Positions 1 to 64,000 of a stretch of DNA of 64,000 nt are shown piece by piece (position 1 is the first letter of the stretch; each line of letters begins with the position of its first letter). Origin of the DNA: Achromobacter sp. AONIH1. Its GTDB lineage: Bacteria; Pseudomonadota; Gammaproteobacteria; Burkholderiales; Burkholderiaceae_B. Both the position numbers and the translations under genes were made by a program. The notes beneath the pieces were generated by a model. It saw only the letters and a program-made list of their open reading frames with translations, made no database searches and was not told where the DNA came from. The DNA is taken from positions 5,146,001 to 5,210,000 of the forward strand of contig NZ_CP026124.1 of NCBI RefSeq assembly GCF_002902905.1, written 5' to 3'.

Positions 1-825
1 CTCGCGCAGGCGCGCCGGCTCGCCCACGCCGGACAGTTCCAGCAGCTGGGGCGTATTGACCGCGCCGGCGGCCAGCACCACCTCGCGCCGCGCGCGCACG
101 GTCTGCTCGCGGCCGTCGCGCAGCAGGCGCAGGCCGACACAGCGCATGCCCTCGAACAGCAGCTCGCGCGCATGGGCGCCGGTCAGCACCTGCAGATTGG
201 CGCGCTGGCGCACCGGCCTCAGGAAGGCCTTGGAGGTGTTCCAGCGCCAGCCGCCGCGCTGGTTCACTTCGAAGTAGCCGCTGCCGAAGTTGTCGCCGCG
301 ATTGAAATCGTCCACCGGCGGGATGCCGGCCTGGTCCGCCGCCTGGGCGAAGGCTTCCAGGATGTCCCAGCGCAGCCTCTGCGACTCCACCCGCCACTCG
401 CCGCCCGCGCCATGATGCTCGGACGCGCCGCGATGATGGTCCTCGCTGCGCTTGAACACGGGCAGCACCCGGTCCCAGCTCCAGGCTTCGTCACCGCTCA
501 GCGCGGCCCACTGGTCGTAGTCCTCGCGCTGGCCGCGCATGTAGATCATGCCGTTGATGGACGAGCAGCCGCCCAGCACGCGGCCGCGCGGATAGATCAG
601 CGAGCGTCCGCCCAGGCCGGGCTCGCTGGCCGTGCGGTACATCCAGTCGGTGCGCGGATTGCCGATGCAATGCAGATAGCCGACGGGAATGTGGATCCAG
701 TGGTAGTTGTCGCGCCCGCCGGCCTCCAGCAGCAGCACCCGCGTTGCCGGATCGCGGCTCAGCCGGTTGGCCAGCACGCAGCCGGCCGACCCCGCGCCCA
801 CGATGATGTAGTCGTATGTCTCCAT
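1..825 (-). CDS. GMC family FAD-dependent oxidoreductase (choline dehydrogenase-like), C-terminus cut by window edge
   Basis: The 275 codons present give the N-terminal half of a glucose-methanol-choline oxidoreductase. The protein opens with METYDYIIVGAGSAGCVLA, the FAD-binding dinucleotide fold. It then shows the GMC signature GGCSSINGMIYMRG and the second signature near AAGAVNTPQLLELSGVG. Such enzymes oxidise alcohols or aldehydes with FAD; the substrate cannot be read from sequence. The start at 825 is the ATG directly before the nucleotide-binding strand. It is transcribed away from the LysR gene across a 185-bp gap, the usual arrangement for a LysR-controlled target (inference). The C-terminal substrate and active-site His region lies outside the window. 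Confidence 0.93.
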   Translation of the reverse strand, partial: METYDYIIVGAGSAGCVLANRLSRDPATRVLLLEAGGRDNYHWIHIPVGYLHCIGNPRTDWMYRTASEPGLGGRSLIYPRGRVLGGCSSINGMIYMRGQREDYDQWAALSGDEAWSWDRVLPVFKRSEDHHRGASEHHGAGGEWRVESQRLRWDILEAFAQAADQAGIPPVDDFNRGDNFGSGYFEVNQRGGWRWNTSKAFLRPVRQRANLQVLTGAHARELLFEGMRCVGLRLLRDGREQTVRARREVVLAAGAVNTPQLLELSGVGEPARLRE

Positions 826-1010
826 ATGCGCTTCTTATGGTTGTTGCCCCGGTTTTGCAGGCCGGGAAAACCGCCCGGGCCTTGCCGTCCCGGGGGAGTA
901 CGCTGTTTTGCCGTCACTTTCGCCCAGGCATCCACGGCTGTCCAATGATTTGTTGAAAAGCGCTTCATAAGCGTCTCTAATAAAGCTCAGCCCACTTTCC
1001 GGATCCGGCC

Positions 1011-1898
1011 ATGGACCTGAAGCACATCCGCAGCTTTGCCGCCGTGGCGCGCGAAGGCAACCTGACGCGCGCCGCCGAGCACCTGCACCTGACCCAGCCC
1101 GCGCTCAGCCTGCAGCTCAAGAACTTCCAGGAATCGCTGGACCTGACGCTGTTCTCGCGCAGCGCGCAGGGTCTGTCGCCCAACGCCGACGGCCGCGCGC
1201 TGCTGCCGCCGGCGCTGCGCGTGCTGGACGCGCTGGACGATTTCCAGCGCGCCATCGCCACGCTGCGCGACACGCTGCAGGGCGAATTGAGGCTGGGCAC
1301 CATCCTCGATCCGGAGTTCCTGCGCCTGGGCGCCGCCTTGCGGCACCTGATGGCGCGCTATCCCAAGCTGCGGCCCATGCTGCGCCACGGCATGTCCGGC
1401 TCGGCGGCGCGGCTGGTGCGCGCGGGCGAGCTGGACGCGGGATACTTCCTCGGCCCGCTGGACGCGCCGCGCGCCCAGCCGGCGCTGCACGCGCAGCCGC
1501 TGGCGGCTTTCTCGTACTACGTGGTCGCGCCCAAGGGCTGGGGTCAGATGGTCAGCGGCCGGGGCTGGAAGGAGATCGCCGCCCTGCCCTGGATCTGGAC
1601 GCCGCCGGACTCGGTCCACCATCGCCTGCTGGCGCGCAAGTTCGCCGAGCTGGATGCCGTGCCCAACGCGGTGGCCGAGGTCGACCAGGAGGCATCCATG
1701 CTGGATCTGGTGCGCTCGGGCGTGGGCCTGTCGCTGGCGCGCGACTCGCTGGCCCTGCGCGAATCGCAGACGCACGGCCTGCTGCTGGTGCAGGGACTGG
1801 AGATCCGCACCGAGCTGTCCTTCGTCTGCCTGGCCTCGCGCAGCGGGGAACCGCTGGTGGCGGCCGCCTTCGACGCGGTGCGCGCGGCCTTCTCCTGA
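1011..1898 (+). CDS. LysR family transcriptional regulator
   Basis: A 295-residue protein of normal LysR length. The first 60 residues form the winged HTH (FAAVAREGNLTRAAEHL, then LTQPALSLQLKNFQE, ending LFSR). The rest is the LysR substrate-binding domain that senses a small effector. It is divergent from the GMC oxidoreductase and precedes the catabolic operon by about 220 bp, so it could act on either. Divergence favours the GMC gene. The shared AraC operator found elsewhere in this block argues that the downstream operon is controlled mainly by the AraC protein. Confidence 0.93.
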   Translation: MDLKHIRSFAAVAREGNLTRAAEHLHLTQPALSLQLKNFQESLDLTLFSRSAQGLSPNADGRALLPPALRVLDALDDFQRAIATLRDTLQGELRLGTILDPEFLRLGAALRHLMARYPKLRPMLRHGMSGSAARLVRAGELDAGYFLGPLDAPRAQPALHAQPLAAFSYYVVAPKGWGQMVSGRGWKEIAALPWIWTPPDSVHHRLLARKFAELDAVPNAVAEVDQEASMLDLVRSGVGLSLARDSLALRESQTHGLLLVQGLEIRTELSFVCLASRSGEPLVAAAFDAVRAAFS

Positions 1899-1987
1899 TA
1901 TGGCAGCCGCGCGTCTGCACGCAGCGGACAACGCGCGCGCTATCCGGACAGCCGACATGACGCCGCGTAAATAAACACGCAATACCG

Positions 1988-2021
1988 GCATTGCGCGGAT
2001 AGCAGGCGCAGGTCCCGGCTA
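1988..2021 (+). promoter_or_regulatory. AraC/XylS-type tandem operator upstream of the catabolic operon
   Basis: Two direct units of the form GCA-N5-CGG[A/C]TA lie exactly 20 bp apart: GCA at 1988-1990 with CGGATA at 1996-2001, and GCA at 2008-2010 with CGGCTA at 2016-2021. XylS/BenR-type AraC activators bind tandem TGCA-N6-GGNTA half-sites two helical turns apart, which this closely resembles. The same pair occurs upstream of the AraC gene at 9571-9605. The downstream unit ends about 100 bp before the SDR start codon, a suitable place for an activator next to a weak -35. No clear sigma-70 -10 is visible. Confidence 0.62.
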
Positions 2022-2122
2022 TGTCCGCGCGCCCCCCCGGCCACACCATGCGTCTCAATGAAACCGCGGCGCCAGGCGCAAGCGCCCGCCGCGAACGAGG
2101 CCAACTCCAAAGGGGAAATCGC

Positions 2123-2911
2123 ATGAAGGATCTGGAAGGCAAGGTCGCCATCGTCACCGGCGGCGCCACCCTGATCGGCGCGGGCGTGGTGCGCGCGCTG
2201 CGCGGCTACGGCGTGCGCGTCGCCGTGCTGGACGTGGACGGCGCGGGCGGCGAGAAGGTCGCCGCCGCAGACCCGCAAGGCTGCCGCGCCTGGCAGGTCG
2301 ACATCACCGACGACGCGCGACTGGAACAGTGCGTGGCCGAGGCCGCCAGGCACTTCGGCCGGCTGGACTTCCTGGTCAACCTGGCCGCCACCTACCTGGA
2401 CGACGGCGCGGCATCGGGCCGCGCGGACTGGCTGCGCGCGCTGGACATCAACCTGGTCAGCGCGGTCATGGCCGCGCGCGCCGCGCGCCCCCACCTGGTG
2501 GCCTCCGGCGGCGGCGCCATCGTCAACTTCACCAGCATCTCGGCCAAGGCCGCGCAGACGGGCCGCTGGCTCTATCCGGTGTCCAAGGCCGCGCTGGTGC
2601 AGCTCACACGCAACATGGCGATGGACTTCGCCGGCGACCGCATCCGCGTCAATTCGGTGTCGCCAGGCTGGACCTGGTCGCGCGTGATGGACGAGATCAC
2701 CGGCGGCGACCGCGCCAAGACCGACCGCGTGGCCGCCGACTACCACCTGCTCGGCCGCGTCGGCGATCCGCGCGAAGTCGCCGACGTGGTGGCCTTCCTG
2801 CTGTCGGGACACGCGTCCTTCGTCACCGGCGCCGACTACGCGGTCGACGGCGGCTATTCGGCCATGGGTCCCGAGCAGGCCAAGCCCGCCATTCCGCGCC
2901 TGGCCGAGTAA
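2123..2911 (+). CDS. SDR family NAD(P)-dependent oxidoreductase
   Basis: A 262-residue classical short-chain dehydrogenase. The cofactor motif is TGGATLIGAG at residues 12-21. The catalytic triad reads Ser138, Tyr151 and Lys155 (YPVSK), and the C-terminus DGGYSA is typical of the family. I chose the ATG at 2123 because AGGGGAA lies just upstream and the protein starts with the usual family N-terminus; an in-frame start at 2021 would add an unconserved tail. It is the first gene of the operon. In indole-type clusters an SDR oxidises a dihydrodiol or hydroxy intermediate made by the monooxygenase; that role here is inference. Confidence 0.93.
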   Translation: MKDLEGKVAIVTGGATLIGAGVVRALRGYGVRVAVLDVDGAGGEKVAAADPQGCRAWQVDITDDARLEQCVAEAARHFGRLDFLVNLAATYLDDGAASGRADWLRALDINLVSAVMAARAARPHLVASGGGAIVNFTSISAKAAQTGRWLYPVSKAALVQLTRNMAMDFAGDRIRVNSVSPGWTWSRVMDEITGGDRAKTDRVAADYHLLGRVGDPREVADVVAFLLSGHASFVTGADYAVDGGYSAMGPEQAKPAIPRLAE

Positions 2912-2962
2912 GGCCCGCGCCATCCTTCGCCGCAATCCGGACATTCCATTCAGGAGAACTTG

Positions 2963-4207
2963 ATGACTCGAATCGCAATCGTGGGCGGCGGCCAGGCGGG
3001 CATGCCGCTGGCCCTGGGCCTGCTGGACAAAGGCTATGACGTCACCGTGGCCACCAACCGCAAGCCCGACGAGGTGCGCGCCGGCCAGGTCATGTCCAGC
3101 CAGTGCATCTTCGACCCGGCGCTGCGGATCGAGCGCGACCTGGGCATCGACGAATGGGGCGATGCCTGTCCGCCTGTCCAGGGCATCGGCTTCGCCGTGC
3201 CGCATCCCGAGCAGGCCGGCGCCAAGGTCATCGACTGGGCCGCGCCGCTGGACCGCCCGGCCCAGGCCGTGGACCAGCGCCTGAAGATGCCGGTGTGGCT
3301 GGAGCGCTTCGCCGCGCGCGGCGGCAATCTGCTGATCCAGGACGTGGGCGTGGCCGAGCTGGAAGCGCTGGCGCAAAGCCACGACCTGGTCATCCTGGCC
3401 GCCGGCAAGGGCGAGGTGGTCAAGCTGTTCGAGCGCGACGCCGCGCGCTCGCAGTTCGACAAGCCGCAACGCGCGCTGGCGCTGACCTATGTGCACGGCC
3501 TGGCGCCCACGCCAGACTATTCGCGCGTGTCCTTCAACCTGGTGCCCGGCGTCGGCGAGTACTTCGTGTTCCCCGCGCTGACGCTCAGCGGCCCCTGCGA
3601 CATCATGGTGTTCGAGGGCGTGCCCGGCGGCCCGCTGGACTGCTGGCGCGACCTCAAATCGCCAGCCGAGCACCTGGCCGCGAGCAAGCGTTTCCTGGAC
3701 ACCTACCTGCCCTCGGAAGGCGCGCGCGCCGCCAAGGTGGAACTGACCGACGCCAAGGGCATCCTGGCCGGCGCCTTCGCGCCCACCATCCGCAAGCCGG
3801 TGATGACGCTGCCATCCGGCAAGCTGGTGTTCGGCCTGGGCGACGCGGTGGTGGTCAACGATCCGGTCACCGGCCAGGGTTCGAACAACGCCACCAAAGC
3901 GGCCAAGGTCTACCTGGACGCGATCCTGGCGCACGGCGACGCGCCTTACACGCGCGCATGGATGGAACAGACCTTCGAGCGCTATTGGGACTATGCCAAG
4001 TGGGTGGTGCAATGGACCAACTCGCTGCTGCTGCCGCCCCCGCCGCACATCCTGCAGGTGCTGGGCGCGGCGCAGCAGTCGCCGGGGCTGGCCGGCCTCA
4101 TCGCCAACGGCTTCAATCATCCGCCCAGCTACTTCCCCTGGTGGAGCGACGCCGCCGAGGCCGGCGAGCTGCTCAAGCGGCACCAGGCCGTGGCGCGCGC
4201 CGCCTGA
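2963..4207 (+). CDS. StyA-like two-component flavoprotein monooxygenase, oxygenase subunit (indole/styrene monooxygenase family)
   Basis: A 414-residue single-component FAD oxygenase that needs reduced flavin from a separate reductase. The N-terminal Rossmann motif is GGGQAG at residues 8-13. Family landmarks shared with styrene monooxygenase StyA are RKPDE near residue 36, a VDQRL segment, FDKPQRALAL, and GLGD followed by DPVTGQGSN near the C-terminal third. The phrase VMSSQCIFD and the HPEQ region look closer to the indole monooxygenase branch than to true styrene monooxygenases; this is from memory, not an alignment. The ATG at 2963 has AGGAG 7 nt upstream. The reductase follows directly. 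Likely reaction: epoxidation or hydroxylation of an aromatic N-heterocycle or vinyl arene. Confidence 0.88.
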   Translation: MTRIAIVGGGQAGMPLALGLLDKGYDVTVATNRKPDEVRAGQVMSSQCIFDPALRIERDLGIDEWGDACPPVQGIGFAVPHPEQAGAKVIDWAAPLDRPAQAVDQRLKMPVWLERFAARGGNLLIQDVGVAELEALAQSHDLVILAAGKGEVVKLFERDAARSQFDKPQRALALTYVHGLAPTPDYSRVSFNLVPGVGEYFVFPALTLSGPCDIMVFEGVPGGPLDCWRDLKSPAEHLAASKRFLDTYLPSEGARAAKVELTDAKGILAGAFAPTIRKPVMTLPSGKLVFGLGDAVVVNDPVTGQGSNNATKAAKVYLDAILAHGDAPYTRAWMEQTFERYWDYAKWVVQWTNSLLLPPPPHILQVLGAAQQSPGLAGLIANGFNHPPSYFPWWSDAAEAGELLKRHQAVARAA

Positions 4208-4231
4208 CCGCCCGTGCATGAGGAACCCAGC

Positions 4232-4819
4232 ATGAGCACGCTCCTGGCCGTCCGGCAATGCCATGAAGCCCCCGCCTGCGCCGCCTGGGGCAGCGTCGAC
4301 CTGGCGCCCCGCGCGCTGCGCGACCTGCTGGGCAGCTACCCGACCGGCGTGGCCATCGTCACGACGCGCGCCGCCGACGGCCGCAACGTGGGGCTGACCA
4401 TCAATTCCTTCGCCTCGCTGTCGCTGGATCCGCCGCTGGTGCTGTGGAGCCTGGTGAACCGCTCGCCCAACCTGGCGGTGTTCCGCGACAGCGCGCATTT
4501 CGCGATCAACATCCTGGCCAGCGGCCACGAGGCGCTGGCGCGGCGCTTCGCCGATCCGGCGGTGCCGGACAAGTTCGCCGACGTGACGGTGCGCGAGACG
4601 CCCGAGGGCGTGGCCGCCATCGACGGCGCGCTGGCCACCCTGGTCTGCGCCCACGACCACTGTCGCACGGTGGGCGACCACCTGCTGCTGGTCGGCCAGG
4701 TGGTGCGCGTGGCCAGCCAGCCCAGCGAACCGCTGGTGTTCCATGCCGGCCGCTTCACCTCGGTGCCGGCCCGCGCCCCGGCCATCCCCTCATCCCAACC
4801 CGGAGATTCCCAGCCATGA
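4232..4819 (+). CDS. Flavin reductase (StyB/HpaC-like) partner of the monooxygenase
   Basis: A 195-residue flavin reductase of the StyB/HpaC type. Diagnostic blocks are YPTGVAIVTT, then TINSFASLSLDPPLVLWSL, then FAINILASG. It would reduce FAD or FMN with NAD(P)H and hand it to the adjacent oxygenase. The ATG at 4232 is preceded by GAGGAAC at a good spacing; a GTG at 4214 would add six residues. The gene begins 24 bp after the oxygenase. Its stop overlaps the next start (ATGA at 4816), so translation is probably coupled through the operon. Confidence 0.92.
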   Translation: MSTLLAVRQCHEAPACAAWGSVDLAPRALRDLLGSYPTGVAIVTTRAADGRNVGLTINSFASLSLDPPLVLWSLVNRSPNLAVFRDSAHFAINILASGHEALARRFADPAVPDKFADVTVRETPEGVAAIDGALATLVCAHDHCRTVGDHLLLVGQVVRVASQPSEPLVFHAGRFTSVPARAPAIPSSQPGDSQP

Positions 4820-5607
4820 GCGCCCCGGCCCTCCTGCCCGAACTGGCCCTGCGCATGGCGCGGGGCGCCGTCCGCGTGGTCGACCTGACCCAGACCCTGT
4901 CGCCCTCGTTCCCGGCGCTGCAGCTGCCGCCGCAATTCGGCCAGGTGCAGGCCTTCAAGATCGAACGCATCTCGCACTACGACGAGGCCGGCCCCGGCTG
5001 GTACTGGAACAACTTCTCCTGTGGCGAGCACACCGGCACGCACTTCGACGCCCCGGTCCATTGGATCAGCGGCCGCGACCATCCCGCCAACAGCGTCGAC
5101 ACCATCGCGCCCGAGCACTTCATCGCGCCGGCCGTGGTGCTGGACGCCAGCGCCGAGGTCGCGCAGAACGACGACTGGCTGCTGACCGTGGAATTCATCC
5201 AGGACTGGGAGCGCCGCCACGGCCGCATCCCGCCGCGCGCCTGGGTGCTGCTGCGCAGCGACTGGTCGCGGCGCGCGCAGGATCCTGCTGCCTTCCTCAA
5301 CCTGCGCGAGGACGGCGCGCACACGCCCGGCCCGACGCAGGAAGCCGTGCAATGGCTGATCCGCGAGCGCGACGCGCACGGCTTCGGAGTGGAGACCATC
5401 AACACCGATGCCGGCCAGTCCCATGCCTGGCCGCTGCCCTATCCCTGCCACACGCTGATGCATGGCGCCAACCGCTACGGCCTGCAATGCCTGAAGAACC
5501 TGGATCAGCTGCCGCCGCAGGGCGCCATGATCCTGGCCGCGCCGCTGAAGATCGAGGGCGGCTCAGGCAGCCCCTTGCGCGTGCTGGCGCTGGTGGAGCA
5601 GGCATGA
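4816..5607 (+). CDS. Cyclase-family metal-dependent hydrolase (isatin hydrolase / kynurenine formamidase-like)
   Basis: A 263-residue protein of the cyclase family. The metal-binding motif HTGTHFDAPVH supplies His72, His76, Asp78 and His82, preceded by VDLTQTLSPSFP. Family members hydrolyse cyclic or linear amides, for example N-formylkynurenine or isatin to isatinate, using Mn or Zn. Next to an indole-type monooxygenase, isatin or a related oxindole is the most natural substrate (inference). Start and upstream stop overlap as ATGA, and the stop in turn overlaps the next start at 5604. Confidence 0.9.
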   Translation: MSAPALLPELALRMARGAVRVVDLTQTLSPSFPALQLPPQFGQVQAFKIERISHYDEAGPGWYWNNFSCGEHTGTHFDAPVHWISGRDHPANSVDTIAPEHFIAPAVVLDASAEVAQNDDWLLTVEFIQDWERRHGRIPPRAWVLLRSDWSRRAQDPAAFLNLREDGAHTPGPTQEAVQWLIRERDAHGFGVETINTDAGQSHAWPLPYPCHTLMHGANRYGLQCLKNLDQLPPQGAMILAAPLKIEGGSGSPLRVLALVEQA

Positions 5608-7211
5608 GCGCGCCGACCGAAACCCAGGTGGTGTTCGTCGGCAGCGGCATCAATTCGCTGGTCGGCGCGGCGCTGCTGGCCGTGCGCGGCAAGCGCGTGC
5701 TGGTGCTGGAACGCAACGACCGGCTCGGCGGCTGCATCCGCACCGAGGAACTGTTCCCCGGCTACCGGCACGAGGTGTTCTCGTCCTGGCATCCGCTGTT
5801 CGTCGGCAGTCCGGGCTATGCCGAACTCAAGTCCGAGCTGGAGCAGGCCGGGCTGGAAGTGCTGTGCGGCGACTATTCGACCGGCCTGGTCGGGCCGGAC
5901 GGCCGGGGCCTGGCGCTCAGGCAGGACATGGCCGACGCCGCCCGGCGCCTGGACGCGCTCTCGCCCGGCGACGGCCAGGCCTTGCAGGACATGGCCGCGC
6001 GCATGTTCGGCGAGGACGCCGCGCTGACCTTCGGCCTGCTGGGCAAGAATCCCTACAGCTGGGATCTGCTCAAGCTGCTGTACAGCGAATGGCGCAAGCG
6101 CGGGCTGGACGGCATGACCGCCTTCGCCGCCGGCGCGCTGGAGAATTTCCGCCGCTGGTCCGAGCGCACGCTGCGCTCGGACGCGGCGCGCGCGCTGATC
6201 GCGCCCTGGACCTTGCACTCCGGCCTGGGGCCGGACGATGCCGGTTCGGCGCTGATCGGCAAGCTGACCTTCGCCGCCGTGGTCAGCGGCGGCATGCCCG
6301 TGATCAAGGGCGGCGGCAGCCGGCTGGTCGAGGCGCTGGCCCGCGTCATCGAGAATCGCGGCGGCCAGCTGCTGACCAACGCGCAGGTGGACCGCGTGCT
6401 GGTCGAGGGCCAGGGACGGCGCGCCCGCGCCGTCGGCGTGCAGCTGGCCGACGACGGCCGCGTGCGCGCCCGCGACGCCGTGGTCTGCAACGTCACGCCG
6501 CAACAACTCTACGGCCAGCTGCTGCCCGACGCGCCGCCACCGGCGCGCGAGCGCGCGCAGGCCTACCGCTACGGCCGTGGCTGCATGCAGCTGCATTTCG
6601 CGCTGAACGCGCCGCCGGCCTGGACGGAGCCCGAACTGGTCAAGGTGCCGCTGGTGCACCTGACCGAAAGCCTGGAACAGGTCTGCGCCTCTGTTACCGA
6701 GGCCAACAACGGCCTCTTGCCCTCGCGCCCGACGTTGGCCATCGGCCAGCCGGTGGCGGTGGACCCGTCGCGCGCACCCGAGGGCGGCTGGATCCTGTGG
6801 ATCCAGATGCAGGAAATGCCCGCGCGCCTGAAGGGCGACGCCGCCGGCCAGATCGACACGCCCGCCGACGGCCGCTGGAACGAGGCCGTGCGCGAGGCCT
6901 ATGCCGACCGCGTCCAGGCGCGCCTGGAACGGGTCATGCCCGGACTGGCCGAGCGCATCGTCGGCCGCCGCGCCTACTCGCCGGCCGACCTGGAGGCGCT
7001 GAACTGCAACCTGGTCGGCGGCGATCCGTACTCGGGCATCTGCTCGCCCGATCAGTTCTTCTGGCTGCGCCCCTTCGCCAGCGGCGGCGGCGCGCGCGGC
7101 CATCGAACGCCGGTCGCCGGCCTGTACCACATCGGCGCGTCCACCCACCCCGGTCCCGGACTGGGCGCGGGCTCGGGCACGCTGGTCGCCCGGGAGATCG
7201 CGCGGAAATAA
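5604..7211 (+). CDS. CrtI/PYROXD-like FAD-dependent oxidoreductase (phytoene desaturase-related)
   Basis: A 535-residue flavoprotein. The N-terminus VVFVGSGINSLVGAALLAV followed by VLERNDRLGGC is the FAD fold of the CrtI/amine-oxidase superfamily. The C-terminal GLYHIGASTHPGPGLGAGSG is the matching FAD-contact block of phytoene desaturase-like proteins. The start overlaps the preceding stop (ATGA), so it is genuinely part of the operon. No carotenoid genes are nearby, so a carotenoid role is unlikely. It may dehydrogenate an intermediate of the neighbouring aromatic pathway. The substrate is unknown and this is the least explained gene of the block. Confidence 0.85.
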   Translation: MSAPTETQVVFVGSGINSLVGAALLAVRGKRVLVLERNDRLGGCIRTEELFPGYRHEVFSSWHPLFVGSPGYAELKSELEQAGLEVLCGDYSTGLVGPDGRGLALRQDMADAARRLDALSPGDGQALQDMAARMFGEDAALTFGLLGKNPYSWDLLKLLYSEWRKRGLDGMTAFAAGALENFRRWSERTLRSDAARALIAPWTLHSGLGPDDAGSALIGKLTFAAVVSGGMPVIKGGGSRLVEALARVIENRGGQLLTNAQVDRVLVEGQGRRARAVGVQLADDGRVRARDAVVCNVTPQQLYGQLLPDAPPPARERAQAYRYGRGCMQLHFALNAPPAWTEPELVKVPLVHLTESLEQVCASVTEANNGLLPSRPTLAIGQPVAVDPSRAPEGGWILWIQMQEMPARLKGDAAGQIDTPADGRWNEAVREAYADRVQARLERVMPGLAERIVGRRAYSPADLEALNCNLVGGDPYSGICSPDQFFWLRPFASGGGARGHRTPVAGLYHIGASTHPGPGLGAGSGTLVAREIARK

Positions 7212-7280
7212 CTGCCCGACGCCCCGGGCCTTGCCACACCTTCCGGCGCGTGGATCCGTCCGCGCGCCCGGGACGGCCGC

Positions 7281-7311
7281 GCGCGCCTTTCGCCCATCGC
7301 GGGCGGCGCGC
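7281..7311 (+). other. Strong intercistronic hairpin between oxidoreductase and channel genes
   Basis: Two nested stems, GCGCGCC with GGCGCGC and inside it CGCCC with GGGCG around ATCGC, lie in the 157-bp gap before the channel gene. There is no U-tract, so it is more likely a processing or stability element, or a partial attenuator, than a full terminator. Only the base pairing is seen; function is inferred. Confidence 0.35.
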
Positions 7312-7368
7312 GCCACGCCAGCCAGTTGCCGTACCAACAACAACACACCGTGGTTAGGAGACAAAGCT

Positions 7369-8256
7369 ATGCGCAAATCCATGCCCGCCTGGGCACTACT
7401 GCTGGCGTCGGCCCTGGGGCCGTCCGCGGCGCTGGCCATCGAGGGCGGCGCCCTGCCGATCTATCCCGACGGCCTGGAAAACTACATGGTCGGCGCCCTG
7501 CCCCCGCCGGGCGTGCACTTCCTGACCTACGGCGGCGCGCTGCGCTACGACACGCTGCGCGGCAACAGCGGCGAGTCGCTGGTGCGCGACTTCAAGGTCA
7601 ATGTCAACATGCTGGCGCCACGCCTCATCTGGGTGGCCCCCCAGCCGGTGCTGGGCGGCAGCCTGGCGCTGCACACGGTGGTGCCGCTGCTGGACGTGGA
7701 CTTCCGCGCCAACGGCGCGCGCTTCAAGAGCTCGGGCCTGGGCGACATCGCCGTCGGCGCGGCGCTGGGCTATCACGCCTCGCCGGCGCTGCACTATCTG
7801 TTCGGCGTCGATGTCTACGCGCCCACGGGCAAGTACGACGCCAAGGATCCGTCCAGCCTGGGCAAGAACTACTGGACCATCCAGCCCCTGGCCGCGCTGA
7901 CCTACACGCAGCCCACCGGCCTGAACGCCGACCTGAAGGTCATGTACGACTTCAACCAGCGCAACAGCGACACGCGCACCCGTTCGGGCCAGGCGATCCA
8001 CGCCGACTACAGCCTGGGCTGGGGCCTGGGCGGCGGCTGGGTGGCGGGCGTGGGCGGCTATGTCTACCAGCAGGTCACGGACGACAAGGGTCCGAACAGC
8101 GCGATGGGCAGGGCGCGCGCCCTGGGCGTCGGTCCGTCGATCCGCTACGCCAGCCAGGGCGGCTGGCTGTTCACGCTGAAGTGGCAGAAGGACTTCGAGG
8201 TGCGCAACCGGCCCGAGGGCAACCAGCTGCTGGCCAAGCTGGTGATTCCGTTCTGA
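7369..8256 (+). CDS. Outer-membrane channel of the phenol meta-pathway transporter family (COG4313/SphA-like)
   Basis: A 295-residue exported beta-barrel protein. The signal peptide ends at ALA (residues 21-23). The body has alternating amphipathic strands rich in Gly and aromatic residues, and the last residue is Phe, the usual outer-membrane assembly signal. The family accompanies aromatic and hydrocarbon degradation clusters and is thought to let hydrophobic substrates into the periplasm. The ATG at 7369 has AGGAG 8 nt upstream. It is separated from the previous gene by 157 bp containing a strong hairpin, so its expression may differ from the enzymes. Substrate is inferred only from context. 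Confidence 0.85.
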   Translation: MRKSMPAWALLLASALGPSAALAIEGGALPIYPDGLENYMVGALPPPGVHFLTYGGALRYDTLRGNSGESLVRDFKVNVNMLAPRLIWVAPQPVLGGSLALHTVVPLLDVDFRANGARFKSSGLGDIAVGAALGYHASPALHYLFGVDVYAPTGKYDAKDPSSLGKNYWTIQPLAALTYTQPTGLNADLKVMYDFNQRNSDTRTRSGQAIHADYSLGWGLGGGWVAGVGGYVYQQVTDDKGPNSAMGRARALGVGPSIRYASQGGWLFTLKWQKDFEVRNRPEGNQLLAKLVIPF

Positions 8257-8263
8257 GGGAAAG

Positions 8264-8291
8264 GCGCCGGGACCGCCTGCGGTTCCGGCGC
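8264..8291. terminator. Bidirectional terminator-like hairpin between convergent genes
   Basis: A 13-bp stem (GCGCCGGGACCGC pairing with GCGGTTCCGGCGC, one G-T pair) closes on a 2-nt loop, exactly between the convergent channel and AraC genes. No clear U-run follows on either strand, so termination would rest on stem strength. Confidence 0.6.
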
Positions 8292-8307
8292 TGAATCGCG
8301 CGCGGAC

Positions 8308-9363
8308 TCAGTGCCGCCGCAGCGTCTGGCTGGGCGTTTCCAGGTAGCGGGCCTTGTAGTCGTTGCTGAAACGGCCCATATGCGCGAAGCCCCAGCGCAG
8401 CGCCACGCCGGCGACGCTGGCGGCCTCGCCGCTCAGCAGCTCGGTGCGCGCGCGTTCCATGCGCAGGTCGCGCAGATAGTGCATGGGGCTGACGCCCAGG
8501 AATTCCTTGAAACCGCTGTAGAGGCTGCGCACGCTGACGCCGGCCACCTGCGCCAGCTGCTCGACGCTGAGCGGCTCGTGCGCGTGCGCCTGCAGGTAAT
8601 CCTGCGCCCGCCGCACGTGGCGCGGCAGGATCGAACTGCGCCGCGCCGGGGCGGTCTCGCTGTAGTTGTGCAGATGCGAGGTCAGCAGGATCGAGGCGGC
8701 CAGCTGCTCGACCTGCGACAGCACCAGCTTGTGCTGCTCCAGGTCGGGATAATGGGTGGCGCAATCGACCAGATAGGACAGCAGGCAGCTCCAGGGTGCG
8801 CAGTCGCGCCAGCGAAAGCCCAGCTCGAAATGCAGCGGCTTGTCCAGCGGATGGCCCAGATAGCCGACCAGCGTGCGCTCGACCAGCGAGCGCGAGATGC
8901 GCAGCATGACCTGGTCGTTGCCGGCCTCCCAGCACATGCGCGTATCGCATTCAGGGCTGAGCACCGAGGCCAGCTCCGGCGAGGAATCGATGCGCTGCCC
9001 GCCGCTCTCGATGGCGGCCGTGCCGCACAGCGGCATCTGCACCAGGAAGAAGCTTTCCAGCGGCCCCGGCTCGATGCGCACGGTAGCGCCGTAGCGCAGC
9101 CGGCTCAGCGACAGGTCGCCCAACCCCGTGTAGTGCATGCGTGCGTCCAGCCGCTCGCCGCCGGCGGTGCGGGTCAGCTGGTGAGGCTTCATGACGCGCC
9201 CGACCATCGAGCGCACCTCATCCAGGTCGGTGGAGGCGAACAGCAGCTTTTCCGGCGCGTTGAGCAGCCGGTCGATGGGCGTGCCGGTGGCGGAGGTGCC
9301 GGTGGCGGACGCGCGCGACGGCGCGGCCGAGGATGGGGACATCGGGATCAACGTAGTGGGCAT
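8308..9363 (-). CDS. AraC family transcriptional regulator with AraC-binding-like N-terminal domain
   Basis: A 351-residue regulator. Residues 252-351 carry the double HTH of AraC/XylS proteins (LSVEQLAQVAGVSVRSLYSGF, later ALRWGFAHMGRFSNDYK). Roughly residues 30-220 resemble the AraC-binding-like sensing domain of activators of aromatic catabolism. The ATG at 9363 is preceded by GGGAGG at 8 nt; a longer frame upstream lacks support. It converges on the operon and is the natural local activator. AraC proteins control several known indole clusters (family knowledge). The tandem operator at 9571-9605 suggests autoregulation. Confidence 0.93.
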   Translation of the reverse strand: MPTTLIPMSPSSAAPSRASATGTSATGTPIDRLLNAPEKLLFASTDLDEVRSMVGRVMKPHQLTRTAGGERLDARMHYTGLGDLSLSRLRYGATVRIEPGPLESFFLVQMPLCGTAAIESGGQRIDSSPELASVLSPECDTRMCWEAGNDQVMLRISRSLVERTLVGYLGHPLDKPLHFELGFRWRDCAPWSCLLSYLVDCATHYPDLEQHKLVLSQVEQLAASILLTSHLHNYSETAPARRSSILPRHVRRAQDYLQAHAHEPLSVEQLAQVAGVSVRSLYSGFKEFLGVSPMHYLRDLRMERARTELLSGEAASVAGVALRWGFAHMGRFSNDYKARYLETPSQTLRRH

Positions 9364-9545
9364 GGTTGCTGCCTCCCTTGGGGCCTGGCTGTCAGCCTGA
9401 TCTTGTCTGGGCATCCGGTTGCCCGCCGGCTGCGCCCTGTGCGCCGCAACATCCGCGCAACGCCTAGTCCCACGCCGCCGCAACCCTGCGGTAGCGCGGG
9501 ACTTGCACAGATCCTACTACGCAGGCCGGCGCGACGCGCCACAGG

Positions 9546-9564
9546 AAAACCCGCCTTGGGCGGG
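9546..9564 (-). terminator. Rho-independent terminator (- strand)
   Basis: Read on the - strand: CCCGCC, loop CAA, GGCGGG, then TTTT. It lies 225 bp beyond comEC and 180 bp before the AraC start, and would stop comEC read-through from entering the regulator gene. Confidence 0.65.
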
Positions 9565-9570
9565 GCCAGC

Positions 9571-9605
9571 TATCCGGTTCGTGCTTACATTATCCGAATA
9601 GTGCT
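9571..9605 (-). promoter_or_regulatory. Tandem AraC/XylS-type operator upstream of the AraC gene
   Basis: On the + strand TATCCG-N4-GTGCTT occurs twice head to tail (9571-9586 and 9591-9606). Read on the - strand each unit is GCA-N5-CGGATA, period exactly 20 bp. This is the same pattern and spacing as at 1988-2021 and it points toward the AraC gene. The proximal unit sits just upstream of where a -35 would be if transcription starts near 9540. Confidence 0.6.
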
Positions 9606-9789
9606 TGAAGCATAAACATATGAAACCTGCGAGTTTGGCGCAAGTGCCGGTTGAAGAAATACTGACGGCCAGTTGAGCGCGTGGCCTCGCTCTGGCCTTG
9701 CTGCGCCGCTTCCCCGCGCTCGCCTCGCCCTCGCCCCACACGTCGCCCAGCACGTCGCCCCGCTCATCGCCCGGCAAGTCGCGCCGGCT

Positions 9790-12318
9790 TCAGCGGCCCT
9801 GCCAGTAGCGCCCGTTGCGCTGTCTCTCTCCACGCACCCGCAATTCGGCAGGCAGGGATTCCGCCACCACCGCGCCATCCCGGTCGCTGCGCCAGAAGCG
9901 CACGCCGGCCGCCGTCCAGCGGTGCTCCACCGCCGGCGCCGGATGGCGGAAGCGGTTCAGCATGCCGGCCTGGGCGATGACGTGCCCCGCGCGCGTGGCG
10001 GCGATCAGTTCAAGGCTCGACGAGGTGGCCGAGCCATGGTGCGGCGCCATCACCACGTCCGTCGGCGGCAGCGCGGGCGCGAGCGCGCGTTCCTGGGCCA
10101 CGCCGATATCGCCGGTCAGCAGCAAGGAATGCCGCGCGCCCTGCACCCGCAGCACGCAGCTATCGGCGTTGGGATCCGCCGGATCCTTCTCGGCCGCCAG
10201 CGGATGCAGGAACGCGAAACGCAGGCCATCGGCTTCCCAGGCCTGCCCTCGCGCGCAGCGCAACCGTGCGACAGGCGGCACATAAGCGCCGGCATCCGCC
10301 CGCCCCTCCGAAATCCGTGCCTCGCGCGCGTCCCGCGCCAGAAAGGCATCCAGGTCAAAGGACGCATGGCTGCGCGCCACCGCCACCGCGTTCAGCACCG
10401 CCCGCGTTCCGCCGACATGGTCCATGTGCACGTGCGAAAGCACCAGATCATCCAGCATGCGGATGCCGCGCGCGCGCAGATAGGGCGCCACCACCCACTC
10501 GCCGACATCGGATCCGCCCCGATGGCGCGGCCCGGCATCGAACAGCAGCGCGCGCGTGGCGGTTTCCAGCAGCACCGCGCCGCCCTGCCCCACGTCCAGC
10601 GCCGTCAGCCGCCAGTATCCCGGCTCGGGCCGCTCGGGACGCCAGCACAGCAACGGCAGCATCCAGAGCCACCCCCAATGGCGCCCCGGCCAGCCTCGCG
10701 CCTGCAAGGCCCAGGCCATGCCCGCCAGCGCCAGCAGCAGCCAGGGCCAGGGCGCGGCCGCCACGTCGAAGCTGGCCCAGGCGGCCTCGCCCACCCAGGC
10801 GACGGGCATCATGGTCTGGTCGAATACCGCCAGCCCCACCTGCCCCACCCCGGCAGCCAGGCGTTCCGCGCCCGGAATCGCCGCGAACAACGCGCACAGC
10901 AGGGACAGGGGCGTGACCAGGAAACTCACCGCCGGTATCGCCACCGCGTTCGCCAGCGGCGAGCCCACCGACACCTGGCCCACCCAGAAAGCCAGCGGGG
11001 GCGTCAGCCCCAGCGTCACCAGCAGTTGCAGGTGGCTGGCCTGCCCCAGCCTCGCCGCCACGCGGCGGCCCAGGCCGGCCGACGGATCCATCGGCGCCGC
11101 GACGATGCGCAGCAGGATGGCGACCGCGCCGAACGACAGCCAGAAGCCCGGTGCCATCGGCGCCCAGGGGTCCAGCGCCGTCACCAAGGCGGCGGCGACG
11201 GCCAGCACCCGCCCGCCCGTCAAGGGCAGGCGCGACATGGCCGCCGCCAGCACCGTCGCCAGCATGAAGAAGGTGCGCCGGGCCGGCACGCCCCAGCCCG
11301 CGAGCAGGCAATACAGCAACGCGACCCAGGCGGCCGCCATGCCGCCCACGATGCGCGACGGCGCGCGCTCGGCCAATCCGATGCCGCGCCAACGCGCGCG
11401 CCGCCACAGCAACGCGGCCAGCATGCCCGCCACGCCGGCGATCGAGGTGACGTGCATGCCGCTGATGGACACCAGATGCGTGATCCCGCTGCGGTTGAAC
11501 AGCCGCCAATCCTCGCGTGCGACCCCGGCCTGGTCGCCGATCGCCAAGGCGATCAGGACCGGCGCGTAGCGATGCCCGTCCAACGCCCGGCGCATGCCCG
11601 CGCGGATGCGGTGACGCGCGCGTTCGATCACCACGCCGGGCCCGGCCCAGGGACGGTCGGCTACAAATTTGGGCTGGCCGCGCACCGTGCCGGTGGCCCG
11701 CAGGCCCAGCGCAAACATCCGGCCTTCCGCATCCGGCAGGCCCGCGTTGCGCAGTCCCGCCGGGCGGCGCAGCACCAGCGCCATGCGCCAGACCTGCCCC
11801 GGCGCCAGCGCCGGCAGGTCCGGTCCGTCCGGTGACGCATGCCATGTGACCAGCAGGCGGGAGGGGATGCCGGGCGGCGCGGGTTCCAGCGTATCCGCGA
11901 CGAAGCGCCAGCGACGGGCGTCGCCGTCCGGCAGTCCAGTCACTTGCAGCATCAGGCGCGTCACCTGATCGTGGTGCGCGTCGGACAGGCCGTCGTCGAG
12001 GCGTGTCTGGGCCTGCCAGCTGGCGTTGAGCAGGCCGGCGGACAGGCCCAGTGCGAGCGCGGCGGTCAGCTTCCAGGCGGCGCGCCGCGGCCGTCGCAGC
12101 GCCAACACCGCCAACAGGATCGCGGCCAGCAGCGCGGCGCGCGCCACCGGCCCCGGCAGCTCCGCCAGGGTCTGCGTCAGCGTCGCCCCGGCGACAAAAG
12201 CGAAGCAGAAGAATCGGCCAGTGATAGACGCCCCTTGCCGACACGGGATGCAGGCCACGGGACCGTGCCGCGGGCCGGTGTCGAAGGGGATCAGCGTAGG
12301 CCGCGCGCAAACGGCCAA
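9790..12318 (-). CDS. comEC: DNA internalization-related competence protein ComEC/Rec2
   Basis: An 842-residue polytopic membrane protein. The N-terminal part has membrane segments and an OB-like periplasmic region. The central Competence domain has about ten hydrophobic segments (with the block GDQAGVAREDWRLFNRSGITH and SISGMHV). The C-terminal third is a metallo-beta-lactamase-like domain with SHVHMDHVGG, GDIG and APHHGS. ComEC forms the inner-membrane channel for single-stranded DNA uptake. The start is uncertain: the frame opens with TTG at 12318 without a clear Shine-Dalgarno, and a GTG at 12258 is an alternative giving 822 residues. Confidence 0.92.
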   Translation of the reverse strand: MAVCARPTLIPFDTGPRHGPVACIPCRQGASITGRFFCFAFVAGATLTQTLAELPGPVARAALLAAILLAVLALRRPRRAAWKLTAALALGLSAGLLNASWQAQTRLDDGLSDAHHDQVTRLMLQVTGLPDGDARRWRFVADTLEPAPPGIPSRLLVTWHASPDGPDLPALAPGQVWRMALVLRRPAGLRNAGLPDAEGRMFALGLRATGTVRGQPKFVADRPWAGPGVVIERARHRIRAGMRRALDGHRYAPVLIALAIGDQAGVAREDWRLFNRSGITHLVSISGMHVTSIAGVAGMLAALLWRRARWRGIGLAERAPSRIVGGMAAAWVALLYCLLAGWGVPARRTFFMLATVLAAAMSRLPLTGGRVLAVAAALVTALDPWAPMAPGFWLSFGAVAILLRIVAAPMDPSAGLGRRVAARLGQASHLQLLVTLGLTPPLAFWVGQVSVGSPLANAVAIPAVSFLVTPLSLLCALFAAIPGAERLAAGVGQVGLAVFDQTMMPVAWVGEAAWASFDVAAAPWPWLLLALAGMAWALQARGWPGRHWGWLWMLPLLCWRPERPEPGYWRLTALDVGQGGAVLLETATRALLFDAGPRHRGGSDVGEWVVAPYLRARGIRMLDDLVLSHVHMDHVGGTRAVLNAVAVARSHASFDLDAFLARDAREARISEGRADAGAYVPPVARLRCARGQAWEADGLRFAFLHPLAAEKDPADPNADSCVLRVQGARHSLLLTGDIGVAQERALAPALPPTDVVMAPHHGSATSSSLELIAATRAGHVIAQAGMLNRFRHPAPAVEHRWTAAGVRFWRSDRDGAVVAESLPAELRVRGERQRNGRYWQGR

Positions 12319-12423
12319 GGAAGGAAATGAATGGCTTCGTCACTGCGTGGCGACCGCAGCGCGAACACGTACACGGGCGCGGCGGCGCGGCCGAATCTCA
12401 CGCGCCGCACGCCCGTCCCCGCC

Positions 12424-13569
12424 CTACCGGAACCGCAGATTCCCCCGCCCCAATTCCCCCACCGACTTGCACCCCATCAACCGCAACGCCCGCTCGATCT
12501 CCACCCGCATCAGATCCAGCGCGCGCTCCACTCCCGGCTGGCCGGCGGCCGCCAGCGGAAACAGGTAGTAGCGACCCAGCCCCACGGCCTTCGCGCCCAG
12601 CGACAGCGCCTTCAGCACGTGGGTGCCGCGCTGCACGCCGCCGTCCATCATCACGTCGATGCGGTCGCCCACCGCGTCGACGATCTCGGCCAGCTGGTCG
12701 AAAGCGCTGCGCGAGCCATCGAGCTGGCGGCCTCCGTGGTTCGACAGCACGATGCCGGTGCAGCCGATGTCGGCGGCCCGACGCGCGTCCTCCACCGACA
12801 TCACGCCCTTCAGGCAGAACTGGCCGCCCCAGTGCGCGACCATCTCGGCCACGTCGTCCCAGGTCATGGACGGATCCAGCATCTCGGTGAAATAGCGGCT
12901 GATGGACATGACGCCGCCGCCCATGTCCACGTGGCCGTCCAGCTGAGGCAGACGGAAGCGCTCGTGCGTGAAGTAGTTCAGCGCCCAGCCGGGCTTGGCC
13001 ATGAACTGGGCGATGCCGGCCAGGTTGAGCCGGAACGGGATGGCGAAGCCGGTGCGCTTGTCGCGCTCGCGGTTGCCGCCGGTGATGCTGTCCACCGTCA
13101 GCATCATCACCTGCACGCCGGCCTCCTTGGCGCGCGCCATCATGTCGCGGTTCAGGCCCCGGTCCTTGTGGAAATAGAACTGGTAGACCTGGGGGCCGCC
13201 ACTGATCCGGCGCGCTTCCTCCAGGCTGACGGTGCCCAACGACGAAACGCCGAACAGGGTGCCGTGCCGGCCGGCGGCGGCGGCCACGGCGCGCTCGCCG
13301 TCGTGATGGAACAGGCGCTGCAGGGCCGTGGGCGAACAATAGACCGGCAGCGCCAGCTTCTGGCCCATCACGGTCACGGACAGGTCCACGTCGGCCACGC
13401 CGCGCAGCACGTTAGGCACCAGGTCGCAGTCCTCGAAGGCGGCGGTGTTGCGCGCGTAGGTGGTTTCATCGTCGGCCGCGCCGTCGATGTAGTTGAAGAT
13501 CGGCCCGGGCAGGCGCCGGCGCGCCATGGCGCGGAAGTCGTGAAAGTTGTGGCACTGGTTCAGGCGCAT
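12424..13569 (-). CDS. FMN-dependent alpha-hydroxy-acid dehydrogenase (L-lactate dehydrogenase LldD family)
   Basis: A 381-residue FMN enzyme. N-terminal PIFNYIDGAADDE and the signature SNHGGRQLDG with catalytic His278 are diagnostic of the lactate, mandelate and glycolate oxidoreductase family. It oxidises an L-2-hydroxy acid to the 2-oxo acid, passing electrons to the respiratory chain in the dehydrogenase members. The start ATG at 13569 is the usual family start (MRLNQCHNFHDF). It is divergent from thiM and not in an obvious operon. Substrate is uncertain: lactate is possible, but family members differ in specificity and no lactate permease is adjacent. Confidence 0.92.
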   Translation of the reverse strand: MRLNQCHNFHDFRAMARRRLPGPIFNYIDGAADDETTYARNTAAFEDCDLVPNVLRGVADVDLSVTVMGQKLALPVYCSPTALQRLFHHDGERAVAAAAGRHGTLFGVSSLGTVSLEEARRISGGPQVYQFYFHKDRGLNRDMMARAKEAGVQVMMLTVDSITGGNRERDKRTGFAIPFRLNLAGIAQFMAKPGWALNYFTHERFRLPQLDGHVDMGGGVMSISRYFTEMLDPSMTWDDVAEMVAHWGGQFCLKGVMSVEDARRAADIGCTGIVLSNHGGRQLDGSRSAFDQLAEIVDAVGDRIDVMMDGGVQRGTHVLKALSLGAKAVGLGRYYLFPLAAAGQPGVERALDLMRVEIERALRLMGCKSVGELGRGNLRFR

Positions 13570-13644
13570 CGCGAGACCTTGGGACGGGCGTGGACGACGA
13601 AGGCGAAACCGGCGTGCAGCCATGCCGGGCGGACACATAGTGTA

Positions 13645-13709
13645 GGGGCTGCGCTCACCGGACGGCCCGGACACGGCTGCGCGCCCGCCAACTTGACAAG
13701 CGCAGCCCC
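13645..13709. repeat. 11-bp perfect inverted repeat in the thiM/dehydrogenase intergenic region
   Basis: GGGGCTGCGCT at 13645-13655 and its exact reverse complement at 13699-13709 flank a 43-nt loop. A TTGACA hexamer (13693-13698) abuts the right arm and could be a -35 for thiM, with a poor -10 near AACATA. The repeat could be an operator or a 5' leader stem. It does not carry the conserved TPP-riboswitch core. Confidence 0.4.
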
Positions 13710-13839
13710 CGCTCGGAACATACCCTCCCAGTTCCGCCGCGCCGCCGCCCTCGCCTTCGCTGTCGCGCCCGCTCCGCGCGCGGCCTCGCATCCGCGGCCC
13801 GGCGCCCCCGGCCAGCCGCGCAAACCAGGATCCGCCGGC

Positions 13840-14718
13840 ATGGCTGACGCACGCAACGATCTCGACTCCCTCGCCCACACCTCCCGCGACCTCCACGCCG
13901 CGCTGCGCCGTGACGCGCCGCTGGTGCAGTGCCTGACCAACTTCGTCTCCATGAACTACGCGGCCAACGTGCTGCTGGCTGCCGGCGCCTCGCCGGCGAT
14001 GGTGCACGCGGCCGAGGAAGCGCCCGAGTTCTCGCGCATCAGCGGCGCGGTGGTGATCAACATCGGCACGCTGTCCCAGCCCTGGCTGCACAGCATGCTG
14101 CTGACCGCGCAGGCGGCGTCGCAGGCCTCGGTGCCCTGGGTGCTGGACCCGGTCGCCCACCATGCCACCGCCTTCCGTCGCGACGCGGTGCGCCGGCTGC
14201 TGGCGCTGAAACCGGCCATCATCCGCGGCAACGCGTCCGAGATCATCGCGCTGGCCGGCGGCGCCAGCGCCGGACGCGGCGTGGATGCGGGCGATCCGGT
14301 GGCGCAGGCCGAGCAATCGGCGCGCGAGCTGGCGCTGGCGCAGGAGACCGTGGTGGCCGTCACCGGCGAAGTGGACTATGTCACCGACGGACACCGCGCC
14401 GTGCGCATCGCCGGCGGCGACGCGCTGATGCCGCGCGTCACGGCGACGGGCTGCGCGCTGACCGCGCTGACGGGCGCCTTCGCCGCCGTGGCCGGGCAGG
14501 CCGCCGACAGCGCGGGATCACGGCAGGCGCCCCGCGCAGCCGGTTCCCGGCACGCGGCCTATGCGGCGGCGGTCGCCGCCCTGTCCTGCTTCGCCATCGC
14601 CGGCCGCCGCGCCGGAGCGCTGGCCGACGGGCCGGGCTCGTTCGCGTGGCGCTTCCTGGACGCGCTGGCCGCCTTGCGTCCGGACGACCTGGTCGCGGAA
14701 TCGCCGCTGCGCCCGTGA
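13840..14718 (+). CDS. thiM: Hydroxyethylthiazole kinase
   Basis: A 292-residue ThiM, slightly longer than the common 260-270. Diagnostic blocks are PLVQCLTNFVSMNYAANVLLAAGASPAM, WVLDPVAHHATAFR, IIRGNASEIIALA, VAVTGEVDYVTDG and the catalytic-loop ATGCALTALTGAF. It phosphorylates 4-methyl-5-(2-hydroxyethyl)thiazole for thiamine salvage. It stands alone: no thiE or thiD follows. The ATG at 13840 begins MADARNDLDS; the long upstream open frame is antisense noise to the dehydrogenase. A low-complexity insert (AGQAADSAGSRQAPRAAGSR) lies before the last helix. Confidence 0.95.
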   Translation: MADARNDLDSLAHTSRDLHAALRRDAPLVQCLTNFVSMNYAANVLLAAGASPAMVHAAEEAPEFSRISGAVVINIGTLSQPWLHSMLLTAQAASQASVPWVLDPVAHHATAFRRDAVRRLLALKPAIIRGNASEIIALAGGASAGRGVDAGDPVAQAEQSARELALAQETVVAVTGEVDYVTDGHRAVRIAGGDALMPRVTATGCALTALTGAFAAVAGQAADSAGSRQAPRAAGSRHAAYAAAVAALSCFAIAGRRAGALADGPGSFAWRFLDALAALRPDDLVAESPLRP

Positions 14719-14853
14719 GCCTGCCTCAGCACCCATGACCGCCTGATGACGACCGCAAGACCGCAGGTCGCGGTTGCAACCGGGTCTTCCGTGTCATGGA
14801 TGGGTCACACGGCGTCCCCAGAATTCGTCTCCTTCATATCCGGAGGAATGACG

Positions 14854-16956
<2,103 letters not shown>

Positions 16957-16965
16957 GCGCGGACC

Positions 16966-17026
16966 GGCGGCGGACATCCGCCGCCACGGTCGGAACCGCC
17001 GGCTCCCATTTCCTGGGAGCCGGCGG
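16966..17026. terminator. Double hairpin terminator between convergent cpdB and iron-ABC ATPase
   Basis: Two tandem perfect stems: GGCGGCGGA with TCCGCCGCC (16966-16985), and CCGCCGGCTCCCA with its complement around TTTCC (16996-17026). They fill the 73-bp gap between convergent genes. No long U-run follows on either side. Confidence 0.65.
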
Positions 17027-17029
17027 CCT

Positions 17030-17788
17030 TCAACGGTAGTAGACGCAGATGCGCCGCCCGTCGATCTCGTGCACCGCGATCGGCAGCGCGTACAGTGCGC
17101 TCAGCACCTCGGCGCGCACCAGCTCGGCCGGCGCGCCCTGGCATGCGACGCGGCCCTGCTTCAAGGCCACGATGCGGTCGGCGTAGCAGGACGCGAAGTT
17201 GATGTCGTGCAGCACCAGCACCACGGTCTTGCCCAGCTCGTCCGCCGCCCGGCGCAGCGTGCCCATCATGGCGACGGCATGCTTCATGTCCAGGCTGTTC
17301 AGCGGCTCGTCCAGCAGCACGTAGCGCGTGTCCTGGCACAGCACCATCGCCACGAAGGCGCGCTGGCGCTGGCCGCCGGACATCTCGTCCAGGTAGCGGT
17401 TGGCCAGGGGCTCCAGCTCCAGGTAGTCGATGGCGCGGTCGACGTGTTCCTTGTCCTGCAGCGTGAGCCGGCCGCCGCTGTGCGGATAGCGGCCAAAGGC
17501 AACCAAGTCCCTGACCGTCAAGCGCAGCGGCAGATGATTGTCCTGCCGCAGGATGGCCAGGCGGCGCGCCAGCTCGCGGCTGTCGGCGCGGGCCACGTCC
17601 AGGCCTTCCACCAGGACGCGCCCCTCGGACAGCGGCAGCAGGCGGCTGATCATGGACAGCAGCGTGGACTTGCCGGCCCCATTCGGGCCGATGATGGCGG
17701 TGACGCCGCCGGCCGGCAGCGCCAGCGTCACGCCGTCGACCACCACGCTGTCGCCGTAGCGCTTGCTGACGTTCTGGATATCGATCAC
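17030..17788 (-). CDS. Iron-siderophore ABC transporter ATP-binding protein
   Basis: A 252-residue ATPase of the FecE/VctC/FatE class. The Walker A is GPNGAGKST, the signature is MSGGQRQRAF, the Walker B is YVLLDEPLNSLD, and the switch His is in VLHDINFA. It powers import of a ferric siderophore through the two permeases. It starts with GTG, overlapping the upstream permease stop by a GTGA junction. It is the last gene of the iron operon. Confidence 0.93.
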   Translation of the reverse strand: MIDIQNVSKRYGDSVVVDGVTLALPAGGVTAIIGPNGAGKSTLLSMISRLLPLSEGRVLVEGLDVARADSRELARRLAILRQDNHLPLRLTVRDLVAFGRYPHSGGRLTLQDKEHVDRAIDYLELEPLANRYLDEMSGGQRQRAFVAMVLCQDTRYVLLDEPLNSLDMKHAVAMMGTLRRAADELGKTVVLVLHDINFASCYADRIVALKQGRVACQGAPAELVRAEVLSALYALPIAVHEIDGRRICVYYR

Positions 17789-18795
17789 CGGCGCCCCCTG
17801 CGCAATATCAGGGTCAGGAACACGATCCCGCCCAGGAATTCAATCACCACGCTCACCGTGGTGTTCAGCTGCAACACGCGTTCCAGCAGCGTCTGTCCGC
17901 CCACCAGGAACACTACCGCCAGCAGCATCGCGGCCGGCAGGGCATGCCGATGCCGGTCCGATCCCATCAGCTGATAGGCCAGGTTGCTGACCAGCAGCCC
18001 GAAGAACGTGACCGGCCCCACCAGCGCGGTCGACACGGACACCAGCGCGGCGATGGCCGCCAGCGTCGCCAGCAGCGTGCGACGGTAGTCCACGCCCAGG
18101 TTCACGGCGATGTCGCGGCCCAGCGCCAGCACGTCGTAGCGGCTGCGCATGCGCCACAGCATCAGCGACACCGCGCCCATGACGGCCAGCGCCACCGGCA
18201 GCAGCTCAAGGCGCACCGAATTGAAGTTGGCGAACATGCGGTCCTGCAGCACCAGGAATTCGTTCGGATCGATCAGCCGGATCACGAAGCTGGACAGGCT
18301 GCGGAACAGCAGTCCGAAGATGATGCCCACCAGCATCATCAGGTGCAGGCTGCGCACGGCGTCCGCGAACAGCCAGCGGAACAGCAGGCAGGCGAAGGCC
18401 GTCATGACGCCGACTTCCAGCAGGAATGCCGCCACCGGATGGCCCGTGGCCACGGCCGCCTGTCCGAAGACATACACCACCAGCGCCTGGATCAACAGGT
18501 AGAGCGCGTCGAAGCCCATGATGGCGGGCGTCAGGATGCGGTTGTGCGTGATGGTCTGGAACAGCACCGAGGACACCGCCACCGCATAGGCCACGGCCAG
18601 CATGGCCAGCAGCTTGCCGCCACGGAATGGCAGGATGAAGGACCAGCCGCCCTGCGCGCCCAGCGTCATGAAGGCCGCGATGCAGGCGACGGCGGCGGCC
18701 GCCAGCAGCCACAGCCGCCGCGCCTGGGGCGAGGCGCGCTGCGCGGCCGCCTGCGACGGACGCGGCGCGGCGATAGCCGAGCGGGCCTCAGGCAT
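17785..18795 (-). CDS. Iron-siderophore ABC transporter permease (second)
   Basis: A 336-residue FecCD-family permease with about nine hydrophobic segments. Family blocks include ITHNRILTPAIMGFDALYLL, ALGRDIAVNLGVDYRR and TALVGPVTFFGLLVSNL near the ATPase-coupling loop. It forms the inner-membrane channel with the preceding permease. The ATG at 18795 overlaps the end of the other permease by 8 bp; a longer upstream frame would lie inside that gene. VctG/FatC-type systems for catecholate siderophores are the closest match by eye. Confidence 0.92.
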   Translation of the reverse strand: MPEARSAIAAPRPSQAAAQRASPQARRLWLLAAAAVACIAAFMTLGAQGGWSFILPFRGGKLLAMLAVAYAVAVSSVLFQTITHNRILTPAIMGFDALYLLIQALVVYVFGQAAVATGHPVAAFLLEVGVMTAFACLLFRWLFADAVRSLHLMMLVGIIFGLLFRSLSSFVIRLIDPNEFLVLQDRMFANFNSVRLELLPVALAVMGAVSLMLWRMRSRYDVLALGRDIAVNLGVDYRRTLLATLAAIAALVSVSTALVGPVTFFGLLVSNLAYQLMGSDRHRHALPAAMLLAVVFLVGGQTLLERVLQLNTTVSVVIEFLGGIVFLTLILRRGRR

Positions 18796-19774
18796 GACGA
18801 TTCCTCCGTCCGTGCAGCAGCCACAGGAACAGCACGCTGCCGACCACGCCGACGACCGTGCCCAGGGGAATCTCATACGGATGGATCAGCAGCCGACCGA
18901 CGATATCGCAGGCCAACACGAACACGCCGCCCAGGATCGCCACCCAAGGGATGGCGCGGCGCATGTTGTCGCCCAGCAGCAGGCTGACGGCGTTGGGCAC
19001 GATCAGACCCAGGAACGGGATGCTGCCGGCCGTCACCACCACGACGGCGGAAATCGCCGACACGATGAGCAGGCCCGCCAGCATCAGGCGCGCATGGTTC
19101 AGGCCCAGGTTGGCGGCGAACTCCCGGCCCATGCCGGCCACGGTGTATCGGTCCGCCGCCAGATAGGCGGCCAGGGTCAGCCCCAGGCCGATCCACAGCA
19201 GCTCGTAGCGGCCGCGCAGCACGCCCGAGAAATCGCCGGTGGTCCAGGCGTGCAGCGATTGCAGCAGGTCATAGCGGACCGCGACGAAGGTGGTGGCCGC
19301 GTGGATCACGCCGCCCAGGATCAGCCCGATCAGCGGCACGATGAAGGGCGTGCGCAGCGGCACGCGCCGCAGCAGCGCCAGGAACAGCAGCGTGCCGGCC
19401 AGGGCGAAGGCGGTGGCCGTCAGCATCTTGCCGATGACGGGCGTGTCCGGCGCCACCAGCGTCACCACCAGGATGCCCAGCGTGGCAGATTCCACGGTGC
19501 CGGCCGTGCTCGGTTCCACATAGCGGTTGCGCACCAGCATCTGCATGATGAGCCCGGCCACCGCCAGCGACATTCCGGCCAGCAGCAGCGCCAGCGTGCG
19601 CGGCACCCGGCTGACCAGCAACAGGCGCCAGGCGCGCTCGGCCTCGGGGCCGCCGCGCAGCGCGTCGAACGACAGCTGCCCGGCGCCCAGGCTGACGCTG
19701 GCCGCGCACAGGACCAGCAGCAGGCCCAGCAAGACCGCCAGTCCGGCCCAGCCGCCGGCGGGTTTCACCTGCAT
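18788..19774 (-). CDS. Iron-siderophore ABC transporter permease (first)
   Basis: A 328-residue FecCD permease. Blocks SRVPRTLALLLAGMSLAVAGLIMQ and RNRYVEPSTAGTVESA are typical of the first transmembrane repeat. AGSIPFLGLIVPNAVSLLLG is the coupling region. It pairs with the other permease, whose start it overlaps. I take the ATG at 19774; a TTG two codons upstream (19780) is also possible. It starts about 30 bp after the binding-protein gene in the same operon. Confidence 0.92.
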   Translation of the reverse strand: MQVKPAGGWAGLAVLLGLLLVLCAASVSLGAGQLSFDALRGGPEAERAWRLLLVSRVPRTLALLLAGMSLAVAGLIMQMLVRNRYVEPSTAGTVESATLGILVVTLVAPDTPVIGKMLTATAFALAGTLLFLALLRRVPLRTPFIVPLIGLILGGVIHAATTFVAVRYDLLQSLHAWTTGDFSGVLRGRYELLWIGLGLTLAAYLAADRYTVAGMGREFAANLGLNHARLMLAGLLIVSAISAVVVVTAGSIPFLGLIVPNAVSLLLGDNMRRAIPWVAILGGVFVLACDIVGRLLIHPYEIPLGTVVGVVGSVLFLWLLHGRRNRHA

Positions 19775-19804
19775 CCGCAAAGCGCCCTGCTCCCGGCCAT
19801 GCCC

Positions 19805-20749
19805 CTACTTCGCCCCGGCCAGCGCGCGGGCGACCTCGTCCACGCTCTGCTGCATGGCATCCAGACCGGCGCTGCCCAGCAGGTACCAGTTGTAGTTGTT
19901 CAGGTAGACCACGCGGCCGTTCTTCCAGGCCTTGGTCGGGCGGATCAGCGCGTTGTCCAGCATGCTGCGGGCCGGGCTGCCTTCGCGGCCGATGGCGGCG
20001 TCGCGGTCGATCACGAACAGCCAGTCGGGATCGGTCTGGGCGATGAACTCATACGAGATCGCCTGGCCGTGGTTGGACACGCTCAGCCCGGCCGCGGCCG
20101 GCTTCACGCCAAAGGCGTCGTGGATCACGCCGAAGCGCGAGCCCGGGCCATAGGCGCTCATCTTGCCGCCCGTGGTCAGCACGATCAGGCCGGTGCCTGC
20201 GGCGCCGGCCTTGCCGTGCAGCGCGGCGATCGAGGCGCGCAGGGCGTCGATCTTTTCCCTGGCCTGCGCCTGCTTGCCGTAGATCGCGGCCAGCAGCTCG
20301 GCGTTGCGGATCACGCTACCCACCAGGTCCTTGGCGTCGACCGTCAGGTCCACGGTGGGCGCCAGCCTGGACAGCTCGTCGTATTTGGGCGCGGAACGGC
20401 CGGCCACGAAGATCACTTGCGGCGCGGCGGCGTGGATCACTTCATAGTTCGGCTCGAACATGCTGCCGACCTTCAGATAGCGCTTGTCCGCGTACTGTTC
20501 CAGCTGCGGCGGCAGCTTGGCGGCGGCGGGCACGCCGGTGACGTCCACGCCCAGCGTGTGCAGCGTGTCCAGCACGGCCAGGTCCAGCACGACTGTCTTG
20601 GTCGGATTGGCCGGCACTGCGGTCTCGCCGCGCGCATGCTTGACGGGGATGGACGCGGCGCTGGCGGCGGCCGCCATGCCCAGGCCCAGGGCCAGTCCGG
20701 CGGCGGCGCGCGCCAGCAGGCGGCGGGTAGATGTTTGCTTGGTGTGCAT
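19805..20749 (-). CDS. Periplasmic iron-siderophore binding protein (CeuE/VctP/FatB-like)
   Basis: A 314-residue class III solute-binding protein with a signal sequence ending near AAAASAA. The STRRLLA segment at residues 7-13 is Tat-like but weak. The helical-backbone fold is recognisable from VVLDLAVLDTLHTLGV, VGSMFEPNYEVIHAAAPQVIF, and DPDWLFVIDRDAAIG. There is no lipobox. AGGAG precedes the ATG at a normal distance. It lies 14 bp downstream of the TonB-dependent receptor and delivers the ferric siderophore to the permeases. Confidence 0.93.
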   Translation of the reverse strand: MHTKQTSTRRLLARAAAGLALGLGMAAAASAASIPVKHARGETAVPANPTKTVVLDLAVLDTLHTLGVDVTGVPAAAKLPPQLEQYADKRYLKVGSMFEPNYEVIHAAAPQVIFVAGRSAPKYDELSRLAPTVDLTVDAKDLVGSVIRNAELLAAIYGKQAQAREKIDALRASIAALHGKAGAAGTGLIVLTTGGKMSAYGPGSRFGVIHDAFGVKPAAAGLSVSNHGQAISYEFIAQTDPDWLFVIDRDAAIGREGSPARSMLDNALIRPTKAWKNGRVVYLNNYNWYLLGSAGLDAMQQSVDEVARALAGAK

Positions 20750-20763
20750 CGATGGCTCCTGGT

Positions 20764-22794
20764 TCAGAACTTCACGCCTACGCCCAGCCAGTAACGGCGG
20801 CCGTCCTCGACATAGCCGTAGTCGTCATAGCCGACCTGCTTGTCGAACAGGTTGTAGATGCCGGCGTAGACCGACACACGCTTGTTGACCGCGTAGGACC
20901 CGCCCAGGTCCACGAAGGTGTAGGACGGCGCCACCACCGACGACGCGGACGGGCCGGTGATGGGCTGGCTTTCCTTGCCGCGGAAGTTGATGCGGGTCCA
21001 GGCCTGCAGCGCGTCCGACGCCTGCCAATTCACGGTCGTGGTGAACAGGTGCCTGGGCAGCTGGTTCAGCGGCTGCCCCTGGTACTGGCCGGTCTTCTGC
21101 TCGGACTTGGTGAACGTGTAGCTGCTGGTCATGGACCAATCGTCCGCCAGCGGCAGCTTCATGCTCGCTTCCACGCCACGGGAATAGGCCTTGTCCACGT
21201 TCATATAGGTCGTGGGATTGGCCCCGAACTGGTTCGGCCCGTCGGTGCATTGCGACGCCGAGCACGCCACGCGCGTGATCTTGTCCTTGAAGTCGTTGTT
21301 GAAGATGGTCAGGCCGGCATTGAAGCCCGCGCCGTCGTCGTACAGGATGCCCAGTTCCTCGGTCACCGATTTCTCGGGCGTCAGATTGGGGTTGCCGTAC
21401 ATATTGCCGCCACGGCTGACCTGGCCCCAGCCCGCCACCGTCTGGCGCAGGTCGGGCGAACGGAAGCCGGTGGACACGCCGCCCTTCAGGGTCCAGCGCT
21501 CGGCCATGTGCCACACGCCGTACAGCCGGGGGCTGAAGTGGGTGCCGAAGTTCTCGTCCTTGTCCATGCGTAGCCCGCCGGTGACGGCGAAGCGCTCGGT
21601 CAGACGCCACTCGTCCTCGGCAAACAGCGCCCACTGGTAGCGCTCGACCTTGTTGGGGCCATTGGCCAGCTGATTGCCGGTCTGGTCCTTCAGGCGCTGG
21701 TTCAGGTAGCTGCCGCCCAGCGTGAGCGTGTGCGAACCCAGCGGCAGGGTCCAGCTGGTCTGCAGGTCCAGGTTCTTGATCTTCATCTGCCGCGAGCGGT
21801 TGTCGAACTCTTCCTGCTGCACATAACTGTCCGACACGCCCCAGCCCCAGCGGCCGGTATGCGACAGCGCCCACTTGTTGCTGCGGTAGTCGGTCTCGGA
21901 CGAGGCCGGGCAGCCCGTGCGCGGGCAGCGCTCGCCCGGCGCCAGCGGCGCGACGGTCTTGCCCAGCGTGTTCTGGATCTTCTGGCGGGCCGTGGTGGCC
22001 TCCAGCACGATGTCGTGGTCGCGGTTGGGCGTGAGCGCCAGCTTGGCCGTCACGCTGTTGGTGTTGCGCTTGCGGAAGCCGTCGTAGATGTTGTCTTCAT
22101 CGCGCTGCGTGGCGCGGCCATATATCTGCAGGCCCAGCAGGTCGTTCTTGATCGGCCCGGCCAGGTAGAAATTGCCCTGGTAGATGTCGCCCGACTTGCT
22201 GCTTTCCTGGATGGTCGAGTCCATGCGGATCTCGCCGCCCCATTCGCTGGGCACCTTGCGCGTGATGATGTTGATCACGCCGCCCATCGCGTCCGAGCCG
22301 TACAGCGAGGACATCGGGCCGCGCACCACCTCGATGCGCTCGATGGCCGACAGCGGCGGCGTCCAGCCGCCCTCCACGCCCGAGGAATCGGAGTTGGTGC
22401 GGGTCTCGCGGGAGTTCTGGCGCTTGCCGTCGATCAGGATCAGCGTGTACTTGGCGCCCATGCCGCGCAGGCTGATGTCCTGGCGATCGGCGCCGCCGGT
22501 GACCACCACGCCGGGCACTTCCACCAGCGCGTCGGTCACGTCGCGGTAGAACTTCTTTTCCAGGTCCTGGCGCGTGATCACGCTGATCGAGGCCGGCGCG
22601 TCCTGGATCTGCTGCTCGAAGCCGCTGGCGGTGACCACCACCGTATCCATGACCCTGGCGCGGTCCTCGCCGTCAGCCCAGGCGGAGGCCGAAACGCCCG
22701 CTCCGGCCGCGCATAGCGCGACCGCCAGGCGGGTGCGCAAATGCGTAGGCGTGCCAATGGCGCGACGCGACGCCGCGACGTGTGTGCTGCTCAT
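20764..22794 (-). CDS. TonB-dependent catecholate-type siderophore receptor (FepA/IrgA/CirA-like)
   Basis: A 676-residue outer-membrane receptor. The signal peptide ends near ASAWA. The plug domain begins VMDTVVVTASGFEQQIQDAP and includes VEVVRGPMSSLYGSDAMGG-type sequence and INIITRKV. The 22-strand barrel ends in Phe. It imports a ferric siderophore using TonB energy; resemblance to FepA/IrgA suggests a catecholate (inference). I chose the ATG at 22794; the ATG at 22866 overlaps the Fur box and would give an odd signal peptide. It is the first gene of the uptake operon. Confidence 0.92.
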   Translation of the reverse strand: MSSTHVAASRRAIGTPTHLRTRLAVALCAAGAGVSASAWADGEDRARVMDTVVVTASGFEQQIQDAPASISVITRQDLEKKFYRDVTDALVEVPGVVVTGGADRQDISLRGMGAKYTLILIDGKRQNSRETRTNSDSSGVEGGWTPPLSAIERIEVVRGPMSSLYGSDAMGGVINIITRKVPSEWGGEIRMDSTIQESSKSGDIYQGNFYLAGPIKNDLLGLQIYGRATQRDEDNIYDGFRKRNTNSVTAKLALTPNRDHDIVLEATTARQKIQNTLGKTVAPLAPGERCPRTGCPASSETDYRSNKWALSHTGRWGWGVSDSYVQQEEFDNRSRQMKIKNLDLQTSWTLPLGSHTLTLGGSYLNQRLKDQTGNQLANGPNKVERYQWALFAEDEWRLTERFAVTGGLRMDKDENFGTHFSPRLYGVWHMAERWTLKGGVSTGFRSPDLRQTVAGWGQVSRGGNMYGNPNLTPEKSVTEELGILYDDGAGFNAGLTIFNNDFKDKITRVACSASQCTDGPNQFGANPTTYMNVDKAYSRGVEASMKLPLADDWSMTSSYTFTKSEQKTGQYQGQPLNQLPRHLFTTTVNWQASDALQAWTRINFRGKESQPITGPSASSVVAPSYTFVDLGGSYAVNKRVSVYAGIYNLFDKQVGYDDYGYVEDGRRYWLGVGVKF

Positions 22795-22863
22795 ATTCCT
22801 GATGCTCCCGTCCCAGGTGGACCGCCGCGCCACGCGCGCCGGCTGCCCCTGCTTCTTACGATT

Positions 22864-22882
22864 CATAATGAAAACTATTCTC
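22864..22882. promoter_or_regulatory. Fur box upstream of the first siderophore receptor
   Basis: CATAATGAAAACTATTCTC matches the 19-bp Fur consensus (GATAATGATAATCATTATC) at 14 positions. It lies 70 bp before the receptor ATG and 125 bp before the response-regulator ATG, so iron repression could affect one or both. Confidence 0.72.
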
Positions 22883-23007
22883 ATATTAAAATGGGAGGGA
22901 TCCGATGGCGGCAACCCGCTTTCTGCAACTTTTATGTTCTTTGCACTTCTTGACGCTGCGGCATGGGGCCATGCGCCACACTGCCGGGTGCGAGAAGCAC
23001 AACGCCC

Positions 23008-23715
23008 ATGGCTACATTCCTTACCCCGACAGCGCGTCGCATCCTGCTGATCGACGACGACGCCGAACTCGCGCAGATGCTGCGCGAATACCTAGAACCC
23101 GCCCATTTCCAGCTCGCACTGGCCCACACTTGCGAACAAGGCCTGCACCTGGCCAGCCAGCAGGATTTCGACCTGCTGCTGCTGGACCTGATGCTGCCAG
23201 ACGGCAACGGGCTGGACCTGCTCAAGCAGTACCGGCAGCGCTCGCGCCGGCCCGTCATCATGTTCACCGCGCACGGCGGCGAGACGGACCGCGTGCTGGG
23301 CCTGGAATTCGGCGCCGACGACTACCTGACCAAACCCTTCAGCCCGCGCGAGCTGAAGGCGCGCATCACCGCCGTGCTGCGCCGCTTCGACGAAATCCCC
23401 GAGGCCGCCCCGTCCGGTCTGGCGGTCGGCGCACTGAGCCTGGACCCGGCTTCCGGCCGGGCCCGCCTGGGCGCCGACGAGGTGGTGCTGACCGGCGCCG
23501 AGCAGCGCATCCTGGAAATCCTGATGCGCACGGCCGGGCAGGTGGTCGCGCGCGACCAGATCGGCATGTATGCGCTGGGCCGCGTGCCCGACCGCTATGA
23601 TCGCAGCATCGACACACACATCAGCAGCCTGCGTCGCAAGCTGCGACTGGACAGCGGCGGCGCGCCCGCCATCCGCAATCTGCGCGGGCTGGGCTACGTG
23701 CTCGCCGCCGCGTGA
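23008..23715 (+). CDS. OmpR-family response regulator (PfeR-like context)
   Basis: A 235-residue response regulator. The receiver domain has the acidic pocket IDDD at residues 15-18, phospho-acceptor Asp60 in LLLLDLMLPDG, and the conserved Lys in DDYLTKPF. The C-terminal winged helix ends RYDRSIDTHISSLRRKL and LRGLGYVLA. The start at the ATG 23008 gives the usual short lead before the receiver; an upstream GTG frame is less likely. It is co-transcribed with the sensor kinase by a 3-4 bp overlap and divergent from a siderophore receptor, as in the pfeRS/pirRS systems. Regulation of the receptors is inference. Confidence 0.9.
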   Translation: MATFLTPTARRILLIDDDAELAQMLREYLEPAHFQLALAHTCEQGLHLASQQDFDLLLLDLMLPDGNGLDLLKQYRQRSRRPVIMFTAHGGETDRVLGLEFGADDYLTKPFSPRELKARITAVLRRFDEIPEAAPSGLAVGALSLDPASGRARLGADEVVLTGAEQRILEILMRTAGQVVARDQIGMYALGRVPDRYDRSIDTHISSLRRKLRLDSGGAPAIRNLRGLGYVLAAA

Positions 23716-23717
23716 CC

Positions 23718-25103
23718 ATGCCATTGCTGCCCGTGCGCTCGCTGTTCTGGCGAGCCTTCCTGACCTTCTGGAGCGCGATGGCGCTGATCCTGGTCTGCGG
23801 CATGCTGTTCACGGCGGCGGTCGCCTGGTATCGCGTGAACTCGCTCGATGGCCTGAATCCGGGCAGCCTGGCGCACGACGCCGCCCAGATCGCGCGCGAG
23901 GACGGCGCGGACGGGCTGGAACGCTGGGTCGCGGCCATGGATGCGCGCTACAGCGCGCTGAACATCTATCTGGTGGACGCCTCCGACCACGACATCCTGG
24001 GCCGCGCCCTGCCCGCGCGCCTGCGCGACTGGCTCAAGGACTATCGCGCCGCGCCGCCCGACCCATTCCCCGCCGCGTCCGCGCCGTCGCCCAGCGTGCG
24101 CGTGTCCTGGTGGGATCCGCAGCTGCTGACGCTGCCCGACGGTCGCGAACTGCTGATGCTGTTCCTGCCCTTCGATTCCTCACACTGGGAATTGCTGGGC
24201 CTGGCGCCCGTCGCGCTCGTCATCGTGCTGTTCGCCCTGGCCGTCACGGCGCCGCTGTGCTGGGCCCTGACGCGCAACGTCACCGCGCCGCTGGACGCCC
24301 TGCGGCTGGCAACGCAGGCCCTGTCGGCCGGCCAACTGGACGCGCGCACGCCGGCCCGGCTGACGCGGCGCAAGGATGAGCTGGGCCTGCTGGCGCAGGA
24401 CTTCGACGCCATGGCCAGCCGCCTGCAGGCGCTGGTCGGCACGCGCGAACAGCTGCTACGCACCATCGCCCACGAGCTGCGCTCGCCGCTGGCGCGGCTG
24501 CAGCTGGCCGTGGAATTGGCGCGGCGCAAGGACGAACGGCTGGACCTGCAGCTGGACCGCATCGAACGCGAAGGCGAACGGCTCGACGCGCTGGTGGGCA
24601 ATACGCTGGCGCTGGCGAAGATGGGCGCCCTGCCCGAGCCGGCCGACATGCTCGACCTGGCCGAAGTCGTGGACGCCGTGGTCGAGGACGCGCGCTTTGA
24701 AGCGGGCGACCGCAACGTCGGCATCGCCTGGGAACGGCCCGCCCCCCTGCGCATCCAGGGCGACCTCGAGAGCCTGGCCAGCGCGATCGAGAACGTGCTG
24801 CGCAATGCGCTGCGCTTCGCGCCGACGGGCAGCAGCATCCGCCTGCGCCTGCTGGCGGGCCTGCGCGACGTGCAATTGGAAATCGAGGATCGCGGCCCGG
24901 GCGTGCCGGAGCAGGAACTGGGCTATCTGTTCGAGCCCTTCTACCGCAGCGCCTCGGGCGCGGCCATGGCGGGCAGCGGCGCCGGCCTGGGCCTGAGCAT
25001 CGCGCGGGCGGCGGTGGCCGCCCACAAGGGCCGCATCTCGGCCAGCAATGTGCTGCCTCAGGGATTGAGCGTGCGCATCGAGCTGCCGCTGGCCGCGACT
25101 TGA
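23718..25103 (+). CDS. Two-component sensor histidine kinase (CpxA/PfeS-like)
   Basis: A 461-residue membrane kinase. One transmembrane segment lies near residues 10-38, then a periplasmic sensor of about 120 residues, and a second segment at LAPVALVIVLFALAVTAPLC. HAMP follows. The HisKA box is IAHELRSPLARL with His252. The ATPase has N (ENVLRNALRFAP), G1 (DRGPGVPE) and G2 (GSGAGLGLSIA) motifs. A GTG at 23712 overlapping the regulator's stop is an equally good start and adds two residues. The periplasmic loop could sense a ferric siderophore or envelope state. Confidence 0.9.
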   Translation: MPLLPVRSLFWRAFLTFWSAMALILVCGMLFTAAVAWYRVNSLDGLNPGSLAHDAAQIAREDGADGLERWVAAMDARYSALNIYLVDASDHDILGRALPARLRDWLKDYRAAPPDPFPAASAPSPSVRVSWWDPQLLTLPDGRELLMLFLPFDSSHWELLGLAPVALVIVLFALAVTAPLCWALTRNVTAPLDALRLATQALSAGQLDARTPARLTRRKDELGLLAQDFDAMASRLQALVGTREQLLRTIAHELRSPLARLQLAVELARRKDERLDLQLDRIEREGERLDALVGNTLALAKMGALPEPADMLDLAEVVDAVVEDARFEAGDRNVGIAWERPAPLRIQGDLESLASAIENVLRNALRFAPTGSSIRLRLLAGLRDVQLEIEDRGPGVPEQELGYLFEPFYRSASGAAMAGSGAGLGLSIARAAVAAHKGRISASNVLPQGLSVRIELPLAAT

Positions 25104-25138
25104 AACGTCCCGCCGGCGAGACCTCGGGTCCGGCCGGC

Positions 25139-25158
25139 GGCCCGGCGAGCGCCGGGCC
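25139..25158. terminator. Terminator-like hairpin between kinase and second receptor
   Basis: GGCCCGGCG and CGCCGGGCC form a perfect 9-bp stem on a 2-nt loop in the 70-bp gap between the convergent kinase and receptor genes. There is no U-tract. Confidence 0.5.
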
Positions 25159-25173
25159 CCGCCCGCGTTCCGA

Positions 25174-27411
25174 TCAGAACGTGATGTTCGCCGACACCCA
25201 CAGGCGCCGGCCTTCCAGCACCTGACGGTACGAGTTGGACCAGTTGGTGGCGGCGGTCGGCGCGCTGGCGCCGGTCTTGGTCGGCCCGTAGTTCTCGAAG
25301 TTCTTGTCGAACAGGTTGTAGACCGAGGCCGACAGGGTCACGTTCTTGCTGACCGCGTACGAGCCGCCAAGGCTGGCCAGCCAGTACGGGCTGTAGAACA
25401 CATGTTCCTTTTCCCAGTTCATGTCGTTGAACTGCTTGGCGCGGTATTCGCCGCGCACCCAGGTGCTGAACTTGTCGTTGACCTGCCACTTCAGGCCCAG
25501 GTTCAAGGCATGGCGCGGCTGCGATCCCAGCGGCTGGCCCTGCTTGGCGCCGGACGTGACCTCGCTGGCGGTCAGCGTGTAGTTGGCGTTGAACGACCAG
25601 CCCTCGAACAGCGGCACGCGGCCGCCCAGCTCGAAACCCTTGATGGTCGCCGAATCCACATTCACGCGCTGCGAGAAATTGTCCACCGGCACGCCGTTGC
25701 GCTCCCACACGCCCAGGTCCAGGCAACCCGGAACGGGGCCGCCGCTGGCGCGGCAATTGGCCACGTTCTGGTTGTCGAGCTTGTCCTTGAAGCGGGTGTG
25801 GAACGCCGTCAGGTTGCCGGTCAGGCCTGCGCCGTCGTCGTAGACCACGCCCAGCTCCGACGAAGTGCTGGTTTCGGGACGCAGTTGCGAATTGCCCAGC
25901 AGCGGCCGGGTGCCCTGCGCGCCCAGGCCGATGATGCCGTCGGTCATCAGGTTGATGTCCGGCGTCTTGTAGCCCTTGCTCACGCCGCCCTTGAAAGTCC
26001 ACGCCGGCGTGGCGTTCCAGACCAGGTAGCCGCGCGGGCTCCACTTGCCGCCGAACTGCTCGTTGCGGTCGTAGCGCGCGCCCAGGGTCAGCGCCAGGTC
26101 GTCCACGATGCGCCACTCGTTCTCGGCGAACAGCGCCCACTGGTACTGGCTCAGATTCAGCGGCGCCGAGACCAGGGTGTCCTTGAACTTCTGCTCGCGC
26201 CACTGGCCGCCCATGGTGAGGCTGTGGCGCTCGTTGAACAACGGCATGGTCCACTTGGTGTCGAAGACCCAGTTGTCGTATTCCAGGTCGCGCTTGGCGC
26301 CGTCGGTCGGCTGACGCGGCGCGTTCATGGGATTGGTCCGGCCGATGGTCTCGGTGGTGTCGTACACCAGGCTGGTGTCGGAGCTGACCGAGCCGCCGTA
26401 GCGGCCCAGATGCGTCAGCGCGTAGCGCTGGCGGTTGAAGCGCATCTCGGGCTCGTAGCCGCCACCCTGCCGGTTCCTGGCCACGCTGCTGTTGAGCGTG
26501 CCCAGCTCGCCATTGGCGTTGTCGAAAACCTGCCAGTTGCTGTCGATGTCGAACAGGATGTCGTGGTTGCGGTTGGGCGTGAGCGCCAGGCGCAGGCCCA
26601 GGTTGCGCTGCAGGCTGTCGCCCAGCCCGCTAAAGCCGGCGATGTCGCCGGTGTAGTTGCCGCTGTTGTATTCCGCCTGATTGACCGGATAGCTGCCGTT
26701 GGCGCTCAGGCGCCGGTACAGGCCGCCGCGCACGGTCAGGCCCAGCTTGTCGGTGGCGATGGGGCCGCTCAGGTAGAAGGCGGAGCCGTAGTTGTTGCCA
26801 TAGCGGTTATCGCCCTGGGCGGTGCCATCCAGCGTGATCTGGCCCATCCATTCCTGGCTGACCTTGCGGGTGATGATGTTGATGACGCCGCCCATGGCAT
26901 CCGAGCCGTAGAGCGTGGACATCGGGCCACGCACCACCTCGATGCGCTCGATCGCCGCCATCGGCGGGATGAAGTTGGTGTCGACGTCGCCAAAGCCGTT
27001 GGGACGCGCGCCGGAGCTGTTCTGGTTCAGCCGCTTGCCGTCGACCAGCACCAGCGTGTAGTCGCTGGGCAGACCGCGGATGCTGATGTTCATGCCGCCG
27101 GCCTTGCCGCCGCGCTCGACCGTCACGCCCTCGACATCGGCCACCGCGTCGGCCAGGTTGTGAAAGGGCTTGGTTTCGAGTTCCTCGCGCGTGATGACCG
27201 AGATGGACGCGGGCGCTTCCTTGATCTGCTGCTCGAAGCCCGACGCCGTGACCACGACGGAATCGAGCTGGTGGGTCACGCCATCCTGCGCGCCCTGGGC
27301 GTGGACGGCGCCCGATGCGGCGAGGGCCAGCGCCAGGGGAATCTGGCGCAGCGCAAGGACGGGGATGGAACGGGCTCGCCTGGAGCCGCTGGAACGGATG
27401 TGCGTGGACAT
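25174..27411 (-). CDS. TonB-dependent siderophore receptor, second catecholate-type
   Basis: A 745-residue receptor clearly related to the one at 20764-22794. The plug motif LDSVVVTASGFEQQIKEAP is nearly the same, and GPMSTLYGSDAMGG and INIITRKVSQEWMG are shared. The barrel is about 70 residues longer, with distinct extracellular loops, and the last residue is Phe. The signal peptide ends at VHA. The start at 27411 gives a standard signal sequence, though its Shine-Dalgarno is poor. A UUCG-capped hairpin lies 17 nt before the start codon and a possible Fur palindrome about 75 bp upstream. It probably serves a different but related siderophore. Confidence 0.92.
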   Translation of the reverse strand: MSTHIRSSGSRRARSIPVLALRQIPLALALAASGAVHAQGAQDGVTHQLDSVVVTASGFEQQIKEAPASISVITREELETKPFHNLADAVADVEGVTVERGGKAGGMNISIRGLPSDYTLVLVDGKRLNQNSSGARPNGFGDVDTNFIPPMAAIERIEVVRGPMSTLYGSDAMGGVINIITRKVSQEWMGQITLDGTAQGDNRYGNNYGSAFYLSGPIATDKLGLTVRGGLYRRLSANGSYPVNQAEYNSGNYTGDIAGFSGLGDSLQRNLGLRLALTPNRNHDILFDIDSNWQVFDNANGELGTLNSSVARNRQGGGYEPEMRFNRQRYALTHLGRYGGSVSSDTSLVYDTTETIGRTNPMNAPRQPTDGAKRDLEYDNWVFDTKWTMPLFNERHSLTMGGQWREQKFKDTLVSAPLNLSQYQWALFAENEWRIVDDLALTLGARYDRNEQFGGKWSPRGYLVWNATPAWTFKGGVSKGYKTPDINLMTDGIIGLGAQGTRPLLGNSQLRPETSTSSELGVVYDDGAGLTGNLTAFHTRFKDKLDNQNVANCRASGGPVPGCLDLGVWERNGVPVDNFSQRVNVDSATIKGFELGGRVPLFEGWSFNANYTLTASEVTSGAKQGQPLGSQPRHALNLGLKWQVNDKFSTWVRGEYRAKQFNDMNWEKEHVFYSPYWLASLGGSYAVSKNVTLSASVYNLFDKNFENYGPTKTGASAPTAATNWSNSYRQVLEGRRLWVSANITF

Positions 27412-27428
27412 GGGAGTAACCAGAAGAA

Positions 27429-27446
27429 CCGTTCCCGAAGGAACGG
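27429..27446 (-). other. UUCG-tetraloop hairpin in the leader of the second receptor gene
   Basis: Read on the - strand: CCGTTCC, loop TTCG, GGAACGG, a perfect 7-bp stem with an exceptionally stable tetraloop. It is 17 nt upstream of the ATG and followed by TTCTT, so it could influence translation start, mRNA stability or premature termination. Only the structure is seen. Confidence 0.5.
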
Positions 27447-27485
27447 CGCGCAAGGCGCTGGGCTTGGGTTCATATAGAGAACGCC

Positions 27486-27504
27486 AATGGTATTTATTCC
27501 CATT
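27486..27504. promoter_or_regulatory. Candidate Fur box for the second receptor
   Basis: AATGG-N9-CCATT forms a 19-bp imperfect palindrome in an AT-rich stretch (on the - strand AATGGGAATAAATACCATT). It resembles the AATGAGAAT-type half-sites of Fur targets but matches the consensus less well than the site at 22864-22882. Confidence 0.4.
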
Positions 27505-27629
27505 AACTGATTCAATTATTTGTCAGGCTTTATTCAGACAAATGACAGATTTCAGAAAAATCTGATCAAAATGACGTATTTACACGACAATTTTCACGAT
27601 CTCGTCCCAACAAATCGGGACAAAAGATC

Positions 27630-28448
27630 TCAGGCGGGCGTCAGTCCGACAACCCCGGCCAACCTGGGCAGCACCCGCAAGGCATTGGCGCTGGTCGCCC
27701 GCGCCACCTGTTCCGGCGTCAGCCCGCGCAGCGTCGCCAGCGTGTCCGCGATACGCGCCAGCTCGCCCGGCCGGTTGCGCCGGTCGGGCGGATGCAGCCA
27801 GGCGGGCGGAATGTCCGGCGCGTCGGTTTCCAGCACCAGGTGCTCCAGCGCCACGTCGGTGGCGTGGCGGCGGATCTGCAGCGCCCGCTCGTAGGTCATG
27901 GCCCCGCCCATGCCCAGCGCGAAGCCCAGGTCGACGAAGGCTTGCGCCTGTTGCGCGCTGCCGTTGAAGGCATGGGCGATGCCGCCGATGCGGCCATGAC
28001 GGCGCAGGTGCTTGAGCAGGATGTCCTGGGACTTGCGCACATGCAGCAGCACCGGCAGGCCGAATTCGGCGGCCAGCGCCAGCTGGGCCGCGTAGAAATG
28101 TTCCTGGCGCTCGCGCGGCGCGCCGGCGGCGATCTCAGGCACGAAGAAATCCAACCCGATCTCGCCGATGGCGACGAAGCGTGGATCATCAAGGGCCTGC
28201 TGAACAGCCTCGCGCAGCGCCTGCAAGTCGCCCTCGCCCGCGCGCTCGACATACAGCGGATGGATGCCCAGCGCATAGGCGCCGCCGGCGGTGCGCCGTG
28301 CCAGGTCGCGCACCACGCCGAAGTTGGCGCGTTCGACAGCCGGGATCACGATGGCGGTAACGCCGGCCCGCAGCGCATGCGCGGCCACCTCGGGCCGGTC
28401 GGCGTCGAATTCTGCGGCGTCTAGATGGCAATGGGTGTCGATCAGCAT
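27630..28448 (-). CDS. TatD family metal-dependent hydrolase (deoxyribonuclease)
   Basis: A 272-residue TIM-barrel hydrolase. Metal ligands appear in DTHCHLD (residues 4-10), GEIGLDFF, LLHVRKS, and ETDAPDIPP. Family members act as 3'-5' DNases or D-aminoacyl-tRNA deacylases. It starts 107 bp downstream of lolD on the same strand, so it may be read with lolCD. A weak GTCCC/GGGAC hairpin at 27604-27621 follows the stop. Confidence 0.92.
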   Translation of the reverse strand: MLIDTHCHLDAAEFDADRPEVAAHALRAGVTAIVIPAVERANFGVVRDLARRTAGGAYALGIHPLYVERAGEGDLQALREAVQQALDDPRFVAIGEIGLDFFVPEIAAGAPRERQEHFYAAQLALAAEFGLPVLLHVRKSQDILLKHLRRHGRIGGIAHAFNGSAQQAQAFVDLGFALGMGGAMTYERALQIRRHATDVALEHLVLETDAPDIPPAWLHPPDRRNRPGELARIADTLATLRGLTPEQVARATSANALRVLPRLAGVVGLTPA

Positions 28449-28555
28449 CGCGGGCTCCTGGTGGGCATTATGCGCCCGCGCCTGCCCGGAGGGCGCGCCG
28501 GCAAGTCCAGCGGACGCGCAAGCGGCATCCGCCCGGACCCACGGCGCGAAAACGA

Positions 28556-29237
<682 letters not shown>

Positions 29238-29245
<8 letters not shown>

Positions 29246-30518
29246 GGCGCAGCACCTGTGCGGGTTGCAGGCGCGAGGCGCGCCAGCTGGGATACAGCGT
29301 CGCCAGCAGCGACAGCACCAGCGAGGTCAGGCCGATGGTGACGATGTCGCTGACCTGCGGGTCGGACGGCAGCGCGCTGATGAAATACACCTCGCGCGGC
29401 AGGAACTGCACACCCAGCAGGCGTTCGATGAAGGGCACGATCACGTCCACGTTGTAGGCGATCGCGATGCCGCCGGCCACGCCCAGCAATGTGCCGATGA
29501 CGCCGATCAGCGCGCCCTGCACCAGGAAGATGCGCGCCACTTCGCCCGGCCCGGCGCCCAGCGTGCGCAGGATGGCGATGTCGGATTGCTTGTCCTTGAC
29601 GGCCATCACCAGCGAGGACAGCAGGTTGAACGCGGCCACGGCCACGATCAGCGCCAGGATCAGGAACATCATGCGCTTTTCGGTCTTGACCGCGGCGAAC
29701 CAGGTGCGGTTGTTGCGCGACCAGTCGCTGGCCATCATGTAGGGCGGCAGCACCTGGGCCAGCTCGGCGGCCACCTCGGGCGCCCTCTGCATGTCGGCCA
29801 CGCGCAGTCGCACGCCGGCCGTGCCGCTGTCGCGGAACACGCGGGCGGCGTCCTCGTCGTCGACGAAGGCCAACGAGGAATCGTATTCGTAGTGGCCGGA
29901 AGAGAACACGCCCACCACGGTGAACTGACGCATGCGCGGCGCGAAGCCGGCGGGGCTGATCGAGCCTTGCGGCGCCATCATCATCAGCGTGTCGCCGACC
30001 TTCACGCCCATGCCGTCGGCCAGCTCGTTGCCCAGCACCACGCCAAAGCCGCCGGGCTTCAGGTCGGACAGCTTGCCCGTGACCATCTGCCTGGGCAGGT
30101 CGGACACGCCGCCCTCGGTGGCGGGATCGATGCCGCGCACCTGCACGCCGCGCAGCGCCTGCCCGCGCACCAGCATGCCCTGCGCCGCCACGAAGGGCGC
30201 GCCGGCCTTGACGGCGGGATTCTTCTTGGCGGCGTCGGCGTACTGCTGCCACTGGTCCAGCACGCGCTCGGGCGCGGCGCCGGGTATGTAGAGTTCGATG
30301 TGCGGCAGCACCGACAGCATGCGGTCGCGCACTTCCTTCTGGAAGCCGTTCATGACCGACAGCACCACGATCAGGGCGGCGACGCCCAACGCGATGCCCG
30401 CCATCGAACTCGCGGCGACGAAGGAGATGAAGCGATCGCGGCGGCCGCGTCGCTGGCGGATCCGGGCCAGCCCGGCATAGCGGGCGCCGATCCAGAATTC
30501 GTAGGGTATTTTCAGCAC
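29238..30518 (-). CDS. lolC: Lipoprotein-releasing ABC transporter permease (LolC/LolE family)
   Basis: A 426-residue permease with four membrane segments: one near residues 35-60 and three in the C-terminal third, flanking a large periplasmic domain. Blocks FISFVAASSMAGIALGVAALIVVLSVMNGF and KQSDIAILRTLGA are characteristic. A single LolC/E-type gene beside lolD suggests either a homodimer or a second gene elsewhere. It starts with GTG at 30518; no good Shine-Dalgarno is visible. Confidence 0.93.
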
Positions 30519-30647
30519 GAGCGCATTATGGCATTAACGGCCAGGAAATCGGGGCCGCGGATGTGCGGTTCCAAGACCAGGCGTATCCACCTATGGCAGA
30601 TGGCGGCGGGCCTTAGTTCCCGCCATCGCCAGACTACAATCCCGCCC

Positions 30648-31589
30648 ATGCTGATCGTGATACCGGGCGCCCTGCCCGCCCTCCCCGTGGCCGCCGAGCT
30701 GGCCAAGCTGCTGCCCGAGCGCGCCCCCGCGCTGCACGTCTGGCTGCAGGCCGGCGCCGCGCGCGCCCAACCCTACGACCTGCGCGCGCACGGCTGCACC
30801 GCCTTCGAAGCCTGGCAGCTGCGCCGCGCCGGCCACCGGCCCGAGGCCGGCCTGCCCCTGGGCGCCGGCCTGGGCCCCTTGCTGACGCAGGACCAGCCCC
30901 AGGACGGCGAGCCGGTCTGGCTGGCAGAACTGGCGCACCTGGCGCTGGGCGCGGACCAGGCCATGCTGGCCGATCCGGACCAGATGGACCTGCGCGCCGA
31001 GGAAAGCGCCGCGCTGTACGACACCGTGCGGCCGCTGTTCGACGGCACCGGCTTCGCGGCCGAGCCGCTGGACGCGCGCCGCTGGCGCCTGCGCCTGCCC
31101 GAAGGCTTGCGGCCGGCCACCGCCAGCCCGCTGGCCGTGGCCGGCCACCGGCTGAACGACTGGTGGAAGCAGGACGCCGAAACCCGTCCGTGGCGCCGGC
31201 TGCTCAATGAAATACAGATGGCCTGGCACGACCATCCGGTCAACGAGGCGCGCGCCGCGCGCGGCGTGGCGCCGGTCAACGCGCTTTGGCTGTACGGCGG
31301 CGCCCGCCCCTGGCGCATCGCGCCGCCCGGACAGGAGCTGATCCTGGACGGCCTGGACGCGCCGCAACGCGCGGGCGACTGGGCCGCCTGGCTGGACGCG
31401 CTGCCCGCGCTGGACGCGCAGCTGCGCGCCCGGTCCGGCAAGCAGGGCCTGCCCGGCGCCCCGACCGAACTGCTGCTGCTGGGCGACGACCGCAGCGTCG
31501 CCCTCACCCTGAAACCGCGCGGCAGCCTGCTAGGCTGGCTGCCCGCGCCCAAGAAGAACTGGAGCGCCTGGTGGTCTCACCCCGCTTGA
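30648..31589 (+). CDS. Conserved betaproteobacterial protein of unknown function (COG4255/RpfE-like)
   Basis: A 313-residue protein. I recognise it as a conserved gene found just before recJ in relatives, sometimes labelled RpfE-like or phosphoglycerate mutase, but I see no phosphoglycerate-mutase active site. Features are an N-terminal MLIVIPGALPALP strand, an Ala/Leu-rich body, NALWLYGGARPW in the last third, and a basic, Trp-rich C-terminus (KKNWSAWWSHPA). It starts at the ATG after GCCC at 30648, and its 3' end overlaps recJ by 19 bp, so translation is coupled. It is divergent from lolC. Confidence 0.8.
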   Translation: MLIVIPGALPALPVAAELAKLLPERAPALHVWLQAGAARAQPYDLRAHGCTAFEAWQLRRAGHRPEAGLPLGAGLGPLLTQDQPQDGEPVWLAELAHLALGADQAMLADPDQMDLRAEESAALYDTVRPLFDGTGFAAEPLDARRWRLRLPEGLRPATASPLAVAGHRLNDWWKQDAETRPWRRLLNEIQMAWHDHPVNEARAARGVAPVNALWLYGGARPWRIAPPGQELILDGLDAPQRAGDWAAWLDALPALDAQLRARSGKQGLPGAPTELLLLGDDRSVALTLKPRGSLLGWLPAPKKNWSAWWSHPA

Positions 31590-33271
31590 CCGTACGCCCC
31601 GCCAACCAGGACGCGCTGCGCGCCCTGCAGGCTTCGGGCATCCATCCCCTGCTGGCGCGGCTGTGGGCCGCGCGCGGCGTCACCCATCCCGACCAGACCA
31701 AGCTGGCCTGGCCCGCGCTGCTGCCGCCGGCCGGCCTGACCCATTCCGCGCACGCCGCCGGCGTGCTGGCCGACGCCATCCAGGCCGGCCGCCGCCTGCT
31801 CATCGTGGCCGACTACGACTGCGATGGCGCCACCGCCTGCGCGGTCGGGCTGCGCGCGCTGTCGGCCATGGGCGCGGACGTGGACTTCCTGGTGCCCAAC
31901 CGCTTCGAGACCGGCTACGGCCTGTCGCCTGCCGTGGTCGACCTGGCCGTGACCCATCGCAACGGCAAACCCGACATCATCATCACCGTCGACAACGGCA
32001 TCGCCAGCGTCGACGGCGTGGCCGCCGCCAATGCCGCCGGCATCGGCGTGGTCATCACCGACCACCACCTGCCGGGCGACACGCTGCCCGACGCGCTGGC
32101 CATCGTGAACCCCAACCAGCCCGGCTGCGGCTTTCCGTCGAAGAACCTGGCCGGCGTGGGCGTGATCTTCTACATGATGCTGGCGCTGCGCGCCGAGCTG
32201 CGCCGGCGCGGCGTCTACGCGGCCGACGGCGGCCCCAGGCTGGACGCGCTGTCCGACCTGGTGGCGCTGGGCACCGTGGCCGACGTGGTCAAGCTGGACG
32301 CCAACAATCGCCTGCTGGTCACGCAGGGCCTGCAGCGCATGCGCGCCGGCCGCCTGCAACCGGGCCTGCGCGCCCTGTTCGCCGTGGCCGGCCGCGAGCC
32401 GCGCAGCGCCAATGGCTTCGATCTGGGCTTCGCGCTGGGTCCGCGCATCAACGCCGCCGGACGCCTGGCCGACATGAGCCTGGGCATCGCCTGCTTGACC
32501 ACCGACGACGAGGCCCAGGCGCTGGAGATGGCGCGCGAGCTGGACAACATCAACCGCGAGCGGCGCACCATCGAGGCCGAGATGCGCGAACAGGCGCTGG
32601 CCGCGATGGAAGAGCCCAACGCCGCCGCCGGCGCCACCGTCTGCGTGTTCGACCCGGGCTGGCACCAGGGCGTGGTCGGCCTGGTGGCCTCGCGCCTGAA
32701 GGAGAAATTCTGGCGCCCCACGCTGGCCTTCGCGCCGGCCGGCGACGACGAGATCCGCGGCTCGGGCCGCTCGATTCCCGACGTGCACCTGCGCGACGCG
32801 CTGGACCTGGTATCCAAGCGCAACCCCAACCTGATCCGCAAGTTCGGCGGCCACGCCATGGCCGCCGGCCTGACGCTGGGCCGCAACGATTTCGCCGCCT
32901 TCGCCCCGGCCTTCGACGCCGCGGTGCGCGAGCTGACCGGCCGCGATTCGTTCGAGCCGGTCATCGAGACCGACGGCTCGCTCGAATCGGGCTACGCCAA
33001 CGCGGAAGTGGCCGGTCTGCTCCAGCAACAGGTCTGGGGCGCCGGCTTCGCCGCGCCGCTGTTCCTGGACGAGTTCACCGTGCGCAACCAGCGCCTGGTC
33101 GGCGAAAAGCACCTGAAGCTGTCGCTGGAACGCGGCCAGCAACGCTTCGACGCCATCTGGTTCGGCCACGACCAGTCGCTGCCCGAACGCATCCAGGCGG
33201 CCTACCGGCTGGAGCAGAACGTGTGGAACGGGATGGTGTCGGTGCAGCTGGTCATCGAACACGCTGAATGA
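31571..33271 (+). CDS. recJ: Single-stranded-DNA-specific exonuclease RecJ
   Basis: A 566-residue RecJ. The DHH-superfamily motifs are ADYDCDGATA (Asp81, Asp83) and TDHHLPG (Asp164-His166), with the DHHA1 motif GGHAMAAGLTL in the C-terminal half. It is a 5'-3' exonuclease for mismatch repair, RecF recombination and base-excision repair. The GTG at 31571 has GGAG 6 nt upstream and overlaps the preceding gene. Its 3' end runs straight into the dispersed GC-rich repeats. Confidence 0.96.
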   Translation: MVSPRLTVRPANQDALRALQASGIHPLLARLWAARGVTHPDQTKLAWPALLPPAGLTHSAHAAGVLADAIQAGRRLLIVADYDCDGATACAVGLRALSAMGADVDFLVPNRFETGYGLSPAVVDLAVTHRNGKPDIIITVDNGIASVDGVAAANAAGIGVVITDHHLPGDTLPDALAIVNPNQPGCGFPSKNLAGVGVIFYMMLALRAELRRRGVYAADGGPRLDALSDLVALGTVADVVKLDANNRLLVTQGLQRMRAGRLQPGLRALFAVAGREPRSANGFDLGFALGPRINAAGRLADMSLGIACLTTDDEAQALEMARELDNINRERRTIEAEMREQALAAMEEPNAAAGATVCVFDPGWHQGVVGLVASRLKEKFWRPTLAFAPAGDDEIRGSGRSIPDVHLRDALDLVSKRNPNLIRKFGGHAMAAGLTLGRNDFAAFAPAFDAAVRELTGRDSFEPVIETDGSLESGYANAEVAGLLQQQVWGAGFAAPLFLDEFTVRNQRLVGEKHLKLSLERGQQRFDAIWFGHDQSLPERIQAAYRLEQNVWNGMVSVQLVIEHAE

Positions 33272-33274
33272 AGG

Positions 33275-33394
33275 GGCCCACCCCCGAAGCGCCTATGGCG
33301 CTCCCCCTCAAGGGGGCGCCACTGCGGACCGGAAGGACCGGCCCACCCCCGAGCGCTACGCGCTCCCCCTCAAGGGGGCGCCACTGCGGACCGG
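33275..33394. repeat. Two tandem copies of a dispersed GC-rich intergenic repeat
   Basis: Copy 1 (33275-33332) and copy 2 (33340-33394) share GGCCCACCCCCGA-GCGC, a CGCTCCCCCTCAAGGGGGCG core and GCCACTGCGGACCGG. Each copy contains two stems: one around GCGC...GCGC and one CCCCCTCAAGGGGG. A third, inverted copy lies at 58465-58510. Position directly after recJ suggests a transcript-end stabiliser or terminator (inference). Confidence 0.75.
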
Positions 33395-33484
33395 CAAAGC
33401 CGGCTCCGCGTGGCCCCGGTCTGGGGGCGAGCGTCTTTCTAGGGACGTGAGGCGCTTGGCGCCGTCGGTTGCTTGAATGTGGTT

Positions 33485-33519
33485 GCCGCGGGCAGGCCGG
33501 ATTTGGCCTTGCCCGCGGC
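33485..33519. terminator. Long hairpin between recJ region and MFS gene
   Basis: GCCGCGGGCAGGCC pairs with GGCCTTGCCCGCGGC across a 6-nt loop with one bulged base, 11 bp beyond the MFS stop. It is likely the terminator for the - strand transporter and perhaps for recJ read-through. No U-run is present. Confidence 0.55.
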
Positions 33520-33529
33520 TTGGCGCTGT

Positions 33530-34840
<1,311 letters not shown>

Positions 34841-35141
34841 TGCTAGTCTCCTGTCCTCTGTCGGGATGCGGCTGGCAGCCGGCCAGCCTGGCGGCGCGCC
34901 CGGTCCGCCTTGGGAGCGGCCGGCGCCACGCCAGCCTAGAACCCGCCGATTGACAGAAAGCTGAACAATCCGCCGGACCGCGCGCAAACCCCTAGACGCC
35001 ACGCCAGGCCGTTCCCACCGGGCGCCGCAACCCGACGCGTCGAGCGTATCCGTCCCCCTCCTTCGCCCTCCGCCCGCTGGTCGGCTCCATCCACGGTAAA
35101 ATGCCCGGTTTCGCACAAAAGTCATCAGGATAGGATCAATC
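34841..35141. other. 301-bp divergent promoter region between MFS gene and prfB
   Basis: No gene or repeat is convincing. A TAAAAT hexamer at 35097-35102 could be the prfB -10, about 40 nt before its ATG, but no good -35 precedes it. A TTGACA at 34950-34955 lacks a partner -10. Confidence 0.4.
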
Positions 35142-36246
35142 ATGGAAGCCGAACGTCAGAACCAGCTCGCCGCCCGCCTCGCCGACTACGCGGAGCGCGA
35201 ACAGGCTCTACGGAGGTATCTTTGACTACGATGCCAAAGCCGAACGCCTGCAAGTCGTAAACGCCGAGCTGGAAGATCCCTCGGTCTGGAACGATCCCAA
35301 GCACGCCCAGGACCTGGGCCGTGAGAAGAAAGCCCTGGAAGACGTGGTGGAAACGCTGACCGCGCTGGGCACCGGCCTGTCCGACTCGAACGAGCTGTTC
35401 GAGCTGGCCGCCTCGGACGACGACGACGCCACGCTCGAATCGATCGAGCTGGACGCCAACGGCTTCCAGGAAAAGCTGGAAGCGCTGGAATTCCGCCGCA
35501 TGTTCTCGAACCCGGCCGACCCGCTGAACTGCTTCCTGGACATCCAGGCCGGCGCCGGCGGCACGGAAGCGCAGGACTGGGCCTCGATGCTGCTGCGCCA
35601 GTACCTGAAGTACGCCGAGCGCAAGGGCTTCAAGGCCGAAGTGCTGGAAGAATCCGAAGGCGAAGTCGCGGGTCTGAAATCCGCCACCATCAAGATCGAG
35701 GGCGAGTACGCCTTCGGCTACCTGCGCACCGAGACCGGCGTGCACCGCCTGGTGCGCAAGAGCCCGTTCGACTCGTCGGGCGGCCGCCACACGTCGTTCG
35801 CCAGCGTGTTCGTCTACCCCGAAGTCGACGATTCCTTCGAGGTCGAGGTCAATCCGGCCGACCTGCGCGTGGACACCTACCGCGCGTCCGGCGCCGGCGG
35901 CCAGCACATCAACAAGACCGACTCGGCCGTGCGCCTGACGCACATGCCGACCGGCATCGTGGTGCAGTGCCAGAACGACCGTTCGCAGCACCGCAACCGC
36001 GCCGAAGCCATGCAGATGCTGAAGTCCAAGCTCTACGAGCTGGAAATGCGCAATCGCATGGCCGAGCAGCAGAAGCTGGAAGACTCCAAGACCGACGTGG
36101 GCTGGGGCCACCAGATCCGTTCCTATGTGCTGGACCAGAGCCGCATCAAGGACCTGCGCACCAACGTGGAAATCTCCAACACCCAGAAGGTGCTGGACGG
36201 CGACCTGGACCCGTTCATCCAGGCCAGCCTGAAGCAAGGCGTCTGA
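35142..36246 (+). CDS. prfB: Peptide chain release factor 2, with programmed +1 frameshift
   Basis: RF2 reads UGA and UAA stop codons. The gene is two frames: 35142-35222 (27 codons ending CGG AGG TAT CTT) then an in-frame TGA at 35223, with translation resuming in +1 at GAC 35224 and ending at 36246. The joined protein is 367 residues. The tripeptide anticodon SPF is at 207-209 and the catalytic GGQ at 252-254, matching the family. It is immediately upstream of an SDR and lysS. Confidence 0.97.
35211..35226 (+). other. prfB programmed +1 ribosomal frameshift site
   Basis: CGG AGG TAT CTT TGA C: a Shine-Dalgarno-like GGAGG three nucleotides before the slippery CTT and a TGA followed by C. 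This is the conserved autoregulatory cassette by which low RF2 permits a shift into the +1 frame. Confidence 0.95.
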
Positions 36247-36287
36247 GCGGCCCGTCCCTTACATCGATCGCATCCGGAGGTCCCTGA

Positions 36288-37043
36288 ATGACTCACACCG
36301 TCGCCATCCTCACCGGCGCCTCGCGCGGCATCGGCGCCGCCATGGCGCGCCAGCTGGCCAAACCGGGCACGCGCCTGATCACGCTGGCCCGCCGCGAGGA
36401 TCCCGAGCTGGCCGCGCACGCGCGCGCCCAGGACGCGCAGCTGGAGCAGCTGGCCGTGGACCTGTCCGACCTGCGCGCCGCCGAACAGGCCGCCGAACGG
36501 ATCTGCGCCGCGCTGCCGCGCGACGCCAAGCGCTACCTGCTGATCAACAACGCGGGCACGGTGCATCCTGTGTCCGGCACCGACGCGCTGATCGACGGCC
36601 AGGCCATCGCCTCGGCCTTCAACCTGAACGTCACCGCCGTCATGCTGCTGACCGCGCGCTTCCTGGCCGCGGTCGAGGACCTTCCGGCCGACCGCCGCGT
36701 GCTGAACATCTCGTCCGGCGCGGGCCGCAATCCCAACGCCGGCTGGGGCGTGTACTGCGCCACCAAGGCGGCGCTGGACATGTACTCGCGCGTGGTCAAG
36801 CAGGAACAGGGCGAGACCGGCGCGCGCGTCGTCTCGCTGGCGCCCGGCATCGTCGACACCGACATGCAGGTCGCGATCCGCTCCAGCGACCCGGCGCATT
36901 TCCCCGCGCTGTCCAAGTTCCAGGAATTCCACGCCACCGGCAAGCTGTCCTCGCCCGCCAACGTGGCCACCCGCATCCTCGCCTACCTGGATCGCGACGA
37001 TTTCGGCACGACTGAAATCGACGACATCCGCAATTACGACTGA
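36288..37043 (+). CDS. SDR family oxidoreductase (sepiapterin reductase-like)
   Basis: A 251-residue short-chain dehydrogenase with [11 protein letters not shown] at residues 9-19, the NNAG motif (INNAGTV), and the catalytic YCATK. The tail lacks the usual GG ending and resembles the YueD/sepiapterin-reductase branch. CGGAGG precedes the ATG. It lies 41 bp after prfB and 8 bp before lysS, so it is likely in the same transcript. Substrate is unknown. Confidence 0.92.
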
Positions 37044-37051
37044 TCCCCACC

Positions 37052-38575
<1,524 letters not shown>

Positions 38576-38591
38576 GGTCGGGAACCGCGCC

Positions 38592-38915
38592 ATGTTCTTC
38601 AAGATCCTGGTGCTGCTGGCGGTCGCCGCCGGGCTGGTCTACCTGATCAAGCAACCCCGGCGCGGCCAGGCCGCCGGCGCTTTTCACGCCGCGCCGGCGC
38701 GCCGCAAGCCGGCATTCGTCGCCCTGTGCGTCGGCGCCGCGCTGTCGCTGCTGGCTTCGCTGATGAGCGCGGTGCTGTGGATGGGCGCGGTGGCCGGCGG
38801 CGTGACCGGCGGCGGCTATCGCGGCCAGGCCGACTACCTACTGCCCGTGGCAGGGTGCCTGCTGGCACTGGCCGTGGCCTGCGCGGTAGGCGCGTTCCTC
38901 AAGCGCAGGGGCTGA
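38592..38915 (+). CDS. Small membrane protein of unknown function
   Basis: A 107-residue protein with three hydrophobic segments: residues 3-20, about 43-72 and about 84-102. A basic loop (RRGQ, ARRKP) follows the first, and the C-terminus is KRRG. No domain is recognised. It begins 16 bp after lysS and is probably co-transcribed. Length, hydrophobic pattern and codon use fit a real gene, but there is no homology evidence. Confidence 0.6.
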   Translation: MFFKILVLLAVAAGLVYLIKQPRRGQAAGAFHAAPARRKPAFVALCVGAALSLLASLMSAVLWMGAVAGGVTGGGYRGQADYLLPVAGCLLALAVACAVGAFLKRRG

Positions 38916-38969
38916 CACCCGGCCTCCTCCGACTCGAGCAAGATTGCCTCCACGACCTCAAGGCAGCCC

Positions 38970-40403
38970 ATGAAGCTCTACGAGAAGTTGGCGCGGGATA
39001 TCGAAGGGCAGATCCTCAAGGGCGTCTATCGCGACGGCGAGCGCCTGCAATCGGTGCGAGAAACCAGCAGGCAGCGCCAGGTCAGCATCACCACGGTCCT
39101 GCGCGCCTATCTGCTGCTGGAAAGCCGCGGGCTCATCAAGAGTCGCCCCCAATCGGGCTTCTACGTGACTCCGCCCGCTGGCGAGCGCGCCCCGGCCGGC
39201 GGCCAGGCCGACACGGCACGGCCCATCGCCATTTCTTCCCCGGTCGACGTCAGTCGGCTGGTGCTGTCCACCTTGCGCACAATCTCGCAAGGCCACGCCA
39301 TCCCGCTGGGCTCGCCCTATCCCGACCCCGCCGGCTTCGCCTTCGACAAGCTCGGCCGCTACGCCCATGCCGCGAGCAAGGACGCCTCGCTGAACGAGCT
39401 GCGCAACGCCCTGCCCCCAGGACACCCCCAGCTGCTGCGGCAGATCGTGCGGCGCCACCTGGACCAGGGCTTGGTCGTCGATCCGGCCGAGCCCATCGTC
39501 ACCGTGGGCGCGACCGAGGCCATCAATCTGTGCCTGCAGGCCGTGGCCAGGCCGGGCGACGTGATCGCGGTGGAAACGCCCACCTTCTACGCGATGCTGC
39601 ACGCCATCGAGCGCATGGGCATGAAAGTGGTCGAGGTTCCCACCGATCCGGAGCTGGGCATCGACGTGGACATGCTTGCCCGGCTGGCCCGCGAGCTACC
39701 CATCGCCGCCTGCATGGTGATGCCGAACTTCCAGAACCCGCTGGGCTTTCGCATGCCCGATGAGCGCAAGGCGGCGCTGGTCCGGCTGGCGACGGAACGC
39801 GACATGCCCATCATCGAGAACGGGGTCTGCAACGAGCTTTACTACGGCGACACGCCGCCCGGCACGCTCAAGGCCCATGACACCAAGGGCCTGGTACTGC
39901 ACTGCTCGTCCTTCTCCAAGACCCTGACGTCCGTCTACCGCATCGGCTGGGCATTGCCGGGCCGCTACCGCGACCAGGTCGAGAAGCTGAAATTCCTAAA
40001 CACGCTGACCACGCCCGCGATTCCGCAACTGGCCATCGCGGAATACCTGGAGCGCGACGGCTACGACCACAGGCTGCGGCGCATGCGCAAGGCCTACGCA
40101 CAGCAGGCCGGCCTGATGCGCCACGCGGTGCACCGATGGTTCCCCGAAGGCACGCGCACCTCGAACCCGCAAGGCGGATACGTATTGTGGGTGGAACTGC
40201 CCGCGCCGATCGACGGCATGGAAATCTACCAGCGGGCGCTGGAGCGCGGCATCACCGTCGGGCCGGGCTACATGTTCTCGGTCTCCGACAGCTACCGCAA
40301 TTTCATCCGGCTCAACTACAGCAGCCCCTGGTCGCGCGAGGTCGAGCAGGCGGTGGCCACCGTCGGCAAGATCGCCGCCAGCGCCCTGCGCGCCAGACGC
40401 TGA
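38970..40403 (+). CDS. GntR/MocR-type PLP-dependent regulator or aminotransferase
   Basis: A 477-residue fusion protein. Residues 1-75 form a GntR winged helix (YEKLARDIEGQILKG, then VRETSRQRQVSITTVLRAYLLLESRGLI). Residues from about 110 form a class I aminotransferase fold with the PLP lysine in SSFSKTL and an NFQNPLG motif for cofactor binding. MocR proteins use PLP as a sensory ligand and usually regulate neighbours. It converges on the YdeP-like oxidoreductase, the likely target, whose promoter has a 24-bp palindrome at 42739-42762 (inference). Confidence 0.92.
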   Translation: MKLYEKLARDIEGQILKGVYRDGERLQSVRETSRQRQVSITTVLRAYLLLESRGLIKSRPQSGFYVTPPAGERAPAGGQADTARPIAISSPVDVSRLVLSTLRTISQGHAIPLGSPYPDPAGFAFDKLGRYAHAASKDASLNELRNALPPGHPQLLRQIVRRHLDQGLVVDPAEPIVTVGATEAINLCLQAVARPGDVIAVETPTFYAMLHAIERMGMKVVEVPTDPELGIDVDMLARLARELPIAACMVMPNFQNPLGFRMPDERKAALVRLATERDMPIIENGVCNELYYGDTPPGTLKAHDTKGLVLHCSSFSKTLTSVYRIGWALPGRYRDQVEKLKFLNTLTTPAIPQLAIAEYLERDGYDHRLRRMRKAYAQQAGLMRHAVHRWFPEGTRTSNPQGGYVLWVELPAPIDGMEIYQRALERGITVGPGYMFSVSDSYRNFIRLNYSSPWSREVEQAVATVGKIAASALRARR

Positions 40404-40428
40404 CGGCGCGACTACTCTGCCCGGCGAC

Positions 40429-42711
40429 TCAGGCCGCCTGCGCTGTCTCCTGGCGCAGGATGCGCACCGGAATCGACTTGTACGACGGCGTGCCGGACTC
40501 TTCGTCGATATAGTCCAGCGGCACCAGCACATTGGCTTCCGGATAATAGGCCGCCACCGATCCGCGCGCGATGTCGTACTCGATGACGGTGATGCCGCCC
40601 AGCCTGAGCGCGCGATTCGCGGAGATCGTCTGGATCTCGATCAGGTCGCCATGCTCCAGGCCGCGCTCGGCCATGTCGGCGGGATGCATGAACAGCACGT
40701 CCCGTCGGCCGAACACGCCTCGATAGCGGTCGTCCAGGCCGTAGATGGTGGTGTTGTACTGGTCATGGCTGCGGATGGTGATGAGGCGCAGCACATCGTC
40801 GGCCCAGGGCTCGTAGTTCTCGCGCACGCCGGGAAACACCGAGAACATGGCCTTGCCCGAGGGCGTGGGCCAGCGGCGTTCGGTCGGCGGCAGCGGCATG
40901 CGGAACCCGCCAGGCACGCGGATGCGTTCGTTGTAGCCGTCGAAGCCGGGTATGGTGCGCTCGATCAGGTCGCGGATGCGGTCGTAGTCCGCCACCAGCC
41001 CGTTCCAGTCGACCTTGCTGTGATCCAGCGTCGCGGCCGCCATGCCGGCGACGATCGCCGGCTCGGAACGCAGCTGCGGCGACGCCGGGCGCAACCGGCC
41101 TGCCGAGGCATGCACCATCGACATCGAATCCTCCACCGTGATGGACTGCGCGCCGCTGGCCTGCATGTCCAGTTCCGTGCGGCCGATCACGGGCAGGATG
41201 TAGCTCTCCTTGCAAACCAGCAGATGCGAACGATTGAGCTTGGTGCCCAGGTGGACGCTCAGGTCCAGTCGCCGCATGGCGGCGAACGCCTGCTCCGGAT
41301 CGGGCATCGCCACCGCGAAATTGCCGCCCAGGCAGATCAGCGCCTTCGCCTCGCCCCGGGCCATGGCCTGCATGGTCTTGACCGCATCATGGCCATGCGC
41401 GCGCGGCGGCGTGAAGCCGAAAACCTCCTCGATCTTGTCGAGGAAGGCCTCCGAGGGCTTCTCGGTGATTCCCACCGTGCGGTTGCCCTGCACGTTGGAA
41501 TGGCCCCGCAACGGACAGATGCCGGCGCCAGGCTTGCCGAAATTGCCGCGCAACAGCAGCAGGTCCGCGATCAGCCGCACGTTCCAGGTGCCGGTGTTGT
41601 GCTGCGTGAGGCCCATGCCGTAGGTGATGATCGTGGCATTGGACTTGGCATAGGCCTCGGCCACCTGCTCCAGCTGCGCCCGCGTCAGGCCGCTCTCCTT
41701 CTCGATCTGCGGCCATTGCGTCTCGGCCAGGTCGGCCGCCAGCGCCTCGTAGCCCTCGGTGTGCATGGCGATGAAATCGCGGTCCAGGATGCCGCCGCGC
41801 TGCTCATCCAGCTCCAGCAGCGCCTTCATGATGCCCTTGAGCGCCGCCGCGTCGCCGCCCGCCTTGACCTGGAAATAGGTCGAGGCGATCGGCGTGGAGC
41901 GGAACGTCGCCATTTCCAGGACGTCCTGCGGATCGGCGAAGCGTTCCAGCGCGCGCTCGCGCAGCGGATTGAAGACGATGATCGGCACGCCTCGGCGCGC
42001 CGCCTCGTGCAGGGTGCCCATCATGCGCGGATGGTTGGTGCCGGGGTTGTGACCCATCGAGATGATGAGCTCGGTCCGCTCGAAATCGTCCAGCGACACG
42101 GTGCCCTTGCCGATGCCGATGGACTGCGGCAGTCCCACGCTGGTAGCTTCGTGGCACATGTTCGAACAGTCGGGAAAATTGTTGGTGCCGTACTCGCGGG
42201 CGTACAGCTGAAACAGGTAGGCCGCTTCGTTGGACGCGCGCCCGGACGTGTAGAACTCCGCCTGGTCCGGCGAGTCCAGGCCTCGCAACACCTGGCCGAT
42301 GCGCGCGAACGCCGCTTCCCACGACACCGGACGAAACTTGTCGCTGGCCGCGTCATAGGCCATCGGATGCGTCAGCCGGCCAAAGTTCTCGAGCTCGTAG
42401 TCGCTGAGTTCGAGCAGCTCCGTCACCGTGTGCCGCTCGAAGAATTCGGGCGTGACCCGCTTGTTGGTCGCTTCCCAGGTGACGGCCTTGGCGCCGTTTT
42501 CACAGAACTGAAAGGTGGAGCGATGCTCCTTGTCGGGCCAGGCGCAGCCTGGACAATCGAAGCCGGCGGGCTGGTTGGTGCGCATCAGCACCAGCGGCGC
42601 CTCCAGCGCCGTCATCTGCTGGCGGACCGCCTGGGCGGTCGCCTTCAGGGCGCCCCAGCCGCCGGCGGGAGCATCGTACCTGCGTATGCCCGGAACCTCT
42701 CGCTTGCTCAT
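40429..42711 (-). CDS. FdhF/YdeP family molybdopterin oxidoreductase
   Basis: A 760-residue molybdopterin oxidoreductase of the YdeP type. The N-terminus carries CPGCAWPDKEH. The central domain shows SGRASNEAAYL, NMCHEATSVGL, GHNPGTNHPRM and PLRGHSNVQGNRTVGI. The C-terminal domain has the ITIRSHDQYNTTIYGLDDRYRG block. AAGGAGG sits 5-7 nt before the ATG at 42711, which settles the start against one ten codons upstream. YdeP in E. coli is linked to acid resistance but its reaction is unknown; no fdhD or redox partner is adjacent. Confidence 0.92.
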   Translation of the reverse strand: MSKREVPGIRRYDAPAGGWGALKATAQAVRQQMTALEAPLVLMRTNQPAGFDCPGCAWPDKEHRSTFQFCENGAKAVTWEATNKRVTPEFFERHTVTELLELSDYELENFGRLTHPMAYDAASDKFRPVSWEAAFARIGQVLRGLDSPDQAEFYTSGRASNEAAYLFQLYAREYGTNNFPDCSNMCHEATSVGLPQSIGIGKGTVSLDDFERTELIISMGHNPGTNHPRMMGTLHEAARRGVPIIVFNPLRERALERFADPQDVLEMATFRSTPIASTYFQVKAGGDAAALKGIMKALLELDEQRGGILDRDFIAMHTEGYEALAADLAETQWPQIEKESGLTRAQLEQVAEAYAKSNATIITYGMGLTQHNTGTWNVRLIADLLLLRGNFGKPGAGICPLRGHSNVQGNRTVGITEKPSEAFLDKIEEVFGFTPPRAHGHDAVKTMQAMARGEAKALICLGGNFAVAMPDPEQAFAAMRRLDLSVHLGTKLNRSHLLVCKESYILPVIGRTELDMQASGAQSITVEDSMSMVHASAGRLRPASPQLRSEPAIVAGMAAATLDHSKVDWNGLVADYDRIRDLIERTIPGFDGYNERIRVPGGFRMPLPPTERRWPTPSGKAMFSVFPGVRENYEPWADDVLRLITIRSHDQYNTTIYGLDDRYRGVFGRRDVLFMHPADMAERGLEHGDLIEIQTISANRALRLGGITVIEYDIARGSVAAYYPEANVLVPLDYIDEESGTPSYKSIPVRILRQETAQAA

Positions 42712-42738
42712 GACTGCCTCCTTAGCACCTTGCGCGCT

Positions 42739-42762
42739 CATTGACCTTGATGTTGGTTAATG
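42739..42762. promoter_or_regulatory. Palindromic operator candidate upstream of the YdeP-like gene
   Basis: CATTGACC-N8-GGTTAATG, seven of eight positions symmetric, lies 28 bp upstream of the start codon on the template side. It may bind the neighbouring MocR protein or the TetR protein encoded upstream; neither is shown by sequence alone. Confidence 0.42.
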
Positions 42763-42840
42763 TAATGAGTCGCCGATGACAAAAAAGAGTACAGATTGAC
42801 GTCCCTGGAACGAGCACAGTTGCGTTTCCGGAATCATCCC

Positions 42841-43524
42841 CTAGCGCGGACGTTGCACTGCGCCATCGCCTGGCGGCGCCAAGGGCCATTTCCCCACTCC
42901 CGCTGGCAGCGCCGGCAGGCAGGCCTGCAACATCGCCTCGATGAAGGCATCCGGCGCCAGCCGGCCGTCCGGCCGATACCATTGCACCGTCAGGTTCATG
43001 CTGCCCAGCACGCAGCGCTTGATCACACGCGCGTCGCCGGCCAGCAGGCCGGCGTACACGGCGGCGGCCACCGTTTCCTGCCACATCCCTTCGTAAAGAT
43101 CGCTCAGGACCTTGACGCCGCGCTGGCTCTGAGCCGACAGGCTGCGCCATTCATAGACCAGCGCATTCATCGCATCCCCGCCCGCGCCGTGCAGCATGCT
43201 CCACATATGCACGCGGAACAGCGCGGCCAGCCGGTCCGCCGGCGCGGCATAACGCGCCAGCGCCTGCCGGCCATGGTCCAGCACCTCCTGGATGCCGTTG
43301 TCCATCACCGCGACCAGGATCTCCTCCTTGCTGCGGAAATGATGGAACAGGCTGCCGGATTGCAGCCCCACGGCCTTCGCCAGTTCGCGCACCGTGGTGC
43401 GTTCATAGCCATGTTCGCGGAACAGGCGTCCGGCGGTCAGGATCACCTCGCGGCGGCGCGCAGAGTCCGGGCCTTCATCGCGCGCCGCGCCGCGGATGTC
43501 CGGATCGTCGCCCCGCTTGTCCAT
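42841..43524 (-). CDS. TetR family transcriptional regulator
   Basis: A 227-residue TetR protein. The HTH lies at about residues 25-70 (AGRLFREHGYERTTVRELAKAVGLQSGSLFHHF, then RSKEEIL). The C-terminal half has the TetR_C-type helices common in acyl-CoA-responsive regulators. The ATG at 43524 is 5 bp after the thiolase stop, so it is the last gene of the liv-ligase-thiolase operon. It is probably its repressor, released by an acyl-CoA (inference). Confidence 0.92.
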   Translation of the reverse strand: MDKRGDDPDIRGAARDEGPDSARRREVILTAGRLFREHGYERTTVRELAKAVGLQSGSLFHHFRSKEEILVAVMDNGIQEVLDHGRQALARYAAPADRLAALFRVHMWSMLHGAGGDAMNALVYEWRSLSAQSQRGVKVLSDLYEGMWQETVAAAVYAGLLAGDARVIKRCVLGSMNLTVQWYRPDGRLAPDAFIEAMLQACLPALPAGVGKWPLAPPGDGAVQRPR

Positions 43525-43529
43525 GTTCG

Positions 43530-44680
43530 CTACAGCCGTTCCAGGATGGTGGCCGTGGCCATGCCGTGGCCGATGCACATCAGCTGCATGCCGAACTGTC
43601 CGTCGATGGCGCGCAGCCCGGCCAGCATCTTGGCCATCAGGCCCGCGCCGGTCGCGCCCAGCGGATGGCCGTGCGCGATGGCGCCGCCCCAGGGATTGAC
43701 ACGCTCGGGATTGGCGCCTGTGGCGCGCAGCCAGGCCAGCACCACGCTGGCGAAGGCCTCGTTGATCTCGATCCAGTCCAGGTCGCGCAGCGTCAGGCCG
43801 GCGCGCGCCAGCGCCCGCTCGGCGGCGGGGATCACGCCCGTCAGCTGCAACACCGGGTCCGAGCCGATCGCCACCCGCGCCTTGAAGCGCGCCAGCGGAC
43901 GCAGACCGTCGGCCAGCGCGGCGTCCATGTCGGCCAGCAGCACGGCGGCGGCGCCGTCGGACAGCTGGCTGGCATTGGCGGCGGTCACGCCGCCCTGCCC
44001 CGGCGGCCGCAGCGCCGGCGCCATCGCCGCCATGCGCGCGGGGTCAGTGTGTTCGCGGATGCCTTCATCGCGCGCCGGCACGCCGGCGGGGGCTGGCAGC
44101 AGCTCGTCGTGCAGGCCGGCGCCCGCCGCCGCCCAGGCGCGGGCATGGCTCTGGCGCGCCCAGTCGTCCATCTCGGCGCGCGTCAGCCCCCAATGCTCGG
44201 CGATGCGTTCGGCGCTCTCGATCTGGTGCACCAGCGGATAGCGTTGCAGCAATGCGGGATTGAGCGTGTCGAAGCCCCGGAACTCACCCTGGCCCAGCGT
44301 CACGTCCAGGAACATGGGCACGCGGCTCATGCTCTCGACGCCGCCGGCGATCACATAGCGCATGTCGCCGGCGGCGATGGCCTGGGCGCCGAAATGCACG
44401 GCCTGCTGGCTGGACCCGCACATGCGGTTCAGCGACACGCCCGGCACCGTCTCTGGCAGTCCGGCCAGCATGGCGGCCAGGCGGCCGATGTTGGCGCCCT
44501 GCTCGCCCGCCTGGCTGACGCAGCCGGCGATCAGGTCGTCGACCCGCTCGCCGGGCAGCCCGGCCCGCCGCAACAGGCCCGTCACCGCGCTGGCCAGCAA
44601 ATCGTCTGGCCTCGTATCGGCCCAGACACCGCCGCGCTTGCCGAAAGGCGTGCGCACGGCTTGCACGATCACCGCTTCAT

Positions 44681-44684
<4 letters not shown>
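43530..44684 (-). CDS. Thiolase / acetyl-CoA C-acyltransferase
   Basis: A 384-residue thiolase. The nucleophilic cysteine is in LNRMCGSSQQAVH, followed by AGGVESMSRVPM. The GHPLGATGA block and second cysteine motif CIGHGMA complete the active site. It cleaves 3-oxoacyl-CoA to acetyl-CoA and a shortened acyl-CoA. Its ATG overlaps the stop of the CoA ligase (ATGA at 44681-44684), so the two are translationally coupled. Confidence 0.95.
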
Positions 44685-47367
<2,683 letters not shown>

Positions 47368-47380
47368 GGCCGCGTCCGCC

Positions 47381-48559
47381 TTACTTGAGCACGATCCAGT
47401 CGGAAGCCGGCACCATCTGCTTCTGCTTCACGTCGGCGCGGTAGATCCGGCCCACGGGAATGGAATTGCCCTTCATGCTGATGGGCACGCCGATCAGGCC
47501 GCCGGTGTCGAAATCCTTGATGCCGTCCAGCGCCGCTTTCATGTTGGCCGCGCTCAGGTCCTTGCCCGCGTCCAGCGTGCGCTTGGCCGCCTCGGTGAAC
47601 AGCATGGCGGCCAGGAAGCCCTGCATGTAGCCCGTGCTCTGGTACTGCGGCCGCATTTCGCGGATCTTCTTCAGCATGGGCGCGTCGGCCGCCTGGTCGT
47701 AGTAATAGCGGTACGGCATCACGCCCATGAAGCCCTCGGCGTCCTCGCCCATCTGCATCACGGTGGAATTGTCCATGGTCCAGAAGGTGCCCATGTACCG
47801 AGTCTTCAGGCCCATGCGCTTGCCCTGCCCGACGAATTCCGGAATCGGCGCCAGCACGTAGCCGTGGAAGATGGTGTAGTCCGGATCGGCGCGGCGCAGC
47901 TTGATGACCTCGGTGGACACGTCCACGCTGCCCGGCGGCGTCATGATCTCGGTGACCACCTTCAGGCCCAGCTTCTCGGCCACGGCGCGCGAGCTGGCGA
48001 TGGGATCGCGGCCGAACTCGGTGTCCGAATACACGAAGGCGACCTTGGCGCCCGGCTTTTCCTTGGCGATGTAGCGCAGCAGGATGCCGAACATCTCGGT
48101 ATAGTCCGGCCCCAGCATGAACTGGGCCGGATACTTGGCCGGGTCGTTCAACTCGGTGGCGAAGGACGCGCCGGTCATCAGGATGTTGCCCGCGCGGTTG
48201 AGTTCGGCGTTGATGGTCTTGGAAAAGCCGGTGGAATCGCCGTAGTAGAAGTTGACCTTGTTCTGGCTGGTGATCTTCTTGAAGGCGGCCACCGAGGCGT
48301 CGACCTTGTAGGCGGTGTCTTCCGGCACGTAGCGCAGCTTGCTGCCCTTGATGCCGCCCTGGTCATTGACGATCTTCACATAGTCGGTGATGCCGGCGTG
48401 GATGCCCTGGCCGGCGAAGGCGAACACGCCGCTCAGCGGGATCGAGCCGCCCAGCACCAGGTCTTCCTCGGCCTGGGCCGCGGGCGCGACGGCCAGCGCC
48501 GCCGCCAGCCCCAAGGGGGCCAGCCATTTCAACAAACCGCCTGTCGGGATGCGCTTCAT
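47381..48559 (-). CDS. livK: Periplasmic substrate-binding protein of the branched-chain-type ABC transporter
   Basis: A 392-residue type I periplasmic binding protein with a cleavable signal ending AAQA. LVLGGSIPLSGVFAFAGQGI and the YGDSTGFSKTINAELNRAGN segments are of the LivK/amide-binding family. The ligand is probably an aromatic or aliphatic carboxylate given the co-transcribed CoA ligase (inference). GGAGA precedes the ATG at 48559 by 8 nt. Confidence 0.9.
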   Translation of the reverse strand: MKRIPTGGLLKWLAPLGLAAALAVAPAAQAEEDLVLGGSIPLSGVFAFAGQGIHAGITDYVKIVNDQGGIKGSKLRYVPEDTAYKVDASVAAFKKITSQNKVNFYYGDSTGFSKTINAELNRAGNILMTGASFATELNDPAKYPAQFMLGPDYTEMFGILLRYIAKEKPGAKVAFVYSDTEFGRDPIASSRAVAEKLGLKVVTEIMTPPGSVDVSTEVIKLRRADPDYTIFHGYVLAPIPEFVGQGKRMGLKTRYMGTFWTMDNSTVMQMGEDAEGFMGVMPYRYYYDQAADAPMLKKIREMRPQYQSTGYMQGFLAAMLFTEAAKRTLDAGKDLSAANMKAALDGIKDFDTGGLIGVPISMKGNSIPVGRIYRADVKQKQMVPASDWIVLK

Positions 48560-48612
48560 GGGATGTCTCCTTGTGGTCTGCTTGTAGTCTGCTTGTCTGC
48601 GGCGTCCGCGGG

Positions 48613-49650
48613 CTAGGCGCGGAACGGCCAGAGGTGAAAATAGCGGCGCACACGCCGCCAGATTTCCGCGAGCCCCAGCGGCTCGAAGATCAGGAAGCCC
48701 ACGATCAGCAGGCCGAACACGATGGTGCGCACGGGCGAGATCAGGCTCAGCGCGTCGCCGCCGACCGGCAGCCAGCCCACCACCAGCTTGAGCATCTCGG
48801 GCACCATGGTCATGAAGGCCGCGCCCAGGATGGAGCCCAGGATCGATCCCATGCCGCCCACGATGACGGCGGCCAGGAAGAAGATCGACATGATCAGCGG
48901 AAAGCTCTCCGGCGTGACCACGCGGAAGAAGTAGGCCCACAGACCGCCGGCCACGCCCGCGTAGAACGAGGACAGGCCGAAGGACAGCAGCTTGTAGCGC
49001 AGCAGCCGGATGCCCAGCACCTCGGCCGAGATGTCGCGGTCGCGGATGGCGATGAAGGCGCGGCCGATGCGCGTGCGGAACAGATTGGCCGCGCCCAGCA
49101 CCATCAGCGCGGTCAGCGGCACGATCAGCCAGTAGATCCGGAACGAGGTATCCAGGTCGACCCCGAACAGCCGCGCGGGCGGCACCTGCAGGCCGGCGGT
49201 GCCGCCGGTGAACGACCCGTTGGCGAAGATGAAGTGCGCGATGAAGGACGCGGCGATCGTGGAGATCGCCAGGTACAGCCCCTTCACCCGCAGCGACGGC
49301 ACGCCCACCACCAGCCCGCCCAGCATCGCCACCACGCCGGCTGCCAGCAGGTTGAGCAGCGCCGGCGTGCCCAGCCGCTGCTCCAGCACCGCCACCGTGT
49401 ACGCGCCCAGGCCCATGAAGGCGGCTTGCCCCAGGCTGACCAGCCCGGTGTAGCCGGTCAGGATGTTCAGCCCGGTGGCGCTGGCCACGTTGATGGCCAC
49501 CAGACAGGCCAGGTACAGCCAGTAGGCGTCGGCAACGAAGGGAAACAGCGCCAGCGCCGCCGCCAGGAACAGCAGCCAGAGCCGCTGCACGCGCGTATCG
49601 AACAGCGCCTCGTCCGCCTGGTAGGTCTGCTTCGCGGTCGCGATGCGCAT
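48613..49650 (-). CDS. livM: Branched-chain-type ABC transporter permease LivM
   Basis: A 345-residue permease with about ten hydrophobic segments. The LivM coupling block is ATGLNILTGYTGLVSLGQAAFMGLGAY, and IGRAFIAIRDRDISAEVLGI is the second landmark. It starts 3 bp after livH and forms the channel with it. Confidence 0.94.
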   Translation of the reverse strand: MRIATAKQTYQADEALFDTRVQRLWLLFLAAALALFPFVADAYWLYLACLVAINVASATGLNILTGYTGLVSLGQAAFMGLGAYTVAVLEQRLGTPALLNLLAAGVVAMLGGLVVGVPSLRVKGLYLAISTIAASFIAHFIFANGSFTGGTAGLQVPPARLFGVDLDTSFRIYWLIVPLTALMVLGAANLFRTRIGRAFIAIRDRDISAEVLGIRLLRYKLLSFGLSSFYAGVAGGLWAYFFRVVTPESFPLIMSIFFLAAVIVGGMGSILGSILGAAFMTMVPEMLKLVVGWLPVGGDALSLISPVRTIVFGLLIVGFLIFEPLGLAEIWRRVRRYFHLWPFRA

Positions 49651-49653
49651 GGT

Positions 49654-50532
49654 TCAGAGCCTCTCGATTTCACGGGTGCCGAACAGGCCGTAAGGCCGGA
49701 CCATCAGCACCGCCACCAGCACCAGGAAAGTGGCCAGCAGCTTGTATTCGCCGCCCAGGTAGGCGCCGGCCCAGGCTTCCAGCACGCCGATGAACAGCCC
49801 CCCCGCCAACGCGCCGACGACGCTGTCCAGGCCGCCCACGATCACCACCACCAACACCGACAGGCCGAACACGCCCATCGACGAGGAAATGCCGCCGATG
49901 GCGCCGACGATCACGCCCGACACCGCCGCGATCGCGCCCGCCGCCACCCAGGCCAGCGAGAACACGCGCGGCACGTTGATGCCCATGGCGTAGGCCGCGC
50001 CCTGGTCGGCAGCAGTGGCGCGCAGGGCCACGCCGCCGCGCCAGTAGCGGAATATCGCCAGCACCACCAGGATCAGCGCCGCCGCCACCCAGAAGCCGTA
50101 GAACACCTTGGGCGCCACGAACGCCTCGCCCACCATCACCGGCGAACGCGGCATGAACTCCGGCAGCCGCCGCTGGTCGGCCGTCCAGACCAGCTCGACC
50201 ACGCCCACCAGGATCGAGGCCAGCCCCACCGTCACCATGAACACCGAGATCGGCGACTCGCCCAGCATCGGACGTATGGTCAGGCGCTCGACCACCGCGC
50301 CCAGCAGGCCCGAGGCCGCCACCGCGCCGGCGATGGCCAGCCAGACCGGCCAATCCATGCCGGCGGCGAAGGCATAGAACGCGTAGGCGCCCATCATCAG
50401 GAACTCGCCGATGGCGATGTTGACCACGCGGGTCGCCTTGTAGACGATCACGAAGGCCAGCGCCGCCAGCGCGTACAGGCCGCCGCTGCCCAGCCCGGCC
50501 AGCGTCACCTCCAGAAAGAACAGCCCGTCCAT
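49654..50532 (-). CDS. livH: Branched-chain-type ABC transporter permease LivH
   Basis: A 292-residue permease with eight or so hydrophobic segments. The LivH landmarks are GSGGLYALAALAFVIVYKATRVVNIAIGEFLMMG and GLDSVVGALAGGLFIGVLE. The ATG at 50532 overlaps the livG stop (TGATG), so translation is coupled. Confidence 0.94.
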   Translation of the reverse strand: MDGLFFLEVTLAGLGSGGLYALAALAFVIVYKATRVVNIAIGEFLMMGAYAFYAFAAGMDWPVWLAIAGAVAASGLLGAVVERLTIRPMLGESPISVFMVTVGLASILVGVVELVWTADQRRLPEFMPRSPVMVGEAFVAPKVFYGFWVAAALILVVLAIFRYWRGGVALRATAADQGAAYAMGINVPRVFSLAWVAAGAIAAVSGVIVGAIGGISSSMGVFGLSVLVVVIVGGLDSVVGALAGGLFIGVLEAWAGAYLGGEYKLLATFLVLVAVLMVRPYGLFGTREIERL

Positions 50533-51353
50533 CAGGCCGCCTCCCGCAGGCGGCGGCGCAGGTCGCCCACGTCGCCCGCGCCCAGGTATGCCTTGATCAC
50601 CTCGGGATCGGCCTGCACCTGCGCCGGCGCGCCGTCGGCGATCACCTGACCGAAGTTCAGCACCACCACGTGATCGGACAGGTCCATGACCATGCCCATG
50701 TCGTGCTCCACCATCAGCACCGTCACGCCCCATTCGGCGCGCGCGTCCAGGATGAAGCGCGCCATGTCCTCGGTCTCTTCACGATTCATGCCGGCCACCG
50801 GCTCGTCCAGCATCAACACCTTGGGCCGCATCGCCAGCGCCCGCGCCAGTTCCACGCGCTTGCGCAAGCCGTAGGACAGCGCCGACACCGGCGCGTGGCG
50901 GATGTGGTCGATCTCCAGGAAATCGATGATGCGTTCCTCGATCTCGGCGCGCAGCGCCATTTCCTCGCGCCGCGCGCGGCCCAGGTACAGCAGCGCGTCC
51001 AGCACGTTGCTGCGCAGGTGCGCGTGACAACCCAGCTTGATGTTGTCCAGCACCGTCATGCCGCGGAACAGCGAGATGTTCTGGAAACTGCGAGCCAGTC
51101 CCAGCCTGGCGCGCTCGGGCGCTGGCTTGCGCGTGATATCGGCGCCCTGGAAACGGATCTGGCCCGAGGCGGGATGGTAGAAGCCGGAGATGGTGTTGAA
51201 CAGCGAGGTCTTGCCGGCGCCGTTGGGTCCGATCACGGTGGTGATGGAGCCGGGCTGCACGCGAAAACCCACGCCGGTCAGCGCCTTGATACCGCCGAAC
51301 GCCAGCGTGATCCCGTCCACCTCCAGCAAGGGGGCGCTGTCGGATTGATCCAC
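50532..51353 (-). CDS. livG: Branched-chain-type ABC transporter ATP-binding protein LivG
   Basis: A 273-residue LivG: Walker A GPNGAGKTS, RSFQNISLF, signature ALSYGLRKRVELARAL, Walker B VLMLDEPVAGMN. It starts with GTG at 51353; AGGAG 7 nt upstream supports this start. First gene of the - strand acyl-CoA operon. Confidence 0.94.
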   Translation of the reverse strand: MDQSDSAPLLEVDGITLAFGGIKALTGVGFRVQPGSITTVIGPNGAGKTSLFNTISGFYHPASGQIRFQGADITRKPAPERARLGLARSFQNISLFRGMTVLDNIKLGCHAHLRSNVLDALLYLGRARREEMALRAEIEERIIDFLEIDHIRHAPVSALSYGLRKRVELARALAMRPKVLMLDEPVAGMNREETEDMARFILDARAEWGVTVLMVEHDMGMVMDLSDHVVVLNFGQVIADGAPAQVQADPEVIKAYLGAGDVGDLRRRLREAA

Positions 51354-51656
51354 CTGTAGTCTCCTCGCAGGGACGCGAAGTCCGCTTCTTGTCGAGCCGG
51401 CAGGCCGGCGCGCGAGGCGACGGCCCTTCGGTATCCAGCAAGCACTGGCGACAACCCGCGAGGCAGGCGATGCAACGAACCTGTCTTAACCTACGCCAAT
51501 ACAGCGCCGGAAAATCGTTCTATGCGTTACGCTAGCTTGGCGTGACAACAAACCAAGCAAGCGCTCGGTCCAGAACATAGCATCGCGGTTTTTGAACAAG
51601 TAGCTGGTATTTACCCGGTATCCGTCCCAGCCCACGCCCTACCCCGGAGACTCGCC
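51354..51656. other. 303-bp divergent promoter region between livG and enoyl-CoA hydratase
   Basis: This is the only intergenic region serving the two halves of the acyl-CoA module. It holds the livG and hydratase ribosome-binding sites and the TetR-like palindrome at 51552-51569. Clear sigma-70 hexamers are not visible and no coding frame is convincing. Confidence 0.55.
51552..51569. promoter_or_regulatory. TetR-type operator candidate
   Basis: ACCAAGC-N4-GCTCGGT, an 18-bp near-perfect palindrome (6 of 7 positions symmetric). Size and shape fit TetR regulators of acyl-CoA metabolism. It is 90 bp from the hydratase start and 200 bp from livG, and could control both. Confidence 0.5.
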
Positions 51657-52460
51657 ATGAACACCGGTCTGCCCGCCTTCCGCACGCTCATCCTCCAAAC
51701 CGGCGGCGCCGCCGCCACGCTGACGCTGAACCGGCCCGACGCGCTCAACGCCATCGACGTGGCCATGGCCGAAGACCTGCAGCGCGCCGCCCAGTGGCTG
51801 GAAACCCGCGCCGACATTCGCGTGGTCACGCTGCAGGGCGCGGGCAACGCGTTATGTGCGGGCGGCGACATCTCGATGTTCGAAGGCGCGGCCTGCGCGG
51901 TGCGCGCGTCGCTCATGGACCTGTTCACGCCACTCAACGATTTCCTCGTGCGCGTCGCACGCATGGACAAGGTCTGGCTGGCGCAGGTGCATGGCATCGC
52001 CGCGGGCGCCGGCCTGTCGTTGACGCTGGCCTGCGACCTGGCGATCGCCGAGGCCGGCACGCGCTTCATGACGGCGTATCTCAAGCTGGGCGCCACGCCC
52101 GATGCCGGCATGACGCACGGTCTGATGCGCACCGTGGGACCAAAGCGGGCGCTGGACCTGCTGCTGCGGCACGATCCGTTCAGCGCCGAGGAAGCGCTGT
52201 CCTGGGGCCTGGTCACCCGAGTAGCACCGACCGGTCAGCTGCGCGAACAGGCGGCGGCCTACGCGGGCGCCATCGCCGCCCATGCTCCGCACAGCATCGC
52301 CGGCGCCAAGCGGCTGCTGCGCACGGCGGCGCAGGCCACGCTGGAAACCCAGCTCAGTGAAGAAACCGCCTGCTTTCTGCAAAGCGCGACGCGGGCAGAT
52401 TTCGCCGAGGGCGTGGCGGCGTTCCGCGCAAGGCGGCCGCCGCGGTTCACGGGGGCTTGA
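51657..52460 (+). CDS. Enoyl-CoA hydratase/isomerase family protein
   Basis: A 267-residue crotonase. The first oxyanion loop is [15 protein letters not shown] and the second is [21 protein letters not shown]. The catalytic-loop SWGLVTRV and the C-terminal KRLLRTAAQ are typical. Both usual Glu positions are not obvious from sequence alone, so hydratase versus isomerase cannot be settled. Divergent from the liv-ligase-thiolase operon, it supplies the missing beta-oxidation step. Confidence 0.92.
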
Positions 52461-52665
52461 GGCTGGCTGCCGCAGGATGGACGGCCTGCGGGCAGCACGC
52501 TAGCGTGCTTTGGCGCGGGCCTTGCCTAGCCCCATCGGCAAGCGTCTCGGAGAGCCGCAAGACGCGATGGTTTGCACGTCTTGCCATCGGTCCTGCATTC
52601 ATCGCAAGTCGTACATGCCGAGACTGTACCGCCCATACTCCCCTTGGTAAAAAAAGGACTCCCAC

Positions 52666-52950
52666 ATGCCTGAAGAGACCATTTTCACCATGACCCTGGA
52701 ACCCGCTCTGCACGCCGCATTCCTGGCACAGGCCGCCGCCGAGAATCGGCCCGCGTCCCAGATCGTCAGCGAACTAATGCGCGACTATGTCGCCCAGCAT
52801 CAGCCGGCTCGCGACCATGACGACTACCGACGCGGCAAGATCGACGCCGCACGCGCCTCCATGCGCGCCGGCCTGGGCCGCCCGAACGACGAGGTCGAAG
52901 CCGTCTACGCCGCCAGACGTATACGAACCGCCACGGAAGACAAGGCGTGA
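52666..52950 (+). CDS. Antitoxin of a ParD/RHH-like type II toxin-antitoxin pair
   Basis: A 94-residue acidic-to-neutral protein. The N-terminus TIFTMTLEPALHAAFLAQAA followed by ASQIVSELMRDYV looks like a ribbon-helix-helix DNA-binding domain. The charged C-terminal half would wrap the toxin. AAGGA precedes the ATG. Its stop overlaps the toxin start (GTGA at 52947). Antitoxins of this class repress their own operon. Confidence 0.82.
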   Translation: MPEETIFTMTLEPALHAAFLAQAAAENRPASQIVSELMRDYVAQHQPARDHDDYRRGKIDAARASMRAGLGRPNDEVEAVYAARRIRTATEDKA

Positions 52951-53234
52951 CCGTCGTCTGGACGCCGCAAGCCGAACAGGATCGCTCTGATATCTGGGAT
53001 TACATCGCCGCCGACAGCGCCGCTGCCGCGGCGCGTGTGGATCAGCTTTTCAGCCTGGCTGCCGCCAAGCTCGCCACACCCCCGCGCATCGGCAAGCCTG
53101 CAGACGTTCCCGGCGTGCGCGAACTCGTTCCGCATGAACGGTATCGGCTGGCCTATGAAATCGCGCCGGACGGCACGGTATGGATCCTGGCCTTGACCCA
53201 CACGGCACGTAGATGGCCGCCGCTGCACAGATGA
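52947..53234 (+). CDS. ParE/RelE superfamily toxin
   Basis: A 95-residue basic protein. TVVWTPQAEQDRSDIWDYIAADS, PRIGKPADVPGVRELVPHERYRLAYEI and the C-terminal ALTHTARRWP are the standard ParE/RelE toxin blocks. It starts at GTG 52947 within the antitoxin stop. It could poison gyrase (ParE) or cleave mRNA (RelE); the PGVRELVPHERYRLAYE region favours ParE-like. The short operon between catabolic and housekeeping genes looks acquired. Confidence 0.85.
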   Translation: MTVVWTPQAEQDRSDIWDYIAADSAAAAARVDQLFSLAAAKLATPPRIGKPADVPGVRELVPHERYRLAYEIAPDGTVWILALTHTARRWPPLHR

Positions 53235-53270
53235 CGTGCCAGCAGGCGGCCCCAGCCTTGCAAGATAGGA

Positions 53271-53687
53271 CTACTTCACCGTCACCGAGATCGTGCTGCT
53301 CAGGTCCGGCCCATAAGAGCGATGCGCACCGTCGGCGAACTGCATGGTCAGCGTGTGCTTGCCCGGCGCGAGCTTGAGCTCGGTTTCGGTCTGGCCCTTG
53401 CCAAAGTGGATGTGCGTGTCGTCCGTCGGCACGACCTCGCCCTTGGGCACGGGCTTGCCGTCAACGATCAGGTGGTGGTGCCCGGAACCGGCGCTCATGT
53501 CACCGGCCGGTTTGACGGCCATGCCGTCCACGCCGAACTTCACCTTCACCGGGCTAGCCACCGTGGCCCCGTCCTTGGGTTCGACAAAATACACCTTGTC
53601 GGCCGCCTTGGCTGCCAGACTCGCGCTCAACAAGACCGCGCCAGCCAAGCCGGCGCAAATGCGGGCAAACGATACTGCTTGCATCAT
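53271..53687 (-). CDS. Exported DUF4399-domain protein
   Basis: A 138-residue secreted protein. The signal peptide ends near AAKAA, then VYFVEPKDGATVASPVKVKFGVDG begins the DUF4399 domain. GHHHLIVDG and DDTHIHFGKGQTETEL are the most conserved parts; clustered His residues suggest metal contact but no function is known. AGGAGG is 5 nt before the ATG at 53687. A GCGGCGC-ATC-GCGCCGC hairpin at 53748-53764 lies upstream. Confidence 0.88.
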   Translation of the reverse strand: MMQAVSFARICAGLAGAVLLSASLAAKAADKVYFVEPKDGATVASPVKVKFGVDGMAVKPAGDMSAGSGHHHLIVDGKPVPKGEVVPTDDTHIHFGKGQTETELKLAPGKHTLTMQFADGAHRSYGPDLSSTISVTVK

Positions 53688-53863
53688 GGCATCCTCCTTG
53701 CGTTGAACAAGATGGCCCGGCCATTGGTGGCCTGCGGCCGAGTGGACGCGGCGCATCGCGCCGCACCCGCGCCCTATTCTCGCAGAAGCCCGCCGCCGCA
53801 AGCGTGACACTTTGCTGCGACGCAGCCCGGCTCCGCTGCCTGCCGCCGATCCACCCTGCGGTC

Positions 53864-54748
53864 TCAGGCTCCGCGCTTTTCCACCGCCTGCGCCCAGCGG
53901 CGCGCCACCGACGGCGAGGTCGCGCAGGTCGCGGACTCCGTGACCACGCGCACCGCGCGCTCCAGCAACTGGATATCCGCCTCGTGCTGGCGCGCCACGT
54001 GGGGATCCTCGAAGAAGATCACGCGCTGACATTGGTGTTCCAGCACCAGTTCGGCGATTTGCGCGTCGCCGCCCAACGGCCCGCTCAGGTAGCGATGTAC
54101 CCAGGGCTTGTCCTTGGGCCAGCCGCGCGACCAGGCCAGGTCGTTGAGCCGCCCGCCCGTCGTGCCAGTGGCCACGCGCCGGGCGAAACGCGACAACACG
54201 TCGAAATGCTCGCTGGCGAAGGCCACCATCTCATCCTTGAGCGCATCGTGGGCGATCAAGGCCAGCGTCTGGCCTTCGTAATCGAACATGCGGGACAGCG
54301 ACGCGTCCGGCGTCAGGCCCGCGTGCACGCGTTCGACCTCCATCCATTCGATGGCGCCGGCCAGCGTCGAAATGAACGGGCGACCGTGGGTGATGCACTG
54401 CCGCTTGAGCGCCAGCGCCTCGGGAAAAATCGAGGAAGGATCGACCGGATCGATCAGGTAGATGGCGCCGTCGAACGGCGCCTGGCCGTCGCGACCTTCG
54501 GTGACGCGCGCCACCAGTTTCATCAGCCCGCCCTCGCGGCCATAGGGATAGCGGATCAGTCCGCTGTAGCCCTGCAACATGCCCTCGCGCACGATGGCGT
54601 CGTGCGTGCGACCCACGGTGTGCAGCTGCACGCCCAGTTCACGGATGGTGGCGGAACTGGCGCGCAACCAGGTGAACAGCGCGGCATCGGGGGTTTCATG
54701 GTGCAGCCGGTTGGCGGCCAATCCAAAACGCAGTTGGGCAGCGGGCAT
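53864..54748 (-). CDS. Tandem double-domain methylglyoxal-synthase-like protein
   Basis: A 294-residue protein, about twice the usual 150 of MgsA. Residues from about 155 match MgsA block by block: LALIAHDALKDEMV, RRVATGTTGGRL, LSGPLGGDAQIAEL with the catalytic-type Asp, and VIFFEDPHVARQHEADIQ. Residues 5-145 form a diverged copy with the same order (LHTVGRTHDAIVRE, YPYGREGGLMKL, AIYLIDPVDPSS) but without the catalytic Asp. MgsA converts dihydroxyacetone phosphate to methylglyoxal. This may be active, regulatory or a different phosphatase. The ATG at 54748 lacks a strong Shine-Dalgarno. Confidence 0.85.
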   Translation of the reverse strand: MPAAQLRFGLAANRLHHETPDAALFTWLRASSATIRELGVQLHTVGRTHDAIVREGMLQGYSGLIRYPYGREGGLMKLVARVTEGRDGQAPFDGAIYLIDPVDPSSIFPEALALKRQCITHGRPFISTLAGAIEWMEVERVHAGLTPDASLSRMFDYEGQTLALIAHDALKDEMVAFASEHFDVLSRFARRVATGTTGGRLNDLAWSRGWPKDKPWVHRYLSGPLGGDAQIAELVLEHQCQRVIFFEDPHVARQHEADIQLLERAVRVVTESATCATSPSVARRWAQAVEKRGA

Positions 54749-54912
54749 CGATGAACTCGGTCGAATGGACTCGGTGAATGGCCTCGGCCTGACAGACCTG
54801 GTCGAGAAAACTCGGGCCGACAGACTCGTTCGGAAAGCGTCAGCGGGACGCTGGGGCGCCAAACGCGCTGACGAAGCCTTGATGATACCGTGAGGCCCCG
54901 CCCACGTGACGT

Positions 54913-54938
54913 GCCGCGCGGCAATATCGCCGCGCGGC
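54913..54938. other. Perfect 10-bp inverted repeat (GCCGCGCGGC twice)
   Basis: GCCGCGCGGC, AATATC, GCCGCGCGGC: each arm is itself palindromic. It may be a backup terminator or an operator of the MGS-like gene. Confidence 0.45.
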
Positions 54939-55016
54939 AGCCCGAACCCGGCGTCATCGACGGCCCGAAGCGCGTCCGGTCCCGGATTGCGGGATCCGGA
55001 ATGTCCGCCGCAATGC

Positions 55017-55039
55017 AAAACGCTCCCGTCAGGGAGCGT
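55017..55039 (-). terminator. Rho-independent terminator of the isc operon
   Basis: Read on the - strand: ACGCTCCC, loop TGAC, GGGAGCGT, then TTTTG, 15 nt after the iscX stop. A textbook intrinsic terminator. Confidence 0.88.
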
Positions 55040-55053
55040 CTTCAGCCAGCGGT

Positions 55054-55248
55054 TCAGTCCGCTTCGTCGATCCAGGCCATCTGGATGGCTTCAAGGATCT
55101 TCTCGCCGCTATGGGCGGGATCGTCGTTGAATCCCGGCAAGGCCAGCACCCAATCGCGCAGCTGGGTGAAACGCAGCGTCTTGGGATCCACATCGGGATG
55201 CGCGTCGTAGAGCGCGGCGGCGATCTCGTAGGTGTCGGTCCACTTCAT
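55054..55248 (-). CDS. iscX: Fe-S assembly protein IscX
   Basis: A 64-residue Isc[30 protein letters not shown] and the acidic C-terminus MAWIDEAD are standard. It binds IscS and modulates iron delivery. Its ATG overlaps the ferredoxin stop. Last gene of the operon. Confidence 0.95.
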
Positions 55249-55589
55249 CAATGGCCCTCTTTGGCATGGTTGATCGTGTACTTGGGAATCTCGACCGTCA
55301 GGTCGGCGTCGGCGACGCAGGCCTGGCACGACAGGCGCGAGGTCGGCGTCAGGCCCCAGGCCTTGTCCAGCAGGTCCTCCTCGTCATCCGTCGCGTCTTC
55401 CAGCGAGGAATAGCCCTCTTTGACCACCACATGACAGGTCGTGCAGGCGCAGGACAGTTCGCAGGCATGCTCGATGTCGATGTGATTGTCCAGCAGGATG
55501 CGGCAGATCGACACGCCCTTGGGCGCGTCTTCGATCACCGCGCCTTCGGGGCAGTATTCGGGGTGAGGCAGTACAGTCAGTTTCGGCAT
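55248..55589 (-). CDS. fdx: ISC-system [2Fe-2S] ferredoxin
   Basis: A 113-residue adrenodoxin-type ferredoxin. The cluster cysteines lie in [12 protein letters not shown] with the last in LSCQAC. It supplies electrons for Fe-S assembly. Coupled to iscX by overlapping stop and start. Confidence 0.96.
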
Positions 55590-55598
55590 AGCTTGTTA

Positions 55599-57461
55599 TC
55601 AGGCGATCTCGTCAAGTTTGCGGCCGGCCAGCGCCGCACGGATGCTGCGGTCCATGCGCCGCGCGGCGAATTCGTCGGTCGCGGCCGACAACGCCTCGAC
55701 GGCGGCCTTGACCGCGTCCACGTCCAACAGCTCCTGCGCGCCGGCGGCGGCGCTCAGGCAATCGTCCACACGCTTGCGCTCGTCGGCGTCCAGCAGATCG
55801 CCATCGGCGGCCAGCGCGGCCTGCACCGACTCCACCAGTTGGCGCGCCTCGACCTGCTGCTCGCGCAGCATGCGCGCGCGCGCGTCGGAATCGGCCTGCG
55901 CCACGCTGTCGGCCAGCATCCGGGCGATCTCGTCGTCGCTCAGGCCATACGAAGGCTTGACCGAGACGGCTGCCTCGACCCCGCTGCTCTGCTCGCGTGC
56001 GGTCACGCTCAACAGGCCGTCGGCATCCACCTGAAAGGTCACGCGGATGCGCGCGGCGCCCGCCACCATGGACGGAATGCCGCGCAGCTCGAAGCGGGCC
56101 AGCGAGCGGGAATCGCTCACCAGGTCGCGCTCGCCCTGCACCACGTGAATGCTCATGGCGGTCTGGCCGTCCTTGAACGTGGTGAATTCCTGGGCGCGCG
56201 CCACGGGTATCGTGCTGTTGCGCGGAATCACGCGCTCCACCAGGCCGCCCATGGTTTCGAGGCCGAGCGACAGCGGGATCACATCCAGCAGCAGCCAGTC
56301 TTCGCCCGGCGCCCGGTTGCCGGCCAGCAGGTTCGCCTGCAGCGCGGCGCCCAGCGCGACCACCTGATCGGGATCCAGGTCGGTCAGCGGCGTCGTGCCG
56401 AACATCTCGCCCACGGCCGCGCGGATCACGGGCATGCGCGTGGCCCCGCCCACCATCACCACGCCGCGCACGTCGGCGGGACGCAACTCGGCATCGCGCA
56501 AGGCGCGGCGCGCGCAATCCAGCGTGCGCAGCACCAAGGGCTGGGCCAGCGTTTCGAATTGCTGCCGGCTGAGCGCGAGGTCCAGCTCGCGGCCATCCGA
56601 CAAGGTCAGGCGTAGACGCGCATCGTCGGCGTCGGACAGCGCTTCACGCGCCGCACGCGCCGCCACCAGCAGCGCGCGGCGGTCGGCCGGCGGCAGTTCG
56701 GCGGAACCCAGGCCGCTCGCGGCGTGGTCGGCGATCAGCGCATCGAAGTCATCGCCGCCCAGGGCCGTGTCGCCGCCGGTGGAGATCACTTCGAACACGC
56801 CTTGCGTCAGGCGCAGGATGGACACGTCGAACGTGCCGCCCCCCAGGTCGTAGACCGCATACACGCCTTCGGCGGCGTTATCCAGGCCATAGGCGATGGC
56901 CGCGGCAGTGGGTTCGTTCAGCAGGCGCAGCACGTTCAGGCCGGCCAGTTTGGCGGCGTCACGCGTCGCTTGGCGCTGCGCGTCGTCGAAATAGGCGGGC
57001 ACCGTGATCACGGCGCCGACCAGGTCGTCGCCAAGGACATCCTCGGCGCGCTGGCGCAGCACGGCCAGGATCTGGGCGGACACTTCCACCGGACTCAGGT
57101 CGCCCTGCACCGTGCGGATGCGCACCATGCCGGGCGCATCCACGAATTCATACGGCGCGCGCGAGGCCCGCGCCTCTTCCAGCGTACGGCCCATGTAGCG
57201 CTTGACCGACACCACGGTGTTCAACGGGTCCAGCGCCTGCTCGGCCAGCGGCTCGCGACCGGTCGTGACCCGACCGCCGGGGAAATAGCGCACCGCCGAA
57301 GGCAGCAGCGCATGGCCTTGCTCGTCGCGCAGGACTTCGGCCACGCTGCTGCGCACGGCGGCGACCAGCGAATTGGTGGTGCCAAGGTCGATGCCCACCG
57401 CCAGCTTGCGCTGGTGCGGCGCGGGCGATTCGCCAGGCTCGGAAATCTGCAATAAAGCCAT
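55599..57461 (-). CDS. hscA: Fe-S chaperone HscA (Hsp70 family)
   Basis: A 620-residue Hsp70. ATPase motifs are [25 protein letters not shown] and MVGGATRMP. The substrate domain follows the linker region near [14 protein letters not shown]. It transfers clusters from IscU, recognising LPPVK, with HscB as its J-protein. Order matches the canonical isc operon. Confidence 0.97.
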
Positions 57462-57530
57462 GATTGTGTTTTTCTGCTCAGTGGGCGCAGCCCGGCCGCA
57501 AGTTCGGTGGCGGCCGTCCGGCGCCCTGGA

Positions 57531-58043
57531 CTATTCCGCCGGTTGCGCGTGGGCCAGCTCCTGCGCCAGCTTCTCCACGAACATCCATTCCCGCACTTTC
57601 TGCCCCGCTGCCGCGTAGTCCTTGTCCACGTCCAGCAGTTGCGCCAGGCGCTCTCGCATCTGTCCGCGCGCCTCCTGTAGCTCCGCTTGCAGCGATGCCA
57701 GCGCAGCGGCATCGCCGCGCGCGTCGTCCAGCGCTTCGCGCCAGCTCATCTGCTGCATCAGGAACGCCGGATCCATGGACGTGTTGCTCTCGGTCTGCAG
57801 GTCCACGCCTGCCTGTTCGCACAGATAGCGCGCCCGCAGCATCGGATCCCGCAGTTGGCGATAGGCCTCGTTGGCTCGCGCCGCCCATTGCATCGCCACC
57901 CGACGCTCGGCCGGACTGGCGGTGGCATAGCGATCTGGGTGCACCTGCGCGGCCACGGTGCGCCACGCCGATTCCAGCATTTGCGTATCGAGGTCGAAGC
58001 GCGCCGGCAAGCCGAACAGGCTGAAGTGATCGTCTCCAGCCAA
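57531..58043 (-). CDS. hscB: Fe-S co-chaperone HscB
   Basis: A 170-residue J-domain protein with HPD at residues 35-37 and the C-terminal three-helix domain that binds IscU. It stimulates HscA. It starts 3 bp after iscA. Confidence 0.96.
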   Translation of the reverse strand: MAGDDHFSLFGLPARFDLDTQMLESAWRTVAAQVHPDRYATASPAERRVAMQWAARANEAYRQLRDPMLRARYLCEQAGVDLQTESNTSMDPAFLMQQMSWREALDDARGDAAALASLQAELQEARGQMRERLAQLLDVDKDYAAAGQKVREWMFVEKLAQELAHAQPAE

Positions 58044-58046
58044 GAC

Positions 58047-58370
58047 TTACACCGTGAACGACTCGCCGCAGCCGCAGGTCGCCTTCTCGTTGGGGTTGCG
58101 GAACTTGAAGCCTTCGTTCAGGCCTTCGCGTGCGTAGTCAAGCTCGGTGCCGTCCAGATAGGCAAGGCTCTTGGGATCGACGTAGACATTCACGCCGAAG
58201 CTCTCGAAGACCATGTCCTCGGGCGCTGCCTCGTCCACGTATTCCAGCTTGTACGCCATGCCGGAGCAGCCCGTGGTCCTAACGCCGAGCCGCAAGCCGA
58301 TGCCCTTGCCGCGCTTTTGCAAGTAGCGGCCGATGTGGTTGGCTGCCTTCTGGGTCAAGGTAACGGACAT
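58047..58370 (-). CDS. iscA: Fe-S assembly A-type carrier IscA
   Basis: A 107-residue A-type carrier. The three cysteines are Cys35 in TTGCSG, and CGCGES at the C-terminus. It carries iron or clusters to targets. The ATG at 58370 is the normal family start. A dispersed repeat separates it from iscU. Confidence 0.95.
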
Positions 58371-58464
58371 ATTATTCTTCCAGGGTGCCGACGCACCACC
58401 CGCCACGCATGAAACCGATATCGCTCCATCGCGATGCCACGGATCCGGCTCCGCCGGTCCGCCG

Positions 58465-58510
58465 GCATGCCCCCTTGAGGGGGAAGCGCGCAGCGCTTCG
58501 GGGGTGGGCC
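58465..58510. repeat. Third copy of the dispersed GC-rich repeat (inverted)
   Basis: The reverse complement begins GGCCCACCCCCGAAGCGC and ends in CCCCCTCAAGGGGG, matching the recJ-proximal copies at 33275-33394 except in the inner loop. It lies 10 bp beyond the iscU stop, inside the isc operon, so it does not fully terminate transcription; it may protect the iscRSU part of the message. Confidence 0.78.
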
Positions 58511-58520
58511 TTATTCATTT

Positions 58521-58925
58521 TCAGTTCGTCGCCGCCTCGGCCGGAACCGAGTGCTTTTCCTTGTAGTTCTGCACCGCGGCCTTGATCGCGTCTTCGGCCA
58601 GGATGGAACAGTGGACCTTCACGGGCGGCAGCGCCAGTTCCTCGGCGATCTGCGTGTTGCGGATCGTCAGCGCTTCGTCCAGCGTCTTGCCCTTGACCCA
58701 TTCGGTCACGAGCGAGCTGGAGGCGATGGCCGAGCCGCAGCCGTAGGTCTTGAAGCGCGCATCTTCGATCACGCCCGATTCGTTGACCTTGATCTGCAGC
58801 TTCATGACGTCGCCACAGGCGGGAGCGCCGACCATGCCGGTGCCGACGGAGTCGTCCGACTTGTCGAACGAACCGACGTTGCGCGGGTTTTCGTAGTGGT
58901 CCAGGACCTTAGTGCTGTAAGACAT
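58521..58925 (-). CDS. iscU: Fe-S cluster scaffold IscU
   Basis: A 134-residue scaffold. The three cluster cysteines are in PACGDV, YGCGSA and VHCSIL, and the HscA-recognition LPPVK precedes the last. It receives sulfur from IscS. A C-terminal tail (VPAEAATN) is slightly longer than usual. Confidence 0.97.
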   Translation of the reverse strand: MSYSTKVLDHYENPRNVGSFDKSDDSVGTGMVGAPACGDVMKLQIKVNESGVIEDARFKTYGCGSAIASSSLVTEWVKGKTLDEALTIRNTQIAEELALPPVKVHCSILAEDAIKAAVQNYKEKHSVPAEAATN

Positions 58926-58958
58926 ATTGATTCTCCACGTATTTCAAGGCGCGGGCGC

Positions 58959-60170
58959 TTAGTGCGCAGCCCACTGCACGGTATTCAGGTCGATGCCTTC
59001 CTTGGCCATTTCCCAAAGCGGCGACATGTCGCGCAGCTTGCCCACGCGGCTCTTGAGCAGTTCGACCGCGTAGTCGATTTCCTGCTCGGTGGTGAAGCGG
59101 CCCAGCGTGAAACGGATCGAGCTGTGCGCCAGCTCGTCGTTGCGGCCCAGGGCGCGCAGCACGTAGGAAGGTTCCAGGCTGGCCGAGGTGCAGGCCGAGC
59201 CGCTGGAGACGGCCAGTTCCTTGATCGCCATGATCAGGGACTCGCCTTCGACATAGTTGAAGCTGACATTCAGGTTGTGCGGCACGCGCTGGTCCATGTC
59301 GCCATTCAGGTAGACCTCTTCGATCTGCGACAGGCCGGCCCACAGACGATCGCGCAACATGCGAATGCGCTCGTTTTCGGTGCCCATTTCCTCGCGCGCC
59401 AGGCGGAAGGCTTCACCCATGCCGACGATCTGGTGGGTGGCCAGCGTGCCCGAGCGGAAACCACGCTCGTGGCCGCCGCCGTGCATCTGCGCCTCAATGC
59501 GCACGCGCGGCTTGCGACGCACATACAGCGCGCCGATGCCCTTGGGGCCGTAGGTCTTGTGAGCCGAGAACGACATCAGATCGACCTTGAGCTTCTGCAG
59601 GTCGATTTCGACCTTGCCGGTCGCCTGCGCGGCGTCCACATGGAAGATGATGCCCTTTTCGCGGCAGATCTCACCCAGCGTTTCCACATCCTGGATCACG
59701 CCGATTTCATTGTTCACCATCATGATCGAGACCAGCACGGTGTCAGGGCGCAGCGCGGCCTTGAACACGTCCAGGTCGATCAGGCCATTTTCCTTGACGT
59801 CCAGGTAGGTCACCTCGAAACCCTGGCGCTCCAGCTCGCGACAGGTGTCCAGCACGGCCTTGTGCTCGGTCTTGACGGTGATGATGTGCTTGCCGCGTTC
59901 GGCGTAGAAGTTGGCGGCGCCCTTGATGGCAAGGTTGTCGGACTCGGTCGCGCCGGAGGTCCAGACGATTTCGCGCGGATCGGCGTTCACCAGCTTGGCG
60001 ACTTCCTCGCGGGCGCGCTCGACGGCGTCCTCGGACTCCCAGCCGAAGGCATGGCTGCGCGAGGCCGGGTTGCCGAAGTTCTCGTACAGCCAGGGAACCA
60101 TCTTGTCGACGACGCGGGGATCGACCGGCGTGGTGGCCGAGTAGTCCAGATAGATCGGGCGGGTGGTCAT
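58959..60170 (-). CDS. iscS: Cysteine desulfurase IscS
   Basis: A 403-residue PLP enzyme. The PLP lysine is Lys205 in SAHKTYGP, and the sulfur-carrying Cys327 is in [13 protein letters not shown]. It makes persulfide sulfur for clusters and thio-modified tRNA. AGGAG precedes the ATG at 60170 by 8 nt; the longer upstream frame overlaps iscR and is rejected. Confidence 0.97.
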
Positions 60171-60192
60171 TTCTACAAACTCCTGATGCTGC

Positions 60193-60732
60193 TTATGCGG
60201 TGGCGTTGGCGGCGACGGTCGTGGTCGGGGCGTTGGCGGCGTTCGCGCCACCCACCCGGTTCACACGCACGGCGCAGGCCTGTGCCTGATTATTGGCTTC
60301 CTGCAATTGGCGCACACGCTGCTGATCCACGAGATCCTGCAGGGACACCGAATCCAGGTAATCGACCATCTTGCGGTTCAACGTGGCCCAGAGTTCGTGC
60401 GTCATGCACTTGCCCGGCTTGCCGTCGTTGCCGCTGGTACAGTCGCGCTTGCCACCACAGCTGGTGGCATCCAGCGGCTCGTCCACGGCGAAGATGATGT
60501 CGGCAACGGTCACGTTGCGCGCCAGGCGGGCGAGCGAATAACCGCCGCCGGGGCCGCGCACGCTATCCACGAGTTCGTGGCGGCGCAGCTTTCCGAACAG
60601 CTGTTCCAGGTAGGAAAGCGAAATATTCTGGCGCTGGCTGATGGCCGCGAGAGTGACCGGACCGCTATGCTGCCGCATAGCCAGATCGATCATGGCAGTC
60701 ACGGCGAAACGCCCTTTGGTAGTTAACCGCAT
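60193..60732 (-). CDS. iscR: Fe-S cluster-sensing regulator IscR
   Basis: A 179-residue Rrf2 regulator with an N-terminal winged helix. Putative cluster ligands are Cys92, Cys98, Cys109 and His112. The spacing between the second and third Cys is five residues longer than in E. coli IscR. The C-terminal 40 residues are a low-complexity Ala/Asn tail. It represses its own operon when clustered; two sites overlap its promoter. Confidence 0.95.
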
Positions 60733-60781
60733 GGTGGGTTCCCTGTGAATCGGCCATGGCCGCCAGAGAATCCAACGGCCA

Positions 60782-60836
60782 ATACCCGAGTAATTGGCTC
60801 AAGTATAACAAATTCCCGACTAAATTGGTATGGCTC
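60782..60836 (-). promoter_or_regulatory. iscR promoter with two tandem type 1 IscR boxes
   Basis: Box 1 (60782-60806) matches the 25-bp type 1 consensus at 21 positions on the - strand. Box 2 (60812-60836) has one strong half (13 of 14) and a weak half. A TATACT -10 (- strand, 60807-60802) sits within box 1 and the poor -35 region falls in box 2, so bound IscR would block RNA polymerase. Confidence 0.78.
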
Positions 60837-60844
60837 GTAACCAG

Positions 60845-60868
60845 AAAAAACCGCGCTGACGCGCGGTT
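60845..60868 (-). terminator. Rho-independent terminator of the phosphatase gene
   Basis: Read on the - strand: AACCGCGC, loop GTCA, GCGCGGTT, then a run of Ts (6-8). It isolates the phosphatase gene from the iscR promoter 10 bp further on. Confidence 0.9.
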
Positions 60869-60920
60869 GATTCACTGCCAATTCAGCCCAGGCCGGCTAT
60901 CGCCGACCCGAACCAGGGGC

Positions 60921-61412
60921 TCAGGCCGCCTGGTATTGAGTGGCGCGCTTGCGGACCAGTTCGAGCACGCCCTGACAGGCGTCTTCCAGGTAGTCCAGCA
61001 CCTTGCCGAAACCGTCGGCGCCGCCGTAGTAAGGATCAGGCACGGTGGCTTCTTCGAACTCATTGGCGAAGCGCATCAGCAGCATCAGCTTGTGCTGATA
61101 GGCCTTCGGGCACTGCTGCTGCATGGCGGACAGATTGTCCCAGTCCATGGCGAGGATGAGATCGAATTCACGGAAATCTTCCGCGGTGACCTGACGCGCC
61201 TCGCAGTGCGTGATCTCGTAGCCGCGCTTGCGCGCCGCGGCCTGCGCCCGGGCGTCAGGCGCCTCGCCGATGTGAAACGCGTGCGTGCCGGCGGAATCGA
61301 TGCGAACCACGTCGCCCAAACCCGCGTCGTTCACCAAATGGCGAAACACGCCCTCTGCGCTCGGCGAGCGACAGATATTGCCCATGCAAACGAAAAGTAC
61401 CTTGGTCATCAT
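60921..61412 (-). CDS. Low-molecular-weight protein tyrosine phosphatase
   Basis: A 163-residue LMW phosphatase. The P-loop CMGNICRS has Cys9 and Arg15, and the general-acid Asp lies in VPDPYYGG. Two ATGs in tandem (61412 and 61409) are equivalent starts. It lies upstream of iscR in its own unit. Possible roles include dephosphorylation of polysaccharide tyrosine kinases, but none is encoded here. Confidence 0.93.
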   Translation of the reverse strand: MMTKVLFVCMGNICRSPSAEGVFRHLVNDAGLGDVVRIDSAGTHAFHIGEAPDARAQAAARKRGYEITHCEARQVTAEDFREFDLILAMDWDNLSAMQQQCPKAYQHKLMLLMRFANEFEEATVPDPYYGGADGFGKVLDYLEDACQGVLELVRKRATQYQAA

Positions 61413-61645
61413 GCTGGCAAGTGTGCGGGAAAACCCGCGATAAGGCAAGCTTTTTTTGCATCCAAAAGGGGGGAGCAGGACAAAGTGCCGTATCAAAAAT
61501 TTACTTTTAAATCAATGAATTGGAATGAAAAATCCAGACCTTCCCCAAGCTTGTCCGGGAAAAATCTGCGCAAAATTTGAACGCCCGATTGCGCTGCGCC
61601 AGAACAACATTTTTCAGCTTTTCGTCAGCGACCCGAGAGGCAGAT

Positions 61646-61666
61646 GGGCGGCCCGCCAAGCCGCCC
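61646..61666. terminator. Candidate terminator after uvrB
   Basis: GGGCGGC and GCCGCCC pair across seven nucleotides, 5 bp beyond the uvrB stop. No U-tract follows, so it is a weak call. Confidence 0.4.
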
Positions 61667-61671
61667 TCGCC

Positions 61672-63894
<2,223 letters not shown>

Positions 63895-63970
63895 GCTAGA
63901 CTGTTCCCGAGGTAAACCCCTCATTATCCACAGCACCAATTCCTGCGTCCACCCAGCCCAATAGACTCCC

Positions 63971-64000
63971 ATGAGCACCCTTTTCGATTCCGTCGAACTC
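63971..64000 (+). CDS. Aromatic/aspartate aminotransferase, first ten codons
   Basis: [10 protein letters not shown] at the right edge matches the common N-terminus of betaproteobacterial aromatic amino-acid aminotransferases (TyrB-like), which are often divergent from uvrB. The rest lies outside the window, so this is recognition from ten residues and context. Confidence 0.6.

Follow-up and report, generated by a model that had tools for sequence, protein, structure and literature searches.

The 64 kb stretch of DNA analysed here (the window) probably carries an inducible operon for the breakdown of indole via isatin, as judged from its sequence. This kind of operon is already known from one other bacterium, Providencia rettgeri GS-2, and the window holds another member. 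Genome comparison likely gives a job to the operon's sole unexplained enzyme, a flavoprotein referred to below as FADox.

Gene content and enzyme families

The operon and its predicted control elements comprise the following features:

1988..2021, + strand: predicted AraC/XylS-type double operator, perfect match to GCA-N6-GGATA-N6-GCA-N6-GGCTA; 101 bp from its end to the SDR start
2123..2911, + strand: SDR of the PRK08265 type (NF006121, 424 bits, cut-off 294)
2963..4207, + strand: putative indole monooxygenase (IMO) oxygenase component of the IndA/IifC/GS-C type, 414 aa (Smoa_sbd, PF17885)
4232..4819, + strand: NAD(P)H:flavin reductase partner, 195 aa (Flavin_Reduct, PF01613, 128 bits)
4816..5607, + strand: isatin hydrolase (IH), cyclase family, 263 aa (511 bits to 5nmp); 4-bp overlap of its start with the end of the reductase gene
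5604..7211, + strand: FADox, carotenoid-desaturase-like flavoprotein, GS-O homologue, 535 aa; 4-bp overlap of its start with the end of the hydrolase gene
7369..8256, + strand: MetA-pathway outer-membrane porin of the GS-E/IpoC type (PF13557, 212.5 bits)
8308..9363, - strand: AraC-family regulator, AndR/WhpR/GS-R like, 351 aa (AraC_binding_2 and HTH_18); convergent to the operon
9571..9604, - strand: second predicted double operator, upstream of the AraC gene, perfect match

ORF and domain searches of the window returned the operon genes as uninterrupted reading frames with matching domains. The SDR, StyA-like 414-residue oxygenase, flavin reductase, cyclase-family hydrolase, channel and AraC gene of the original prediction are thus all present. 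Its list omitted the 535-residue FAD oxidoreductase (5604-7211) between hydrolase and channel, and the AraC gene (8308-9363) sits just outside the interval that it covered (2123..8256). The description of most starts as overlapping was too strong: two of the five junctions overlap (reductase/IH and IH/FADox), and at the remaining three the genes are separated by 51, 24 and 157 bp. The order SDR, IMO, reductase, IH, FADox is kept in 19 of 80 related IMO loci, ten of which also have the porin and the reverse AraC gene; an SDR relative was found in 75 of the 80. The gene set is not due to chance, since this order recurs in 19 loci and both perfect operators lie at the operon's two promoter regions. 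A LysR gene (1011-1898) was dropped as a member of the system, as no relative of at least 150 bits occurs in any of the 80 loci.

Comparison of the oxygenase with PDB 7z4x, which we take to be VpIndA1, gives 606 bits, and comparison with the styrene monooxygenase A 3ihm gives 168 bits. It reaches 223 bits on the NCBI StyA model, below the cut-off of 550, and nests inside the FADox-type clade of the IMO tree. By these sequence comparisons it is an indole and not a styrene monooxygenase; the firm grouping with styrene monooxygenases which the original prediction had set against itself is not seen. At the positions presumed to match the IMO fingerprint S46-Q48-M50-V/I73-I76-A96 (PMC13101512, in part), the window enzyme has S45, Q47, V72, I75 and A94, with I49 replacing the methionine; the transfer of numbering is our own.

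The hydrolase matches the isatin hydrolase 5nmp with 511 bits over nearly the whole chain. Isatin hydrolases are marked by an HxG[T/A]HxDxPxH metal motif, a GLQC/GLAS motif and a WxW or FxW pocket (PMC6117287, in part), and the window enzyme carries all three (HTGTHFDAPVH at 72, GLQC at 222, WYW at 62). The metal and GLQC/GLAS motifs are present in all 48 IH sequences compared, window included. The enzyme of structure 5nmp, RsIHA, agrees in metal and signature motifs; it was characterised as an isolated enzyme, and the words operon and gene cluster are absent from the text of PMC6117287. The placing of the hydrolase among isatin-hydrolase relatives of the cyclase family is therefore borne out, as is, at sequence level, the indole/isatin reading as a whole. 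We are confident that the operon's predicted substrate is indole, and the hydrolase very probably acts on isatin.

Relation to known systems and operator sites

The closest system is the GS-2 cluster GS-B, C, D, A, O, E, R (PMC9871250), which has the same gene kinds in the same order, to judge by the gene numbers and domains tabulated there. In that paper GS-O was given no function and was called Providencia-only, whereas here its homologue proves widespread: the window's FADox shares 66% identity with Providencia proteins in the database (P0104, P0117), and relatives occur in many Burkholderiales, Xenorhabdus and Vibrio.

The iif, ind and WHOP (dho-ipo) clusters of Acinetobacter, Cupriavidus, Burkholderia and Pseudomonas savastanoi (PMC6221969, PMC12538310, both in part) share the SDR, IMO, reductase and AraC genes and in some cases the MetA porin, but have IifA/DhoA (dienelactone-hydrolase family plus SnoaL-like) where the window has IH and FADox. 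IifA of the iif clusters is a cofactor-independent oxygenase which converts 3-hydroxyindolin-2-one to anthranilate. The window's first 16 kb contain no IifA match. A classical iif cluster was thus rejected, and the operon is not of the iif/ind type to which the original prediction had likened it, because IifA is absent and IH plus FADox take its place. The iad auxin loci of Variovorax and Achromobacter have an IH relative and IorAB in common with the proposed pathway, and dioxindole, isatin and isatinic acid are reported as their intermediates; they differ in their substrate, indole-3-acetate, and their Rieske-type oxygenase (PMC9613470, PMC12633357, both in part). The eight IH-bearing iad loci compared contain neither IMO nor FADox.

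The two double operators are the only perfect ones in the 64 kb window, and at up to two mismatches two sites stand against 0.16 expected. The strict pattern was further searched in 2.09 Mb of related loci, chosen around such clusters. All 27 sites that it matches there precede an SDR, IifA or AraC gene; five shuffled sets contain none. Not every locus has the strict double repeat: only eight related loci carry it before the SDR gene, two of these sharing one site. In 13 loci, almost all of them from Cupriavidus, a double operator of the same type precedes IifA. A looser profile, whose building sites score 30.4 to 41.7, returned 186 sites scoring at least 11, of which 133 lie before SDR, AraC or IifA genes and 36 precede none of the mapped genes; shuffled loci yield 12 to 16 such sites. 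The Vibrio IH-FADox operon has weak sites only (15.2 and 13.7), and the profile search found no operator upstream of IorA genes (best scores -7.9 to 5.4). The best NCBIfam model for the AraC protein is AndR, yet its 204.5 bits lie under the cut-off of 350 set for this anthranilate dioxygenase regulator.

Proposed place of FADox in the pathway

FADox has the fold of hydride-abstracting flavoproteins. Fold searches list carotenoid desaturases first, but the fold also occurs in numerous amine oxidases and extends even to Rab GDI. Among the structural matches listed, none is more than 22% identical to FADox, so the fold does not name its substrate. FADox shares its fold with CrtI/CrtO carotenoid desaturases and ketolases but reaches no curated cut-off of a carotenoid enzyme model (CrtO, 154 of 1000 bits; crtI_fam, 101 of 238 bits). 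The open-licence literature searched gives no function for GS-O/FADox.

Across 81 loci (80 related IMO loci and the window), 20 have IifA alone, 29 IH with FADox, 24 FADox without a nearby IH, two IH alone and six none of these; in no locus is IifA combined with FADox or IH. The IMO tree shows just one switch between IifA and FADox, so that this exclusion counts as one event and not as many independent ones. It fails at genome level, where full-length IifA also occurs in seven Achromobacter genomes and one Burkholderia anthina carrying FADox. Of the 33 distinct loci having both IH and FADox, 28 have the two genes on the same strand with less than 400 bp between them.

All FADox genomes tested also carry an IMO and an IH relative. 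Within an order-level sample of 399 genomes, FADox was found in six (the window's own genome included), IMO in nine and IH in 20; all six FADox genomes have both partners, and the three remaining IMO genomes have IifA beside the IMO. One of this sample's FADox genes (genome G745) is only 51% identical and lies about 1 Mb away from the IMO. The IH match of seven Achromobacter genomes is only 62-64% identical, and in the three inspected it is of the iad-locus type; its presence there may therefore stem from auxin breakdown. A class-wide sample is too thin: 8 of 370 genomes, the window's own among them, have IMO relatives, and of the nine IMO matches all except two are 33-42% identical.

The gene context suggests, somewhat better than evenly, that FADox is a dioxindole-to-isatin oxidase or dehydrogenase. 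Experiments with the GS-2 genes bear on this step (PMC9871250). GS-C turned indole into indigo and indirubin, addition of GS-B abolished indigo and raised an isomer of Tyrian purple, and addition of GS-A removed that isomer. GS-O, by itself or together with GS-E, produced no pigment, an experiment which did not probe the dioxindole step. GS-B, C and D formed the Tyrian purple isomer, which requires isatin in vitro, even without GS-O, and colonies of E. coli carrying the four genes GS-A to GS-D were yellow; isatin can thus form without FADox, perhaps by air oxidation.

This last result favours a reading, which we regard as unlikely, in which isatin arises from dioxindole spontaneously or via the SDR, and FADox acts later, on isatinate or a derivative (2-aminobenzaldehyde), towards anthranilate; the position of FADox directly 3' of IH, with overlapping start and stop, fits it too. 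However, iad loci process isatin and isatinic acid (PMC9613470, PMC12633357, both in part), yet eight of eight IH-bearing ones checked lack FADox within the 17-20 kb retrieved, which places FADox before isatin. The same direction is indicated by all 13 genomes of the order sample with an IH but no IMO match, none of which has FADox, and by the Achromobacter clusters, where FADox adjoins the IMO with no IH nearby. To our knowledge, 2-oxoacid decarboxylation is not a reaction of flavoproteins of this fold. As a counterpoint, the Variovorax iadC-K2 region restores anthranilate with C8H7NO2, the formula of dioxindole, on the path, and no FADox-type gene is among those described for that region (PMC12633357, in part).

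The tie between FADox and the oxygenase, seen in six of six FADox genomes of the order sample, would also suit a protective enzyme which oxidises indoxyl or 2-oxindole side products and so prevents indigo and indirubin, indoxyl being a by-product of this oxygenase class. We consider this role rather improbable: the iif clusters use the same kind of oxygenase and have FADox in none of 20, and addition of GS-B alone already removed indigo (PMC9871250). It is very improbable that the true substrate is another arene or N-heterocycle, of the styrene, skatole or quinolone type, and indole activity incidental. Skatole monooxygenases do form a separate branch of group E, but the skatole enzyme is just 27.7-35.1% identical to IMOs (PMC13101512, in part). 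The window oxygenase matches the indole enzyme 7z4x closely and StyA weakly, and the strong 5nmp match of the hydrolase suits indole, not styrene; the styrene or other arene pathway of the original prediction is thus unlikely. Group E oxygenases are promiscuous, which counts on the other side.

Proposed pathway and its meaning

Taken as a whole, the data are explained best, and with reasonable probability, by an inducible isatin-type indole operon with a FADox step and onward conversion by IorAB. The sequences show the identities and order of the genes, the operators and the co-occurrence; the IMO, SDR and IH steps are modelled on characterised homologues, the FADox and IorAB steps on gene context only, and the porin and AraC roles on family. 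Following its homologue in iif clusters (PMC6221969, in part), the SDR would convert indole-2,3-dihydrodiol to 3-hydroxyindolin-2-one (dioxindole). FADox would take a hydride from C3 of dioxindole to give isatin, whose ring the Mn-dependent IH would open to isatinate (2-aminophenylglyoxylate). The porin may let substrate or products pass, and the AraC protein would act via the two GCA-N6-GGNTA double operators.

Further conversion of isatinate, to 2-aminobenzoyl-CoA, would take place elsewhere than in the operon; the likeliest enzyme is IorAB, a 2-oxoacid oxidoreductase encoded in the auxin (iad-type) locus of the genome. Of 30 IMO genomes that we selected, the same 24 contain IH, FADox and an IorA-like gene, which suggests this onward conversion. 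IorA lies at 2122831 in the window's own genome, about 3 Mb from the IMO, and the open-licence literature searched gives no link between IorAB and isatinate; we give its use of isatinate an even chance. The next step may fall to a salicylyl-CoA 5-hydroxylase-family enzyme at 1.667 Mb (1666918), taken here as a 2-aminobenzoyl-CoA oxygenase. The onward product may thus be isatinate and then 2-aminobenzoyl-CoA, rather than free anthranilate.

More tentatively, there may be two interchangeable routes onward from dioxindole: IifA, or FADox and IH to isatinate and on to 2-aminobenzoyl-CoA via the ThDP-dependent IorAB, without free anthranilate or an ATP-dependent ligase. Some species would then use a salicylyl-CoA-hydroxylase-like enzyme, a thioesterase and a gentisate-dioxygenase-like enzyme. 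In a bolder version, FADox would be an oxidase whose H2O2 chemically decarboxylates isatinate, and FADox plus IH would then equal the net IifA reaction, dioxindole + O2 = anthranilate + CO2 (balanced on paper only).

A 2018 review listed isatin's part in indole degradation as open; of the gentisate branch it stated that the functional gene had not been revealed, gentisate having been detected as an intermediate in 1983 (PMC6221969, in part). The reading of mass spectra is affected as well: the C8H7NO3 product of GS-2 was assigned to N-formylanthranilate (PMC9871250), and isatinate has the identical formula. If the proposal is true, isatin would be a genuine intermediate in this operon type and not a side product, the orphan enzyme FADox would gain a testable job, and there would be candidate genes for the following steps, some in Alcaligenes itself.

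The operon and its operator

The operon and its convergent AraC gene lie as follows in the window.

Features of the operon region (window coordinates, strand, description)
1011-1898, LysR gene, upstream of the operon
1988-2021, + strand, perfect double operator, 101 bp before the SDR start
2123-2911, + strand, short-chain dehydrogenase (SDR), operon gene
2963-4207, + strand, indole-type flavin monooxygenase (IMO), operon gene
4232-4819, + strand, flavin reductase, operon gene
4816-5607, + strand, cyclase-family hydrolase (isatin hydrolase, IH), operon gene
5604-7211, + strand, FAD oxidoreductase (FADox), operon gene
7369-8256, + strand, MetA-type porin, operon gene
8308-9363, - strand, AraC gene, convergent with the operon
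9571-9604, - strand, perfect double operator, before the AraC gene

All seven genes from SDR to AraC are uninterrupted reading frames from ATG to stop. The reductase/hydrolase and hydrolase/FADox junctions overlap by 4 bp, and the remaining gaps measure 51, 24 and 157 bp. In the AONIH1 genome, one contig of 6.65 Mb, the window oxygenase is the only match to its family, PF17885. The LysR gene was excluded from the system because no relative of at least 150 bits was found in any of 80 related loci. Two further flavoenzyme genes in the neighbourhood are unrelated in type; one is FMN-dependent and lactate-dehydrogenase-like (12424-13617, - strand), the other a partial choline-dehydrogenase-like GMC oxidoreductase (1-825, - strand).

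In the excerpts of its description (PMC9871250), the indole cluster of Providencia rettgeri GS-2 has a gene order identical to that of the window operon, which is a further example of this kind. The FADox homologue there, GS-O, is left in those excerpts without an assigned function and is stated to occur only in Providencia.

The 300-bp regions upstream of 39 dissimilar FADox-type clusters were compared with three shuffled sets. The pair GGATA-N15-GGATA is present in 12 of the 39 regions and GGATA-N15-GGCTA in 11, versus 3 for the best comparable pair in each shuffled set. The complete pattern is a double repeat of GCA-N6-GGNTA; repeats of this sort are characteristic of XylS-like regulators. 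With at most two mismatches, exactly two double operators occur in the 64-kb window (0.16 expected). Searched for strictly, the pattern yields 27 sites (one counted twice, in L065 and L124) in related loci totalling 2.09 Mb, which had been picked around such clusters. All 27 precede SDR (8), AraC (6) or IifA (13) genes, IifA being the enzyme that turns dioxindole into anthranilate; five shuffled sets yield none. A looser profile retrieves 186 sites (12 to 16 in shuffles), 133 of them before genes of these three types and none upstream of genes for IorA, the ThDP subunit of indolepyruvate-type oxidoreductase.

Cluster types and the distribution of FADox

When species genomes were scanned with an IMO alignment, 582 stretches matched and 570 of them encode a relative; the best 80, bounded at ~64% identity, were retained. 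Together with the window, and with neighbours considered within 10 kb where the contig permits, 29 of 81 loci (window included) carry IH and FADox, 24 carry FADox without nearby IH (15 Achromobacter, 7 other Alcaligenaceae, 2 Comamonadaceae), 20 IifA alone, 2 IH alone and 6, two of these at contig ends, none of the three. Within these neighbourhoods IifA never accompanies IH or FADox. The order SDR, IMO, reductase, IH, FADox is kept in 19 of the 80 loci.

On the IMO tree, FADox-type sequences lie within one 61-row clade (SH-aLRT 95), which includes 7 rows without FADox or IifA nearby and no IifA rows. Since one change accounts for the difference, the exclusion between IifA and FADox is a single replacement and not repeated evidence. 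The window IMO groups with those of Allofranklinella, a Comamonadaceae MAG and two Lautropia MAGs (SH-aLRT 97), apart from the Achromobacter copies (L038-L062). The proteins of the AONIH1 auxin-degradation (iad) locus share 86-96% identity with their counterparts in a same-genus genome, and these counterparts share 88-97% with Achromobacter ones. The IMO grouping is at odds with these identities, and the operon may have been acquired horizontally.

Thirty of the 80 genomes were chosen to represent every cluster type. IH, FADox and IorA are present in the same 24. Of the six lacking them, three Cupriavidus, a Marinobacterium and a Halomonas have IifA clusters, and a Duganella has an IMO on its own. 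This count of 24 overstates independence, because several of these genomes are closely related (seven Achromobacter, three Alcaligenes) and the IH matches in Achromobacter are 62-64% identical and, in the three genomes fetched, of the iad-locus type with IorB adjacent. Full-length IifA occurs in 13 of the 30: the five with IifA clusters, the seven Achromobacter and one Burkholderia anthina; the exclusion therefore belongs to clusters, not to genomes. In one Achromobacter genome (G373), a full-length IifA relative (73%; L126:8627-9871) adjoins Rieske-oxygenase genes and no IMO was found in the surrounding 19 kb, so enzymes of the IifA type may function in pathways outside indole clusters as well.

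Among 399 genomes of the order, FADox is found in 6 (AONIH1 included), IMO in 9 and IH in 20, four of these IH matches being 32-35% identical. All six FADox genomes carry IMO and IH; four seem identical to genomes behind the best 80 IMO loci. With AONIH1 left out, Fisher's test gives p of about 7e-10 for FADox with IMO and 1.4e-7 for FADox with IH, both uncorrected for kinship. IifA adjoins IMO in all three IMO genomes without FADox. Genome G745, one of the six with FADox, is a possible separate variant: its two IMO genes are divergent (identities 59% and 51%), and its FADox, at 51% identity, lies ~1 Mb from both (L130, L131, L132).

The step that FADox may serve

None of the 13 genomes of the order sample that match IH but not IMO has FADox. 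In the two of these that were fetched (L138, L139), IH lies in an iad-type locus with a Rieske oxygenase, CoA ligase, SDR and IorB. Eight IH-bearing iad loci (L115, L117-L119, L133, L137-L139) were checked over the 17-20 kb fetched, and none has FADox. Loci of this kind process isatin and isatinate with no FADox gene among their members, and FADox tracks the indole oxygenase. In Achromobacter and Alcaligenes, FADox adjoins the IMO genes and the IH identified lies inside or next to the iad locus (three and one genomes fetched, respectively).

The simplest placement of FADox is the conversion of dioxindole to isatin. Against this placement, a FADox-like gene is not among the genes described in the excerpts of PMC12633357 for the iadC-K2 region, which restores anthranilate, and isatin-type chemistry was obtained from GS proteins without GS-O (excerpts of PMC9871250). 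In light of these results, FADox may accelerate a step able to run unaided, or act elsewhere.

Beyond isatinate

Of 54 FADox loci (a set with a slightly looser threshold, admitting one locus with a 38% paralogue), 12 include an IorA or IorB gene in the stretch fetched; of 20 IifA loci, none does. In two Vibrio genomes, IH, FADox, IorA, IorB, a thioesterase and salicylyl-CoA 5-hydroxylase-like and gentisate-dioxygenase-like genes form one row in this order, on one strand and outside the fetched IMO locus. In Burkholderia anthina, Paraburkholderia kururiensis and Trinickia dinghuensis, the part of this row from IorA to the dioxygenase-like gene is found, with its order unchanged, downstream of the IMO locus, and FADox lies upstream. 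As isatinate (2-aminophenylglyoxylate) is the sole 2-oxoacid discerned in these pathways, we propose that IorAB would convert it to 2-aminobenzoyl-CoA.

The AONIH1 IorA (2122831-2125017) is located inside an iad-type locus at ~2.107-2.125 Mb (L115, L147), which holds IorAB and a second IH relative (64%). A third (60%) is found at 1032116 (L116), with no iad genes within the 17 kb fetched. At 1.6669-1.6745 Mb (L151), a 782-aa salicylyl-CoA 5-hydroxylase-family enzyme (1666918; 1427 bits, cut-off 1078) is followed by benzoate-CoA-ligase-like (351 bits, cut-off 375) and thioesterase-like genes. These genes probably serve to consume anthranilate or its CoA ester, and we infer that the hydroxylase-family enzyme is a 2-aminobenzoyl-CoA oxygenase. 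In Alcaligenes sp. SORT26 (L125, L149), a span of ~26 kb holds thioesterase, hydroxylase, gentisate-dioxygenase-like, IH and iad genes together with the indole cluster, and IorA is a further 5 kb out; these are candidates for the route from indole through isatin to gentisate that was described in 1983 in an Alcaligenes.

Products in the cited strains fit isatinate and 2-aminobenzaldehyde by formula only. According to the excerpts, strains with isatinate-formula products made anthranilate too; IorAB would be dispensable for its appearance if these strains lack iorAB, an absence itself inferred. The yellow C8H7NO3 product of the GS proteins (m/z 164.0355) was taken for N-formylanthranilate (excerpts of PMC9871250). 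Excerpts of other papers assign m/z 164.0356 to isatinic acid (PMC8383072) and use absorption at 368 nm to measure isatinate (PMC6117287). The product is just as likely isatinate, whose formula is identical.

The text of the WhpR paper (PMC12538310) nowhere uses the words operator, consensus or binding site. As far as our searches show, the broad distribution of the GS-O homologue, its association with IMO plus IH, the operator of these clusters and the proposed IorAB link are new to the literature.
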